From positions 1 through 50,444 of the forward strand of contig JAMPXP010000028.1 of NCBI GenBank assembly GCA_023701135.1: a stretch of 50,444 bases of DNA. The letters run 5' to 3'. The stretch comes from Desulfobacula sp. (GTDB lineage Bacteria; Desulfobacterota; Desulfobacteria; Desulfobacterales; Desulfobacteraceae). The notes under the pieces were generated by a model. The model was not told where the DNA came from. It saw nothing but the letters and a program-made list of their open reading frames with translations, and did not search any database. Position numbers and translations under genes: made by a program. Numbering within the stretch: the stretch's first letter is position 1; each line of letters starts with the position of its first letter. Positions 1 to 50,444 of this stretch are shown here, piece by piece.

Positions 1-2
1 AC

Positions 3-155
3 GGGGTTGCCAAAAATGTATTAAAGGAAGAAATTCCCCTTGAAACCATATTCAAAGGCATTTTCCCCTTCCTGATCGCCGTTATAGCCGGAATCATCCT
101 GATGATGATCTTCCCGCAAATCGTTCTTGTTCTGCCCAATCTTTTGTATCAATAA
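3..155 (+). CDS. TRAP transporter large permease, C-terminal end (partial)
   Basis: The first 51 codons in view form the end of a membrane protein. A charged cytoplasmic stretch (KEEIPLETIFKG) is followed by one strongly hydrophobic helix ending in LLYQ and a TAA stop. The PFLIAVIAGIILMMIFPQI pattern is typical of the last helix of DctM, the 12-helix permease of tripartite (TRAP) carriers for organic acids. The start and the partner subunits lie upstream of the window. It is a different system from the complete TRAP operon at 40503-43477. The family assignment rests on a short piece and is moderate. Confidence 0.6.
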   Translation, partial: GVAKNVLKEEIPLETIFKGIFPFLIAVIAGIILMMIFPQIVLVLPNLLYQ

Positions 156-162
156 TTTTGAT

Positions 163-201
163 CTGAAAAAGCCGGCCATATTTTAATGTAAGCTTTTTCA
201 G
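163..201 (+). terminator. Inverted repeat after the dctM stop, possible terminator
   Basis: A perfect 10-bp inverted repeat (CTGAAAAAGC at 163-172, GCTTTTTCAG at 192-201) begins 7 bases after the TRAP permease stop and lies just before the ribosome-binding site of the AEC gene. The loop is 19 bases and includes a small GCCGGC palindrome. No clean T-run follows, so it may be a weak terminator or an RNA-processing hairpin. Confidence 0.35.
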
Positions 202-235
202 CGGATGGTTACTGGTGATTAGGAATTAAGGAAAT

Positions 236-1144
236 ATGGAAAATCTGTTGTATCTGTTCATACTGCTCGCCCTGGGAAAGGTTTCCCGGCGGCTGCCGGC
301 ATTTCCCGAGAACACCCCGCAGATCCTGAACCTGTTTGTGATTTATTTTTCTTTTCCGGCCACGGTACTGTTGAAAACAAAGAACCTTGATCCGGGGCCG
401 GACCTTGCCGTCCTGGCCTTAACCCCCTGGGCACTGATGCTTGTCTCTGTTCTTGGGGTCACACTGATCGCACGGTACCGGCGCTGGGACCGGAAAACGA
501 CGGGCACCGTCATGTTATGCACCGGGCTCGGAAATACCTCGTTTTTGGGTTTCCCGGCTGTGGCGGCATTTTTTGGCGAAGACGCGCTTTCCTATGCCAT
601 TATCTATGATCAGCTCGGCACATTTCTCGGGCTCGCCATATTCGGAACCCTTGTGGTATCGGTTTTCGGAACCTCAACAAGGCCCTCTGTAAAGCAGATC
701 TTTCTGAATATCATCGGTTTCCCGCCATTCCTTGCATTGACGACAAGCCTTTGCCTCATGAAGGTCACCTATCCTTTACCCGTCATTAAACTGCTTGAAG
801 GGGTGTCGGCCACCATGATCCCCCTGGTTATGTTTTCCATTGGGACCCAATTCAGGCTGAGGCAACCTTTTTCCAATGTCAAGCCCATAAGCGTCATTCT
901 TTTCCTTAAGATGATGGCTTTTCCGTTAGCAGTATTTTTCTGTCTCGCAGCGATGAAGATCCGTGGGCCTGTGCTTCATATTTCAGTTTTTGAGTCAGCC
1001 ATGCCGTCCATGGTGATGTCCGGGGTGCTGGCGCAATCCGGCCGCCTCAATGCAGAGGTAGCCAATGCCGCCATCGGTTACGGCCTGGTCCTGTCCTTTA
1101 TCACCCTTCCGTTTTTCGACTTTTTGCTGAAAATGTTCCCATGA
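236..1144 (+). CDS. AEC-family permease
   Basis: A 302-residue integral membrane protein with about ten hydrophobic segments, an N-terminal half and a similar C-terminal half. It has the TGLGNTSFLGFPAV motif near residues 95-108, characteristic of the auxin efflux carrier (AEC) family (Mem_trans domain). In bacteria these carry small organic acids such as malate, malonate or lactate; the substrate cannot be read from the sequence. The start has AAGGAAAT directly upstream. It follows a TRAP permease end, separated by a hairpin, so it may be its own unit. The length is normal for the family. Confidence 0.85.
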   Translation: MENLLYLFILLALGKVSRRLPAFPENTPQILNLFVIYFSFPATVLLKTKNLDPGPDLAVLALTPWALMLVSVLGVTLIARYRRWDRKTTGTVMLCTGLGNTSFLGFPAVAAFFGEDALSYAIIYDQLGTFLGLAIFGTLVVSVFGTSTRPSVKQIFLNIIGFPPFLALTTSLCLMKVTYPLPVIKLLEGVSATMIPLVMFSIGTQFRLRQPFSNVKPISVILFLKMMAFPLAVFFCLAAMKIRGPVLHISVFESAMPSMVMSGVLAQSGRLNAEVANAAIGYGLVLSFITLPFFDFLLKMFP

Positions 1145-1203
1145 GCCTCATGATCCCATGGTGTTATTTTTCCATTGGCGAGTTTGCCGATTCCTTTCTG
1201 GTG

Positions 1204-2016
1204 TCAGTGAATCAGCATATTGCAAAGGTGTTCGCTTAAAAACAGGATGGCCTCAATGTCCAGGTGTTGGATAATGGTCTCATCAAATAAAAGCTTTGCA
1301 TCGGCCTCAAACCCGTCGGCGGCCTTCCAGAATAAAAGAACCACCGGAACCTTTGGGAATGCCTTGAATTCATAGGCAAGATCACAGGATGGATACAGGT
1401 TCTTGACATTGGCGCCGCCGAAGTTTTCACAGGATAATGAAAGGCTTTCCGGATTTGCGGAAAAGGCTTTTTTCAGCGGTATTTCCACACGGTCCCGCAT
1501 GGAGACAATCTTGGATATGGTGTTGGGGAATTCCTTCAGGCTTTTCATGTTTCCGGATGGGACCGATATCCCTCCCCGGGCCAGATGGATATAGACAAAG
1601 GTCTGTTCATTCCGGCTGAGGTCATGGCCGGAATCGTCCCGTATTCCGTCCCGGGTAATGGAGAGCTGCTTGTTAAAACACAAAAGGAGTATGGTTTCAT
1701 CTTCCCCGGAACCCATGAATGTGCCTCCGATCCGGGTGGCGATATCTTCCATTTTCATGGAAGCGGTTTTCTGTTTTGCCCATTCAAGGGCTTCTTCGGC
1801 CATATCTTTTTTCAGCCATTTCCCCTGTTTATATTGCGCTTCTAGCTCTTTTTGAGCACTGGATAATATATCCGCATGGATATGGGGACAGTTTTTCAGG
1901 GCAAGCTTCTCAGATACGACCATTCCGGCAAAGGCAAGGCAAGTGGCGTACCCGCAGTCTTTGCAATTGGTCCTGGGCAATACCCGGGTATACAGATCTA
2001 CAACGGAAAGGGCCAT
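1204..2016 (-). CDS. DUF3786 protein with N-terminal Fe-S (4Fe-4S) motif
   Basis: A 270-residue cytoplasmic protein. The first 45 residues hold a cysteine cluster, NCKDCGYATC followed 18 residues later by NCP, the arrangement of the iron-sulfur domain found in acetyl-CoA synthase gamma subunits and related proteins. The rest matches DUF3786, seen mainly in anaerobic deltaproteobacteria and of unknown function. The start at 2016 is preferred over an ATG 20 codons upstream because AAGGA lies 5 bases before it. It is the last gene after cydA, cydB and rubredoxin on the same strand, suggesting a role in redox or oxygen protection, which is inference only. Confidence 0.7.
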   Translation of the reverse strand: MALSVVDLYTRVLPRTNCKDCGYATCLAFAGMVVSEKLALKNCPHIHADILSSAQKELEAQYKQGKWLKKDMAEEALEWAKQKTASMKMEDIATRIGGTFMGSGEDETILLLCFNKQLSITRDGIRDDSGHDLSRNEQTFVYIHLARGGISVPSGNMKSLKEFPNTISKIVSMRDRVEIPLKKAFSANPESLSLSCENFGGANVKNLYPSCDLAYEFKAFPKVPVVLLFWKAADGFEADAKLLFDETIIQHLDIEAILFLSEHLCNMLIH

Positions 2017-2079
2017 GGTCTTCCTTGGATGATAAAAAGGCCGAGCAGAAAGGATCATTCCGCCCGACCGGATCAATTC

Positions 2080-2238
2080 CTATTCTTTTTCAAAATCGTC
2101 CTTTGAAGCTCCGCAGATGGGGCAGCACCAGTCATCGGGAAGGTCTTGAAAACCGGTTCCCGGATCGATGCCGTTGTCCGGATCGCCGTCTGCCGGGTCA
2201 TACACATAGCCGCAGGGTCCGCAAACATATCTGTCCAT
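2080..2238 (-). CDS. rub: Rubredoxin
   Basis: A 52-residue protein that fits rubredoxin exactly. CxxC at Cys6/Cys9 and CxxC at Cys39/Cys42 make the single tetrahedral Fe(SCys)4 site; [11 protein letters not shown] follows the first pair and the aromatic and acidic surface residues are conserved. AAGGAAA precedes the ATG. Rubredoxins carry single electrons in the cytoplasm to oxygen- or superoxide-reducing enzymes. Its position 55 bp downstream of cydB and just before DUF3786 suggests an oxygen-defence operon. It is short enough to be missed by automatic calling. Confidence 0.95.
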
Positions 2239-2292
2239 GTTAAATTTCCTTTTGATGATTGGGGTTAGAGGGCGCCATGAGGTTCAACCGCA

Positions 2293-3321
2293 TCAATATG
2301 CGTCTTCCAGATCCAGGTCCTCCCGGGTCACCGGATGCCTGAAAAAATGATAGGACCAGGCCTGGTAGATGATGACCAGGGGGATAAAGACCAGGACCAC
2401 CCCCAGCATGATTTTTAATGTCAGCGGGCTGGACGAGGCATTAAAGGCCGTCAGGGAAAAATTGGCGTCCATGCTGGACGGAAACAACCTGGGGAAAAGC
2501 CCGATGATCCCGAAAAAAGTAGCCCCCACAATGGTCAGGGCCGAGGCAAACCAGGCTTTGAAAAATCGGCGGCCTGCAATAAAGATCCGGGTCGCAAAAA
2601 GGGCGGCCACGGTGACCAGGATAACCAGGAACAGGGCCGGCGTTTTAAAATAGTTGGCATAAAGATCCGTGGCAAAATAGGAAGCCACGAGAAAAATGAC
2701 GGCCACCGGCACAAGGACGAGCCATATTTTTTGAGATACGTCAATGGCTCTCTGCTGAAGGTCACCCCTGGTCCGGATGTTGAGCCAGTTGGCGCCATGC
2801 TGGAGGAATAATAACACAAACAAGGCCCCTCCCAGAAGCCCATAAGGATTCAGGAGTTTTAAGGTGTTGCCGTGATATATGCCCTTGTCGTCAAAGGGGA
2901 TGCCCTGGAAGATATTGGCAAAGGCAACACCGAAGAGAAGGGCCGGCAGAAAACTGCCCAGGAAAATAAAGGTGTCCCAGAGTTTTTTCCAGCCTTCGTG
3001 GTTGATTTTTCCCCTGAATTCAAAGGCCACTCCCCTGAAAATCAGGGCGAATAAAATCAGCATCAGCGGGGTATAAAGGGAGGAAAACATGACGGCATAG
3101 ACCTTGGGAAAGGCGGCAAAGGTGACTCCCCCGGCTGTCAAAAGCCAGACCTCATTGCCGTCCCACAAGGGTCCGATGGAATTGATCATGATTCGTTTAT
3201 CCTGGTCTGTCTTCCCGAGAAAGGGATAAAGGGTGCCCACACCGAAATCAAAGCCGTCGGTCATGAAAAACACAGCCCATAAGAGTCCCCATAAAAAAAA
3301 CCATATCGATTGAAGTTCCAT
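2293..3321 (-). CDS. cydB: Cytochrome bd quinol oxidase subunit II
   Basis: A 342-residue protein with eight to nine membrane helices. It opens with IWFFLWGLLWAVFFMTDGFDFGVGTL and has GPLWDGNEVWLL near residue 50, both signatures of CydB. The subunit packs against CydA in the cytoplasmic membrane to form the high-affinity terminal oxidase that reduces oxygen to water with quinol. The ATG is preceded by AGGAG. cydA ends 24 bp upstream, so the two are co-transcribed. In an anaerobe the enzyme most likely removes oxygen. No small CydX-like subunit was recognised. Confidence 0.95.
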   Translation of the reverse strand: MELQSIWFFLWGLLWAVFFMTDGFDFGVGTLYPFLGKTDQDKRIMINSIGPLWDGNEVWLLTAGGVTFAAFPKVYAVMFSSLYTPLMLILFALIFRGVAFEFRGKINHEGWKKLWDTFIFLGSFLPALLFGVAFANIFQGIPFDDKGIYHGNTLKLLNPYGLLGGALFVLLFLQHGANWLNIRTRGDLQQRAIDVSQKIWLVLVPVAVIFLVASYFATDLYANYFKTPALFLVILVTVAALFATRIFIAGRRFFKAWFASALTIVGATFFGIIGLFPRLFPSSMDANFSLTAFNASSSPLTLKIMLGVVLVFIPLVIIYQAWSYHFFRHPVTREDLDLEDAY

Positions 3322-3344
3322 ATCATCACTCCTGTATTTGTTGG

Positions 3345-4652
3345 TTAATGTGCAGCCTCAGGGCCTTTTTTTGCATTCTGGGCCATGAGATAAAACCCGA
3401 CGGCCCCCAGAAGGCCGTAGACAAGGATAAATCCGATAAGAGAGAACAGGACCTGGGTGGCCGCAATGGGGGAGGCGGCGTCGGCGGTTTTCAAAACCCC
3501 GTAGACAATCCAGGGCTGGCGGCCGACTTCCGTCACCACCCACCCCATTTCAATGGCAAGGTAGGGAAGAGGGATGGAAAACAGGATCAATTTCAGATAC
3601 CCCGGGCTTTCCATGATTTTATTCCTTTGGAACCAGCCGTAGAGGCTTAAAACGATCAAAAGGGTCCCAATGCCCACCATGGTGCGGAACCCGATAAAGA
3701 CCGGCAGAACCGGAGGGCGTTCATCCCTGGGGATATCTTTGAGCCCTTTGACTTCGGCATTAAAATCGTGAAACCCAAGGAAACTTAAGAGACCAGGCAG
3801 GGAAAGGACCTCAATGGTGTTTTTTTCCAGTTTTTCATCGGGAATGGCAAACATGACAATGGGGGCCCGGGTCTGGGTCTCCCAATGGGATTCCATGGCG
3901 GCAAGCTTTGCCGGCTGGGTTTTGGCCACATTCACACCGTGGAAATCACCGACCAGGGCCACAAAAATGGAGCATACCACGGCAACCGGTAAAGCGATTT
4001 TAAAGGATCCCATAAAAACATCCACATGCTGTTTTTTCAAAAGATGATAGGCAGAGATGCCCATGATGAAAAAGGCGGCCAGGACAAGGGCCGACGGAAG
4101 AACATGGAGGATCTGAAGGATGCTGTTATAATTGAAGAGAACGGCAAAAAAATCGGTCAATTCCGCCCTGCCGTTCCGCAGGGCGTATCCCACCGGGTTC
4201 TGCATAAACCCGTTGGCGGTTAGAATCCAGATGCCGGAGATATTTCCAGCGGCGGCTACCACCCACATGACGGCGGCATGGGCCTTGGCCGACATTTTTT
4301 TCCATCCGAAAATCCAGATGCCGATGAAGGTGGATTCGAGAAAAAAGGCCACGGAAGCTTCAATGGCCAGCAGAGATCCGAACACATCCCCCACATACTC
4401 GGAATACCTGGACCAGTTGGTACCGAACTGGAATTCAAGGGTGATGCCAGTGACAACCCCCAGGGCAAAATTAATGAGAAAAAGTTTGCCCCAGAATTTG
4501 GTCATTCTCAGATATACCGTATCTCCTGTTCTTACATATTTTGTTTCCATATAGGCGATAATAATGGAAATCCCAAGGGTCAGCGGTACAAAAAGAAAAT
4601 GGAACATGGTGGCTGCGGCAAATTGCAATCTTGACAGAAAAACCGGATCCAT
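3345..4652 (-). CDS. cydA: Cytochrome bd quinol oxidase subunit I
   Basis: A 435-residue haem-binding subunit. The N-terminus LSRLQFAAATMFHFLFVPLTLG contains the conserved helix I with the haem d ligand histidine, and GRQPWIVYG, the hallmark of quinol-oxidising CydA, is present near residue 375. The periplasmic Q-loop is short, like Bacillus or cyanide-insensitive-type enzymes rather than the longer E. coli form. The start at 4652 has GGAGGG at good spacing; an in-frame ATG 17 codons upstream lacks a site. First gene of the cydA-cydB-rub-DUF3786 unit, with a plausible promoter just upstream. Confidence 0.95.
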   Translation of the reverse strand: MDPVFLSRLQFAAATMFHFLFVPLTLGISIIIAYMETKYVRTGDTVYLRMTKFWGKLFLINFALGVVTGITLEFQFGTNWSRYSEYVGDVFGSLLAIEASVAFFLESTFIGIWIFGWKKMSAKAHAAVMWVVAAAGNISGIWILTANGFMQNPVGYALRNGRAELTDFFAVLFNYNSILQILHVLPSALVLAAFFIMGISAYHLLKKQHVDVFMGSFKIALPVAVVCSIFVALVGDFHGVNVAKTQPAKLAAMESHWETQTRAPIVMFAIPDEKLEKNTIEVLSLPGLLSFLGFHDFNAEVKGLKDIPRDERPPVLPVFIGFRTMVGIGTLLIVLSLYGWFQRNKIMESPGYLKLILFSIPLPYLAIEMGWVVTEVGRQPWIVYGVLKTADAASPIAATQVLFSLIGFILVYGLLGAVGFYLMAQNAKKGPEAAH

Positions 4653-4698
4653 AAATCCCTCCACGTAATACTGTTTTAGCCGAATACGCTTACAAAAA

Positions 4699-4728
4699 AT
4701 CATAAATTACTTTTCCGGAAAAAAGCAA
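4699..4728 (-). promoter_or_regulatory. Putative promoter of the cyd operon with palindromic operator
   Basis: On the minus strand TTGCTT (4728-4723) is followed after 18 bases by TATGAT (4704-4699), a sigma-70-like pair about 50 bases before the cydA start. The spacer contains the perfect 12-base palindrome TTTTCCGGAAAA (4711-4722), well placed for a repressor. No regulator can be named from the sequence. Confidence 0.45.
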
Positions 4729-4892
4729 TTCATATGCCATGGGTGAAAAGAAAGAAAAAATAATTATTGAGCTTTAAATATCAGCACATTATCGGATTTT
4801 ATCAGGGATGGCAAGAAGGTTTTTTGTTTTTGAGACAGCAGAGAAACAAGAAAATGAAACACTGTTGTATCGTTAGAGTGAGACAGGGGTTC

Positions 4893-4925
4893 CTCCTGCG
4901 GAAGACGGAATCGCTTCCGCAGGAG
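4893..4925 (-). terminator. Perfect 12-bp hairpin at the end of the octaheme cytochrome operon
   Basis: CTCCTGCGGAAG (4893-4904) and CTTCCGCAGGAG (4914-4925) are exact inverted repeats around a 9-base loop, 7 bases after the stop of the cytochrome b gene at 4933. A T-rich run follows on the plus side, not the minus side, so it may act as a bidirectional or stabilising hairpin rather than a classical intrinsic terminator. Confidence 0.5.
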
Positions 4926-4932
4926 AGAATTT

Positions 4933-5577
4933 TTAATTTTTTCTGACGGCTTTGGTTTCCCAGTCTTCAATGGCCGTAGTATCGGTGACCTCTTCCCAGC
5001 CCGTGACCATGCCTGCGACATGCCCCAGAACGGAGTGTCCCGTGGTGATCATATAGAGGTGGATGATCAGAAAATTCAGGAGGAAAAGGGCAATGAGGGT
5101 GTGGATGCCGGCAAGGACGGAAAGGGCAAAGAACCCCTGCAGGTCATTGTAGAGATAATACAGGAGCCCGGTCACCATCTGCACCGGCAGAAGCATGGCG
5201 GAAATACCCAGATAGGCCAGCCGCTGCAGGGGATTATGCTTTGCGTGCGTTGATTTCTGGACCGGATGGGGCTTGCCCTGAAAAATATCCCAGGCATAAT
5301 AGCGGACAACGGAAAAAAGCCTTTTGGTGGTAGGGATATATTGCCTCCACTCTCCTGTGGTGAACAGCCAGAAAACAAAAAAGGCAAACAGGGTGAGCCA
5401 GGTCAGGCCGATATAATTATGGATCCGGACCGCGGTTTTAAATCCCAGGAAAGAATAGGTGCCGTGGATTTCCAGGCCGGTGATGATGAGAGTGATGACC
5501 ACGGCGGCCTGGAACCAGTGCCAGAGCCTTTCGAACCGTGTATACAGATAGATTTTGATGGTTTTTTGATCCGTCAT
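4933..5577 (-). CDS. Membrane cytochrome b (b561/thiosulfate-reductase type)
   Basis: A 214-residue protein with about four to five transmembrane helices of the cytochrome b561/Ni-hydrogenase b family. It begins with RFERLWHWFQA, the usual first-helix motif, and carries further helix histidines (His53 and several near residues 160-180) that can ligate two b haems. It would pass electrons from the quinone pool to a periplasmic partner. It starts one base after the octaheme cytochrome stop, with GGAGG inside the end of that gene, so the two are translationally linked and likely form one complex. Confidence 0.85.
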   Translation of the reverse strand: MTDQKTIKIYLYTRFERLWHWFQAAVVITLIITGLEIHGTYSFLGFKTAVRIHNYIGLTWLTLFAFFVFWLFTTGEWRQYIPTTKRLFSVVRYYAWDIFQGKPHPVQKSTHAKHNPLQRLAYLGISAMLLPVQMVTGLLYYLYNDLQGFFALSVLAGIHTLIALFLLNFLIIHLYMITTGHSVLGHVAGMVTGWEEVTDTTAIEDWETKAVRKN

Positions 5578-7209
5578 TTAATCCTCCTTGCCGTTACGCA
5601 TGAAAAACCGGCCCAGCCCATGCAGCAGAACAGCCACAAAGGCGCCGAGAACAGACACCCATCCGATGGTATCCACCAGGCGGAACCGGTCCCGGCCCGG
5701 CATATACAGGTCTGTGATTCCGGCCAGCCGGGAGGTTTCCCGGATGTGGCATTCCGTACAGGCCAGGGCGTTTTCCTTGGGCGCCACCATATGGGTGATG
5801 GGCATGGCATAGGTGGTTTCCACATAATCAAATTGGCCGGAATAGGGCAGACCTAAGGTTTTATTGCCCCGCTCGATGGCGTCGTTCATATCCAGGGTGG
5901 TCCAGAACCCCTTGGACCCTGACAGTATGGGGGCCAGAAGCTTGTTGTGGACCTTGTCATAGGGCTGTTTACCCCGGTGGATTTTAAAGGGAAAGATTCG
6001 GGTCTGGGGATCGGATTTATCCCCCACGGGTTGGCTGACCTTCACAATTTGTCCGGGATCAATAACATCATCGGCTGTGGTGCTGGTCAAAGACCCGTTG
6101 AACCGATAATATTCCGGGATCACGTTCTTTTCCCATTTGAATTCCCCTTTGATGGTCTTATACACGGGTTTCCCGAATTCGCCGTCTTCGGTGTAGGGTT
6201 TGCCGTCTTTCATCTTTCCCGTCTTGGACCAGTCCCACATCATCATGGTGGGATTCACCCGGGCAAAGCTGGGAATATGGCAGGCCTGGCAGGAAACCAC
6301 ATCGGTATGGTCATTCATCTTGGAATCATTTTTATGGGGCATGGCGCTGTGGCAGGACTCGCAGGTGATTTTCGGAGCCAGATCATCTTCAATCAGGCTT
6401 TTCCTGGACTCAACGGCAGGATTGGTATAAATCCGCCCGGCAATATTGTGCTCCGTGGTAGTATGACACCGGGTGCAGGTGAAATTTTTCCCGTCGGTTC
6501 CCATATGCACATCCAGCATGCGGTTGGGTTTTGTGAGAGAGGTGTCCAGATCCCCGTGTTTCACCCCGTCGCCGCCGCCGCCGGTAAAATGGCAGTCCCC
6601 GCAGCTCTTCCGGTCCGGGAAGGTCACCTGGGTGACGGCTTTTTTGATGTCCTGCTGAAGATCTTTGGCCATTTCATGGGCTTCCGGGTCTTCGTCCTTT
6701 AGAAAGGATTTGACATCGGTGAGGGCCTCTTCAAAATTAAACCCGGATGAATTGTGGCATTTCAGGCAATTGACCTCACCCTGGACTCCCTTTTTGTCCC
6801 AGCCGGGATGGCAGCTCAGACAACTTTTATCTTCCATGGCATTGCCGGAGATGCAGAAATTATTCACTGAAAACCCGGCCTTACCATAACGCAAATCCGT
6901 TTTATCCTCAGACGCCAGCCAGGTCCAGTGAATGGTCTTATGAAACTGGGTTGCAGCTTCCGAGTGGCAGGAGATGCAGGCCCGGGTGATCTCTTCCCCG
7001 GAGGTGAAATCCTTGTTCAAGGCCTCCATTTTTTTGTGGTCCGTGGTGGTCCACTGTTTACTGCCCTTGACGGCCTGCCTGGCAAGGCGTCTTCCCGGAG
7101 CGTCGTCACTGTTTTCCGGTGTGGCGGCAAAGGCCGGGGAAAGAAAGCATAAAAAGGCCGCGATAGCTGTTGCAGCCATTTTGCAACTGAATACGATTCT
7201 TTTTTTCAT
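5578..7209 (-). CDS. Octaheme c-type cytochrome, tetrathionate reductase (OTR) family
   Basis: A 543-residue exported protein with eight CxxCH haem sites: CISCH, CLSCH, CLKCH, CGDCH, CTRCH, CESCH, CQACH and CTECH. A Sec signal peptide covers about the first 28 residues (ending SPAFAA), and a single hydrophobic segment near the C-terminus (VSVLGAFVAVLLHGLG) anchors it to the outer face of the membrane. The spacing matches the Shewanella octaheme tetrathionate reductase family, whose members reduce tetrathionate, nitrite and hydroxylamine in vitro. The start at 7209 has GGAG six bases upstream. Neighbouring rhodanese genes favour a sulfur substrate, which is inference. Confidence 0.88.
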   Translation of the reverse strand: MKKRIVFSCKMAATAIAAFLCFLSPAFAATPENSDDAPGRRLARQAVKGSKQWTTTDHKKMEALNKDFTSGEEITRACISCHSEAATQFHKTIHWTWLASEDKTDLRYGKAGFSVNNFCISGNAMEDKSCLSCHPGWDKKGVQGEVNCLKCHNSSGFNFEEALTDVKSFLKDEDPEAHEMAKDLQQDIKKAVTQVTFPDRKSCGDCHFTGGGGDGVKHGDLDTSLTKPNRMLDVHMGTDGKNFTCTRCHTTTEHNIAGRIYTNPAVESRKSLIEDDLAPKITCESCHSAMPHKNDSKMNDHTDVVSCQACHIPSFARVNPTMMMWDWSKTGKMKDGKPYTEDGEFGKPVYKTIKGEFKWEKNVIPEYYRFNGSLTSTTADDVIDPGQIVKVSQPVGDKSDPQTRIFPFKIHRGKQPYDKVHNKLLAPILSGSKGFWTTLDMNDAIERGNKTLGLPYSGQFDYVETTYAMPITHMVAPKENALACTECHIRETSRLAGITDLYMPGRDRFRLVDTIGWVSVLGAFVAVLLHGLGRFFMRNGKED

Positions 7210-7281
7210 TGGCATCTCCATGGGCTGAGAGGATATGAGCCGTTGAAAAGGACGGGGAATATCCCCGTCCTTTTGTAATGT

Positions 7282-7632
7282 CTAATTGCATGTGGCCGGC
7301 GAAGGGGAATCCGAGGCATGGCCGTAAAAATATGTATAAATATCAAGGACATCTTCATCGGATAAGGCAGCCCAATGCTGCTCACAGCCGAACTCATTAA
7401 ATTTCTTAGCCTCAAAAATCGCCTTCCATTCGGCCATGGTTTTATTGGCAGGGCTGATTTTAGGGGTTGCAGATTCAACCTGGCCTGCTTCCGAGCAGGC
7501 TTTATACACTTTCCGATAGGTGTATTTGCCTTTTCTGTCATTGCCGCCGGGGCCTTCAGAGGCAACGAGAATGGTATTGGACACAAGGATGAAAAGGGCT
7601 GCCGCAAACAGGATGGTTATTTTTTTAAACAT
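7282..7632 (-). CDS. Cytochrome c-like exported protein lacking the CxxCH motif
   Basis: A 116-residue protein with a signal peptide (FKKITILFAAALFILVSN...). After it, GKYTYRKVYKACSEAG occupies the place where small sulfate-reducer cytochromes usually carry a haem-binding CxxCH. The remainder (SPANKTMAEWKAIF, LSDEDVLDIYTYFYGHA, SPSPATCN) retains the class I cytochrome pattern. Here the second cysteine and histidine are missing, so covalent haem attachment as usual is unlikely. AAGGAG lies 7 bases before the ATG. It sits between the rhodanese and octaheme cytochrome genes and is probably co-expressed with them. Its function is unknown; it could be a structural or sulfur-handling partner. Confidence 0.65.
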   Translation of the reverse strand: MFKKITILFAAALFILVSNTILVASEGPGGNDRKGKYTYRKVYKACSEAGQVESATPKISPANKTMAEWKAIFEAKKFNEFGCEQHWAALSDEDVLDIYTYFYGHASDSPSPATCN

Positions 7633-7660
7633 GGAAGGTCTCCTTATTTTACTTATCTGA

Positions 7661-8791
7661 TCAGGATTTTTTGGGTTTTTTGATTTCGTATTGGCCGTCA
7701 CCTTTGAAGGTGATTCCAGCCTCCACATAGTACACTTCTTTTAAGGAATTTTTCAAGTCCTTTGTCATATAAAAAGCTTCTCCGCTCCGGGCGCCCGTGG
7801 TGCAGACAAAAACAACAGGCTTGTCTGTCGGAAGCTCGTTGATCTTTTTCTCAAGATTTCCCACCGGGATATTGACGGCGGTTTTAAATGATCCCTTGGC
7901 GAATTCATCGGGATCACGGACATCAACGATGACAATGGACTCGGGATTGTTAGCCAGGATGGAGACGAAACGGTCAAGGTCGATGGCACCTTCAACCCCG
8001 CCTGATTTTGCCGCCACGGCAGGGGCGGAACCGCCATAGAGTTTTTCCCATTCCGGGTAGCCAAGGCTGAACACGGACACATCGGTGTATCCCATCTCAA
8101 TGGCCTTTTTTGCCGATTTATGGCTCAACGGACAATCCAGCCCGCCGCAGTAAAAAACCACAGGGGTTTTGAGATCTCTCGGCAGTTTGCCCTTGAGTTC
8201 GTCAAACTGGGTGTCGGGGATATTGACGGCCGTGGGGACGTGCCCTTTGTCATATTTGGCCTGCTTTGGCCGGGAATCCACGATCAGGGCCTTGTTCTCG
8301 GAAATCATCAGGGCCACCTGCTCTGCGCTGACGGAAGGGTAATTGCCTTTCAGGGTAACCCATTCCGGATATCCTTTTGAATAGACCTTCACGTTTTTAT
8401 AGCCCAGGGCTTCGGCTTTCCGGGCTGAATTATGGCTGAGCTTGCAGGTTTCACCTTCGCAGTAAAAAATCAGAAGGGCGCTTTTGTCCTGGGGGAGGAG
8501 ATTGGTTTTCTGATCAAATTCTGAAAACGGGATACTGACGGCGCCGGGGATATGGCCCTGGATAAATTTTGTCTTATAGGGCCGTGAATCGATGAGCATG
8601 ACATTGGCGGGCATGGGGATGTCCATGTGGGCCTTGACGAACTCGGCATCCACAATGTCATGGAACATCCATGACCGGTCTTCGGTCTGGCTCTCTGCGG
8701 TTTTTGCTGTTTGGCCAGGCGTACATCCCGTCAGCAGCAAAAGCCCTGAGAGAAACACAAGAAGCATTATGTTTGTAAGATTGTTTTTCAT
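7661..8791 (-). CDS. Lipoprotein with three rhodanese domains
   Basis: A 376-residue protein. The lipobox LTGC places Cys23 as the lipidated residue, so it is tethered to a membrane, facing the periplasm. Three rhodanese-like domains follow (about 45-150, 155-255 and 265-365). The first two have FYCEGETCKLSH and FYCGGLDCPLSH with paired cysteines (111/116 and 215/220); the third has FVCTTGARS with Cys330 in the usual active loop. Rhodaneses move sulfane sulfur between thiols. AAGGAG precedes the start. It is the first gene of the octaheme cytochrome operon, about 90 bases downstream of the expected start point of a sigma-54 promoter. Confidence 0.88.
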   Translation of the reverse strand: MKNNLTNIMLLVFLSGLLLLTGCTPGQTAKTAESQTEDRSWMFHDIVDAEFVKAHMDIPMPANVMLIDSRPYKTKFIQGHIPGAVSIPFSEFDQKTNLLPQDKSALLIFYCEGETCKLSHNSARKAEALGYKNVKVYSKGYPEWVTLKGNYPSVSAEQVALMISENKALIVDSRPKQAKYDKGHVPTAVNIPDTQFDELKGKLPRDLKTPVVFYCGGLDCPLSHKSAKKAIEMGYTDVSVFSLGYPEWEKLYGGSAPAVAAKSGGVEGAIDLDRFVSILANNPESIVIVDVRDPDEFAKGSFKTAVNIPVGNLEKKINELPTDKPVVFVCTTGARSGEAFYMTKDLKNSLKEVYYVEAGITFKGDGQYEIKKPKKS

Positions 8792-8889
8792 GGGATCTCC
8801 TTTTATCATTAAGGTTTGATTTGTGAAGGCTGTCATTGTTTCCAAGTTTCCAGCGTTTTTCAGCAATGCCTTTTCAGCAACACTATTTT

Positions 8890-8907
8890 AGCAATGAGTG
8901 TGCCAGG
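8890..8907 (-). promoter_or_regulatory. Sigma-54 promoter for the octaheme cytochrome operon
   Basis: Read on the minus strand, TGGCACA-CTCA-TTGCT gives the -24 GG at 8904-8903 and the -12 GC at 8892-8891, exactly ten bases apart, as required for RpoN. Transcription would start near 8879, leaving an 88-base leader before the rhodanese gene. A sigma-54 activator is encoded divergently at 9068. Between them, A+T-rich repeats (GTTAAT and TTTAAAC motifs, about 8930-9055) could be its binding sites. Confidence 0.85.
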
Positions 8908-9067
8908 ATTAATCCCATGCTGAACTGTATGATTAACTATCTGAGTTTAAACAGTAAAACCATGACAGCCCCCAATCTTTTTTCAAGAATTTGAAAAAAG
9001 ATCAGTTGCATATATGTTAATTCATTGTTAATTTAACTGTAAACCATATTAACACCTTCGGAGGGTT

Positions 9068-10441
9068 ATGGATATTGAAAAACAATGGCGGCCCATCATC
9101 GATGCCGTTCAGGACGGTATTATTATCGTGGATGAAAAAGGATGTTTTGTGGCAGCCAACCAGAATGCCCAATTAATGACCGGCTATACGGAAGAAGAGC
9201 TGAAGGGCCAATCCTGCAGGATACTAAATTGTACCGGATGTAAAATCATCGGCCAGGGCGCCGGAAAAAAATGGTGTTCACTTTTTTCCGAGGATTTTGT
9301 ACGGGAAAAAAAATGCGTTATTACCAATCGCAGAAATCAGGCCGTACCCATTATAAAAAATGCCACGGTGCTGTTTAATGAAAAAAATGAGATTGTGGGT
9401 GCGGTTGAAACCTTGAAAGATATTTCCGAGAACATCCACTATAAGAATGAGCTGGCTTCCATCAAACGGATGTACCATATTGATGACGGCTTTCACGGCA
9501 TCATCGGAAGAACGCCGGTCATGCAAAGCCTTTATGAGGGCATCGAGAGTCTCTCCTCTTTGGATACGCCGGTCATGATCCTGGGGGAGAGCGGAACGGG
9601 AAAGGAAATGGTGGCAAAGGCCCTGCATGAAACCGGGAACAGGGCCCAGAAGCCCTTCATAAAGGTCAATTGTGCGGCATTAAGCGAAAACATTCTTGAA
9701 AGCGAATTGTTCGGACATGTCAAAGGGGCCTATACCGGTGCGGAAAGTGACCGGATCGGCAGATTTGAGGCGGCCCATAAAGGCACGCTTTTCCTGGATG
9801 AAATCGGGGATATTCCTCTCTCGGTCCAGGTCAAGCTGCTCAGGGTCCTGGAGGAAAAAATGATTCAGCGGGTGGGGGCAAACCGGTCCATTCCCATTGA
9901 TGTCCGGATCATCACCGCCACCAACAGGGATCTGGAAGCCCTCATCGCAGCTAAAGCATTCAGGGAGGATCTCTATTTCAGAATCAATGTGTTTCCCTTG
10001 ACCATTCCGCCGCTTCGCCACAGAAAAGACGATATCACCTTGATCATCCAGCATTTTATTCAATTTTTGTCGGAAAAAACAGGGAAGAATATTCTGGGGT
10101 TCAGGCCCGAAGCCATGCGCATGATGGTGGCCTATCCCTGGCCGGGAAATGTTCGGGAATTAAGAAATACCATAGAATATGCCTTTGTCCTGGCAAGGGG
10201 GAAAAGTATCGGGCCGGAGCATCTGCCGGAAAAGATTACCGCCTCTAAGACCTCCCTGCCCGAACCTATGAATGACCGGAGAACCGATCCTGTCGTCAGG
10301 GTGGGCCTGTCTGAAAAAGAAATGCTTCTTGATGCGCTTCATAGGGCGGACGGGAATCAGAGCCGGGCTGCACAAAGCTTAGGTGTGAGCCGGGTCACCG
10401 TCTGGAAGCGCATCAAAAAATATGGGATACAGCTTAAATGA
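9068..10441 (+). CDS. Sigma-54-dependent activator, PAS-AAA-Fis
   Basis: A 457-residue bacterial enhancer-binding protein. A PAS domain (about 1-125) carries five cysteines, Cys50, 55, 58, 70 and 83, including a CTGC motif, suggesting a metal- or redox-sensing site. The AAA domain follows, with Walker A GESGTGKE (173-180) and the sigma-54 contact loop as GAYTGA (220-225) rather than the usual GAFTGA. A Fis-type helix-turn-helix lies at the end ([22 protein letters not shown]). It lies between two operons that each have a good sigma-54 promoter, so it probably controls both. No receiver domain is present, so sensing is likely direct. Confidence 0.93.
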
Positions 10442-10455
10442 ACCTGTCTGCCGGA

Positions 10456-10815
10456 TTAAAGGCTGATGACGGCCGCATCGCAGACAAGATCAATCAATTC
10501 TGCGGCAGTGGCAAACCGGCATGAGTCCGCAAGGTCCTTTTCCTCAATAAACCGTGATTTGGCACAGGGAGTGCAGACCAGGATCGGAACCTCATGGGCC
10601 TGCAGATGGGCCAGGGAATCATCCGCCGAATCTCCGGTGGCGGCTTTGATCCCTTCTGCCGCCCCTTTTCGTGCAAGGTATACCCCGTCATCCAGCAGGA
10701 ATACGGTCACATTTTTCCCTTTTTTCTGGGCAACGGCAGCAAGAAACAGTGCCCTGGTGGCCCGGTTGGGGTTGTCGGTTCCGCAGGACAGTGTCACAAC
10801 TACATTCTGGGTCAT
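10456..10815 (-). CDS. DsrE-family protein
   Basis: A 119-residue small cytoplasmic protein of the DsrE/DsrF-like family: a Rossmann-like core with a start strand (NVVVTLSCGTD), a helix (NRATRALFLAAVAQKKG), and a cysteine loop VCTPCAKSRFIEEKDL near residue 80 that matches the sulfur-carrying cysteine region of this family. Such proteins bind or transfer sulfur in persulfide form. It ends 15 bases from the activator stop, convergently, and lies in the sulfur-redox locus. Which partner it serves is not shown. Confidence 0.8.
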   Translation of the reverse strand: MTQNVVVTLSCGTDNPNRATRALFLAAVAQKKGKNVTVFLLDDGVYLARKGAAEGIKAATGDSADDSLAHLQAHEVPILVCTPCAKSRFIEEKDLADSCRFATAAELIDLVCDAAVISL

Positions 10816-11073
10816 TTTAGTCTCCTCTATAAATGGATATCAGAAATCGGTAGTTTCTTAATAAAGAAAATTCCGGTTGATGTAAAGCCACAGGACGTTA
10901 TTTATCAGGTTTGAGGTAGATTCCGGCAATGGATAGGGGTTAACACTAGGTTAACATTTCGGCGGTTACCATTTTGTATAAATTCTCAAGGCTGTTCCCG
11001 GGCCGAAGCAAAACCTTTGTGGATATGGGTTCCGGTATCTGAAAATGTGAATAATCTGCTGAAAAGAGATTTT

Positions 11074-11089
11074 TGGCATGATCATTGCT
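11074..11089 (+). promoter_or_regulatory. Sigma-54 promoter for the thioredoxin-ferredoxin-cytochrome b operon
   Basis: TGGCATG-ATCA-TTGCT has the -24 GG at 11075-11076 and the -12 GC at 11087-11088, ten bases apart. The expected start is near 11100, about 50 bases before the thioredoxin-like gene. The rest of the 336-base gap 10816-11151 holds a GTTAAC-rich pair (GGGTTAACACTAGGTTAACA near 10937-10956) that could be an activator site; no gene is seen in it. Confidence 0.82.
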
Positions 11090-11151
11090 ATAATTTATGC
11101 TATGCTCATATCCGGCCATAGTTATTATATCAACTGAATAAGGGACCTGAC

Positions 11152-11688
11152 ATGAAAAAAGAAAATATGCTGGTGATTGTGCTGATCTGTATGGCTTTTG
11201 CCGGTGTGATGATCCATAATCATATCCAAGAGGGAGAGGCTGTTGAAACTGCTCCCGGTAAAGCCGCTTCGGGAAAAGCCATTCCAGACTCAAAAGAAGC
11301 GGGCATCCAGTGGAAAACCTATGATGAAGGCCTGCAACTGGCCAAAAGCCGGAACAAACATATTTTTTTATATTTTCATGCAGACTGGTGCACCTATTGT
11401 AAGAAAATGGAAGCCACCACCTTTATGGATAAAAAAATCTGGACGTATTTAAATGAACATTTCATCAGCATCCAGGTGGATACGGAAAAAGACACGGACA
11501 TTTCCGAACAATGGAAGGTCAGGGGCCTGCCCACCATCTGGTTCCTTAAACCGGACGCCACAAAGCTGGACAGTCTTCCGGGCTATGTGGATGAAGACTA
11601 TCTTTCCAAGGTGTTAACCTATATTCAGTCGGGAAAATATGAAAAAATGAGTTTTAACGAATTCATGGAAACATTAAAGAGGAATTAA
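11152..11688 (+). CDS. Thioredoxin-fold protein, membrane-anchored or exported
   Basis: A 178-residue protein. A hydrophobic N-terminal segment (NMLVIVLICMAFAGVMI) serves as signal or anchor. The fold carries FHADWCTYCKKME near residues 77-89 with a CxxC redox pair, and the cis-proline loop GLPTIWF. This is the DsbD-gamma/thioredoxin_7 type, working in the periplasm on thiols or disulfides. AAGGGA precedes the ATG and the ferredoxin gene starts 4 bp later. A role in reducing cytochrome haem-binding cysteines or organosulfur disulfides is possible but inferred. Confidence 0.82.
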   Translation: MKKENMLVIVLICMAFAGVMIHNHIQEGEAVETAPGKAASGKAIPDSKEAGIQWKTYDEGLQLAKSRNKHIFLYFHADWCTYCKKMEATTFMDKKIWTYLNEHFISIQVDTEKDTDISEQWKVRGLPTIWFLKPDATKLDSLPGYVDEDYLSKVLTYIQSGKYEKMSFNEFMETLKRN

Positions 11689-11692
11689 AATC

Positions 11693-12655
11693 ATGAGGTC
11701 GCAAATTTCGCGCAGAGCCTTTATCAAAGGCTCCATTGCAGCAGCCGGGACCGTTGTCGCCGGGACAGGCATTGCAAAGGCTGCCGACGCCCTGGTCAAT
11801 GGAAAAAAAGAACCCCTGGCCACCCTTCTGGATATACAAAAATGCATCGGATGTGAAGAATGCGTTCGTGCCTGCAGGGATGTCAATGCCGCCAAATACC
11901 CGGAACCTGAAAAGCCTTTTCCCAAAATGTATCCCAAAACAGTCCCGGTTCAGGACTGGTCTGATAAAAGAGAGGTTATGGATCGCCTGACCCCTTATAA
12001 CTGGCTCTATATCCAGCACGCCTTCGTCAGCCTCAACGGCCGGGAAACGGAGCTGACCATTCCCAGAAGGTGTATGCACTGTGCGAATCCTCCCTGTGTC
12101 AAGCTTTGTCCCTGGGGAGCGGCAAAACAGGAAAAAAACGGGCTCTCACGGATTGATGCCGACCTCTGCCTCGGCGGATCTAAATGTAAGGCCGTCTGTC
12201 CCTGGAGTATTCCCGAAAGGCAGACCGGTGTCGGCCTTTACCTGGAACTGATGCCGGCCCTTGCCGGCAACGGGGTCATGTACAAATGCGACCGCTGCTA
12301 TAACCGGCTTGAAAAAGGTGAAACACCGGCCTGCATAGAGGCCTGCCCAGAAAATGTCCAGACCATCGGGCCGAGGCGCGAAATCCTGGAGCAGGCCCAC
12401 ACGCTTGCAAAAGAAATCAACGGATACGTTTATGGGGAACACGAAAACGGAGGGACCCATACCATTTATGTGTCTCCGGTTCCCTTTGACCAGTTGAATG
12501 CAGCCATAGAAAAAGGAAAGGGGAAACCCCATCTGGATCGGGTCGAAAACATGATGGCGGACGGCACAAATCTGTCCAGAGCCATGCTGATTGCTCCTCT
12601 GGCAGGTCTTGCAGCGGCCTTCGGGAAATTCTACCTCAAGTCCAAGGAGAAATAA
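11693..12655 (+). CDS. Tat-exported ferredoxin-type electron transfer subunit (HybA/NrfC-like)
   Basis: A 320-residue protein with a twin-arginine signal (SRRAFIKGSIAAAG) and several cysteine groups: CIGCEECVRAC, CMHCANPPCVKLCP, CLGGSKCKAVCP, and CDRCYN with CIEACP. The third group has one cysteine fewer than the usual pattern, so one cluster may be non-standard. A hydrophobic segment near the C-terminus (AMLIAPLAGLAAAFG) should hold it to the outside of the membrane, as in HybA. It would wire a quinol-reactive cytochrome b to periplasmic redox enzymes. It is flanked by the thioredoxin-like gene (4 bp) and the small cytochrome b gene (3 bp). Confidence 0.88.
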   Translation: MRSQISRRAFIKGSIAAAGTVVAGTGIAKAADALVNGKKEPLATLLDIQKCIGCEECVRACRDVNAAKYPEPEKPFPKMYPKTVPVQDWSDKREVMDRLTPYNWLYIQHAFVSLNGRETELTIPRRCMHCANPPCVKLCPWGAAKQEKNGLSRIDADLCLGGSKCKAVCPWSIPERQTGVGLYLELMPALAGNGVMYKCDRCYNRLEKGETPACIEACPENVQTIGPRREILEQAHTLAKEINGYVYGEHENGGTHTIYVSPVPFDQLNAAIEKGKGKPHLDRVENMMADGTNLSRAMLIAPLAGLAAAFGKFYLKSKEK

Positions 12656-12658
12656 TTC

Positions 12659-13105
12659 ATGAAATCCAAAGGAAAAACAAGATCCTATATTTACGGGTTG
12701 ATTCTTTTTTTGATCACCCTGTCCGGCTTTGGTCAGATGCCCATTTTCAGCCGGTATTATATTGCGAGCATCCCCGGCCTGGGGTGGCTGGGTGAATTTT
12801 ATACCACCCATATTTTGCATTATGCCTCAGCCGCCGGCCTGATCTTTCTGGCCGTATATGTCCTTTTTGATTTTGTGGTTCAGGGGGCAGGGGGCAAACG
12901 CATCACCGGATCAGGATATCTCAAGATGGGCATCATTGCCGGCCTGATCATCTCCGGCGGCCTGATGGTGGTTAAAAACCTTCCCGGCATCTATTGGGAT
13001 CACACTGCCGTCATTGTATTGGATCTGACCCATCTGGGGTTTTGCATGGCGCTCTTGATGGTGAGCCTGTATACGCTGATTTTCAAAAAAAGCTGGGTGA
13101 AATAA
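12659..13105 (+). CDS. Small four-helix membrane cytochrome b-like subunit
   Basis: A 148-residue membrane protein with four helices. Histidines at 51, 54, 115 and 125 lie near helix ends and are candidates for b-haem ligands. No known domain was recognised with confidence. The start has AAGGAG and follows the ferredoxin stop by 3 bp, so it is probably that protein's membrane partner, giving quinone access. It is the last gene of the sigma-54-driven unit and ends 9 bp from the convergent response regulator. Confidence 0.65.
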   Translation: MKSKGKTRSYIYGLILFLITLSGFGQMPIFSRYYIASIPGLGWLGEFYTTHILHYASAAGLIFLAVYVLFDFVVQGAGGKRITGSGYLKMGIIAGLIISGGLMVVKNLPGIYWDHTAVIVLDLTHLGFCMALLMVSLYTLIFKKSWVK

Positions 13106-13114
13106 GAAAGCCGC

Positions 13115-13504
13115 TCAAAGAAGCCCTATTTTTTTCATCTTCTCGACCAGAACCTCTTTATTAAAGGGCTTGATCACATAGCCGTCACATTTTCCAATGC
13201 AGGCCTTTACCGTATCCATATCGGAATGGGAGGTGACCATGAGGATCTTTGCCTTTTCCTGGGGTTCAAGGCCGCGTTCCGTTTCCATCTTCCGGATGGC
13301 GGTCAGAACATCTGTTCCGCTGATATCCGGCATGGAAATGTCAAGGGTGATCAGATTATAGAGTTTCCATTCTTCAAGGGCTGTTTTTACGGCGCTGATG
13401 GCGGCTTTCCCATTGATGACCCCTTCACATTGGCCGAAATCGGCTACGATTTTCATCATTTTTTTCCGGCTGACCAGCTCGTCATCAACAACAAGAATTT
13501 TCAT
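13115..13504 (-). CDS. Single-domain response regulator (CheY-like)
   Basis: A 129-residue receiver domain with no output domain. The acidic pocket (VVDDE, residues 5-9), phosphoacceptor Asp55 in LITLDISMPD, the TSH switch residues and the KPF lysine near 111 are all present. The start at 13504 has GGGAG upstream; an ATG 8 codons earlier does not. Its kinase and output partner are not encoded nearby. It may work in chemotaxis or a phosphorelay. Confidence 0.88.
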   Translation of the reverse strand: MKILVVDDELVSRKKMMKIVADFGQCEGVINGKAAISAVKTALEEWKLYNLITLDISMPDISGTDVLTAIRKMETERGLEPQEKAKILMVTSHSDMDTVKACIGKCDGYVIKPFNKEVLVEKMKKIGLL

Positions 13505-13619
13505 GGAGGGCTCCCTTTCCCGGCTCATATACTCTGATATTCAAAGAATAAATATGGGTGCAATCATTATGGATAAAATTTTTGTTTCAATATTAACGGA
13601 TTTATGTTTTTTTTCAAGT

Positions 13620-14480
13620 TCATTTTTTTAAAAAGGCAAGGCTGATACCCGAGAGAATGAAAAAAGAGGCGATCAGAAATCTTGACGAAATCATTTCCGA
13701 TAAAAATATAATACCGCACAGGGCCGTTATCACCGGCACCGTCAATTGCACAATGGCCGCCTGGGTGGATGTTAACCCCTGCAATGCAGCCGTCCAGATC
13801 ACATAGCCTGCCCCCGAGGCCAGGGTTCCGGACAGGATGGCTGCGGCTGCCCCCTTGGCCGTGATAAAAACCGGAGTTGGGATACAAAGTCCCAGGATAA
13901 AAACAAGGGGAATGGATATCATGAAATTAAAGGCCGTGGCCGATACAGGATCAGAGGCCTTTCTTCCCAGCAGGGAATATATGCCCCAGGCTGTACCGGC
14001 AATGGCCATGAGGCATGCACCCAGGGGGGAGGGAGCCTTTAATCCCGGGAATACAAGATACACCAGGCCTGAAATCGCCATGAAAAAACCGGTAAATTGA
14101 AGACGGGTCATTCTCTCTCCCGACAGCCACCCGGAAATGATCATGGTGGCCTGCACGGCCCCGAAAAGAATCAAGGCCCCTGTTCCGGCGTCCAGACGGG
14201 TATAGGCATAGGAAAAAAACAAGGCATAGAGGGTCAGCATGATGGGCATGAGCCGGTTTTTTTGATTCGTCATCCCCTTTAGCCGGTATTTTTTCAGCAC
14301 AAGAACAATTCCCAAAAACAGGGCTCCGGAACAGATACGGATGGATGTAAAACCGGCGGCGTCAATAAGGCCGCCTCCCAAGGCAAACCGGCACAGGATG
14401 GAATTGGCGGAAAATGCCGTTACGGCAAGGGCGGTCAACGCCATGATCCTGGCCGGGTTTGGCTCGGCATTCGATATCAT
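13620..14480 (-). CDS. EamA (DMT) family transporter
   Basis: A 286-residue protein with ten predicted helices in two EamA repeats (drug/metabolite transporter superfamily). The first starts ALAVTAFSANSILCRFAL and the second GTAWGIYSLLGRKASDP. These usually export amino acids, nucleobases or other metabolites. The start at 14480 has GGGGG ahead of it. It is divergent from the salvage operon, with 105 bases shared between them. Substrate unknown; export of a purine or methionine-related compound would fit the neighbours but is only a guess. Confidence 0.85.
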   Translation of the reverse strand: MISNAEPNPARIMALTALAVTAFSANSILCRFALGGGLIDAAGFTSIRICSGALFLGIVLVLKKYRLKGMTNQKNRLMPIMLTLYALFFSYAYTRLDAGTGALILFGAVQATMIISGWLSGERMTRLQFTGFFMAISGLVYLVFPGLKAPSPLGACLMAIAGTAWGIYSLLGRKASDPVSATAFNFMISIPLVFILGLCIPTPVFITAKGAAAAILSGTLASGAGYVIWTAALQGLTSTQAAIVQLTVPVITALCGIIFLSEMISSRFLIASFFILSGISLAFLKK

Positions 14481-14508
14481 TTGAACCCCCTGATTTTTAA
14501 AAAAGCGA

Positions 14509-14537
14509 TTAATTTTGTCCCAGGTTGCTGGTATAGT
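14509..14537 (+). promoter_or_regulatory. Putative extended -10 promoter of the SAM/MTA salvage operon
   Basis: TTAATT (14509-14514), a 17-base spacer and TGGTATAGT (14529-14537) form a weak -35 with a good extended -10. Transcription would begin near 14544, about 40 bases before the TTG start of the first salvage gene. Confidence 0.45.
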
Positions 14538-14585
14538 GCAGGTATTGTTCAAAGATCAACACAAATCAACAAGAGGGAGGATATT

Positions 14586-15422
14586 TTGATTGCCGTCGAA
14601 CAAAGACCCATTGTCCTCTTAACGGATTTCGGGCTCAAAGACGCCTATGCAGGCATATTAAAAGGGGTGGTGGCGTCCATCAGCCCCCAGACGTCTATCC
14701 TGGATCTGAGCCATGAGGTTCCTCCCCAGGATATTTTACAGGGAGCATTTTTACTGGCGACCTCCTTTTCCTATTTTCCCCGAGGCAGCGTCTTCTGTGT
14801 GGTGGTTGATCCGGGAGTCGGTTCGGACCGGAAGGCCATCTGCATCAAGACAGAAGATTATTATTTTGTCGGCCCGGACAACGGCGTCCTGTGGGAAGCG
14901 GCAAACCGCAACAGAATCAAAGGCATGATCCATCTGACCAACGCGGTTTATTTTTTGAATCCGGTTTCCGGAACCTTCCACGGCCGGGATATATTCGCCA
15001 CTGTTGCAGCCCATATTTCAAAGGGGCTGAAGGATATCACCCTGCTTGGAACCCCCCTGGAAAGCTGCGTGAAATTTGAATTCCCCCGGATCGGGGAAGG
15101 CAGGGATTCCCTGGAATTGTGTGTCATCCATATCGACCGCTTTGGAAATTTGATCCTGAATATCGAACTGGAATCCTTTAACCGGTTTGTCCAGGGCCGG
15201 GAATTCAGTCTGTCCATCAACGGTGAAAGGATCAACAAAGTCTTTTCCCATTATGCCCAGGCCAGGGACCGGGAATTATTTCTCATTGCCTCGTCCTCTT
15301 CCCATATGGAGATTTCCCTTAGAAATTCAAGTGCTGCTCTTGCGCTTCAGGCCGTCTGCCTGGACAAGGCAACCTTAATAAAAAGCTTAGGTCCTCTTGA
15401 TAAGTCTTTCCAATTGTGTTAG
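14586..15422 (+). CDS. SAM hydroxide adenosyltransferase (DUF62)
   Basis: A 278-residue enzyme of the fluorinase/chlorinase superfamily. The subset carrying LLTDFGLKDAYAGILKGV at the start and GPDNGVLW plus HGRDIFATVAAHI in the middle hydrolyses S-adenosylmethionine to adenosine and methionine. A TTG start at 14586 is preferred: GGAGG ends 5 bases before it, and the next residues (AVEQRPIVLLTDFG) match the family N-terminus. An upstream ATG at 14481 would add 35 unusual residues. It is followed by MTA phosphorylase and adenine phosphoribosyltransferase, so it may feed adenosine into purine salvage. Confidence 0.85.
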   Translation: MIAVEQRPIVLLTDFGLKDAYAGILKGVVASISPQTSILDLSHEVPPQDILQGAFLLATSFSYFPRGSVFCVVVDPGVGSDRKAICIKTEDYYFVGPDNGVLWEAANRNRIKGMIHLTNAVYFLNPVSGTFHGRDIFATVAAHISKGLKDITLLGTPLESCVKFEFPRIGEGRDSLELCVIHIDRFGNLILNIELESFNRFVQGREFSLSINGERINKVFSHYAQARDRELFLIASSSSHMEISLRNSSAALALQAVCLDKATLIKSLGPLDKSFQLC

Positions 15423-15463
15423 GCGCTTTCAGTATAAACAAAGATTTTTACAGGAGAACCGGA

Positions 15464-16213
15464 ATGTTGAAAATCGGTATTATCGGCGGATCAGGACTGG
15501 ATGATCCCCATATCTTACAGAACCCGGAAGCGCTTCATATCCAAACCGAATACGGAGAGCCGTCTTCTTCCCTTTTATCCGGCCGGATTCAGGGTGTTGA
15601 AACTGTTATCCTGGCCCGGCACGGCCGAAAACACCAGTACAGCCCCACCCAGGTCAATAACCGGGCCAATATCAGGGCCCTTCAGAAGGCCGGGGTGACC
15701 CATATCATTGCCACGACGGCCTGCGGCAGCTTAAGAGAGGAAATCAGCCGGGGGCATCTGGTCATCCTGGACCAGTTTATTGATTTTACACGGTTCAGGA
15801 AGACTTCTTTTGTGGAATCCTTTGAAAACGGCCCGGTTCATACGGCCATGGCCCATCCCTTTCATGAAGGATTGAGAAGATGTCTTTCGGACTGCGCCCG
15901 GAAACTGGATCTGGCGGTTCACGACCAAGGCTGCGTCATCACCATTGAAGGCCCGAGGTTTTCAACCGTTGCAGAATCCAAGATGTTCCGGATATGGGGG
16001 GCCGATGTCATCAATATGTCCATTGCCCCTGAAGCCATGCTGGCCAATGAGGCCGGGATTCCCTATGCCGCCGTGGCCATGTCCACGGACTATGACTGCT
16101 GGAAAGAAGATGAGGCACCGGTGACCTGGGATGAAATCCTTGAGGTGTTTCACCATAATTCGGACAATGTCAAAAAACTCCTGGTTAAAGTGATTGGGGA
16201 ATTTAAAGAATAA
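15464..16213 (+). CDS. mtnP: S-methyl-5'-thioadenosine phosphorylase
   Basis: A 249-residue enzyme of the purine nucleoside phosphorylase family. It has GIIGGSGLDD at the N-terminus, the phosphate site ARHGRKHQYSP, and MSTDYDCW near residue 205, which marks the MTA type. It splits 5'-methylthioadenosine, a by-product of polyamine synthesis or SAM radical reactions, into adenine and methylthioribose-1-phosphate. AGGAG lies 7 bases before the ATG. The adenine it releases is used by the next gene. A methylthioinosine-specific variant is less likely given that motif. Confidence 0.9.
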   Translation: MLKIGIIGGSGLDDPHILQNPEALHIQTEYGEPSSSLLSGRIQGVETVILARHGRKHQYSPTQVNNRANIRALQKAGVTHIIATTACGSLREEISRGHLVILDQFIDFTRFRKTSFVESFENGPVHTAMAHPFHEGLRRCLSDCARKLDLAVHDQGCVITIEGPRFSTVAESKMFRIWGADVINMSIAPEAMLANEAGIPYAAVAMSTDYDCWKEDEAPVTWDEILEVFHHNSDNVKKLLVKVIGEFKE

Positions 16214-16236
16214 GATCGGAAAGGATGGAAAGAAGA

Positions 16237-16758
16237 ATGGATTTGAAAGAAACGATCAGAAGTATTCCGGGCTGGCCCATGGAAGGGGTGATTTTCAGAG
16301 ACCTGACAACCCTGATGCAGGACCCTGAAGCGTTCAGGGAATCCTGCAATATCCTTTACGAGCGATATAAGGACATGGACATTGACAAGGTCGTCGGGAT
16401 AGATGCCCGGGGATTTGTATTTGGCGCGGTTCTTGCCTATCAACTGGGCATCGGTTTTGTTCCAGTCCGGAAAAAAGGGAAACTGCCCTGGAAAACCATC
16501 GAGGAAACCTATAGCCTTGAATATGGGCAGGGAACCCTTGAAATCCATGCGGATGCCATCAAACCCGGTGAACATATCGTTATTGTTGATGACCTGATCG
16601 CCACCGGCGGCACCGTGGGCGCCACCGTCAGCCTCACCCGGAAACTCGGGGCACGGATCGTGGAATGTGCGTTCATCGTGGAACTGCCGAGCCTGAAAGG
16701 AAGGGAAAAGATCAAAGATTGCAAGATTTTCGCCATCACGGAATTTGAAGGGGAATGA
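16237..16758 (+). CDS. apt: Adenine phosphoribosyltransferase
   Basis: A 173-residue enzyme with the PRPP-binding motif IVIVDDLIATGGTV and the opening IRSIPGWPMEGVIFRDLTTL, both standard for APRT. It converts adenine and PRPP to AMP in the cytoplasm. The start at 16237 has GGAAAGAAG upstream; an alternative ATG at 16225 would add four residues. It sits 23 bases after MTA phosphorylase in the same direction, making a complete MTA-to-AMP salvage route. Its stop abuts the convergent DUF2784 stop. Confidence 0.93.
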   Translation: MDLKETIRSIPGWPMEGVIFRDLTTLMQDPEAFRESCNILYERYKDMDIDKVVGIDARGFVFGAVLAYQLGIGFVPVRKKGKLPWKTIEETYSLEYGQGTLEIHADAIKPGEHIVIVDDLIATGGTVGATVSLTRKLGARIVECAFIVELPSLKGREKIKDCKIFAITEFEGE

Positions 16759-17142
16759 TCATTTAAATCTTCCAGTCCCTTTCCCGATAATCCGGCAAAT
16801 CATCCACCCGTAGATTGCAAGGTTCAGCAGAACCACAACAGCGGCCAGCAGGTACTGGATTTCCCGGGTCAGGCCCGAGGGGTAAACCAGGGGTATGAGG
16901 TAGTGGCTGACAAAGCTTTCCGTGTAACCTTCACTACCGGCTTTAACTAAATAATAATTTTCAAGATAGGTCAGGGGGCAGACCTTTCCGGTGATTTCAA
17001 CAAAGGCGCCCCAGGCAGCGGCCGGAATCTGAAGAAATGCAATCCATGGCCTGCGGAGGGCAAATAAGCCGCCTGCCGCAGCAAAGAGAATGAACATAAA
17101 ATGGATCAGCAGGACGGCATCGGCAGCCATGGAAAAAATCAT
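16759..17142 (-). CDS. DUF2784 membrane protein
   Basis: A 127-residue protein with three to four helices. It shows the DUF2784 pattern: LLIHFMFILFAAAGGLFALRRP at the start, then GKVCPLTYLEN in a loop and a final helix. Function unknown. It ends directly against the apt stop and lies 15 bases downstream of the metallo-hydrolase start region's operon direction, that is, between apt and the hydrolase. The start may be the ATG at 17142 or that four codons in; no clear ribosome-binding site decides. Confidence 0.8.
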   Translation of the reverse strand: MIFSMAADAVLLIHFMFILFAAAGGLFALRRPWIAFLQIPAAAWGAFVEITGKVCPLTYLENYYLVKAGSEGYTESFVSHYLIPLVYPSGLTREIQYLLAAVVVLLNLAIYGWMICRIIGKGTGRFK

Positions 17143-17157
17143 GACTGGGAGCTATCC

Positions 17158-18096
17158 TTATAAAAACGGGACAGGTTGACCGGTTTCCCTTTCATATTGA
17201 TTCATCCGGGCCCATATGGTTTTCACCCGTTGCCGGGTATTGAGAAGATAGGCGGATTCCGGCTGTTTCGGCCATGGCCTGCCGTCCCATTCCAGGGCCT
17301 TGACACTTGAAACCGTGCGGTCAATATCGCCTTTTCCTTCCTTCAGAAAGCTTTCCGTCATGGCCAGATAATCATTTGCCGCTTTAACCGATGCCGAGAT
17401 ATGCCCTTGGGCCTCTTTTCCAGTAAACACGGCGTGGTGCCCTGCACAAAGAATGTCCGGTTCCAGGGTTTTGATGATTTTTAAAGATTCCAGATAAGCA
17501 TCAAAATCAACTAAAAATTCGGTCTGCACAGAACCGTCATTCTGATAACAGGCCACGGCTTCCGAGGCGACAAGGATCTTTTTTTCCGGGATCCAGTAGG
17601 AGATAAAATCCCGTGTGTGTCCCGGAGTATGAAGGCCAATCAGCGTCAACTGGGGGGAAAGTGGAGTTTTTTCCCCTGCCTGGATCAGGATATCCAGATC
17701 AAAAGATTCAAAAGGCTGTTCATGGAGGGGAGAGACGCCCATTTTTTTTAAATTCTTTGTGCCCTCAAGATTTAAATCCTTTATCAATTGGATGGCATTG
17801 GGTTTTGACAGGATTTCACGGCAACGCAGGGAGCCACCGATTTTGAGTTCGGGCCAGGCCTGCTTAAAATGGCTGACGGCTCCGATATGGTCAAAATGGG
17901 AATGGGTCAGGAATAGATATTCAGGTTTTTTGTTGCCCAGAATGTTTCTGATCTCGGCTTCATAGAGCTGTGCCAGGGCCGTGAACCCGCCGTCAAAAAG
18001 AACCGGTACCGGGCCGTCCAGAAGGTAAACCGGTATGGCCGCAGGGCCGATAACATAAAGCTCGTCGCTGATTTTTCCACTTTTTGTAATGATCAT
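17158..18096 (-). CDS. MBL-fold metallo-hydrolase
   Basis: A 312-residue soluble protein of the metallo-beta-lactamase superfamily. HSHFDHIGA (near residue 75) supplies metal-binding histidines and aspartate, and LHTPGHTRD supplies a further ligand. DGP..VLFDGG at the N-terminus is typical of glyoxalase-II-like members. The reaction is likely hydrolysis of a thioester or ester, but the substrate is not apparent. The start at 18096 has AAGGGA upstream and an ATG 14 codons earlier does not. The DUF2784 gene follows by 15 bp, so the two may be co-expressed. Confidence 0.85.
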   Translation of the reverse strand: MIITKSGKISDELYVIGPAAIPVYLLDGPVPVLFDGGFTALAQLYEAEIRNILGNKKPEYLFLTHSHFDHIGAVSHFKQAWPELKIGGSLRCREILSKPNAIQLIKDLNLEGTKNLKKMGVSPLHEQPFESFDLDILIQAGEKTPLSPQLTLIGLHTPGHTRDFISYWIPEKKILVASEAVACYQNDGSVQTEFLVDFDAYLESLKIIKTLEPDILCAGHHAVFTGKEAQGHISASVKAANDYLAMTESFLKEGKGDIDRTVSSVKALEWDGRPWPKQPESAYLLNTRQRVKTIWARMNQYERETGQPVPFL

Positions 18097-18189
18097 GTTT
18101 ATCCCTTTGCGATTTTCTTCATATCCACTGTCAATCATTCCGGTTTCATTTTCTTCGTATTAGGGGGGCCAATGGCTGGACAAAGGGCG

Positions 18190-18456
18190 TTATTTCAATT
18201 GACTGTCTTTGCTGCCCCGCCGGTTGTAACCCATGGACGGAGCCTGCCGGGCCTCCAGGGCCGATTGACAGGAGACGCACAAAAACACGCCGGGGACGGC
18301 CTTTCGGCGAGGCTCCGGGATGATTTCCCCGCACTCCTTACAGTGGGTTAAACTCTCGCCGCAGGGCAGATGACTCCTGGCCCTCTTGACGGCATCCTGC
18401 ACGTCGGCATCCATCTGTTCCTGAACCGCCCCGTCCCGGGCCCATCCAACCGCCAT
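18190..18456 (-). CDS. TraR/DksA-type zinc finger protein, phage-like
   Basis: An 88-residue protein with a C4 zinc finger: CKECGE near residue 40 and CVSC near 60, separated by IPEPRRKAVPGVF. This is the TraR/DksA finger in the short, phage-borne form, which can bind RNA polymerase in the secondary channel. GGAG stands 6 bases before the ATG. It is on the same strand as the holin and endolysin and probably belongs to the same phage remnant. Between it and the endolysin (18457-18593) the minus strand has some codon-like sequence (reading TIAETLE before a stop) but no credible start. Confidence 0.8.
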   Translation of the reverse strand: MAVGWARDGAVQEQMDADVQDAVKRARSHLPCGESLTHCKECGEIIPEPRRKAVPGVFLCVSCQSALEARQAPSMGYNRRGSKDSQLK

Positions 18457-18593
18457 TTCTCACTCCAAAGTCTCTGCGATCGTTATCACATCCGACCATC
18501 TTTCCTTGTCCTCATGTATTGCGGTTACGGTATCATCATCGTTTCCGGTCTGTCAATCCGACTTGGAATTTTTGAGCTTCTGCAGGTTCAGGA

Positions 18594-19805
18594 TCAAGCC
18601 GGCAATAGTGTTTTAGCCCGTAAAAGCAACCGGCGCCGGTCGTCCAGGCCATTCAATCCGCCGTTGATCCTGCGGGTGACGGTCTCAAGATCATCCCGGT
18701 CGGCAAGGGCATTGAGGCCTTTTCTGTCCCAGTACCATCCGGCCACATCCACACACAGCCCGTCATCCGTTGCCACCTGGCCGGGATCAGCTTCAATATC
18801 CCGCTTGAATCCACAGGTGCGGGCATATTCCGCATAATTGGCCCGTCCAGTGAGTTGAATCAGTCCGCGGCCCTTATACCGGGTTCCATCACCGGGTTCA
18901 GTATTGCCCAGATCCCGCCGGTTTTCATAGGCCGCACCCGAGGCCAACTCCTCCCGAAACCGCAATTCACCGCTTTCATGCCCGATCTGCGCCAGAAAAT
19001 GGGCCTGCCGCAGCGGTGTGTTGATATCATATTTTGCCATGGTTTCTTCAATGGCGGTGATAAAAGAGTTTACCGTTTCGTCCGCTGCGTTCAGATATAG
19101 AATTCCCAGCACAATTTCATTGAATCCGCCGGGCAGGGCGGAACATAATTCCAGCAGGGTCTTATCTCCCGGCCGCACCGTACCGTCGGGCTCGGCCATG
19201 GCCAGGACCTTTTTCTGAAAAGCCAGGACTGCACCGATGGTCTTCTGACCGATGATCCCGTCGCATTTGAGGGGGGCAAGGGGACTGAGGCGGTTGATGT
19301 TCAGGTTCACCAGTTTTTGTATGGATTTGACGTCATGGGTTAGATTCCGGCATTTTGTCCCCACCGTGTCCATGAGCAATTTGTTTCCGCGGCCGCCGGC
19401 AGCGGGTGGTGGGAGAATCCCTGCCATTGACTGGGGAGAAGGAGAACCTGGACTTCTTCCCCGTTCAAAATGGGGGGTGTCCTTGAAACTCGACCAGTTC
19501 CCGCCCCAGCGGTTGGCAGGGTCCAGGCTTTCCCAGAAGGCCCCGAGCCGGCGCACCCCGTCACCATCATATACCAGCTTGAGGGAATGGTCCGGTCCGG
19601 TTTCAAAAAAATTAAGATCAACGGCCAGCCGGTCCAAATGCCGGCTGTTCATGGTTTTACTGCGGCCGTTTTTGATATGAAGGGCCTGCTGTTCAGGCGT
19701 CCGGTACAATTCGCCGGCAGTTAATATAAGCCCGTACTCCGGAGCCTTTCGAATCAGCTCAGCCACCTGCTGCAGAAAAGCAGCCTGTTCTCGATTGAGG
19801 CTCAT
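18594..19805 (-). CDS. Three-domain endolysin: M15 peptidase, PG-binding, GH19 lysozyme
   Basis: A 403-residue protein without a signal peptide. The first 140 residues resemble a phage L-alanyl-D-glutamate peptidase (M15): MNSRHLDRLAVDLNFF carries the zinc His and Asp, and DTPHFER the last His. Residues about 155-240 look like a peptidoglycan-binding domain (DGIIGQKTIGAVLAFQK). The C-terminal 160 residues match GH19 chitinase-like lysozymes: AQIGHESGELRF with the catalytic Glu, and YKGRGLIQLTGRANYAEY. Two cutting activities in one chain, one on peptide and one on glycan, are uncommon. It starts 1 bp after the holin stop and needs the holin for release. Confidence 0.85.
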   Translation of the reverse strand: MSLNREQAAFLQQVAELIRKAPEYGLILTAGELYRTPEQQALHIKNGRSKTMNSRHLDRLAVDLNFFETGPDHSLKLVYDGDGVRRLGAFWESLDPANRWGGNWSSFKDTPHFERGRSPGSPSPQSMAGILPPPAAGGRGNKLLMDTVGTKCRNLTHDVKSIQKLVNLNINRLSPLAPLKCDGIIGQKTIGAVLAFQKKVLAMAEPDGTVRPGDKTLLELCSALPGGFNEIVLGILYLNAADETVNSFITAIEETMAKYDINTPLRQAHFLAQIGHESGELRFREELASGAAYENRRDLGNTEPGDGTRYKGRGLIQLTGRANYAEYARTCGFKRDIEADPGQVATDDGLCVDVAGWYWDRKGLNALADRDDLETVTRRINGGLNGLDDRRRLLLRAKTLLPA

Positions 19806-19806
19806 A

Positions 19807-20442
19807 TCAGTTCCCTCCTTTTTCAGAGAGGTGACCCGATGACTGATCTTTCAGTATTCTGCTGATGTCTTCGGATTTTTTTGCACTGCCGCTGCTGGAC
19901 CCAAAATAGAACTGGATGATGGCAGACAGCCCTACGCCCAGCAGAAAGCCGAGAACAGTGTCAATAATGCGCCAGGACTGATCCGGCAGGTCTTTGTCAA
20001 ACAAGGCTGGAAAAAATGCAGCCATGAAGATAAACACAAAGGTCAGCCCGGTGATGAGAAACGCGTAAATATAGGTAAACCACCTGATAAAGAGGCCCTC
20101 ATCTTTGTCCCGGCCGGACTGGGCCGCCCTTGCGTTTTTCGTATCCTCCATCCGCAGTTTTTCCAGTTCCAGTGCATTGGCGTCCATGGATTTCCGGTAT
20201 TCAATCAATTGTTCCTGGTGTTCGAGTTCAAAGGCCTTGAGCTTGATCCACTGTTCCTCAGTGATCTTGCCTTCCGCAATATCATTTACCTCAATCCCGG
20301 TTTTTCCCTTGATCCATTCTGACACCTGGTCCGCACCCTGATTTCCTTCTCCCCGAAATATCCCGCTCAACAGATCCAGCCCGTGTTTTGCAAATTCCGG
20401 GGCAATGGCCGCCAAAGTTGACCCGATAAAAGGAAACGGCAT
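19807..20442 (-). CDS. Holin of the three-helix (gene-transfer release) type
   Basis: A 211-residue protein. The first 120 residues are charged, with a likely coiled coil (ELEHQEQLIEYRKSMDANALELEKLR). Two to three helices follow (WFTYIYAFLITGLTFVFIFMAAFFPALF and IIDTVLGFLLGVGLSAIIQFYFGSS), then a short polar tail. This is the layout of the 3TM holins found in prophages and gene transfer agents. AAGGAG precedes the ATG. Its stop overlaps the ribosome-binding site of the endolysin, so production of the two is coupled. Upstream, 20443-20634 holds no clear gene. Confidence 0.8.
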   Translation of the reverse strand: MPFPFIGSTLAAIAPEFAKHGLDLLSGIFRGEGNQGADQVSEWIKGKTGIEVNDIAEGKITEEQWIKLKAFELEHQEQLIEYRKSMDANALELEKLRMEDTKNARAAQSGRDKDEGLFIRWFTYIYAFLITGLTFVFIFMAAFFPALFDKDLPDQSWRIIDTVLGFLLGVGLSAIIQFYFGSSSGSAKKSEDISRILKDQSSGHLSEKGGN

Positions 20443-20634
20443 GATTTTTCTCCTTTATAAAAAAGTATTGGATATAATCAGGGGAAACCGGAGACGGTTG
20501 CTCTACGGTCACCCCCCTTGGATCATAAAATGACTTTTGCAGCATCTTGATTTTGACCTCAATAAGCTTTATGGTGTGTCCGTTGCCGTAGTCGGCTGAA
20601 AAAAAAAGAAATAAAATAGCTTAAAGGAAAGCAC

Positions 20635-21429
20635 ATGAAAAAAAATATCCTTCTGTTGATTCTCTCGTTCATTTTGTTTAATCCATCCTTTTGTCCGCCC
20701 CCGGCAGCAGCATCGGAAAGCATCCAGGAAATCCAGTTCATGACGGAAAATTCCCCGCCTTTTAATTATATTGAAGACAAGAAAATCAAAGGCATATTTG
20801 TCGAAGTGTTAATGGCGGTTTCAAGGCAGATGGAGTCCCCCCTGGGCTGGGACCGGATTCTGGTGTTGCCCTGGGCCAGAGGATATCAGTCGCTGTCGGA
20901 CGGTGGGAAAAAATGCCTGTTCGGAACGGCCCGGACCAAAGAAAGGGAAACCCTGTTCAAATGGGCCGGGCCCGTGACCCATAACCGCATTATCCTCATT
21001 GCAAAAGCAGGCAGCGAGATCCATATCAACGCCATTGACCGGATTCGAAGCCTGAAAACAGGGGTTGTTAAAGAAGATATGGCTGAAAAACTCCTGCTGG
21101 AATCAGACCTGCCGACCGAGAGTCTTTTCCGCGCCTTTGGAGACAATGCCGCCATTGATCTGATTCAGGATCTGGACAGGGGAATGATTGATGTCTGGGC
21201 CCACGGAGATATGTATGCAAGATGGCTGATGAAAAAAAAGGCCCTGAACCCCAAGGTTTTCAAAACCGTTTATGTTTTAAGAGAGGAACAGATGTATTTC
21301 GCCTTCAGCCAGGATGTTTCCAACGGCTTTGTCAGCGTATTTCAACGGGCCCTGGACCGGGTTAAAAAGCGAGGGGATATTAAAAGAATCCTTAAAACCT
21401 ATCTTTCCGAAGACATCGGCCATTTATAA
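20635..21429 (+). CDS. Periplasmic amino-acid-type solute-binding protein
   Basis: A 264-residue protein of the SBP_bac_3 family with a signal peptide of about 27 residues (MKKNILLLILSFILFNPSFC... AAA). The mature part has FMTENSPPFNYIEDKKIKGIFVEVL, as in polar amino acid receptors, and IDLIQDLDRGMIDVWAHGD in the second lobe. No ABC permease or ATPase is nearby, so it may act as a stand-alone sensor-like protein of the kind common in this phylum. AAAGGAAA precedes the start. Confidence 0.85.
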   Translation: MKKNILLLILSFILFNPSFCPPPAAASESIQEIQFMTENSPPFNYIEDKKIKGIFVEVLMAVSRQMESPLGWDRILVLPWARGYQSLSDGGKKCLFGTARTKERETLFKWAGPVTHNRIILIAKAGSEIHINAIDRIRSLKTGVVKEDMAEKLLLESDLPTESLFRAFGDNAAIDLIQDLDRGMIDVWAHGDMYARWLMKKKALNPKVFKTVYVLREEQMYFAFSQDVSNGFVSVFQRALDRVKKRGDIKRILKTYLSEDIGHL

Positions 21430-21462
21430 AGGGGTCCTCGCGGTTTGATCAGGGAACAGCGG

Positions 21463-21879
21463 TTACTGTTTAACGCTTATGGGCATTTCCGGGGACCCGG
21501 CATAGAAAACCAGGATTTCCGCTGGTCCTTCGCCGGTGTTTTTTCCGTAATGCCGTTTGTTCACCACCTCAACAATGGGGTCCCCGGCCTTTAGAACCAG
21601 AGTCTCGTCTTTTTCAGTGACCACGGTCAGCTCCCCGCTCAACAGTACGCCGGCATTGATCACGGGATGGGTATGCAGGGGCAGGTTTGTTCCTGCCGGA
21701 ATGGTGATCCGCAAAATGGTGATCTGGGGCCTGTCTGTAGGGTAGGCCGGCAGCGGGGTGCCGTCCCAGCTCGAACTTGTCTTGGCCAGGGTCTCAACCC
21801 TTATGCCGGCCGGATCATCGGCGTAAACAGTGCTTGAAAGTATTATTGCCAGCCATACGGCGCAAATTAGTTTTTTCAT
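21463..21879 (-). CDS. Exported cupin-domain protein
   Basis: A 138-residue protein with a signal peptide (MKKLICAVWLAIILSSTVYA) and one cupin barrel. PAGTNLPLHTHP supplies two metal-binding histidines, GVLLSGELTVV the first motif end, and GDPIVEVVNKRHYGKN the second motif with His. The substrate is unknown. AGAGGA lies 8 bases before the ATG. It is convergent with the binding-protein gene. Confidence 0.82.
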   Translation of the reverse strand: MKKLICAVWLAIILSSTVYADDPAGIRVETLAKTSSSWDGTPLPAYPTDRPQITILRITIPAGTNLPLHTHPVINAGVLLSGELTVVTEKDETLVLKAGDPIVEVVNKRHYGKNTGEGPAEILVFYAGSPEMPISVKQ

Positions 21880-21909
21880 GTTGGTTTCCTCTTGATCAAT
21901 GGAACAACG

Positions 21910-21953
21910 GGTCTAATCAACTGAGCCTCCCTTTGGCCCAAGTGAATTTAGCC
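21910..21953 (-). repeat. attC-like imperfect inverted repeat downstream of DUF3795
   Basis: The arms GGTCTAATCAACT (21910-21922) and AGTGAATTTAGCC (21941-21953) pair with a few bulged bases, extending inward through GAGCC/GGCCC. It begins 11 bases after the DUF3795 stop. The bulged, discontinuous pairing is like an integron attC site, but the R' core reads ATTAGAC instead of GTTRRRY, so it is imperfect. Confidence 0.3.
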
Positions 21954-21964
21954 GCTCGTATTTT

Positions 21965-22291
21965 TTATATTCGTAACTGTGCAAGCGCACGCCCGGCTTC
22001 CGGTGCTAATGTGATGAATTCGGATAAGGTTTTGCAGATATAGTCCTCACAGGCAGCACAGTTTCCCACACCTTTTTCCAAACAGCACGCTCGAATATCA
22101 CAATTATTGCAATGAAAAAATTTGACTCCATTTGATTTACAGCCATTGCAATTTATTTGATCTGCTTTAATTTCGGCCCGGTACATTTTTGACCATTTTT
22201 TTGCGGTCTCCTCCCTTTTCACCTCATCATTTTCTTGCGTTGCAAGGTATGCATCGCATTTTGAACAATTCAACCCGCAGTAAGCTATCAT
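21965..22291 (-). CDS. DUF3795 cysteine-rich protein
   Basis: A 108-residue cytoplasmic protein with ten cysteines. The opening IAYCGLNCSKCDAYLAT and later CNGCKS, CNNCDIRACC and NCAACEDYIC match DUF3795, a family of probable metal-binding proteins of unknown function. GAGGAGG lies directly before the ATG at 22291; an ATG 25 codons upstream falls in a structured repeat and lacks a site. The gene is short and framed by inverted repeats, the arrangement of a gene cassette. Confidence 0.8.
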   Translation of the reverse strand: MIAYCGLNCSKCDAYLATQENDEVKREETAKKWSKMYRAEIKADQINCNGCKSNGVKFFHCNNCDIRACCLEKGVGNCAACEDYICKTLSEFITLAPEAGRALAQLRI

Positions 22292-22301
22292 ATTACCTCC
22301 T

Positions 22302-22370
22302 CGTGTAACGTGCCCCTCTCCGGCGGTTACAGAGCACAGCGTAGTACATGTCCGGTGCAAGGGCACATTA
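22302..22370 (-). repeat. attC-like inverted repeat between two cassette-like genes
   Basis: TAACGTGCCC (22306-22315) pairs with GGGCACATTA (22361-22370) with one mismatch, with an inner partial match (CCGGCGG against CCGG). The span is about 65 bases. The outer arm overlaps the stop of the upstream gene in its restored frame, and the next gene's ribosome-binding site follows the other arm at once. This layout is that of integron cassette junctions, though the core GTTACAC deviates by one base from GTTRRRY. Confidence 0.35.
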
Positions 22371-23064
22371 TGTGTTTTTTTTAAAAATTTCAGTTGAACT
22401 TTTTATAATAGCATTCAATTTGACTCTGTTAATCCCACCACCTTTTTGGGAAATATCAATAAGTTCATCGAAGGATCGAATTAATCCCTTTTTTAAAAAA
22501 AAATTCTTCAAGTATATTGCCGAATGCATTTCTTACCCTTCCATACCTATAGAAAATTTTCATATTCCTCGATTTTTTCTTTAAAATTAATGATATTTTT
22601 AGGGCAAGAAAAATTGGAACTGTTTTTTTCAGGAGATACCGGTAATCTTTTTTTGATATTTCTTTGTAATTAATATTCGTGTCTTTTTCATTTAGAGGGA
22701 AAGGGGAAATGTCAAGAATAATAAACCCTATGGAGTTGAGTTTGTTTATAAACTCAATCTTGTTTTTTATTTTTTCTTTTAGACAAAACTCTAAATCGCT
22801 CCGGTAGAAAAATTGAGTATTTTTAATATTTGGATTGTAAATATAGCTTTTTCTTTCTCCCCACAATGGTGCCTCTGAAAGCATAACATAATTGATTGTA
22901 GAGATTTTATCATAATTGTGTATCCAAATTTTTTCGATTTCTTTAAAAGCGACTGATAAATAATTTTCATCCCGTAAAAAATAATGGTCCAATTTTTTCT
23001 GAGAGTAAAAATCAAATAAGGTTTTATTTAAGCAATCCCATGTGGTCTCTTGAGTAGCTTTCAT
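22368..23064 (-). pseudogene. A+T-rich gene with a frameshift, possibly uracil-DNA-glycosylase-like
   Basis: The open frame runs 199 residues to a stop at 22465. In the next frame the sequence continues as a coding-like stretch (IRSFDELIDISQKGGG and so on) to a TAA at 22368. The break falls in T9A6 (22489-22503 on the opposite strand, as T6A9); dropping one base yields a continuous 231-residue protein. YVMLSEAPLWGE and GFIILDISPFPLN faintly recall the uracil-DNA glycosylase fold, not enough to assign. Composition is far more A+T-rich than the neighbours, a sign of transfer. The break may be a sequencing error, a true pseudogene or programmed slippage. GTTAAATGC lies upstream at 23079-23071, a good integron core. 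Confidence 0.55.
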
Positions 23065-23091
23065 AAATTAGCATTTAACCATTTATTATCA

Positions 23092-23125
23092 GGTCAATTC
23101 CCCTGAACCAGATCAACCCCTGAAC
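23092..23125. repeat. Two tandem imperfect 17-bp repeats
   Basis: GGTCAATTCCCCTGAAC (23092-23108) is followed directly by CAGATCAACCCCTGAAC (23109-23125), sharing the CCCCTGAAC end and ATCAA/GTCAA start. It stands just upstream of the A+T-rich cassette-like gene. The rest of 23126-23265 shows nothing recognisable. Confidence 0.45.
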
Positions 23126-23265
23126 GTCCTCCTGCCTCTTTTCCTCCGGGGCAATGCTCCGCTCCCTTGCCTCCGCTTTGTTCAGACAGGGAAGGCAGCT
23201 TCCATACCCTTAGTAGCTTCCAAAGCTTAAATCAATCAGGGAAAACCCTGAATTTTCATACAAAA

Positions 23266-24441
23266 TTAATCCCTTGCCTCGTTAAATTCTAAAAAATTTG
23301 CCGCAAAGATATTCAGGACCTTGTAATTCAGGGTCAGGGTTTTCTTTGCCCCGGCCGGGAGGTCGATGTTGAAGATCAGGGTCTGATGGTCTTTGAGGGT
23401 ATAGGGGGATGAGATTTCCACCTTTTCCCAGTGGCCGGGAAGGGTTTCGATGACGGACAGGGTCACGGGGCTGTCTTTCAGGTTTTCCATGAGGATTTCT
23501 TCTTTAATGGTTTCATCATAGACCTGGACCTGGCCGTCACTGTTCCGGCGGACATTGGTTTTGGCTGTGTCCAGCCGGTGTTTTGTCACCACGATGTCCC
23601 GGCTGTCCCCGATATGAAGGTGGGTTTTGTCGCCCATGGGGGTAAAGGATATGGTGTCTTCTCCCAGGAAAATGGTGCTGCCCTGGTTGTCCTGCTGAAA
23701 GAGCCGGGCTTTTCCGGCCCAAAGGGCAAAATTCCCCAGGTTGGAAGCTTTCTGGTTGATGAGTTCATAGCTGACGGGGATGCCCACGCCGGTCTCGGAT
23801 TTTTCAGGCTCATGGGGCATGGTCAGGGCATCCCAGGTATATATCTTTTTGATGGGGATGTCCGGGTTCCGGGAAACCAGGATTTTTTTGGTTTCAAGGT
23901 TTTGGATACGAGTAGCAAAAGGGGAGCCCAGGCTGGTATGGGCCGTTACCGGGTCAAAGGGCTCCCCTGAAAAATTTCTCAGCACCAGATAGGTCTGGAG
24001 TTCAAGAACGGTTTCCTTTGTGCCGGCCAGGGCCTGGTAGGCCACAATACCGTCGATATTGGAGAGCAGATAGCTGATCATGACCTCTTCCTCAAGGTCT
24101 TCGGGGCTGGATATCTCCCATACCAGGGCCGCTTCGGCGGGCGGATAGCTGACGCTCAGAAGAATGATTTTGTCCGGATGGGACAGGGGGGTAAGGAGGA
24201 TGGAAGAGGGATCGATCATGACGTTCTGCCAGGAAAAATCAATATGGTTGATGCCCTTTTTAAGGGTGAGGCGTCTTTTTTCCTGGACCAGGGCTGCTCC
24301 CTCCCGGTCTTGCAGCCGGATGGCAGCGTCCTGCCGGTCGGGCAGGGAGACAAGGCTGGTACGGGCCTGGAGGCCAAAGGCGAGCAGAAAGAGGAAAACA
24401 AGGCTTATCATCATGGGTTTTATGGTTTTCAGGGCTGCCAT
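23266..24441 (-). CDS. DUF4139-type exported protein (paralogue 2)
   Basis: A 391-residue protein with a signal peptide (VFLFLLAFGLQARTS). It is a shorter relative of the preceding gene: LKKGINHIDFSWQNVMIDPSSILL and ISYLLSNIDGIVAYQALA align with NFVKGMNRLQFSWANTRIDPTSLS and ITYFTSGISWQAYYVAV there. Beta-rich domains of the DUF4139 family are suspected; function unknown. AGGAG precedes the ATG. Its start overlaps the end of its neighbour by 13 bases, so translation is coupled. Confidence 0.68.
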   Translation of the reverse strand: MAALKTIKPMMISLVFLFLLAFGLQARTSLVSLPDRQDAAIRLQDREGAALVQEKRRLTLKKGINHIDFSWQNVMIDPSSILLTPLSHPDKIILLSVSYPPAEAALVWEISSPEDLEEEVMISYLLSNIDGIVAYQALAGTKETVLELQTYLVLRNFSGEPFDPVTAHTSLGSPFATRIQNLETKKILVSRNPDIPIKKIYTWDALTMPHEPEKSETGVGIPVSYELINQKASNLGNFALWAGKARLFQQDNQGSTIFLGEDTISFTPMGDKTHLHIGDSRDIVVTKHRLDTAKTNVRRNSDGQVQVYDETIKEEILMENLKDSPVTLSVIETLPGHWEKVEISSPYTLKDHQTLIFNIDLPAGAKKTLTLNYKVLNIFAANFLEFNEARD

Positions 24442-25787
24442 TTTCGGTCTCCTCTTGGGATGGTCGCGGTGAACTTGAGGGTTTCACTTGCCTGGGGGGC
24501 AAGTTCCAGGGTGAAGGTTATGGAATCCTGGTCTGTTTTTTTAAACCGGTCCGGAAGGCTGACGCGGCTGATGTTGACATCCGGGGAGTCGAAATTCTCG
24601 ACATATTCCAGGGTTGCGCGGGTATGGGTAAAATTTGAAAGCCGGACCTCATAGTCTTTGACCTCGTCAAACCCGGTGATATTTCCTTTTTTATCAAAGG
24701 CCAGGTTATCTTTCCGATAGGCCATGACCGTTGGCATTATCTTGACGCTCAGGGTCTCGCCGAGGTTAAGATCCGCGGTTTTGTCCACAGGGATATATTT
24801 TGTGGTGTCGGCGCCGACGTATTCCAGCTCCCCCTTTTGTCCGGTGATGCGAAAAACCTTGATCTCTCCGCCCGGCAGAGGGCTTTCTCCCAGGTGGTTT
24901 TCCTTTTTGTTGTCAAAGGTCAGGAACCGGACAACGGCATCGCCAAAGCGATCCCGGTCATAGCGGTAAAGGTTTTGAATCCGGACCGGGTGGGCCTGGA
25001 GGGACAAAAGGCGTTTGGACCAGCCATGGGGAATGTTTTCCCGGCCCTCAACAGTATATAGAAAATATTCTGAAAGACCCTCTTTTGCGATCTCCTTGGG
25101 CCGGGCAGGGGCTGCATCCAGGGCCATGGGCCGGGCCTCCGTCAGGACCTGTTTGGCCTTGGACAAAAGGACTTTTCTTTCGGGTTCGCCGCCCATGGGC
25201 TCCGGCCTTCCGTAGGGGTGGTCAAGGGCGGCAAGGCCTGCGATTTCATCGAGAATATGGATCTTTCCCACCACCAGCCGGGTAAGGGCATTGCCGTAAT
25301 CTTCCCCGGAATGGTTGGTCACCCGGACATAGCCTTTTAAGTCCGAGGTATTCCGGTCTTCGGAAAGCACGGCCACATAATAGGCCTGCCAGGAGATGCC
25401 GGAGGTAAAATAAGTGATTTCCACGGGCACCCGGCAGGCCTCGGCCGCCTTGATCTGCCAGACGCCCACATCCTTTGTTCCGGGCGGATAGGTGATTTCC
25501 ACCACGCTGATCTTGTCGGCGTCTTTTTTAATGTCAAGGGACAGGGAGGTGGGATCGATCCGGGTATTGGCCCAGGAAAACTGCAACCGGTTCATGCCCT
25601 TGACAAAATTCAGCACTCTTTTGTCCCGGACCAGGGTCAGGTCGGCTTCGTTGTAAATGGTGGTTTCCACGGCGTCCCGGTCCGACAGGGTGACCAGATC
25701 GATTTTTGCAGTTGCTTCGGCCAGGGGCAGCAGAAACAGGATCAGAACCCCGGACAAAAGACGGTTCATTTTTTTCCGGACAGGCAT
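24429..25787 (-). CDS. DUF4139 family exported protein (paralogue 1)
   Basis: A 452-residue protein with a signal peptide (LLSGVLILFLLPLAEATA). The first half has VETTIYNEADLTLVRDKRVLNF and SGISWQAYYVAVL, and the second half NHLGESPLPGGEIKVFR, all typical of DUF4139 proteins, which have an exposed beta-sandwich and mostly unknown function in bacteria. AAGGAG is placed 5 bases before the ATG at 25787. The second paralogue overlaps its end. It is divergent from recC. Confidence 0.8.
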   Translation of the reverse strand: MPVRKKMNRLLSGVLILFLLPLAEATAKIDLVTLSDRDAVETTIYNEADLTLVRDKRVLNFVKGMNRLQFSWANTRIDPTSLSLDIKKDADKISVVEITYPPGTKDVGVWQIKAAEACRVPVEITYFTSGISWQAYYVAVLSEDRNTSDLKGYVRVTNHSGEDYGNALTRLVVGKIHILDEIAGLAALDHPYGRPEPMGGEPERKVLLSKAKQVLTEARPMALDAAPARPKEIAKEGLSEYFLYTVEGRENIPHGWSKRLLSLQAHPVRIQNLYRYDRDRFGDAVVRFLTFDNKKENHLGESPLPGGEIKVFRITGQKGELEYVGADTTKYIPVDKTADLNLGETLSVKIMPTVMAYRKDNLAFDKKGNITGFDEVKDYEVRLSNFTHTRATLEYVENFDSPDVNISRVSLPDRFKKTDQDSITFTLELAPQASETLKFTATIPRGDRKWQP

Positions 25788-25930
25788 GGAATCTCCTTGT
25801 AAGGGTGAATGGGTCAGGCTTAAAATAACATATCCCGTGAAAAAACCAAGGGGAAAATAATTGGGTTTGATTGCCGTTCCAAGGTTTGATATGGTGCCTG
25901 AAAACCTTTAGATCACAAGGGATAAGATTT

Positions 25931-28900
25931 TTGTTCAATATCATTAAGAGCAACCGGATGGAAATCCTGATGCAGGGACTTGCCTCCATCCCGGCAGAAG
26001 TAGGGGACCATCCATTGATGCCCCAATGGATCGCTGTCCAGTCCAGGGGGATGAAACAGTGGATTTCCCTGAAGCTGGCAGAGGCGTTGGGGGTCTGCGC
26101 CAATATGCGTTTTGTATTCCCCCGGCCCCTGGTGGATGAACTCTTGTCTCATTTTACGGCCTTTGACCATCAGGATGAAACCGTGGATGAAGATTTTTTT
26201 TTCTGGTCTGTCCTGAAGCTTGTCCGGGAAAATCGGTCCCAAAAGGAATTGTCCGGTATTGACGCTTATCTCCAGGAAGATGGGACCGGCAAAAGACTGC
26301 TCCAGGTGTCCCGGAAGATTGCAACACTTTTTGATGATTATTCGGTATATCGCCCGGACATGCTTCTGGACTGGCAAAGGGGAGGCAGAAAAGAGTCCCG
26401 GCAAGAGCCTTCGGCAGAATGGCAGGCCTTTTTGTTTCAGAAGATGATGGAAACCCGGCCCCTGGATCATCTGGCAGCCCGGACCCAGGCCTTTTTTCAG
26501 GGATTTTCAAAAGAAAAATTCAATCGGGACGGTCTTCCTTCCCATATCTCCCTTTTCGGTATTTCCGTCCTGCCGGAACTTTTTGTTCAGGTGTTTGAAC
26601 GGGTGGCGTCGGTCATGGACATCCATATTTTTTTGTTGACGCCATCCAGCCGGTTTTTTTTCGATATCCGGCCGGACCGGGAGGTGGAGAAACGAGCCGT
26701 AAAAGAAGGAGCATCCCCGGAAGTCCTGTTTGATGAGCCGGTAAACCCGCTTCTGGCTTCCCTTGGGGCCTCGGGCATCCGGTTTCATGCCGGCCTGGAA
26801 CGCTTTCATTACCAGGAACCCTTTGATGACCTCTTCCTTGACCCTATTGAGGAAGGGATCTCCATGCTTCGGGTGCTTCAATCGGATATCCTGAACCTTT
26901 ATCACCGGAAAGAAAGCGGGGAGACCCTTCCCCTGGCCGTTGACCCCTTTGACACCTCCGTCAGCATCCATGCCTGCCATTCTCCCATGAGGGAGGCCCA
27001 GGTGCTGAAGGACCTCTTGCTGGCGGAATTTGAAAAGAACCCGGATCTTGCCCCCCATGATATTATGGTCATGATGCCGGATATTGAGGCCTATGCGCCC
27101 TTTATCGAATCCGTATTCTCCCTCGAAACGCCCTTGCCCTTTTCCATCAGCGACCGGCGGAAAAGATCGGAATCGGAGCCTCTGGAAGCTTTTTTAAAGG
27201 TCTTGGCCCTCCAGGGGTCCAGGCTTGAAAAAACGCTGGTTCTGGATCTTCTGGTGTCTGAATCCATTGCAGGAAAATTCAGAATCAGCCTTGAGGATAT
27301 AACCAAGATCGAGCAGATGGCCGATGATGCCCATATCCTCTGGGGCCGGGATGGAGAGCACCGGCAGAGCCTGGGATTTGAGGCTTATGCGGAAAATACC
27401 TGGCAGTTCGGGTTGAACCGCCTTTTCATGGGCATGGCCATGCCCGAAGGCTATGACGGGCTTGTCCAGGGCATCCTGCCCTGCGAGTCCTTTGAAGGGC
27501 TGGAGCTTGAAACCCTGGGTAAATTGGCTGCTTTCTGCCATGCCCTTTTTTCAGGACTTGCCGGCCTCGAAGGGGAAAAGACCCTGGCGGCCTGGACCCG
27601 GGTGATCAGGCAACTGGCCCGTTCCCTGCTGGATGAAAACCCTGAAACGGCCGAGGACCTTTTTTTTCTCATGGAAACCCTGGATGAACTGGAGTCCGGG
27701 GCAAAAAAGGCCGGGTTTGCGGATAGCGTATCCTTTGACCTGGTTCATTCCCTTTTGGCCCAAAAACTGGATCTGAATATTTCCCAGGGAAATTTCATGT
27801 CCGGGAATATTACCTTCTGCAATATCCTGCCCATGCGCAGCATTCCCTTTAAAATCGTGGTGCTCATGGGAATGGATGAAACGGCCTTTCCCAAAAAGGT
27901 CTTCAGCCCCGGCTTCAACCTCATGAAAAAATTCCCGCGGCCGGGGGATAAAAATGAACGGAACGAGGATTTGTATCTTTTTCTGGAAACCCTTTTGTCG
28001 GCCAGGGAAAAATTCATCATCACCTATACGGGCATGAGCATCCGGGACAATTCTCTGATACCCTGTTCCGGGGCGGTGAGCGAGCTCATGGAAGTCATGG
28101 ACCAGAGCTTTGTTTTTCCGGAAGGCTATTCCTACCGGTTCTTCCATCCCCTTCACCCCTTTGACCTCTCCTATTTTAACGGGGCAGGCCCGTTTTTTTC
28201 CTATTCAGGGGACAATTGCCGGATGGCAGCGGCCTTATTGGGGGAAAGACGGGAAAAGTGGCCCTTTATAACCATCCCGGACAAAGAAAAACCGGGCGGC
28301 CCGGTTGCGGATATTTCCCTGGATGAGATCCTCCGGTTTTTCAAAAACCCGCTTGAAGGATTTGTAAAGCACGGGCTGAACCTTACCTTCAAACTTCTTG
28401 AGGAGGAAAAAGAGGATTGGGAAGCCTTTACCGTGGCCGGGTTGGACCAGTATCTTCTGGGAAGCCTGCTGGTTGAGAAAGAGGCCGAATCTCCCCATGA
28501 CCGAGATCTTTATCCGGTTTTCAGGGCCATGGGAAGCCTGCCGCCGGGCAGAAAGGGCAGGCTTGAATATGAAAAACTTATGGCCCTGGCAGACCCCCTG
28601 GTCCGGGAGGCAAGGAAGATCGCTGCCATAACCCCCCTGCCAGCCCTTGCTGCTGAAATACAGGGGGACGGCACCAGGGTTTTTGGCCGGATCACCCATG
28701 TCCGGGAAACGGGAGCCTATCTGATCGGGTTTGGAAGGCTCAACGGAGCAAGGCTTTTGTCTGCCTGGATCAGACATTTGTTTTTAAACGCGGCTGGGCC
28801 AAGGGATTATCCGCGTCAGACCTTTCTTCTGGGCCGGGACCCCAAAGGCAGAAAGCCGGTATCCATCTACCGGTTTCCGGACCTGGGCAGTGATGGCGGA

Positions 28901-29233
28901 ATGTATTTGGAGGAACTGGTCCAAATTTTTCAGAAAGGGATTCAAGCGCCTTTTTATTTTTCCTCGGAAACTTCCTTTCAGTTCGCCGAGGCTTTGGCTG
29001 CGGAAGGCTTCGCATTGACCGGGGAACCGGTTTTCAAGGCCATGGGCCGGGCAAAAAAAGCCTGGCAGGACCGGCACCAGGGCACAGGGGAAAGGGAAAA
29101 TCGGTATGTGGACCTTTGCGTTGACCAGCGCGATCCCTTTGAAAGCGTGGATACCCTTCTTTCCTCGGGCTTTGCCCGGAATGCCATCCGGGTTTTCAAA
29201 CCCTTGCTGGAAAACCGGGAGGAATTGCCATGA
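25931..29233 (+). CDS. recC: Exodeoxyribonuclease V gamma subunit
   Basis: About 1,100 residues. The N-terminus NIIKSNRMEILMQGL and QSRGMKQWISLKLAEALGVCAN match RecC, the DNA-end-binding scaffold that scans for Chi. Later motifs SIHACHSPMREAQVLKDLLL and IPFKIVVLMGMDETAFP are also RecC hallmarks. A TTG start at 25931 gives the family N-terminus, with AAGGGA upstream; an ATG at 25871 would add an unlikely stretch. The last four bases overlap recB (ATGA). Works in the cytoplasm on double-strand breaks and foreign linear DNA. Confidence 0.9.
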   Translation: MFNIIKSNRMEILMQGLASIPAEVGDHPLMPQWIAVQSRGMKQWISLKLAEALGVCANMRFVFPRPLVDELLSHFTAFDHQDETVDEDFFFWSVLKLVRENRSQKELSGIDAYLQEDGTGKRLLQVSRKIATLFDDYSVYRPDMLLDWQRGGRKESRQEPSAEWQAFLFQKMMETRPLDHLAARTQAFFQGFSKEKFNRDGLPSHISLFGISVLPELFVQVFERVASVMDIHIFLLTPSSRFFFDIRPDREVEKRAVKEGASPEVLFDEPVNPLLASLGASGIRFHAGLERFHYQEPFDDLFLDPIEEGISMLRVLQSDILNLYHRKESGETLPLAVDPFDTSVSIHACHSPMREAQVLKDLLLAEFEKNPDLAPHDIMVMMPDIEAYAPFIESVFSLETPLPFSISDRRKRSESEPLEAFLKVLALQGSRLEKTLVLDLLVSESIAGKFRISLEDITKIEQMADDAHILWGRDGEHRQSLGFEAYAENTWQFGLNRLFMGMAMPEGYDGLVQGILPCESFEGLELETLGKLAAFCHALFSGLAGLEGEKTLAAWTRVIRQLARSLLDENPETAEDLFFLMETLDELESGAKKAGFADSVSFDLVHSLLAQKLDLNISQGNFMSGNITFCNILPMRSIPFKIVVLMGMDETAFPKKVFSPGFNLMKKFPRPGDKNERNEDLYLFLETLLSAREKFIITYTGMSIRDNSLIPCSGAVSELMEVMDQSFVFPEGYSYRFFHPLHPFDLSYFNGAGPFFSYSGDNCRMAAALLGERREKWPFITIPDKEKPGGPVADISLDEILRFFKNPLEGFVKHGLNLTFKLLEEEKEDWEAFTVAGLDQYLLGSLLVEKEAESPHDRDLYPVFRAMGSLPPGRKGRLEYEKLMALADPLVREARKIAAITPLPALAAEIQGDGTRVFGRITHVRETGAYLIGFGRLNGARLLSAWIRHLFLNAAGPRDYPRQTFLLGRDPKGRKPVSIYRFPDLGSDGGMYLEELVQIFQKGIQAPFYFSSETSFQFAEALAAEGFALTGEPVFKAMGRAKKAWQDRHQGTGERENRYVDLCVDQRDPFESVDTLLSSGFARNAIRVFKPLLENREELP

Positions 29234-32200
29234 AAGCCCTGGACCCCTTTGATATGGATTTGACATTATCCACCCTCATTGAAGCCAGTGCCGGAACCGG
29301 GAAAACCCATACCATCACCACCCTTTATGGCCGCCTTGCGGCTGAAGGCTATCCCGTGGAATCCATCCTGGTGGTGACCTTTACGGAGGCGGCGGCCGCA
29401 GAGCTGAAGCTCAGGATCAGGTCAAGGCTTTCCCTGGCCTTAAAAACCCTGTCGGCCTCCGGCAGCAAAGAGGGCCCAACCGGGGACGATCTTTCGGCCT
29501 ATTTGAGTTGCCGGCCTGATCCTGCCCTGATCCAGAGACGGTTGAAACTGGCCCTCACCTGTTTTGACCAGGCCGCCATCATGACCATTCATTCCTTCTG
29601 CTTCAGGGTATTAAAGGAAAATGCCTTTGAAAGCCGGTCCCTTTTTGATATGGAACTCATGCCGGACCGGTCCGCGTTTTTACGGCAGGTGGGCCATGAT
29701 TTTTTCATGGGCCGGGTTGCCAATGAAGATCCCTTGTTCCTGAAATACCTGGACTTACAAAAGGTGACACCGGAGTGGTTTGTCGACAGGTTCAAGGGGG
29801 TTGTCTCCAGACCGGGGATTCTCATCAAACCCGCGCCCGAATCCGATAAAATTGAATTTGACCGTTACCGGGACACCATCCGAAAAATCAGGGAAGTCCT
29901 GGCCGTCCGGGAAAAGGAGATCGGTGATCTCATCCTGAACCATGGGGCCTTGGACAAACGAAGCTATACCAAACGAAATGTCCCGTCCTGGCTTTCCCAG
30001 GCCCGCCTGAAACTGGAACAGGAAGGGGACAACGCCCTGTTCATCATGGCCGAGGACGGGGACAGCCTGTATAAATTCACCCGGACCCGGATGGCGGAAA
30101 AAACCAAACCCGGAGAAAACCCGCCGGATCATGAATTTTTTGACCTCTGCCAAGACCTGCTGGCCTTTTACCAGGATTTTGATACGGGGCTGATCCGTCT
30201 GAAACGAGACTTTTTGTCCTTTTTCAGCACAGAGCTGGATAAAATGAAACGATCCCAGGGGGTCTGCTTTTTTGACGATCTCATCAACGACCTGGCCCAG
30301 GCCCTGGAAGGCGACGGGGCGGTCCTGCTTCAAGAATCGGTCCGCCGGACCTGGGCCGCCTGCCTCATCGATGAATTTCAGGACACGGACCCGGCCCAGT
30401 ATGATATTTTTTCAACGCTTTTTTTAACTCCGGGCACCCCCTTTTTCATGATCGGAGATCCCAAGCAGGCCATCTACGGCTTCAGGGGAGGAGATATTTT
30501 CGCCTATCTGAAGGCCTCGGCCCAAAGCGAACAGAAATTTACCCTTGAAAAAAATTACCGGTCTTCACCCATGCTGGTCAAGGCTGTGAATACTATTTTT
30601 ACGGCGGCGGAAAATCCCTTTTTATATGAGGATATTTCCTTTTTAAAGGTCGGTACTCCGGCCACGGCCAAAGATCTGTTGATGGAACACGATACCCCGG
30701 TGGCGCCCCTACAGTTCTGTTTCATCGAACGAGAAGACATGGCCCTGGACAAGGACGGCTATATCGGCCGGGAGACGGCGGAAAAATGGGTGCCGAAGAT
30801 TGTGGCCGAGGACATCCTGTCCCTTCTTCAATCCGGGAAGCGGCTCCTGGACAGAAAGGACCAACACAGGGAACCCAGGGCCGTCAGCCCCGGCGATATG
30901 GCGGTCCTGGTCCGGACCAATGCCCAGGCGGAACAGGTGCAAAGGGCCCTGTCTTTAAAGGGAATTCCGTCCTATCTTTCCAAAACCGGGTCTGTGTTCG
31001 ATTCCAAAGAGGCCCTGGCCCTTTATGACATTCTCTGGGCTGTGTATCAGCCCGGAAACAAGGGAAGTCTTCTGGCCGCCCTGGCAACCTCGGTGTTCGG
31101 GTTTTCCTCCGGGGATATGATGGCCCTGGATCAGGAGGAAGACCGGTTTTTCGAGTGGCAGGACCGGTTCAGGCAATACCGGACCCTATGGGAGACAAGG
31201 GGATTTGTTTCCATGATCATGGCCCTGTTTCATTCGGAACAGGCATTTTTAAGAAAAGAGGCCGGGCTGGACGAACGGGGGCTTACCAATTTTTACCACC
31301 TTGGGGAACTGGTTTCAAAGGCCTGTCTTGGGCAGCAGTTCTCGCCCCATTATCTCTTGAAATGGTATGGCCGGCAATTGTCGGAAACGGTTCGGGAGGA
31401 GTCTGAACTCAGGCTGGAAAGCGATAAAAAAGCCGTGGCCATTGTCACCCTTCATAAAAGCAAGGGCCTTGAATACCCGGTGGTGTATCTTCCCTTTCTC
31501 TGGGAAGGAAGCAAAAGACCGGCCCAGGAAGCCATCCTGTTCCATGACCCTGAAAACAACCATGATTTGACCCTGGATCTCGGGTCCGGGGACATGGAAA
31601 GGGCCCGGTCCTGTTTTGAAATGGAGGAAAGAGCTGAAAACAGGAGGCTTTTATATGTGGCCCTGACCCGGGCCTCGGCCCTGTGCCGCATCTTCTGGGG
31701 TGGATTCCGGTCCGTTGAAACCTCGGCCCTCGGCTCTCTTCTGCATCCCGGGGGATGCAAGGCGGATTCAGCCATGATAGAGGATCTGGAGAGGCTTTTG
31801 CCGGATTCGGAACACAGCATCCTGCTGGAAATGGCCGGCCGTGAATCCGGGGGGCGGTTCATGGCTCCGGCCCCGGAAAATCCGGATCTGGCTGCAAGAC
31901 TGATCCAAACAAGGGTCCTGCCTGCCTGGCGGATGTCCAGTTTTTCATCCCTGACCCATGCATCTTCCCGCGATTTGCCGGAGGACCGCCCGGTCATAGC
32001 CCCGGAGAAAGGGTCAAGACCGGTAACCCTGGCCATTTTTCCAAAGGGGGCCGGAACCGGGGATTTTTTCCATTCCATATTTGAAACCCTTGATTTTGCT
32101 GGAGACCCCAAAGCCATTCCAAAACTGGTTGAAGAAAAGGCGGGCAGGTCCGGTCTTTCAAGCCCCGGATTGCTTGAGACGGCAGGGCAGAGCATCAACG

Positions 32201-32745
32201 AGGTGCTTGGGACCCGACTCATCCAGGGGCCGGCCGGATTCCGCCTCAAGGACATCAGAAAACAGGACCGGATCAATGAAATGGAATTTGTCTTCCCGGT
32301 GAACCCGTTTCATACCTCAGCCCTGAAGAAAGCCTTTGAAGCCTCGACTTCCCCGGCAAAAGGCTATGCAAAACATCTATCCCGGCTTTCGACAGATGAA
32401 TTTCAAGGATTCATGAAAGGGTTCATCGATCTTGTGATTCAGCACCAGGGCAAATGGTATATCCTGGATTATAAAACCAATTTTCTGGGGGATACCTATG
32501 CCCATTATTCACAACAGAGCATGGCCGATGCCATGGCGGAACATCATTATTTCCTGCAATATTATCTCTATTTGGCGGCCCTGCACAAATACCTTGAATC
32601 CAGGATGACGTCCTATGCCTATGACACTCATTTCGGGGGAGTGCTCTATCTTTTTATCCGGGGCATGCACCCGGATTTGGGTCCGGAATCCGGGGTGTTT
32701 TTCCATCGCCCGTCCAAAAAAGCGTTGGATATTTTTTTGGGATAG
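29230..32745 (+). CDS. recB: Exodeoxyribonuclease V beta subunit
   Basis: A 1,171-residue superfamily I helicase-nuclease. Walker A ASAGTGKTHT (about 19-28), DEFQDTDPAQYDIF (near 380), IGDPKQAIYGFRGGD, TLHKSKGLEYPVVYLPF and LLYVALTRA make up the helicase motifs. The C-terminal nuclease has WYILDYKTN near residue 1,078 with the catalytic Asp and Lys. It forms a complex with RecC. Its start overlaps the recC stop. No recD follows: the next genes are hemerythrins. RecD may lie elsewhere or be absent. Confidence 0.93.
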   Translation: MKALDPFDMDLTLSTLIEASAGTGKTHTITTLYGRLAAEGYPVESILVVTFTEAAAAELKLRIRSRLSLALKTLSASGSKEGPTGDDLSAYLSCRPDPALIQRRLKLALTCFDQAAIMTIHSFCFRVLKENAFESRSLFDMELMPDRSAFLRQVGHDFFMGRVANEDPLFLKYLDLQKVTPEWFVDRFKGVVSRPGILIKPAPESDKIEFDRYRDTIRKIREVLAVREKEIGDLILNHGALDKRSYTKRNVPSWLSQARLKLEQEGDNALFIMAEDGDSLYKFTRTRMAEKTKPGENPPDHEFFDLCQDLLAFYQDFDTGLIRLKRDFLSFFSTELDKMKRSQGVCFFDDLINDLAQALEGDGAVLLQESVRRTWAACLIDEFQDTDPAQYDIFSTLFLTPGTPFFMIGDPKQAIYGFRGGDIFAYLKASAQSEQKFTLEKNYRSSPMLVKAVNTIFTAAENPFLYEDISFLKVGTPATAKDLLMEHDTPVAPLQFCFIEREDMALDKDGYIGRETAEKWVPKIVAEDILSLLQSGKRLLDRKDQHREPRAVSPGDMAVLVRTNAQAEQVQRALSLKGIPSYLSKTGSVFDSKEALALYDILWAVYQPGNKGSLLAALATSVFGFSSGDMMALDQEEDRFFEWQDRFRQYRTLWETRGFVSMIMALFHSEQAFLRKEAGLDERGLTNFYHLGELVSKACLGQQFSPHYLLKWYGRQLSETVREESELRLESDKKAVAIVTLHKSKGLEYPVVYLPFLWEGSKRPAQEAILFHDPENNHDLTLDLGSGDMERARSCFEMEERAENRRLLYVALTRASALCRIFWGGFRSVETSALGSLLHPGGCKADSAMIEDLERLLPDSEHSILLEMAGRESGGRFMAPAPENPDLAARLIQTRVLPAWRMSSFSSLTHASSRDLPEDRPVIAPEKGSRPVTLAIFPKGAGTGDFFHSIFETLDFAGDPKAIPKLVEEKAGRSGLSSPGLLETAGQSINEVLGTRLIQGPAGFRLKDIRKQDRINEMEFVFPVNPFHTSALKKAFEASTSPAKGYAKHLSRLSTDEFQGFMKGFIDLVIQHQGKWYILDYKTNFLGDTYAHYSQQSMADAMAEHHYFLQYYLYLAALHKYLESRMTSYAYDTHFGGVLYLFIRGMHPDLGPESGVFFHRPSKKALDIFLG

Positions 32746-32851
32746 GTCAGGGCATCGGCATAAACTGAATATTGAGTTTTCACGGAAGTTATAGTACCAT
32801 GTCCCATGCTCACATGAGTGTCTTGTTTGTTCCAACCATCAGGGAGGGGAT

Positions 32852-33262
32852 ATGGCGTTTGATGAAAAATATGAAACCGGAGTTGTGTGGCAGGACTTCC
32901 AGCACAAGCAACTGATCGATTTGTTTCAGAAAATCAAGGAGGCCCGGGCCAATAAGAAGGATGAAAGTCTTTTCCGCTATACCGTTGCTTTTCTGGCCAT
33001 GTATGTGAACCATCATTTCAGCCTTGAGGAAGAATACATGGAAAAATACCAATATCCGGGAAAGGACACCCACCACAAAGAACACCAGGCTTTTGTCAAA
33101 GAGATCAAAGCCTTCCGGGATGAAAACAAGGGGTATTCGCAAAGGGCATCAGACGACCTTCTGACCCGTATGGAGGATTGGATATTGACGCATATCCTGG
33201 AGGATGACCAGAGGCTGGGCCGCCATATCCATTCCTTTGAAAAGAACAGGAGCGCACCCTGA
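32852..33262 (+). CDS. Bacteriohemerythrin (copy 1)
   Basis: A 136-residue four-helix protein with the di-iron ligand set: His18, His54 or 55, Glu59, His74/75, His78, His114 and Asp119. It binds oxygen reversibly and is thought to carry or trap oxygen in the cytoplasm. A relative 15 bases downstream shares VNHHFS and the same ligands. GGGAGGGG precedes the ATG. Oxygen handling fits with the cytochrome bd locus. Confidence 0.92.
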   Translation: MAFDEKYETGVVWQDFQHKQLIDLFQKIKEARANKKDESLFRYTVAFLAMYVNHHFSLEEEYMEKYQYPGKDTHHKEHQAFVKEIKAFRDENKGYSQRASDDLLTRMEDWILTHILEDDQRLGRHIHSFEKNRSAP

Positions 33263-33277
33263 TGCGGGAGGATTTCT

Positions 33278-33691
33278 ATGGATCTTGATATCCAATATCA
33301 GACCGGACTTTTATGGCAGGACTACCAGCATAAGGAATGGATTTCACTTCTGGGTCAACTGAAAGAAGCAGCAAACGATGGGCAGAATCAGCAGTTATTC
33401 TATGAGGCGATTTCATTTCTGGCCATGTATGTGAACCACCATTTTTCCGTGGAAGAGGCATACATGAAACAGTATCGGTATCCTGAAGAACGGTTTCACA
33501 GAGAAGAGCACAGAATCTATATTCTCCGGTTAAAGGATTTCAGGGAAAAGCATCGGGAATATGCTACTGATGTCTGTCCCAAAATTGTTGAAAACATGAC
33601 AGACTGGGTTTATTCTCATATCATGGAGAATGATAAAAAGCTCGGCGAATTTATTCTAACAAAAGAGCAGCCGCGTCTTAAACAGTCCTGA
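33278..33691 (+). CDS. Bacteriohemerythrin (copy 2)
   Basis: A 137-residue paralogue of the preceding protein. YQHKEWISLL, AMYVNHHFSVEEAYM, FHREEHRIYI and WVYSHIMENDKKLG hold the di-iron ligands. The two share TGLLWQD/TGVVWQD openings and probably arose by tandem duplication. The spacing of 15 bases suggests joint transcription. No response-regulator or chemoreceptor partner is fused, so they are stand-alone oxygen binders. Confidence 0.92.
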   Translation: MDLDIQYQTGLLWQDYQHKEWISLLGQLKEAANDGQNQQLFYEAISFLAMYVNHHFSVEEAYMKQYRYPEERFHREEHRIYILRLKDFREKHREYATDVCPKIVENMTDWVYSHIMENDKKLGEFILTKEQPRLKQS

Positions 33692-33725
33692 TCCGATAAT
33701 TTACCGGTTTTAAATTACATCCCCG

Positions 33726-34181
33726 TCAGATGCTTCGCTCCAGATTGATGACGGCTTTGGAGGGGCTGAACAGGTTGGCATTGAAATAATTCATGAGCCG
33801 GGCGTCCTCTTTTTCAACCAGGGTATTGATCTTTTGAACCCCGAGTTGTTTTAAATGCTCCACAAATTCAGTCATCAGTCGTTTGCCGATGCCCTGGCGC
33901 CGGCAGTCCGGATTAACTCCCACGGTATCAATGCTGGCGCCTTCCCTGGAAATACCGAACTCACCGATATAGAGTTCACCCATGATAAATCCGACCAAGT
34001 TTCCATCTTTGTCCTCGGCCACCAGGGAGGTCGGGAGATATTCGCCGGATTTGAAAAGCAGCTCGAATTTGAGTTTGTAGTACTCCAGACGGGAAACACC
34101 CAGGATTTTTTGGTCGATCCGGACCACATCGTCAAAATCCTCTTCACTCATCAGCCTGATCCGAATAAAGGGTTGATTCAT
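33726..34181 (-). CDS. GNAT-family N-acetyltransferase
   Basis: A 151-residue enzyme. GVNPDCRRQGIGKRLMTEFVEHL is the acetyl-CoA-binding motif A of GNAT enzymes; the opening IRIRLMSEEDFDDVVRID is their usual first strand and helix. The acceptor, an amine of a protein or small molecule, is unknown. The start at 34181 has AAAGGAGG just upstream, while the ATG 17 codons earlier lacks one. It is convergent with the hemerythrins. Confidence 0.88.
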   Translation of the reverse strand: MNQPFIRIRLMSEEDFDDVVRIDQKILGVSRLEYYKLKFELLFKSGEYLPTSLVAEDKDGNLVGFIMGELYIGEFGISREGASIDTVGVNPDCRRQGIGKRLMTEFVEHLKQLGVQKINTLVEKEDARLMNYFNANLFSPSKAVINLERSI

Positions 34182-34257
34182 AAGGCCTCCTTTTTTACGA
34201 AAGCGGATTTGTTCGCTGGAAGTTCTCCACAAGATTCAGTATAGGGGATTTATTGTG

Positions 34258-34310
34258 TTTTGTTAAGGGGTTTTTTGAGCTTGACATTGACTTCTTTGCC
34301 GGGATAGACA
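34258..34310 (+). promoter_or_regulatory. Putative promoter of the AAA/DUF4276 pair, part of a repeated element
   Basis: TTGACA (34281-34286) with TAGACA (34305-34310) after 18 bases forms a sigma-70-like promoter about 55 bases before the ATPase start. The preceding stretch (TTTGTTAAG, T-run, GA, CTTGACATTG) recurs almost unchanged at 38838, upstream of the CorA gene. Confidence 0.5.
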
Positions 34311-34365
34311 ATGATTTACATCAATAAGTAAAGGTTGAACATTGATCCGCGCTAAGGAGAAATAA

Positions 34366-35595
34366 ATGGCTGTCATTGAAGGGTTCAGGGTGCAGAACTA
34401 TCGTGCGCTCCGCGATGTGACGCTGGGTAAGCTTTCCAATCTGCAAAAAGCGGAAGAGCTGTCCCCTTTTACGATCGTGATCGGCAAGAACGGAGTAGGC
34501 AAAAGCAGCCTGTTTGATGCCTTTGGGTTTGTGGCCGATTGTTTATCTGCCGATGTGGAAACCGCCTGTGACATGAAACAACGGGGCGGGTTTGAACGCC
34601 TTCGGTCAATGGGGGTGGACGAACCCATCCGGTTTGAAATCTATTACCGGGAAGCCCCTAAGGAGAGGCCCATCACCTATGAGTTGTCTATTGCGATAGA
34701 TGCTTCATCCCGGCCCTTTGTAGAGTCGGAGGTGCTTAAGCAGCGACGGAAAGGCCAGAAGCACGGGCAGCCGTTTCCATTCCTTCGCCTGCATCACGGA
34801 AAGGGCACGGTCTGGGCGGGAGAGGAAGCGGTAGAAGCCAAAGGTGAGGAGGATCGTGCCCGGATGTCCGTGGAACTGACAGATACCCGGCAGTTGGGTA
34901 TCGCCACTTTGGGAACGCTCAAGGAACATCCGCGCATCAAACGATTCCGGGATTTTTTGAAAGGGTGGTACCTATCCTATTTTTATCCGGATGCAGCCCG
35001 CAGTTTGCCGGGTGCCGGTCCGCAGCGGCATTTGAATATTCACGGAGATAATATCGGCAATGTGGTCCAGTTCATGGAGCGGGAACACAAGGCCAGATTC
35101 AGAGCCATCCTTGACCGCATTGCGACCAAGATCCCCGGAATAGCCAGTATTGACACCCATGTGACGGAAGACAAGCGGGTCTTGCTCCGTTTCAATGACG
35201 GTGCGTTTCGAGATCCGTTTTTTGCCCAGCAGATGTCCGACGGCACACTCAAGATGTTTGCGTATCTTTTGCTGTTGGAAGATCCTGAACCACCTCCCTT
35301 TATTTGCATTGAGGAACCGGAAAACGGACTTTACCACAAACTGTTGGAGGCCCTGGCCCAGGAGTTCCGGGTCCATGCCACTGGGAGGAAAAATGCCCCG
35401 CAGATTTTTGTGACCACACATCAGCCCTATTTTGTTGATGCCCTGTCCCCCAAGGAAGTCTGGGTCCTTGAAAAAGGAGAGGATGGGTATTCCAGAATAC
35501 ACCGGGTTTCCGAACTGGATGATGTGAAAAATCTCGTGGATGAGGGGCTGCCCCTGGGTGGCCTCTGGTACAGTGATTATCTCGATGCGAGGTAA
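34366..35595 (+). CDS. AAA-type ATPase, OLD/RecF-like, partner of DUF4276
   Basis: A 409-residue ATPase of the AAA_21 type. FRVQNYRALRDV starts the ABC-like fold; Walker A is GKNGVGKSS (about 40-48). QQMSDGTLKMFAYLLLLEDPEPP provides the signature and lead-in to Walker B (FICIEEPENGLY), and VTTHQPYFVD is the switch region. There is no internal TOPRIM or coiled-coil insertion of full length. It is followed 2 bp later by a DUF4276 gene, so the two probably make one complex, as in OLD-type and PARIS-type pairs where an ATPase holds a nuclease. AAGGAG precedes the start. A role in defence is inferred. Confidence 0.82.
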   Translation: MAVIEGFRVQNYRALRDVTLGKLSNLQKAEELSPFTIVIGKNGVGKSSLFDAFGFVADCLSADVETACDMKQRGGFERLRSMGVDEPIRFEIYYREAPKERPITYELSIAIDASSRPFVESEVLKQRRKGQKHGQPFPFLRLHHGKGTVWAGEEAVEAKGEEDRARMSVELTDTRQLGIATLGTLKEHPRIKRFRDFLKGWYLSYFYPDAARSLPGAGPQRHLNIHGDNIGNVVQFMEREHKARFRAILDRIATKIPGIASIDTHVTEDKRVLLRFNDGAFRDPFFAQQMSDGTLKMFAYLLLLEDPEPPPFICIEEPENGLYHKLLEALAQEFRVHATGRKNAPQIFVTTHQPYFVDALSPKEVWVLEKGEDGYSRIHRVSELDDVKNLVDEGLPLGGLWYSDYLDAR

Positions 35596-35597
35596 CT

Positions 35598-36254
35598 ATG
35601 CATATTGAGATACTGGTGGAGGACAGCTCAGGGGAAGAATTGCTTAAGGCTTTGTTGCCGGGGATTTTGGGACCGCAGGCCCATCCCCATACCTGGCGGA
35701 TGCACTCCTACAAAGGAATCGGCCGAATCCCCCGGAATCTATTGAAAAAAGCGGATCCCTCCAAGAGAATGCTGCTGGATCAGTTACCAAGGCTGCTGCG
35801 TGGTTATGGGAAGACTCCCGGTATTGATGCGGTGGTTATTGTTTTAGACAGTGATACAAGGGATTGTGTGGGTTTTCTTAAAGAACTGAAAGCAGTTGCG
35901 GATGACTGCGGTTCTCTTTACAACAATATAATGTTCAGGCTGGCTATAGAAGAAATTGAAGCCTGGTATTTTGGTGACCGAGACGCCTTGTTGTCTGCAT
36001 ACCCAAAAGCCAAACCCGATGTTCTTGGGCGATATGTGCAAGACAGTATATGCGGGACTTGGGAATTACTTGCCGATGCAATATTCGAGGGTGGATCAGC
36101 GGTGATCCGGACATGCGGCTGGCCTCTTCCGGGACAAGTGAAGCATGAATGGGCTAAAAAAATTGGGCCGGTTATGGACCCGGACAGAAACCTCTCTCCC
36201 AGTTTTAAAAAATTCAAGGACGGTTTGCGCCGGCTGACCGTTTCGGTTAGATAA
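35598..36254 (+). CDS. DUF4276 protein with TOPRIM-like acidic residues
   Basis: A 218-residue protein of the DUF4276 family. ILVEDSSGEELL has Glu8 and Asp9, VVIVLDSDTRDC has Asp84 and Asp86, and FRLAIEEIEAWYFGD has Glu118, Glu119 and Glu121. This Glu / Asp-x-Asp order resembles TOPRIM nucleases, though the family's activity is unproven. NLSPSFKKFKDGLRRL ends the domain as in relatives. GAGG at the end of the ATPase gene serves as its ribosome-binding site. It probably supplies a nucleolytic or metal-dependent activity to the ATPase. RloB and AriB proteins are possible functional counterparts. Confidence 0.8.
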   Translation: MHIEILVEDSSGEELLKALLPGILGPQAHPHTWRMHSYKGIGRIPRNLLKKADPSKRMLLDQLPRLLRGYGKTPGIDAVVIVLDSDTRDCVGFLKELKAVADDCGSLYNNIMFRLAIEEIEAWYFGDRDALLSAYPKAKPDVLGRYVQDSICGTWELLADAIFEGGSAVIRTCGWPLPGQVKHEWAKKIGPVMDPDRNLSPSFKKFKDGLRRLTVSVR

Positions 36255-36326
36255 TTATAATGCCGGTCCGGATTCTGCCGGAATTAATGCTCACCTGGAA
36301 AATCAGGTGATATAGCGGGGGATTTC

Positions 36327-38822
36327 ATGAAAAACAGCCAATATTTCATCCAATGGGGGACCTTTCACAAGGGCATGGATGCCAAAGGCATTCAGGCTTC
36401 CTTTGCCAATCATCTGGAATACTCCCTGTCCAAAGACCAGTATACGGCCACCTTCCGGGATCTTTATCTGGCATTGTCCCTCTCCGTCCGGGACCGGATG
36501 ATCGAGCGCTGGATCCAGACCCAGCAGATGTACCATGATCACGATGTCAAAAGGGTATACTATCTTTCCGCCGAATACCTCATGGGAAGGGTCCTGATCA
36601 ACAACCTGATCAATATGGGCATGTACCCCGAGACAATAAAGGCCATGTCCGAGTTTAATGTTGATCTGGAAAGGCTGGGCGCCCTGGAGCCGGACATGGG
36701 GCTGGGAAACGGCGGCCTGGGACGGCTGGCGGCCTGCTTTCTGGATTCCATGGCCACCATGGAGATTCCCTGCCACGGGTACGGCATCCGGTATGAGTTC
36801 GGCATATTTGACCAGGCCATCCGGAACCTGGGTCAGGTGGAGCAGCCGGAGAACTGGCTTAAATACGGGAACCCCTGGGAAATAGCCCGTCCTGAATACA
36901 GTTTTCCGGTCAAATATTACGGCTGGGTTGAACAGACCCATCTGCCCGACGGCAAACTTAAAACCAAATGGGTGGATACCAGCGATGTCATCGGCGTGGC
37001 CTATGATATCCCCATTGCCGGGTATGACAATTATACCATGAACACCCTGCGGCTCTGGTCGGCCAGGGCCTCCAATGAATTTGAACTGAAATATTTCCAG
37101 CACGGTGATTACCTTAGGGCCGTGGAAGAAAAAAATATCTCGGAAAATATTTCCAAGGTCCTCTATCCCAACGATCAGATATCCGAAGGCCGGGAACTGA
37201 GGCTTAAACAGCAGTATTTCTTTGTTTCCTGCTCCATCCAGGATATCATCCGCCGGTATTTTTCCGAGCACAAGAATTTTGATGATTTTTCCGAAAAAGT
37301 GGCCATCCAGATGAATGATACCCATCCGTCCCTGGCCGTGGCGGAACTCATGCGAATTCTTCTGGATGTATATGATTTCCAATGGGAAAAAGCCTGGGCC
37401 GTTACCAGCCGCTGCTGTGCCTATACCAACCATACCCTGCTTTCCGAAGCCCTTGAAAAATGGCCGGTTTCCCTGTTTGAAAAACTTCTGCCGCGCCATC
37501 TGCAGATCATCTACGAAATCAACCGCCGGTTTTTAAGGGATGTGGCCACCCTTTATATCAATGATACCCAAAGAATGAACCGGATGTCCATTATCGAAGA
37601 AGGGGAGGAGAAAAAAATCCGTATGGCCCATCTGGCCATTGTCGGTTCCCATTCCGTCAACGGGGTTGCCGAACTTCACACCCGGCTCCTCAGGGAAAGG
37701 GATCTGAAACTGTTTGATGAGATGTATCCGGGAAAAATCAACAACAAAACCAACGGGGTAACCCCCCGGCGGTGGCTGCTCATGGCCAACCCTGACCTGG
37801 CGGCCCTTTTGACCCGGCACATCGGACCGGACTGGGTCAAACACAAAGACCAGTTGAAGGAAATCGAGGCCCTGGTGGAAGACAATCAATTTCTGGAGGA
37901 TTTCAGGACGGTCAAACAAAAGAATAAATTCCGGCTGGCGCGGGTTGCCATGGAATTGACCGGTGTTGCCGTGGATCCGGCCACCATCTTTGATTTTCAG
38001 GTCAAACGGATTCATGAATACAAACGCCAGTTGCTCAATATCCTGCATGTGGTCTACTGCTGGCTCAAGCTTAAAAAAGATCCTCATTTTGATATGACGC
38101 CCCGCACCTTCATGTTCGGCGGCAAGGCCGCACCCGGATATGTGACGGCAAAAACCGTTATCCGGCTGATCTGCCATGTGGCCGAGATGCTCAACCGGGA
38201 TACCTCCACCCGCCAGCGGCTCAAGGTTCTGTTCCTTCCCAATTACAGGGTTTCCCTGGCAGAAAAGATTTTTCCGGCCGCCGATGTTTCCGAACAGATC
38301 TCCACGGCCGGATATGAGGCCTCGGGCACCTCCAATATGAAATTCGCCCTGAACGGCGCCATTACCATTGGAACCCTGGATGGGGCCAATGTTGAAATCA
38401 TGGAGTCTGTGGGAGAGGATAATATTTTTATCTTCGGTCTCACCGCCGATGAGGTGACGGCCCTGGGCCCGAATTACAACCCCCATACTTTTTATGAACA
38501 AGACCCTTACCTTAAAGAAACCATTGATCTGATTTACAATGGATTTTTCAGCCCTGAAGAAACCGGGCTGTTTCAGTCCCTGATGGATCTCTTGATTCAC
38601 CGTGATCCGTATTTTGTCCTTGCCGATTTTGAGGCCTATCATCATGCCCAGATGCAGATCAGCGAATTATACAAGGATCAGAAGGTGTGGACCCAAAAAA
38701 CCATATTGAATATGGCGCGGATGGAAAAATTCTATTCAGACCGGACCATTTCAGAATATAACCGGGACATCTGGAAGGCCGAGCCTTTAAAAATCCTTCT
38801 GCCTCCGAAGGTAACCGCATAG
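36327..38822 (+). CDS. glgP: Glycogen/starch/alpha-glucan phosphorylase
   Basis: An 831-residue GT35 enzyme. YYLSAEYLMGRVL, EPDMGLGNGGLGRLAACFLDSMA and KTNGVTPRRWL are family motifs, and EASGTSNMKFALNGAITIGTLDGANVE carries the pyridoxal-phosphate lysine (Lys672). It releases glucose-1-phosphate from storage polyglucose. Full length. GGGGGA precedes the ATG. No other glycogen gene adjoins it. A 7-bp hairpin (TCACCTG/CAGGTGA, 36291-36310) lies just upstream and may mark a terminator of the DUF4276 unit. Confidence 0.95.
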   Translation: MKNSQYFIQWGTFHKGMDAKGIQASFANHLEYSLSKDQYTATFRDLYLALSLSVRDRMIERWIQTQQMYHDHDVKRVYYLSAEYLMGRVLINNLINMGMYPETIKAMSEFNVDLERLGALEPDMGLGNGGLGRLAACFLDSMATMEIPCHGYGIRYEFGIFDQAIRNLGQVEQPENWLKYGNPWEIARPEYSFPVKYYGWVEQTHLPDGKLKTKWVDTSDVIGVAYDIPIAGYDNYTMNTLRLWSARASNEFELKYFQHGDYLRAVEEKNISENISKVLYPNDQISEGRELRLKQQYFFVSCSIQDIIRRYFSEHKNFDDFSEKVAIQMNDTHPSLAVAELMRILLDVYDFQWEKAWAVTSRCCAYTNHTLLSEALEKWPVSLFEKLLPRHLQIIYEINRRFLRDVATLYINDTQRMNRMSIIEEGEEKKIRMAHLAIVGSHSVNGVAELHTRLLRERDLKLFDEMYPGKINNKTNGVTPRRWLLMANPDLAALLTRHIGPDWVKHKDQLKEIEALVEDNQFLEDFRTVKQKNKFRLARVAMELTGVAVDPATIFDFQVKRIHEYKRQLLNILHVVYCWLKLKKDPHFDMTPRTFMFGGKAAPGYVTAKTVIRLICHVAEMLNRDTSTRQRLKVLFLPNYRVSLAEKIFPAADVSEQISTAGYEASGTSNMKFALNGAITIGTLDGANVEIMESVGEDNIFIFGLTADEVTALGPNYNPHTFYEQDPYLKETIDLIYNGFFSPEETGLFQSLMDLLIHRDPYFVLADFEAYHHAQMQISELYKDQKVWTQKTILNMARMEKFYSDRTISEYNRDIWKAEPLKILLPPKVTA

Positions 38823-38837
38823 GTGAGAACCCTTGCT

Positions 38838-38886
38838 TTGTTAAGCGATTTTTGAACTTGACATTGTATTATTCGAGGAATAGAGA
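38838..38886 (+). promoter_or_regulatory. Putative promoter of corA, second copy of a repeated element
   Basis: TTGACA (38858-38863), a 17-base spacer and TAGAGA (38881-38886) stand about 48 bases before the CorA start. The upstream segment matches that at 34258-34290 at about 26 of 30 positions, in the same orientation. Confidence 0.5.
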
Positions 38887-38933
38887 AGTGTCATAGAAAA
38901 ATCAAGGCGATTCAGAAAACGGAGGCACACAGG

Positions 38934-39911
38934 ATGATGAAATATTTTGAAATTACAGAGCATCGCCTTGTGGAATCTCAAGTGGTATCCGCTCAGGTGA
39001 TGGTAGTGGCAGCCCCTGATGACGCTGACCGGGCCTTTGTCCAGGAACAATTTCATCTTGACGACTACGACCTTGCTTCGACATTGGACGCCGATGAAAT
39101 CCCGAGACTCGAGTTTGCCGGCAAACGGATGTTTCTTATCTGGAAAGTACCGGACAGTGCCACCGTTACTGAGGCTGTCGAACTTGGTGTGAGCGTGATC
39201 GGCTTGGCTCTTATCGAGAACCGTCTTGTGTTTATCCGTTCTGCAGGGGGGGTGTCTTTCAGCGAAAGGGAGTTTCGCAATGTTGAGGATGCCAGGGATG
39301 TTATGCTGGCGTTTCTCCTTAGAACCATCCGTCACTTTGTCAGTCACTTAAGGATCATCAAGCATGTCAGTGGCGAACTGGAGAAGAAGATCACGGTTTC
39401 CATGGAGAATAAGCATTTGCTCCAGATGTTTTCTTTGAGTGAAAGCCTTGTGTATTATATGGACGCCATTGAAGGAAATTCCGCTGCGCTGAAAAAGTTA
39501 CGGAGTATCGCAGTTCAGATGGAATTCGAGGCAAGGCAACTTGAAATGCTGGATGACATCATCCTTGAAAACGCCCAGGCCTCCCGTCAGGCAAACATTT
39601 ACAGCTCCGTCATCAGCGGATTGATGGATGCCCGCGGCACAATTGTGAACAACAATATGAACGTTTTGCTGAAAAATCTCACGCTCATCAATATTGTTTT
39701 TCTTCCCCTCAATTTGATCGCCAGCATCTGGGGCATGTCCGAGTGGAGCATGATAACGCAGGGGCTTGATTGGAGGCTTTCCTATTTGCTTTTTTTCCTA
39801 GGGATGGTGGTCTTTGGCTGGGGCACATGGATTTTTATGAAAAAGGTGATCGAGCGGGGTACTGCCCGTTCCGATGCAAATGTCATGAGAAAACCGCCTG
39901 ATCCTCACTGA
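38934..39911 (+). CDS. CorA-like divalent cation channel with variant motif
   Basis: A 325-residue protein. A long charged N-terminal cytoplasmic domain is followed by a helix rich in heptads and two transmembrane helices at the end (LTLINIVFLPLNLIASIWGMS and SYLLFFLGMVVFGWGTWIF). The selectivity motif of CorA is GMN at the end of the first helix; here it reads GMS. This may change ion choice. CorA proteins move magnesium, cobalt or nickel, and ZntB zinc. A GGAGG lies before the first ATG. The gene's end overlaps the convergent regulator by 7 bases. Confidence 0.8.
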   Translation: MMKYFEITEHRLVESQVVSAQVMVVAAPDDADRAFVQEQFHLDDYDLASTLDADEIPRLEFAGKRMFLIWKVPDSATVTEAVELGVSVIGLALIENRLVFIRSAGGVSFSEREFRNVEDARDVMLAFLLRTIRHFVSHLRIIKHVSGELEKKITVSMENKHLLQMFSLSESLVYYMDAIEGNSAALKKLRSIAVQMEFEARQLEMLDDIILENAQASRQANIYSSVISGLMDARGTIVNNNMNVLLKNLTLINIVFLPLNLIASIWGMSEWSMITQGLDWRLSYLLFFLGMVVFGWGTWIFMKKVIERGTARSDANVMRKPPDPH

Positions 39912-40477
39912 CGGTTTCTTTTGTAAAAATAAATGATGACAAGAATCCGGGTTTTGCCGTCCCCAAGGCTTTTTCCGGAATGGGGGACACAGGAATCAAA
40001 ATAGACGTTGTCCCCTTGTTCCAGGATATACGTCGTCTCTCCGTATACGAATTCAAGTCTGCCTTCGAGAACATACATGAATTCTTCCCCTTCATGGGCG
40101 TACATTTTGGTGATTTCCGCAGGAGCGTGGATGATAAAGGGTTCCATGTTTTTTCCGGGCTTGTCCGCACCCAGGACTTCATAGTCATATCCGGATAACT
40201 GGGAAGTGGCTTTGATGACGGGGCCCTGGTTGTTTTTCTGGAGACTGATCCGGGTGTCGGTGAGGGGCTCGCTGTTTTTTTCAAAAAAACGGGTCACCTC
40301 AATGCCCAGGGCACCGGCAATTTTATTGAGAGTGGAATAGGGCGGGGCTTTTTCAGACCGCTCCACCTTGGACAGATATCCTTTGGTCAGGCCCGCCAGC
40401 TCTGCCAGTTTTTCCAGGGTAAAATGATTCTGTTTTCGAAGTTTTTTAATATTCCTGCAGATGATGATTTCGTCCAT
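39905..40477 (-). CDS. XRE-family regulator with cupin domain
   Basis: A 190-residue protein. An N-terminal helix-turn-helix (NIKKLRKQNHFTLEKLAELAGLTKGYLSKVERSEKAPPYSTLNKIA, abbreviated motif) is followed by a cupin sensor domain with EPFIIHAPAEITKMYAHEGEEFMYVLEG. Such proteins bind a small ligand in the cupin. It is the last gene of the lactate operon on the same strand, 25 bp after dctM, so it may regulate it. The start at 40477 is chosen because the upstream extension does not resemble the family; AAGG is present. Confidence 0.85.
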   Translation of the reverse strand: MDEIIICRNIKKLRKQNHFTLEKLAELAGLTKGYLSKVERSEKAPPYSTLNKIAGALGIEVTRFFEKNSEPLTDTRISLQKNNQGPVIKATSQLSGYDYEVLGADKPGKNMEPFIIHAPAEITKMYAHEGEEFMYVLEGRLEFVYGETTYILEQGDNVYFDSCVPHSGKSLGDGKTRILVIIYFYKRNRQ

Positions 40478-40502
40478 ACCAGACCTTTTAGCCGGGGGGC
40501 CT

Positions 40503-41846
40503 TTAATTGCTGTACACCCATTTGGGAAGCCAGGTGGCCAGCTCAGGCCAGAAACCGACCATAATGAGCCCGATAAGCTGAAGGATAACAAAAGGAATGA
40601 TCCCTTTGTACAGGTCAATGGTCTGGACCTCGGGCGGACAGACGCCTTTTAAGTAAAAGAGGGACGGTCCGAAGGGCGGCGTCATGAAAGAAGTTTGAAG
40701 GTTGACGGCAAACATGATGCCGAACCAGAGGGGGTCAAACCCGTAATCCACAACAATGGGAGCAATAATGGGGATGTGGATATAGGTGATTTCAATGAAA
40801 TCCAGAAAAAAACCCAGGATGAAGATGAAAATCATGACCATGGTCACCAGTTGCCACCCGGACAGATGCATATTGTCGATAAATGTCCTCAGCAGGTCAT
40901 CTCCGTGAAGGCCCCTGAAAACAAGGGCAAAACAGGAAGCCCCCATGATGATGATGAATACCATGCAGGTCATCTGGATGGTTCCTCTGGATACGTCTTG
41001 CAGCATTTTTAGGTTGAATTTTTTGTTCACGATGGTCAGAAGGACGGCGCCAATGGCGCCCATGGCTCCGGACTCCGTGGGCGTGGCAATGCCGGCGAAG
41101 ATGGTGCCGAGGACAGCCAGAATCAGGAACAAAGGGGGGAGAAGGGCTTTAAAGATTCTGTTTAAAAAAGCGGCATCAAAGGTGGCCCCTTCCAGCTTTG
41201 CCGCCGGCACATGTTTGGTGCCGAAAAATGTGGACAGATAAATAAAAATGCAATAGAGACCCACCAGGAGCAATCCGGGGATGACGCCCCCCATGAACAT
41301 GTCGCCGATGGGGACGTCCATGACCGGCCCCAAAAGGAGAAGCACGACACTGGGGGGTATGATCTGGCCAAGAGTTCCGGAGGCGGCAATGGTTCCGCAG
41401 GCAAAGGATTTTGAATAATCGTGCTTCAGCATGGTGGGCAGGCTCATGAGCCCCATGGTGACGACGGTGGCCCCCACAATGCCGGTGGATGCGCCCAGAA
41501 GCGCACCCACCATGACAACCGAGATGCCGAGTCCGCCCCGGACATTCCTGAAAAGTTCCTCCATGGTTTCCAAGAGTTCCTTGGCCAGCCCTGATTTTTC
41601 CAGGGCCAGCCCCATGAAAACAAAGAGAGGAACCGCCATGAGCATGGTATTGGTCATGACCCCCCACAGCCGCAGGGGCAGAAGATCAAAAAAACCGGGG
41701 TGCAGCCCGATCAAGCCGAACAGGAAGGAGGTCCCCATCATGGTAAAGGTGACGGGGAATCCTGCCATCAAGGCAATGGTCAATACAAGGAAAAGCCAGA
41801 GGGCCAGGTAATCGGCAATCCAGAGGGGCAAATACTCAATCAGCAT
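40503..41846 (-). CDS. dctM: TRAP transporter large permease
   Basis: A 447-residue membrane protein with about 12 helices. GLIGLHPGFFDLLPLRLWGVMTN, MMGTSFLFG, PLFVFMGLALEKSGLAKELLE and ATAGGS-like ASGTLGQIIPPSVVLLLLG match DctM. It is the main permease of a sodium-driven tripartite carrier. The start at 41846 has AGGA upstream and follows the DctQ stop by 13 bp. The substrate is set by DctP; the neighbours suggest lactate. Confidence 0.92.
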   Translation of the reverse strand: MLIEYLPLWIADYLALWLFLVLTIALMAGFPVTFTMMGTSFLFGLIGLHPGFFDLLPLRLWGVMTNTMLMAVPLFVFMGLALEKSGLAKELLETMEELFRNVRGGLGISVVMVGALLGASTGIVGATVVTMGLMSLPTMLKHDYSKSFACGTIAASGTLGQIIPPSVVLLLLGPVMDVPIGDMFMGGVIPGLLLVGLYCIFIYLSTFFGTKHVPAAKLEGATFDAAFLNRIFKALLPPLFLILAVLGTIFAGIATPTESGAMGAIGAVLLTIVNKKFNLKMLQDVSRGTIQMTCMVFIIIMGASCFALVFRGLHGDDLLRTFIDNMHLSGWQLVTMVMIFIFILGFFLDFIEITYIHIPIIAPIVVDYGFDPLWFGIMFAVNLQTSFMTPPFGPSLFYLKGVCPPEVQTIDLYKGIIPFVILQLIGLIMVGFWPELATWLPKWVYSN

Positions 41847-41859
41847 CTTATCTTCCTGT

Positions 41860-42390
41860 TCATGATGGATTTTGGTCCAGGGGTTTTCCCATAAGGATAC
41901 AAAGGCTTTTGATCCCCAGGATAACACCCTGGAACAGCATGAGAAAATATCCCAGCGGCAGAACGGCCTTGATGATAAAACGGGCCGGAATGCCGCCGGG
42001 ATCTATGGACATTTCACCGATTTCATAGGAGACAATCGCCCAGGGGATGGTGGTGGTCAGAACCACATAACATGAAGGGATCAAAAAGAAAAGGACGCCG
42101 AAAAAATTGACAAGGGCCTTTTTTTTCCGGTCCATGAGCGAATAAAAAATATCCACCCGGACATGCCCTTCATGCAGCAGGGTATAGCCTGCCCCCATGA
42201 GAAAGATAAAGGCAAAGACGTGCCATTCCAGTTCGGACATGAACACAAAACTGGTGTTAAACACATACCGCAGGATGACATTCGAAAAGATGACCAGGAT
42301 GAAAAGAACAACAGCCGCGGTCACCAAGCCCTTGCCGATCCATTCATTGATGCTTTCACCGAAAGCGACTGCTTTTTTAAGAAATTCCAT
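41860..42390 (-). CDS. dctQ: TRAP transporter small permease
   Basis: A 176-residue protein with four helices in the DctQ arrangement, including NVILRYVFNTSFVFMSELEWHVFAFIFLMGAGYTL, the conserved second helix with its Glu-Trp motif, and LHEGHVRVDIFYSLM. It forms the membrane core with DctM. It begins 4 bases after the DctP stop and 13 bases before dctM. No strong ribosome-binding site is visible, so translation may be coupled to dctP. Confidence 0.92.
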   Translation of the reverse strand: MEFLKKAVAFGESINEWIGKGLVTAAVVLFILVIFSNVILRYVFNTSFVFMSELEWHVFAFIFLMGAGYTLLHEGHVRVDIFYSLMDRKKKALVNFFGVLFFLIPSCYVVLTTTIPWAIVSYEIGEMSIDPGGIPARFIIKAVLPLGYFLMLFQGVILGIKSLCILMGKPLDQNPS

Positions 42391-42394
42391 GGGA

Positions 42395-43477
42395 TCAGGC
42401 CATTGTATTCCAGTAAACTTTCTCGGTCATGGTTCCCCAGCCCGCGGTTTTGGCCTGGAAAGCAACATAATCTTCATGGACTTTTGCGGCAAAGGGGTCT
42501 TTTTTGGCTTCTTCGGCAATAACGGCCTTGGAGATCTCTTTTAATTTTTTGATGACATCATCCGGAAATACCTGCATTTCCACCTTGTGTTCCTTGATCA
42601 GGCTGTCCAGGGCCGTGCTGCTCTGGGCATCAAAGGCGGCCAGGGTCCTGATGTTGATATTGCCGGCAACCACATCCAGGATTTTCTGGTAATTTTTCGG
42701 CAGCTCATCATAGGCTTTTTTATTGAAGAAAACATCCAGGGTGGGGCCGGGTTCATGCCAGCCCGGCGTATAATAATAGGGGGCGACCTTATAGAGGCCA
42801 AGCAGAATGTCATGGATGGGTCCTACAAATTCAGCCGCATCCACCACTCCTCTTTCAAGGGAGGGGAAGATTTCTTCCGGCGGGACCATGACCGTGGTGA
42901 CACCGACTTCAGACAGAACCCGTCCGGCAATGCTGCCGATCCTCATTTTAAGGCCTTTGAGATCTTCCAGGGAATTGATTTTTTTTCTGAACCAGCCGCC
43001 CATCTGCATGCCCGAGTTCCCAAAAATACGGGGAACCAGTCCGAACTGGCCGTAGAGTTCGTTCATCAGGGTCTGGCCGTTGCCTTGGTAGAACCAGGAA
43101 TTGATGCTCTGGGCATTCATGCCGAAGGGGATGGACCCGAACCAGTTAAAGGCCGTGTTTTTACCGGCCCAGAAATAGGGGGAGCCGGTTCCCATCTGGA
43201 CCGTTCCCTTGGAGACGGCATCAAAGGCGCCGGGCGGGGGGACAAGTTCTCCGCCGCCATAGAGTTTGATTTCAAACTGGCCGTCCGTTAATTCCTTTAC
43301 ATCTTCACAGAATTGCTTGGCCATATCGAACATGATTTTGATCTTCGGATTCCAGAACGACGTGGCCGTCCACTGGATTTTCGGGGCTGCGATGACGGAA
43401 GGTGCTCCCACTGCAATTGCGGCTGCTGCTGTTGCGGTTCCAATGCCTGCTTTCTTTAAAAACGTACGTCTTTCCAT
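42395..43477 (-). CDS. dctP: TRAP substrate-binding protein (2-oxoacid/lactate type)
   Basis: A 360-residue periplasmic receptor with a Tat-type signal (ERRTFLKKAGIG, hydrophobic stretch, AAP cleavage). LKGLKMRIGSIAGRVLSEVGVTTVMVPPEEIFPSLERGVVDAAEFVGPIHD holds the carboxylate-binding Arg and the TakP/lactate-receptor pattern; YYTPGWHEPGPT is typical of that subgroup. GAGGAGG precedes the start. It lies 72 bp after larA, in the lactate operon, so lactate is the likely ligand. Confidence 0.9.
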   Translation of the reverse strand: MERRTFLKKAGIGTATAAAAIAVGAPSVIAAPKIQWTATSFWNPKIKIMFDMAKQFCEDVKELTDGQFEIKLYGGGELVPPPGAFDAVSKGTVQMGTGSPYFWAGKNTAFNWFGSIPFGMNAQSINSWFYQGNGQTLMNELYGQFGLVPRIFGNSGMQMGGWFRKKINSLEDLKGLKMRIGSIAGRVLSEVGVTTVMVPPEEIFPSLERGVVDAAEFVGPIHDILLGLYKVAPYYYTPGWHEPGPTLDVFFNKKAYDELPKNYQKILDVVAGNINIRTLAAFDAQSSTALDSLIKEHKVEMQVFPDDVIKKLKEISKAVIAEEAKKDPFAAKVHEDYVAFQAKTAGWGTMTEKVYWNTMA

Positions 43478-43549
43478 GGTTCCTCCTCTAAAGAGTTGCT
43501 AGATTAAATAATTCCTTTTTTCATATGTTTGGGTCCGCCCGGAATATCC

Positions 43550-44812
43550 CTATCCCTTTGCAACGGGCAGGATATTTTCCGCAAACGGAATTACATAGCC
43601 TTTTCCTTTCAGATGTTGAATATAGTGGTCCACGTCATCGGTATGATGAAATCCCAGGGCCTCGGTTTCGGATTTGGAAAAATCCGATATAAGGGTGACG
43701 TTGAATCGCTTCAGGATATCCAGGACCCGGAAGGCCACATAGGCGGCCATGTCAAAGGTCTCGGCGAGTTCCAGCCCAAGTTTTTCAGGCTTGCCTTTAT
43801 AGGCCTTAAGGACGGAGGAAAAGGTTTCATTTCCCTCCCCTTCGGCACACCCGGCCACAAAGAGGATGTCCCCGCCTTCTTTTACGATATGGACGGCATT
43901 GAACAAGGCTTTGGTGGATTGATAGAGCTGGCCGTCGGCCCGGTGGCCACCGGTGGAAAAGATGACAAAATCCCCTTTTTTAACTACAGGAATGCAGCAG
44001 GCCTCATCAAGCTTTTTGCAGCCCTTGATAAAGGTGTCGTGCAGGGGGCCGGCATCGGCATAAAAAATATCACCGGTCCCGCCGGCTGCAACGGCCACAT
44101 AGGTACAGGTTTTGCCTTGTAAAAACAGGGTGGCGGCATCGGTGATATCCTCATTGACGGGGTTTCCCCAGAGCTTGGCCTGACGGGCCAGGGGATGGGG
44201 GGTTCCATCTTTCCGGATGGCCAGGGAATGGTTTTTCTGGATGGTGTCATATCCGGCAATGCCGGGCATGATATATTTCCTGCCGCCACCGAATCCGGCG
44301 ATGAGATGGTGCAGGACCCCGCCGAAAATGATGATATGATCGGCTTCCGCCGCTTCTTTGGTCATAAAGACCGGGGTTTTTTTATAGGTTTCACCGATAT
44401 ACACCAGGCGGTCCTGATTTTGGTTGGCGGCATTGAGGATTTCAACCTGCTGGGCGCAGAAAGTTCCGGCCAGGGCTGAAAACTGATCTTTTGTCATGTC
44501 CGCATGGGTGCCGGTGGCAATGATGATCCTGAGATTTTCCCGTGAAACCCCGAGGTCAAACAGGGTTTTGACGATTTCAGGGACAAAGACATCCCCCCTG
44601 GCCCAGAGTCTGGTGCTGTCCGGAATGATGAGGGCAATTTTCCTGTCCTTGATGTCTTTGGGGCTATGGGCTCTGATCCTGTTCGAAATAATGTCCCTGA
44701 TGTCGTCATGGCTCATGGCCGGGACCTTTCTTCCGATAATGATATCGCATACCTTTTCATCCGGCAGGGCGATGTCCAGGGTTGTCTGTCCTTTTTCCAG
44801 TTTGATCTTCAT
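43550..44812 (-). CDS. larA: Nickel-dependent lactate racemase (LarA)
   Basis: A 420-residue protein of the LarA family (DUF2088). The residues for the nickel pincer nucleotide are all present: His103 in GTHAD, His169 in HHLIAGFGGGRKY, Lys179 and His195, each offset by five from the Lactiplantibacillus enzyme's His108, His174, Lys184 and His200. It interconverts D- and L-lactate, or a related 2-hydroxyacid, in the cytoplasm. The cofactor genes larB, larC and larE are not in view. Its start overlaps the glcF-like gene by 4 bases, making translational coupling likely. Confidence 0.9.
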   Translation of the reverse strand: MKIKLEKGQTTLDIALPDEKVCDIIIGRKVPAMSHDDIRDIISNRIRAHSPKDIKDRKIALIIPDSTRLWARGDVFVPEIVKTLFDLGVSRENLRIIIATGTHADMTKDQFSALAGTFCAQQVEILNAANQNQDRLVYIGETYKKTPVFMTKEAAEADHIIIFGGVLHHLIAGFGGGRKYIMPGIAGYDTIQKNHSLAIRKDGTPHPLARQAKLWGNPVNEDITDAATLFLQGKTCTYVAVAAGGTGDIFYADAGPLHDTFIKGCKKLDEACCIPVVKKGDFVIFSTGGHRADGQLYQSTKALFNAVHIVKEGGDILFVAGCAEGEGNETFSSVLKAYKGKPEKLGLELAETFDMAAYVAFRVLDILKRFNVTLISDFSKSETEALGFHHTDDVDHYIQHLKGKGYVIPFAENILPVAKG

Positions 44813-46044
44813 ATCTGTTTCAAAGCCGCGTAAATAAGGGTTACAGGGTGAAGCACCCGTAACCCGTCCGATTCATCCATATTGCCGGCAAGGTTCATCC
44901 TGCAGACCGGGCAATCCGTTATCCAATGGGTCGCCTGCATAGCTTTTGCAGATTCGATTTTTTTGTCAACCATTTTTTTTGAAACTTCGGGATATTCATA
45001 AAAAAATGTTCCCCCGCCGCCGCAGCACTGGTCAAAATCCGGCGCCCGGTGATAGGTTACGCCCGGCAGGCGCTGAAGGAGTTTTTCGGCAAGGAAATGG
45101 GATTGAAAGGTGTTCCGGGTATGGCAGGGGGCATGATAGGTAACGGAGATGTTTTCAGTGACGGCCGGGTCAAATTCGAGTAGATCAAAATGCAGGTCCA
45201 TGAAAGAAAGGATATCCGTCACCCGGGAGGAGATGTTCCGGGCATCTGAAAGATGCTTGCTGCCGGCTTTGAAAAGGCGCGGGTATTCATTTTTCAGGGC
45301 TTCCCCGCAGGTGGAGCAGTCCACGAGAACGGCCTCGGCCTCAATATCCGCCAGGGCCTTGACGTTGGTTCGTATATTTTTCATGGCTTGCTTTTTTGCC
45401 CCGTGAAAGAGCAGGGGAATGGAGCAGCAGACCTGGCTTTTCGGGATGACCACCTCATACCCCATATGCCTTAAGATCCCGATGGTGGCGGACCCTGTAT
45501 CCCCATAAAGGTAATGGGTGGCGCAGCCGGTAAAATAAATCACCCTTCCCAGGGGTTTTCCTTTCGGGGAAATGACTTCATCATGGGCTTTGCGGAAGGG
45601 CACGACATTGAATTCAGGGAAATTTTTCAAGGGGATATTGCCCAGCTTGAATTTTTCAGCCAGGCCGGCCGGCATGAGTTTTTGGCCTGTCCTGGCCAGC
45701 CCGGCCCCGAAACGGGTCCGGTATTCCCGGGCCAGGAGATAGATCAGGCTTTTGATGGCCGGGGTTTCTCCATGGGCCTCCACCATTTTTTGTCTCATTT
45801 CCATGAATTTTGAATAATGGTCGATGCCCGAGGGGCAGGCGGCCGAGCATGACCCGCACATGAGGCATTTGTGGATGAGGTCCTTTAAAAAGGGAGACGA
45901 GCCCAGGGTATGAAGGTCATGGGCCTTGATCAGTTGAAGTTTGGCCCTGGGCGATGCCTGTTCCTCTTTCAGGAGTTTGTAGACCGGGCAGGCATTCAGG
46001 CAGATTCCGCATTTTCCGCAGTTTTGAAGTGTTTTTTCCGTCAT
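44809..46044 (-). CDS. Fe-S subunit of lactate/glycolate dehydrogenase (GlcF-like)
   Basis: A 411-residue protein. Two ferredoxin motifs at the start (CGKCGICLNACPVY and CLMCGSCSAACPSG) bind two 4Fe-4S clusters, and two CCG domains (TGCATHYLYGDT... and CHTRNTF..., DQCCGGGGTF) provide further iron-sulfur binding. This is the GlcF/LldE-like electron transfer subunit of membrane-bound 2-hydroxyacid oxidation. It overlaps glcD upstream and larA downstream by 4 bases each. Electrons probably go to quinones. Confidence 0.9.
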   Translation of the reverse strand: MTEKTLQNCGKCGICLNACPVYKLLKEEQASPRAKLQLIKAHDLHTLGSSPFLKDLIHKCLMCGSCSAACPSGIDHYSKFMEMRQKMVEAHGETPAIKSLIYLLAREYRTRFGAGLARTGQKLMPAGLAEKFKLGNIPLKNFPEFNVVPFRKAHDEVISPKGKPLGRVIYFTGCATHYLYGDTGSATIGILRHMGYEVVIPKSQVCCSIPLLFHGAKKQAMKNIRTNVKALADIEAEAVLVDCSTCGEALKNEYPRLFKAGSKHLSDARNISSRVTDILSFMDLHFDLLEFDPAVTENISVTYHAPCHTRNTFQSHFLAEKLLQRLPGVTYHRAPDFDQCCGGGGTFFYEYPEVSKKMVDKKIESAKAMQATHWITDCPVCRMNLAGNMDESDGLRVLHPVTLIYAALKQI

Positions 46045-47414
46045 ACGAATTTCCCGGGATTCAAGATTCCGTCCGGATCAATGACGTGTTTGATTTTTTT
46101 CATGAAATCAAGGGTAGCCTGATTCATCACCAGGGGAAGATAGGCGGCCTTGGCAAGGCCGATCCCGTGCTCGCCGGACAGGGTGCCGTCCAGGTCGGCC
46201 GCAGCCTTGAAAATTTCGGCAAAGGCCTTTTCAACCCGGCCCCATTCTTCCTTGTTGGATTTGTCCGCCGGCACCATGGGATGCATGTTCCCGTCCCCGG
46301 CATGGGCTAGGACCCCGACCCTAAGGCCATACCGGGTGGTGATCTCAATGATCCTGCGGACCATTTCCGGCACCTTGCTGACCGGCACGGTCACATCCTC
46401 GGAAATAATGTCCGGAGCCAGCTTGGCAAAGACTCCGTAGGCTGAGCGCCTGGCTGTCCAGAGTTTTTCCCGCTCATTTTCCGAACCGGCTTCCTGGATG
46501 TGAACAGCCCCGTTTTCCCTGACCTTTTCAATGATTTTTTTCATTTCCTTGTCGCAGGCCTCTTGGACCCCGTCGATTTCAATGAGCAGGGTTCCCTGGG
46601 CATTTCTGTCAAGACCCATGTTGGCGCTGTCCTCGATGGCATTGAGGGTCAATTGGTCCATGAGTTCCATGGCCGCGGGCAGGATGCCGGACCCGATGAT
46701 GTCGGTGACGGCCTTGGCCGTATTGTCCAGGTCGTCAAAGGTCACCATGAGGGTTTTGACGGCTTCGGGTTTGGGCAGAACCTTGAGAATGGCTTCCGTA
46801 ATGATTCCCAGGGTGCCTTCGGATCCGCAGAAAAGGGCGGACAGCTTATAGCCGGTGGCATCCTTGATGTTTCTGCTGCCGAACCGGATGATTTCCCCCG
46901 AGGCCAGGACCACTTCCAGGCCCAAAACATAATCCACGGTGACACCGTATTTCAGGCATCTGGGGCCGCCTGCATTCTGGGCGATATTTCCCCCAATGGT
47001 GGAAGAATTCATGGAGCCGGGGTCCGGCGGGTAGAAAAAGCCGAAGGGCAGGAGGGCTTTTTGAATATCGGCATTGACTACTCCCGGCTGAACGATGATA
47101 TACCGGTCCCGGGTATTGACCTCGATGATCTTGTCCATTTTGGAAAAGCACAGCACAATCCCGTGCCGGACCGGGATGGGAGCTCCGCACACACTGGTTC
47201 CGGCGCCCCGGCCCGTGACGGGAATCTTATACCGGCCCGCGGTTTTGAGTATTTGGGATACCTCGGCCGTTGTCTGGGGAAAAATGACGGCATCGGGAAG
47301 GGCTTCTTCCACAAAGGCATCATAGGAATAGCAGGCCAGTTCTTCGGGCCTGTCCAGATACCTGCCCGGGCCGACAATTTGAATGAATTCGGCTTTGACT
47401 TCGGTGTTCAGCAT
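46041..47414 (-). CDS. FAD-linked lactate/glycolate dehydrogenase (GlcD-like)
   Basis: A 457-residue flavoenzyme of the PCMH type. VTGRGAGTSVCGAPIPV supplies the FAD pyrophosphate loop, DPGSMNSSTIGGNIAQNAGGPRCLKYGVT the family signature, and HAGDGNMHPMV with GEHGIGLAK the substrate-side histidines. It is likely a D-lactate (or glycolate) dehydrogenase. First gene of the operon that runs to the XRE-cupin regulator; AAGGAG precedes the ATG. Confidence 0.92.
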   Translation of the reverse strand: MLNTEVKAEFIQIVGPGRYLDRPEELACYSYDAFVEEALPDAVIFPQTTAEVSQILKTAGRYKIPVTGRGAGTSVCGAPIPVRHGIVLCFSKMDKIIEVNTRDRYIIVQPGVVNADIQKALLPFGFFYPPDPGSMNSSTIGGNIAQNAGGPRCLKYGVTVDYVLGLEVVLASGEIIRFGSRNIKDATGYKLSALFCGSEGTLGIITEAILKVLPKPEAVKTLMVTFDDLDNTAKAVTDIIGSGILPAAMELMDQLTLNAIEDSANMGLDRNAQGTLLIEIDGVQEACDKEMKKIIEKVRENGAVHIQEAGSENEREKLWTARRSAYGVFAKLAPDIISEDVTVPVSKVPEMVRRIIEITTRYGLRVGVLAHAGDGNMHPMVPADKSNKEEWGRVEKAFAEIFKAAADLDGTLSGEHGIGLAKAAYLPLVMNQATLDFMKKIKHVIDPDGILNPGKFV

Positions 47415-47507
47415 GATTCTCCTTGATCAGGGATTCATAAACAATCGGAAACGCGGTTCAGCAGCGGTTGGTTCAGTCCGCATCAGGATCAACATCAGAA
47501 TAGGAAA

Positions 47508-47537
47508 GCAATAAAATATTTGTTTACTATTTGTCAA
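47508..47537 (-). promoter_or_regulatory. Putative promoter of the lactate operon
   Basis: On the minus strand TTGACA (47537-47532) with TATTGC (47513-47508) after 18 bases resembles a sigma-70 promoter, about 95 bases before glcD. The A+T-rich spacer suits a regulated promoter. The remaining part of the 322-base gap 47415-47736 shows no gene. Confidence 0.4.
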
Positions 47538-47676
47538 CTTTTTTATTCAACCGGCAGGTTCACGGCTTTGAAATTTGGCAGAGGCATTTCTTAGGAGGCT
47601 TCTTTTAAAAGGCCTTGACAAGTTCCCGGAGTATTTTCAGATAAGGAAACTTTTTATTCATACATTAAAGATTGAC

Positions 47677-47706
47677 TTGCCGTCAGGGGTGAAACCGGCA
47701 TATAAA
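47677..47706 (+). promoter_or_regulatory. Putative promoter of the yccF-like gene
   Basis: TTGCCG (47677-47682) and TATAAA (47701-47706) are separated by 18 bases, on the plus strand, ending 30 bases before the start. The pair is weak at the -35 side. Confidence 0.35.
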
Positions 47707-47736
47707 TAAGGGCAATCAATAAAAGAGGAGCGCAAA

Positions 47737-48123
47737 ATGGCATTGATCTTGAACATTTTCTGGTTTGTTATCGGCGGCGGTTTTTTTGCCTGGGTGCTGT
47801 GGGTGGTTCTGGGCAGCCTGCTGTTCATCACGGTGGTCGGCATCCCCTTCGGGTTTGCCGCCTTCAGAATCGCAGGCTTTGCCGCTTTTCCCTTTGGAAA
47901 AGAGCTGGTGGATGCCCGGGCTCTGGGAGAAGAAAGAATCGTCGGCACAAGCCTTGCCAATTTTTTATGGATCATCCTGGCCGGCATCTGGCTGGCCATC
48001 TCCCATATTATTGCCGGTGTCAGCCTCTGCCTGACCATTATCGGCATCCCCTTCGGTTTTGCCCATTTCCGGCTGGCCGGGGTGTGTTTTGCCCCCCTGG
48101 GAAAAAAGCCCGTACTCAAATAA
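47737..48123 (+). CDS. YccF-domain membrane protein
   Basis: A 128-residue protein with four helices and two repeats of the YccF (DUF307) motif: VVGIPFGFAAFRIAGFAAFPFGKELV and IIGIPFGFAHFRLAGVCFAPLGKK. The function of the family is unknown; it lies in the inner membrane. GAGGAG precedes the ATG. The stop is 12 bases from the convergent Sel1-repeat gene. Confidence 0.9.
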   Translation: MALILNIFWFVIGGGFFAWVLWVVLGSLLFITVVGIPFGFAAFRIAGFAAFPFGKELVDARALGEERIVGTSLANFLWIILAGIWLAISHIIAGVSLCLTIIGIPFGFAHFRLAGVCFAPLGKKPVLK

Positions 48124-48135
48124 TTTGCAGCGGTT

Positions 48136-48939
48136 CTATTTCTTTTTGGCCGGGGCCTGTTTCTGGGATTTGGAAGACGTCTTCTTCTTGGATTTGGAGG
48201 AGGTCTGCTTTTTGGGCTTGGCCGCGGCCTTCTTTTTTGTTTCAGAAACCGCCGGTTTCTGAGGTTCCGTCACCGCCGGTTTTTGAGACTCGGAGGGATG
48301 GTCGATGTGATACTGCTTTTTATCTGCAAGGGCCTGGGCTTCCGTCAGTTGCAGGGGTGTAAGTCCCTTGGCAATACTCTCTTTCAGTTCCCTTGTCTTT
48401 TCGTGTTCCTGGGCCGCCGTCAAACTCAACCAGACATAGGCCTGTTTTAAATCCTGAACCACCCCTTTGCCCTGGCCGTACATCATTCCAAGATTATATT
48501 GAGCATAGGCATTTCCCTGTTCGGCCGCTTTTTCAAACCAGTTTACCGCCTGCCGGTAATCCCGGGGAACTCCCTGATTCTCAATATACATGGTGCCGAG
48601 ATTGACCTGGGCCTTGTCAAATCCCTGTTCGGCCGCTTTTTCATACCAGTGTGCAGCCTGCTGATAATCCTGGGGCACGCCCTTGCCCTGGTCATACATC
48701 AGCCCGAGATTGTATTGGGCATCTACCTTTCCCTGGGCCGCCGCCTTTTCAAACCAGAAAAAGGCCTCCTTATAATCCTGCTCAATGTCCGAACCCTGGG
48801 TATACATCAGCCCAAGATGGTGTTGGGCCTCGGCATCCCCCTCTCCCGCCTTTTTCAAGGCGTCTTCAAACGGATCACAGAAAACCGTGGCAGCACCAAA
48901 CAGAATTATCATTAAGGCCGGCAAAACCTTTTTCATCAA
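48136..48939 (-). CDS. Sel1-repeat (TPR-like) exported protein with basic tail
   Basis: A 267-residue protein. A signal peptide (KVLPALMIILFGAATVFC) is followed by four Sel1 repeats (about 30-175), such as AQYNLGLMYDQGKGVPQDYQQAAHWYEKAAEQG, which form a helical scaffold for protein contacts. The last 40 residues are nearly all Lys, Ser, Thr, Ala and Pro, suggesting a flexible tail that could bind anionic polymers. Function unknown. 48940-49113 holds no gene. Confidence 0.85.
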   Translation of the reverse strand: MMKKVLPALMIILFGAATVFCDPFEDALKKAGEGDAEAQHHLGLMYTQGSDIEQDYKEAFFWFEKAAAQGKVDAQYNLGLMYDQGKGVPQDYQQAAHWYEKAAEQGFDKAQVNLGTMYIENQGVPRDYRQAVNWFEKAAEQGNAYAQYNLGMMYGQGKGVVQDLKQAYVWLSLTAAQEHEKTRELKESIAKGLTPLQLTEAQALADKKQYHIDHPSESQKPAVTEPQKPAVSETKKKAAAKPKKQTSSKSKKKTSSKSQKQAPAKKK

Positions 48940-49113
48940 AGTCCCTTTTTATTAATCCCCTATACACCGATATTTCTAATCAAACCTTCCGGCTCCGGGT
49001 TTTTCAACCTGTGTCAGCCCCGTGAGAATATAACCTTTTTTATCCTTTTCCAAGAGAAATGTTTTGGAGAAATAATTTTTCAAAAGATAATGTTTTAACG
49101 CAATTGTTGGGTT

Positions 49114-49497
49114 TTACTTCAGGTAGGCCGGTTTGAGGTCTTTTAACATGGGGTAGTGTTTGGTGTTGAGCGTTTTAAGTTCTGCATTTTCAATTTCCGC
49201 AGTGGCTGCCAGGATAGCATCGGCAAGACCAACGCCATGCGACTTGGCGTAATCCCGTTTACAAAGGCCGCCGGCCTTCCCAATATCGGCACTGACCGGG
49301 ACAACACGGAAAAGGGAGACAAATTCATCCAGGGCAGCCTGCTCCGAATCTCCCTTTACTCCGGCATATAATTCTGCAACAACTATCGATGAAAGGATGA
49401 TCCGGGCATTGTATGTATTGATAAAAGCCTCTGCCTTCTTATTCCCCCGGAGAAAATCAATAAGAATATCTGTGTCCAGAAGGATTGGCTTCTCCAT
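49114..49497 (-). CDS. vapC: VapC-type PIN-domain toxin
   Basis: A 127-residue PIN-domain ribonuclease. LLDTDILIDFLRGN supplies the first Asp, VVAELYAGV the Glu, and GLADAILAATAEI the Asp of the metal site, as in VapC toxins that cut tRNA or rRNA. The start at 49497 has AGGA upstream and lies next to the antitoxin stop (49500-49502); the longer frame at 49515 would overlap it. In an operon with VapB. Confidence 0.92.
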   Translation of the reverse strand: MEKPILLDTDILIDFLRGNKKAEAFINTYNARIILSSIVVAELYAGVKGDSEQAALDEFVSLFRVVPVSADIGKAGGLCKRDYAKSHGVGLADAILAATAEIENAELKTLNTKHYPMLKDLKPAYLK

Positions 49498-49499
49498 GA

Positions 49500-49733
49500 T
49501 CAATTCCTGTCCCATTCGGAACGAATTGCATTAAAATCAGGAAGATCCGTACGATCCTTCCAGATTCCCGCAGCTTTATGCAGCACAAATTCCCTGTGCC
49601 CACGTCCCGCCTGATCAATGAGCCGATCAATGGCATCTCTAATGAGTTCGCTTTGTTTCTTGCCGACGGCCTTGGCGATGGCAGCCAATTCTTTTCGCTG
49701 ATTTTCCGTCAGGTATATTTGTGTTCGTACCAT
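49500..49733 (-). CDS. vapB: VapB-type ribbon-helix-helix antitoxin
   Basis: A 77-residue protein. The N-terminus VRTQIYLTENQRKELAAIAK is a ribbon-helix-helix DNA-binding start (CopG type), followed by a dimer helix with RDAIDRLID. The C-terminal 25 residues with FNAIRSEWDRN would block VapC. AGGAGG precedes the ATG. It represses its own promoter; VapC follows. Confidence 0.92.
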   Translation of the reverse strand: MVRTQIYLTENQRKELAAIAKAVGKKQSELIRDAIDRLIDQAGRGHREFVLHKAAGIWKDRTDLPDFNAIRSEWDRN

Positions 49734-49762
49734 AACACACCTCCTAAACTGTATACACCGCC

Positions 49763-49790
49763 ATCATACAGCATTTCAAATCCTTGTCAA
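49763..49790 (-). promoter_or_regulatory. Promoter and operator of the vapBC operon
   Basis: TTGACA (49790-49785) and TATGAT (49768-49763) stand 16 bases apart on the minus strand, about 30 bases before the vapB ATG. Overlapping the -10 and leader is a partly inverted pair, CTGTAT and GTATACAG, flanking GATGGCGGT, a plausible VapB operator. Confidence 0.75.
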
Positions 49791-49819
49791 GGAGAGGCTC
49801 TGGTTAGCTTTCTCTTGTA

Positions 49820-50326
49820 TTATAAGTTCCATACTTTCATGCGTGAATGGAAATAATTTAATATTCTGAAGTACCGTGAGGTCAGTTTTAAATCTTCTTT
49901 AGCAACGAACTTTTTATGCTGTGATACTAAAAAATCATATGCTGATTTAACAATTCCTGAATCTATAGATCCTCCACCAGCTTTTTTTATGCTTTTGCCC
50001 AAAAAGTCTAACATAAAAAAGCCATCCGTATCTTGAGTTATGAAAGTTTGGCACAGTTTTGCTTGTTCTTTTGCAACTTTGCCACGAAGGGTTTTATAAT
50101 CTTTGTGTTCCACCCACCGTAAATATTCTAGAAATTCATCTCCAACTACGAATCGAGGGTATTCAGCAATATTCGATTCCAAATAGTAGGCCCTCTCTAA
50201 AGCGGGACCATATATTTCATTCTTTTGAATTTTCGTTGCCACCCCTACATCAAGCCCCCCTCTTAAAATGGTTTTCCCGGCTATGGCTAAAAGACTTATG
50301 GAAGAGCGTTTAATCGATTGTTGCAT
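49820..50326 (-). CDS. Putative nucleotidyl-cyclase-like protein, probably truncated at its start
   Basis: A 168-residue A+T-rich open frame. LRGGLDVGVATKI and NEIYGPALERAYYLESNIAEYPR resemble the end of a class III cyclase-like catalytic domain found in a number of uncharacterised bacterial proteins. Only the last part of such a domain is present: an in-frame stop lies about 22 codons upstream of the ATG, so the first half is missing. It may be a pseudogene or the remaining part of a displaced gene. No ribosome-binding site is clear. Recognition is uncertain. 50327-50444 has no supported gene. Confidence 0.35.
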   Translation of the reverse strand: MQQSIKRSSISLLAIAGKTILRGGLDVGVATKIQKNEIYGPALERAYYLESNIAEYPRFVVGDEFLEYLRWVEHKDYKTLRGKVAKEQAKLCQTFITQDTDGFFMLDFLGKSIKKAGGGSIDSGIVKSAYDFLVSQHKKFVAKEDLKLTSRYFRILNYFHSRMKVWNL

Positions 50327-50444
50327 GCCACAATGCCCAGTTGAATTTCTTTTCAGCCTTGCAACAAATCGATTAAATGGATGAACTGAAGGTTATTTCA
50401 GCCCCGAGGCGGCTATGGGGATTGTATGATTTTTCTTTGATCGG

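What the first reader, a model, noticed from the sequence alone, without database searches (positions are those of the whole stretch)
34366..36254. AAA ATPase plus DUF4276 pair: a candidate split OLD-type defence module
An AAA_21 ATPase with complete Walker motifs ends 2 bp before a DUF4276 protein that carries Glu / Asp-x-Asp / Glu residues in TOPRIM-like order. Known defence systems (OLD, Gabija, PARIS) join this ATPase class to a TOPRIM nuclease, in one chain or two. The pair has its own promoter and lies between unrelated housekeeping genes, as a mobile islet would. The activity of DUF4276 proteins is not established to my knowledge.
Basis: partly seen in the sequence, partly recalled or inferred. 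Interest (0 to 1): 0.75.

Follow-up and report, generated by a model that had tools for sequence, protein, structure and literature searches.

The report
ATPase plus TOPRIM-nuclease phage-defence pair (HEC-01)
Two neighbouring bacterial genes, an ATP-powered switch and a protein that looks like an OLD-type nuclease, form a travelling pair that is already listed as a candidate anti-virus system but whose working I could not find explained in print.

The parts
34366..35595 (+). ABC/AAA_21 ATPase, HEC-01A-like (409 aa), predicted sensor/gatekeeper
   Evidence: AAA_21 5.8e-37; PADLOC HEC-01A PDLC04182 3.2e-193 over residues 1-408; Foldseek top match OLD nuclease 6p74 E 4.8e-11, then retron/Septu PtuA and GajA, with TM-scores (query) of about 0.4-0.5
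34483..34506 (+). Walker A GKNGVGKS (residues 40-47)
   Evidence: G40, N42, G43, G45, K46 identical in 74 of 74, S47 in 73
35236..35247 (+). ABC signature-like SDGT (residues 291-294)
   Evidence: identical in 74 of 74
35299..35316 (+). Walker B FICIEE (residues 312-317)
   Evidence: E316 in 74 of 74, E317 in 73 of 74
35419..35421 (+). switch histidine H352 of TTHQPYF
   Evidence: identical in 74 of 74
35598..36254 (+). DUF4276 protein, HEC-01B-like (218 aa), predicted TOPRIM nuclease effector
35619..35621 (+). E8, TOPRIM glutamate at the end of strand 1
   Evidence: 77 of 77; VIA aligns model residue 1 with BpOLD 393, so E8 falls on or near E400
35847..35855 (+). D84-x-D86, TOPRIM DxD at the end of strand 3
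   Evidence: 77 of 77 each; second D is N in one of six distant relatives (L010)
35952..35960 (+). E119-x-E121 after strand 4, proposed counterpart of BpOLD T506-x-E508 (metal B)
   Evidence: 77 of 77, kept in six of six distant relatives; pairing with OLD is by order, not by superposition
36141..36143 (+). K182 in the C-terminal helical part, proposed counterpart of BpOLD K562
   Evidence: 77 of 77, kept in six of six distant relatives; pairing by order
34256..34293 (+). left short direct repeat, just upstream of the ATPase gene
   Evidence: 84% to L107 8672-8708, E 8e-4; 85% to the right repeat of the window, E 1.8e-4; score 43 against at most 26 in 500 letter shuffles
38832..38917 (+). right repeat element, after the phosphorylase gene
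   Evidence: 81% to L107 8670-8755, which follows the pair without a phosphorylase there
36327..38822 (+). carbohydrate (glycogen) phosphorylase between the pair and the right repeat; probably a passenger or bystander
   Evidence: PF00343; absent beside the pair in L107

Best explanation
The two genes are a mobile two-component anti-phage module, a member of the catalogued candidate HEC-01. The ATPase is an OLD/SMC-like ABC ATPase that senses infection. The DUF4276 protein is a stand-alone OLD-type TOPRIM nuclease with a two-metal site (E8, D84, D86 for one metal; E119, E121 for the other) plus a catalytic lysine (K182). Shown here: intact genes, near-obligate pairing, patchy spread across phyla, company of defence genes, a predicted TOPRIM fold, invariance of the proposed catalytic set. 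Inferred: in an uninfected cell an ATPase oligomer holds the nuclease inactive; a phage protein or a DNA event changes the ATPase; the nuclease is freed or switched on and cuts nucleic acid (host tRNA as in PARIS, or DNA as in OLD/Gabija), stopping the phage at the cost of the cell.
For: HEC-01A/B models match both proteins. TOPRIM topology (strands 2-8, 31-38, 78-84, 111-116 with helices between); entries of two OLD nucleases take ranks 1, 2, 4 and 5 by VIA-align 2. BpOLD residues E400, D455, D457, T506, E508 and K562 (PMC6755086, passages seen) find E8, D84, D86, E119, E121 and K182 in the same order, each 77 of 77. ATPase directly upstream in 80 of 81 loci, the 81st starting at a contig edge, and in 33 of 36 loci (34 places) from the genus and class searches. 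Window copy nearest to a Desulfobacterium (94%) and in a supported group with Chlorobiota copies, while congeners G001, G002 and G005 carry 64-66% versions. Embedded as HmaA-ATPase-DUF4276-HmaB-HmaC in L116; between an antiterminator gene and lysis genes of a prophage; between T4SS-side and relaxase genes of a conjugative plasmid. AAA plus TOPRIM_OLD pairs of other bacteria behaved as neutraliser and toxin in E. coli (PMC10440598, passages seen).
Confidence: 0.7

Rival explanations
1. A toxin-antitoxin pair whose main role is its own maintenance: DUF4276 is the toxin, the ATPase the neutraliser, and phage defence is secondary or absent.
For: AAA plus TOPRIM_OLD pairs showed toxicity neutralised by the AAA partner (PMC10440598, passages). 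Strict pairing and presence on plasmids fit.
Against: Nesting inside Hma and next to restriction genes and a prophage cargo position point to defence. The two readings overlap, since a PARIS-like system behaves as a toxin and its keeper.
Confidence: 0.14
2. An accessory part of neighbouring restriction or Hma systems that needs them to work; lone copies such as the window's are strays.
For: Among 137 nearest-neighbour proteins, type I restriction enzyme models hit 7, a type III methylase model 5 and HmaB 3. L116 has HmaA-pair-HmaB-HmaC.
Against: No single partner model hits more than 7 of 137 neighbours (first 25 families shown). The window and L129 copies, with no such partner beside them, show strong purifying selection relative to each other. 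The plasmid and prophage copies looked at stand without Hma or restriction genes next to them.
Confidence: 0.1
3. A DNA-repair or housekeeping ATPase-nuclease, not defence.
Against: Present in 4 of 25 congeners and 38 of 389 genomes of the class; decayed copy in G005; interleaved phyla in the tree.
Confidence: 0.05

Closest known systems
HEC-01 (Hma-embedded candidate 01, PADLOC-DB)
   Same: Both proteins match its models; L116 shows the Hma-embedded arrangement.
   Different: The window copy stands without Hma beside it. I found no mechanism in print.
PARIS (AriA ATPase + AriB TOPRIM tRNase)
   Same: Two genes, ABC ATPase plus TOPRIM effector with a two-metal site (PMC12409363, passages).
   Different: No AriB model among the 11 PADLOC families that match DUF4276 at E up to 1. 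Trigger and substrate unknown.
OLD nucleases (class 1, GajA class 2, retron class 3)
   Same: Same ATPase class by Foldseek; the DUF4276 model aligns best with TOPRIM regions of class 2 OLD proteins; E/DxD/E/K in the same order.
   Different: Two separate chains; no obvious E404 counterpart; no GajB helicase or retron attached.
AbiL (AbiLi ATPase + AbiLii) and RloB-linked pairs
   Same: The ATPase hits an AbiLi model (1.3e-26); RloB/AbiLii are related to OLD TOPRIM (PMC10440598, passages).
   Different: Pfam gives DUF4276 only, and no AbiLii name appears among the PADLOC matches of the second protein.
WonAB / PD-T4-4
   Same: Two-gene OLD-type ABC ATPase plus nuclease; abortive infection shown for WonAB (PMC12137116, passages).
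   Different: WonB is predicted PD-(D/E)xK; here the effector model is TOPRIM.
Septu / retron PtuAB
   Same: PtuA is among the top fold matches of the ATPase.
   Different: PtuB is an HNH nuclease; the second protein here gives no HNH match.

Membership tests
HEC-01 (PADLOC candidate) | ATPase matching a HEC-01 ATPase model | tested here: met
   PDLC04182 (HEC-01A) 3.2e-193, residues 1-408; PDLC04144, filed as HEC-01B, also matches the ATPase at 2.8e-100, so the A/B labels are mixed in the library
HEC-01 (PADLOC candidate) | DUF4276 protein matching a HEC-01 partner model, adjacent | tested here: met
   PDLC04205 (HEC-01B) 3e-90, residues 1-212; 2 bp downstream
HEC-01 (PADLOC candidate) | Embedding in Hma (source of the name; whether each copy needs it I did not see) | tested here: inconclusive
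   Met in the relative L116; window neighbours are ordinary genes
TOPRIM superfamily | TOPRIM fold | tested here: met
   [not shown]
TOPRIM superfamily | Invariant Glu then DxD | tested here: met
   E8, D84, D86 in 77 of 77; second Asp is Asn in L010, one of six distant relatives
OLD family, classes 1-3 | ATPase and TOPRIM in one chain | tested here: not met
   Separate ORFs in different frames
OLD family, classes 1-3 | Metal-B Glu (BpOLD E404) | tested here: inconclusive
   Residue 12, which falls on 404 by the offset, is Gly in 77 of 77; no superposition of coordinates was available, and a nearby acid (D9) could stand in
Gabija | GajB UvrD-like helicase directly after the OLD gene | tested here: not met
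   Next gene is a phosphorylase; the UvrD-domain protein at 29230-32745 lies upstream with three genes between
PARIS | AriB effector | tested here: inconclusive
   No AriB model among 11 PADLOC matches at E up to 1, and Pfam gives DUF4276 only; that an AriB model is in the library was not checked
PARIS | ATPase hexamer holding the effector, released on trigger | not testable with these tools
   No complex prediction offered
AbiL | AbiLii / RloB-type effector | tested here: inconclusive
   No such name among the matches; that such models are in the libraries was not checked
Septu / PtuAB | HNH effector PtuB | tested here: not met
   No HNH match in Pfam at E up to 1; PtuA model far under its cut-off (20.6 of 500 bits)

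The most novel reading that the evidence does not exclude
DUF4276/HEC-01 is a separate two-gene lineage of split OLD immunity with its own TOPRIM variant (no E404 counterpart, further invariant residues), and it also moves as a bare cassette of about 2 kb bounded by short direct repeats, without a recombinase of its own. In the window the phosphorylase gene lies inside the same repeats.
Probability: 0.25. Interest if true: 0.6.

Novelty: new member of a known kind. Interest (0 to 1): 0.42.

Why it matters
HEC-01-like pairs are spread over at least 13 phyla by record titles and are called by annotation software, yet I found no mechanism for them in print. Placing DUF4276 in the OLD-type TOPRIM group, with a named set of likely catalytic residues, turns a 'domain of unknown function' into a direct prediction (a metal-dependent nuclease kept by an ATPase) that ordinary mutants and phage plating can test.

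Tried and rejected
Promoter: consensus scan not above chance. Foldseek against the PDB with the DUF4276 model gave nothing under E 0.001, with a small GTPase, WrbA and lumazine synthases near the top; the TOPRIM call rests on VIA-align 2, topology and residues. A sequence profile of 70 DUF4276 proteins found no credible PDB relative (best E 0.45). Phosphorylase as a functional partner: set aside, since it is absent beside the pair in L107 and the neighbours of other copies vary.

Flanking direct repeats as a general mark of the family: of 89 rows tested, 10 show a direct repeat at E 1e-4, which are 8 distinct loci (L107 = L129; L187 and L189 near-identical), against 7 of 278 mock units in the same loci. 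Fisher p is 0.013 for 8 of 89 and 0.09 for 6 of 88, after dropping L192 (repeat at a contig end) and L161; the denominators count rows, not distinct loci. Not established in general. The window's own repeat pair did not pass this cut (E 1.8e-4) and did not appear in the self-comparison of the whole window at E 0.01; the shuffle test was made on stretches chosen beforehand by eye. In L107 the outer 150-bp repeat is a dispersed genomic repeat (31 matches in G117, 21 in G198, these counting the cassette's own stretches) and says little about the cassette.

Krishnan et al. 2020 on ABC ATPases: not held. The paper that proposed the Hma-embedded candidates was not seen: I recalled its title, whose words occur in 10 papers of the library, and saw it cited as a reference. 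DefensePredictor paper searched for TOPRIM, HEC, DUF42 and AAA_21: no occurrence.

Full report
WHAT IS THERE. Two intact genes lie head to tail: 34366-35595 (409 aa) and 35598-36254 (218 aa), 2 bp apart. The first is an AAA_21/ABC ATPase (5.8e-37), the second a DUF4276 protein (33.8 bits, cut-off 30.2). PADLOC-DB names both: HEC-01A 3.2e-193 (residues 1-408) and HEC-01B 3e-90 (residues 1-212). NCBIfam gives no match at E up to 1 for the second protein, and for the ATPase only matches far below their cut-offs, such as MAD3 and retron Eco8. Upstream neighbours: a UvrD-domain protein, two hemerythrins and a GNAT acetyltransferase. Downstream: a carbohydrate phosphorylase, a CorA transporter, a cupin/HTH regulator and a TRAP transporter subunit.

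ACTIVE SITE. BpOLD uses E400, D455, D457 (metal A), E404, T506, E508 (metal B) and K562; single substitutions were tolerated, combinations abolished cutting (PMC6755086, passages seen). In DUF4276, E8, D84, D86, E119, E121 and K182 follow in the same order, each 77 of 77 among the window and 76 relatives. The aligner sets model residue 1 on BpOLD 393, which puts E8 on or next to E400. E404 has no obvious counterpart: residue 12 is Gly in 77 of 77. In six DUF4276 proteins at about 25-35% identity, E8, E119, E121 and K182 are kept in six of six; DxD is kept in five and reads D-x-N in L010. The pairing of residues is mine, from order and invariance, not from a superposition of coordinates, which the tools do not show.

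ATPASE. The model (window plus 58 of 73 eligible locus proteins) is less sure (pLDDT 79.2). Foldseek's best match is the full-length OLD nuclease 6p74 (4.8e-11), followed by PtuA of Septu and retrons and by GajA, with modest TM-scores. By VIA-align 2, SMC and Rad50 heads score slightly higher (up to 20.1) than OLD (18.6). This does not separate defence from repair.

PAIRING AND SPREAD. One scan of species genomes found 209 relatives and kept the best 80; with one viral contig that makes 81 loci. The ATPase lies directly upstream in 80 of 81; L194 begins at the contig edge. Among 36 loci (34 places) from the genus and class searches, 33 show the ATPase in the roughly 1.5 kb held beside the match. 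L091 shows it in the wider fetch L125; L092 and L094 do not within the DNA held. The kept set is biased to close relatives of the query. ATPase and DUF4276 distances correlate (Pearson 0.71, 72 loci), as they would for any pair that travels together. In the ATPase tree (quick method, 26 of 70 inner branches open) 13 phylum labels need 23 changes where 12 is the least possible. The labels are still clustered (shuffled mean 36.9, as low in 0 of 200), and the tool warns that extra changes are no proof of transfer. The window copy pairs with a Desulfobacterium copy (94% identity), inside a group with Desulfocapsa, Chlorobiota and others. Congeners G001, G002 and G005 carry versions at 64-66%, while G013 has one at 98% over residues 262-409. 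Presence is patchy: 4 of 25 congeners, and 38 of 389 genomes and 28 of 148 genera of the class, own genome included. Among genomes at least 90% complete with little contamination the counts are 7 of 37 and 26 of 201, so incomplete assemblies do not explain it.

COMPANY. From the named loci (L129, L135, L138, L189 left out as duplicate or cut short, L194 without an ATPase) I took the nearest ORF within 1.5 kb on each side (137 proteins, own simple ORF caller, first 360 residues at most). As control I took 136 proteins more than 6.5 kb away in the same loci. At E 1e-15 the leading PADLOC models in the near set are type I restriction enzyme (7), type III methylase (5), HmaB (3), MAD3-like and second HEC-01-like ATPases (3) and NsnB of Menshen (2). 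In the far set the leader is a glycogen-branching-enzyme model (4), then PtuA and DndB (2 each), then single methylases and others. Both lists are cut at 25 of 145 and 104 families and several models hit the same protein, so I give no overall rate or test. L116 carries HmaA - ATPase - DUF4276 - HmaB - HmaC, and L199 has HmaA directly upstream. A Rahnella plasmid prophage holds the pair between an antiterminator gene and lysis genes. A conjugative Pseudomonas plasmid holds it between the T4SS side and the relaxase gene. Only 4 plasmid records and 1 phage record matched at E 1e-5, and 1 viral contig.

THE SITE. In congener G020 the GNAT gene and the regulator/TRAP genes are separated by about 1.1 kb that holds a semialdehyde-dehydrogenase-family gene; the ATPase, DUF4276, phosphorylase and CorA genes of the window are absent there. 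So this is a variable site, not a clean empty site of the pair alone. In Desulfobacterium SW.3.97 (L107 = L129) the pair, without the phosphorylase, lies between two 37-bp direct repeats (92% identical). The left one corresponds to window 34256-34293; the right one, in an 86-bp stretch 81% identical to window 38832-38917, lies in the window after the phosphorylase. Within the window the two repeats align with score 43 against at most 26 in 500 letter shuffles, though at only E 1.8e-4 in a 3-kb by 3-kb comparison. This suggests a cassette with defined ends, in the window with the phosphorylase inside. It is a lead: the right repeat was found in no other of the 26 genus genomes, and the wider survey of flanking repeats is not convincing.

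MECHANISM. In PARIS the ATPase AriA holds the TOPRIM tRNase AriB inactive and frees it on meeting a phage protein (PMC12409363, passages seen). WonAB, an OLD-type ATPase with a different nuclease, acts by abortive infection and needs both genes (PMC12137116, passages seen). AAA plus TOPRIM_OLD pairs act as neutraliser and toxin in E. coli (PMC10440598, passages seen). The same logic is the best reading here: sensor ATPase, restrained TOPRIM nuclease, release on infection, nucleic-acid cutting. Substrate (tRNA or DNA), trigger and stoichiometry are open.

KNOWN OR NEW. The pair belongs to a catalogued candidate. 'DUF4276' and 'PF14103' occur in no paper of the held library. 'HEC-01' occurs in five, of which four are on other subjects by their titles and one lists it among systems found in Desulfovibrio piger. 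A 2026 survey of archaeal immunity says that several Hma-embedded candidates, including HEC-06, have shown antiviral activity (PMC12988326, passages seen); it is not among the papers holding 'HEC-01'. Preprints and most subscription papers are not in that library, so a validated HEC-01 may exist unseen.

Noticed in passing
L107 6610-6646 and 8672-8708; window 34256-34293 and 38832-38870: Short direct repeats bound the pair in two bacterial families; in the window the phosphorylase gene lies inside them.
   Followed up: partly
L107 6108-6274 and 8757-8908: The outer direct repeat of about 150 bp belongs to a dispersed repeat (the 251-bp query that holds it has 31 matches in G117 and 21 in G198); the pair sits between two copies.
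   Followed up: partly
L118, at -710 to -518 upstream and +121 to +313 downstream of the pair: A second locus with long direct repeats (193 bp, 94% identical) around the pair.
   Followed up: no
L104 (G005:C1) about 6590-7136: A decayed, internally deleted second copy (ATPase residues 1-117 running into pieces of DUF4276) besides a fuller copy, cut by a contig end, on another contig.
   Followed up: no
L125 8072-9914: About 1.8 kb lies between the two parts of the DUF4276 match; the insert was not identified.
   Followed up: no
L103 (G013) 5089-5217: The DUF4276 gene of the nearest congener changes frame near its C-terminus, about 1 kb from a contig end; real or assembly error not decided.
   Followed up: no
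window 48408-48858: Direct repeats at offsets of 108, 216 and about 324 bp, 68-78% identical.
   Followed up: no
[not shown]
   Followed up: no
PADLOC-DB models PDLC04143 and PDLC04144: Their HEC-01A/B labels look swapped: the model filed as A matches the DUF4276 protein and the one filed as B matches the ATPase.
   Followed up: no
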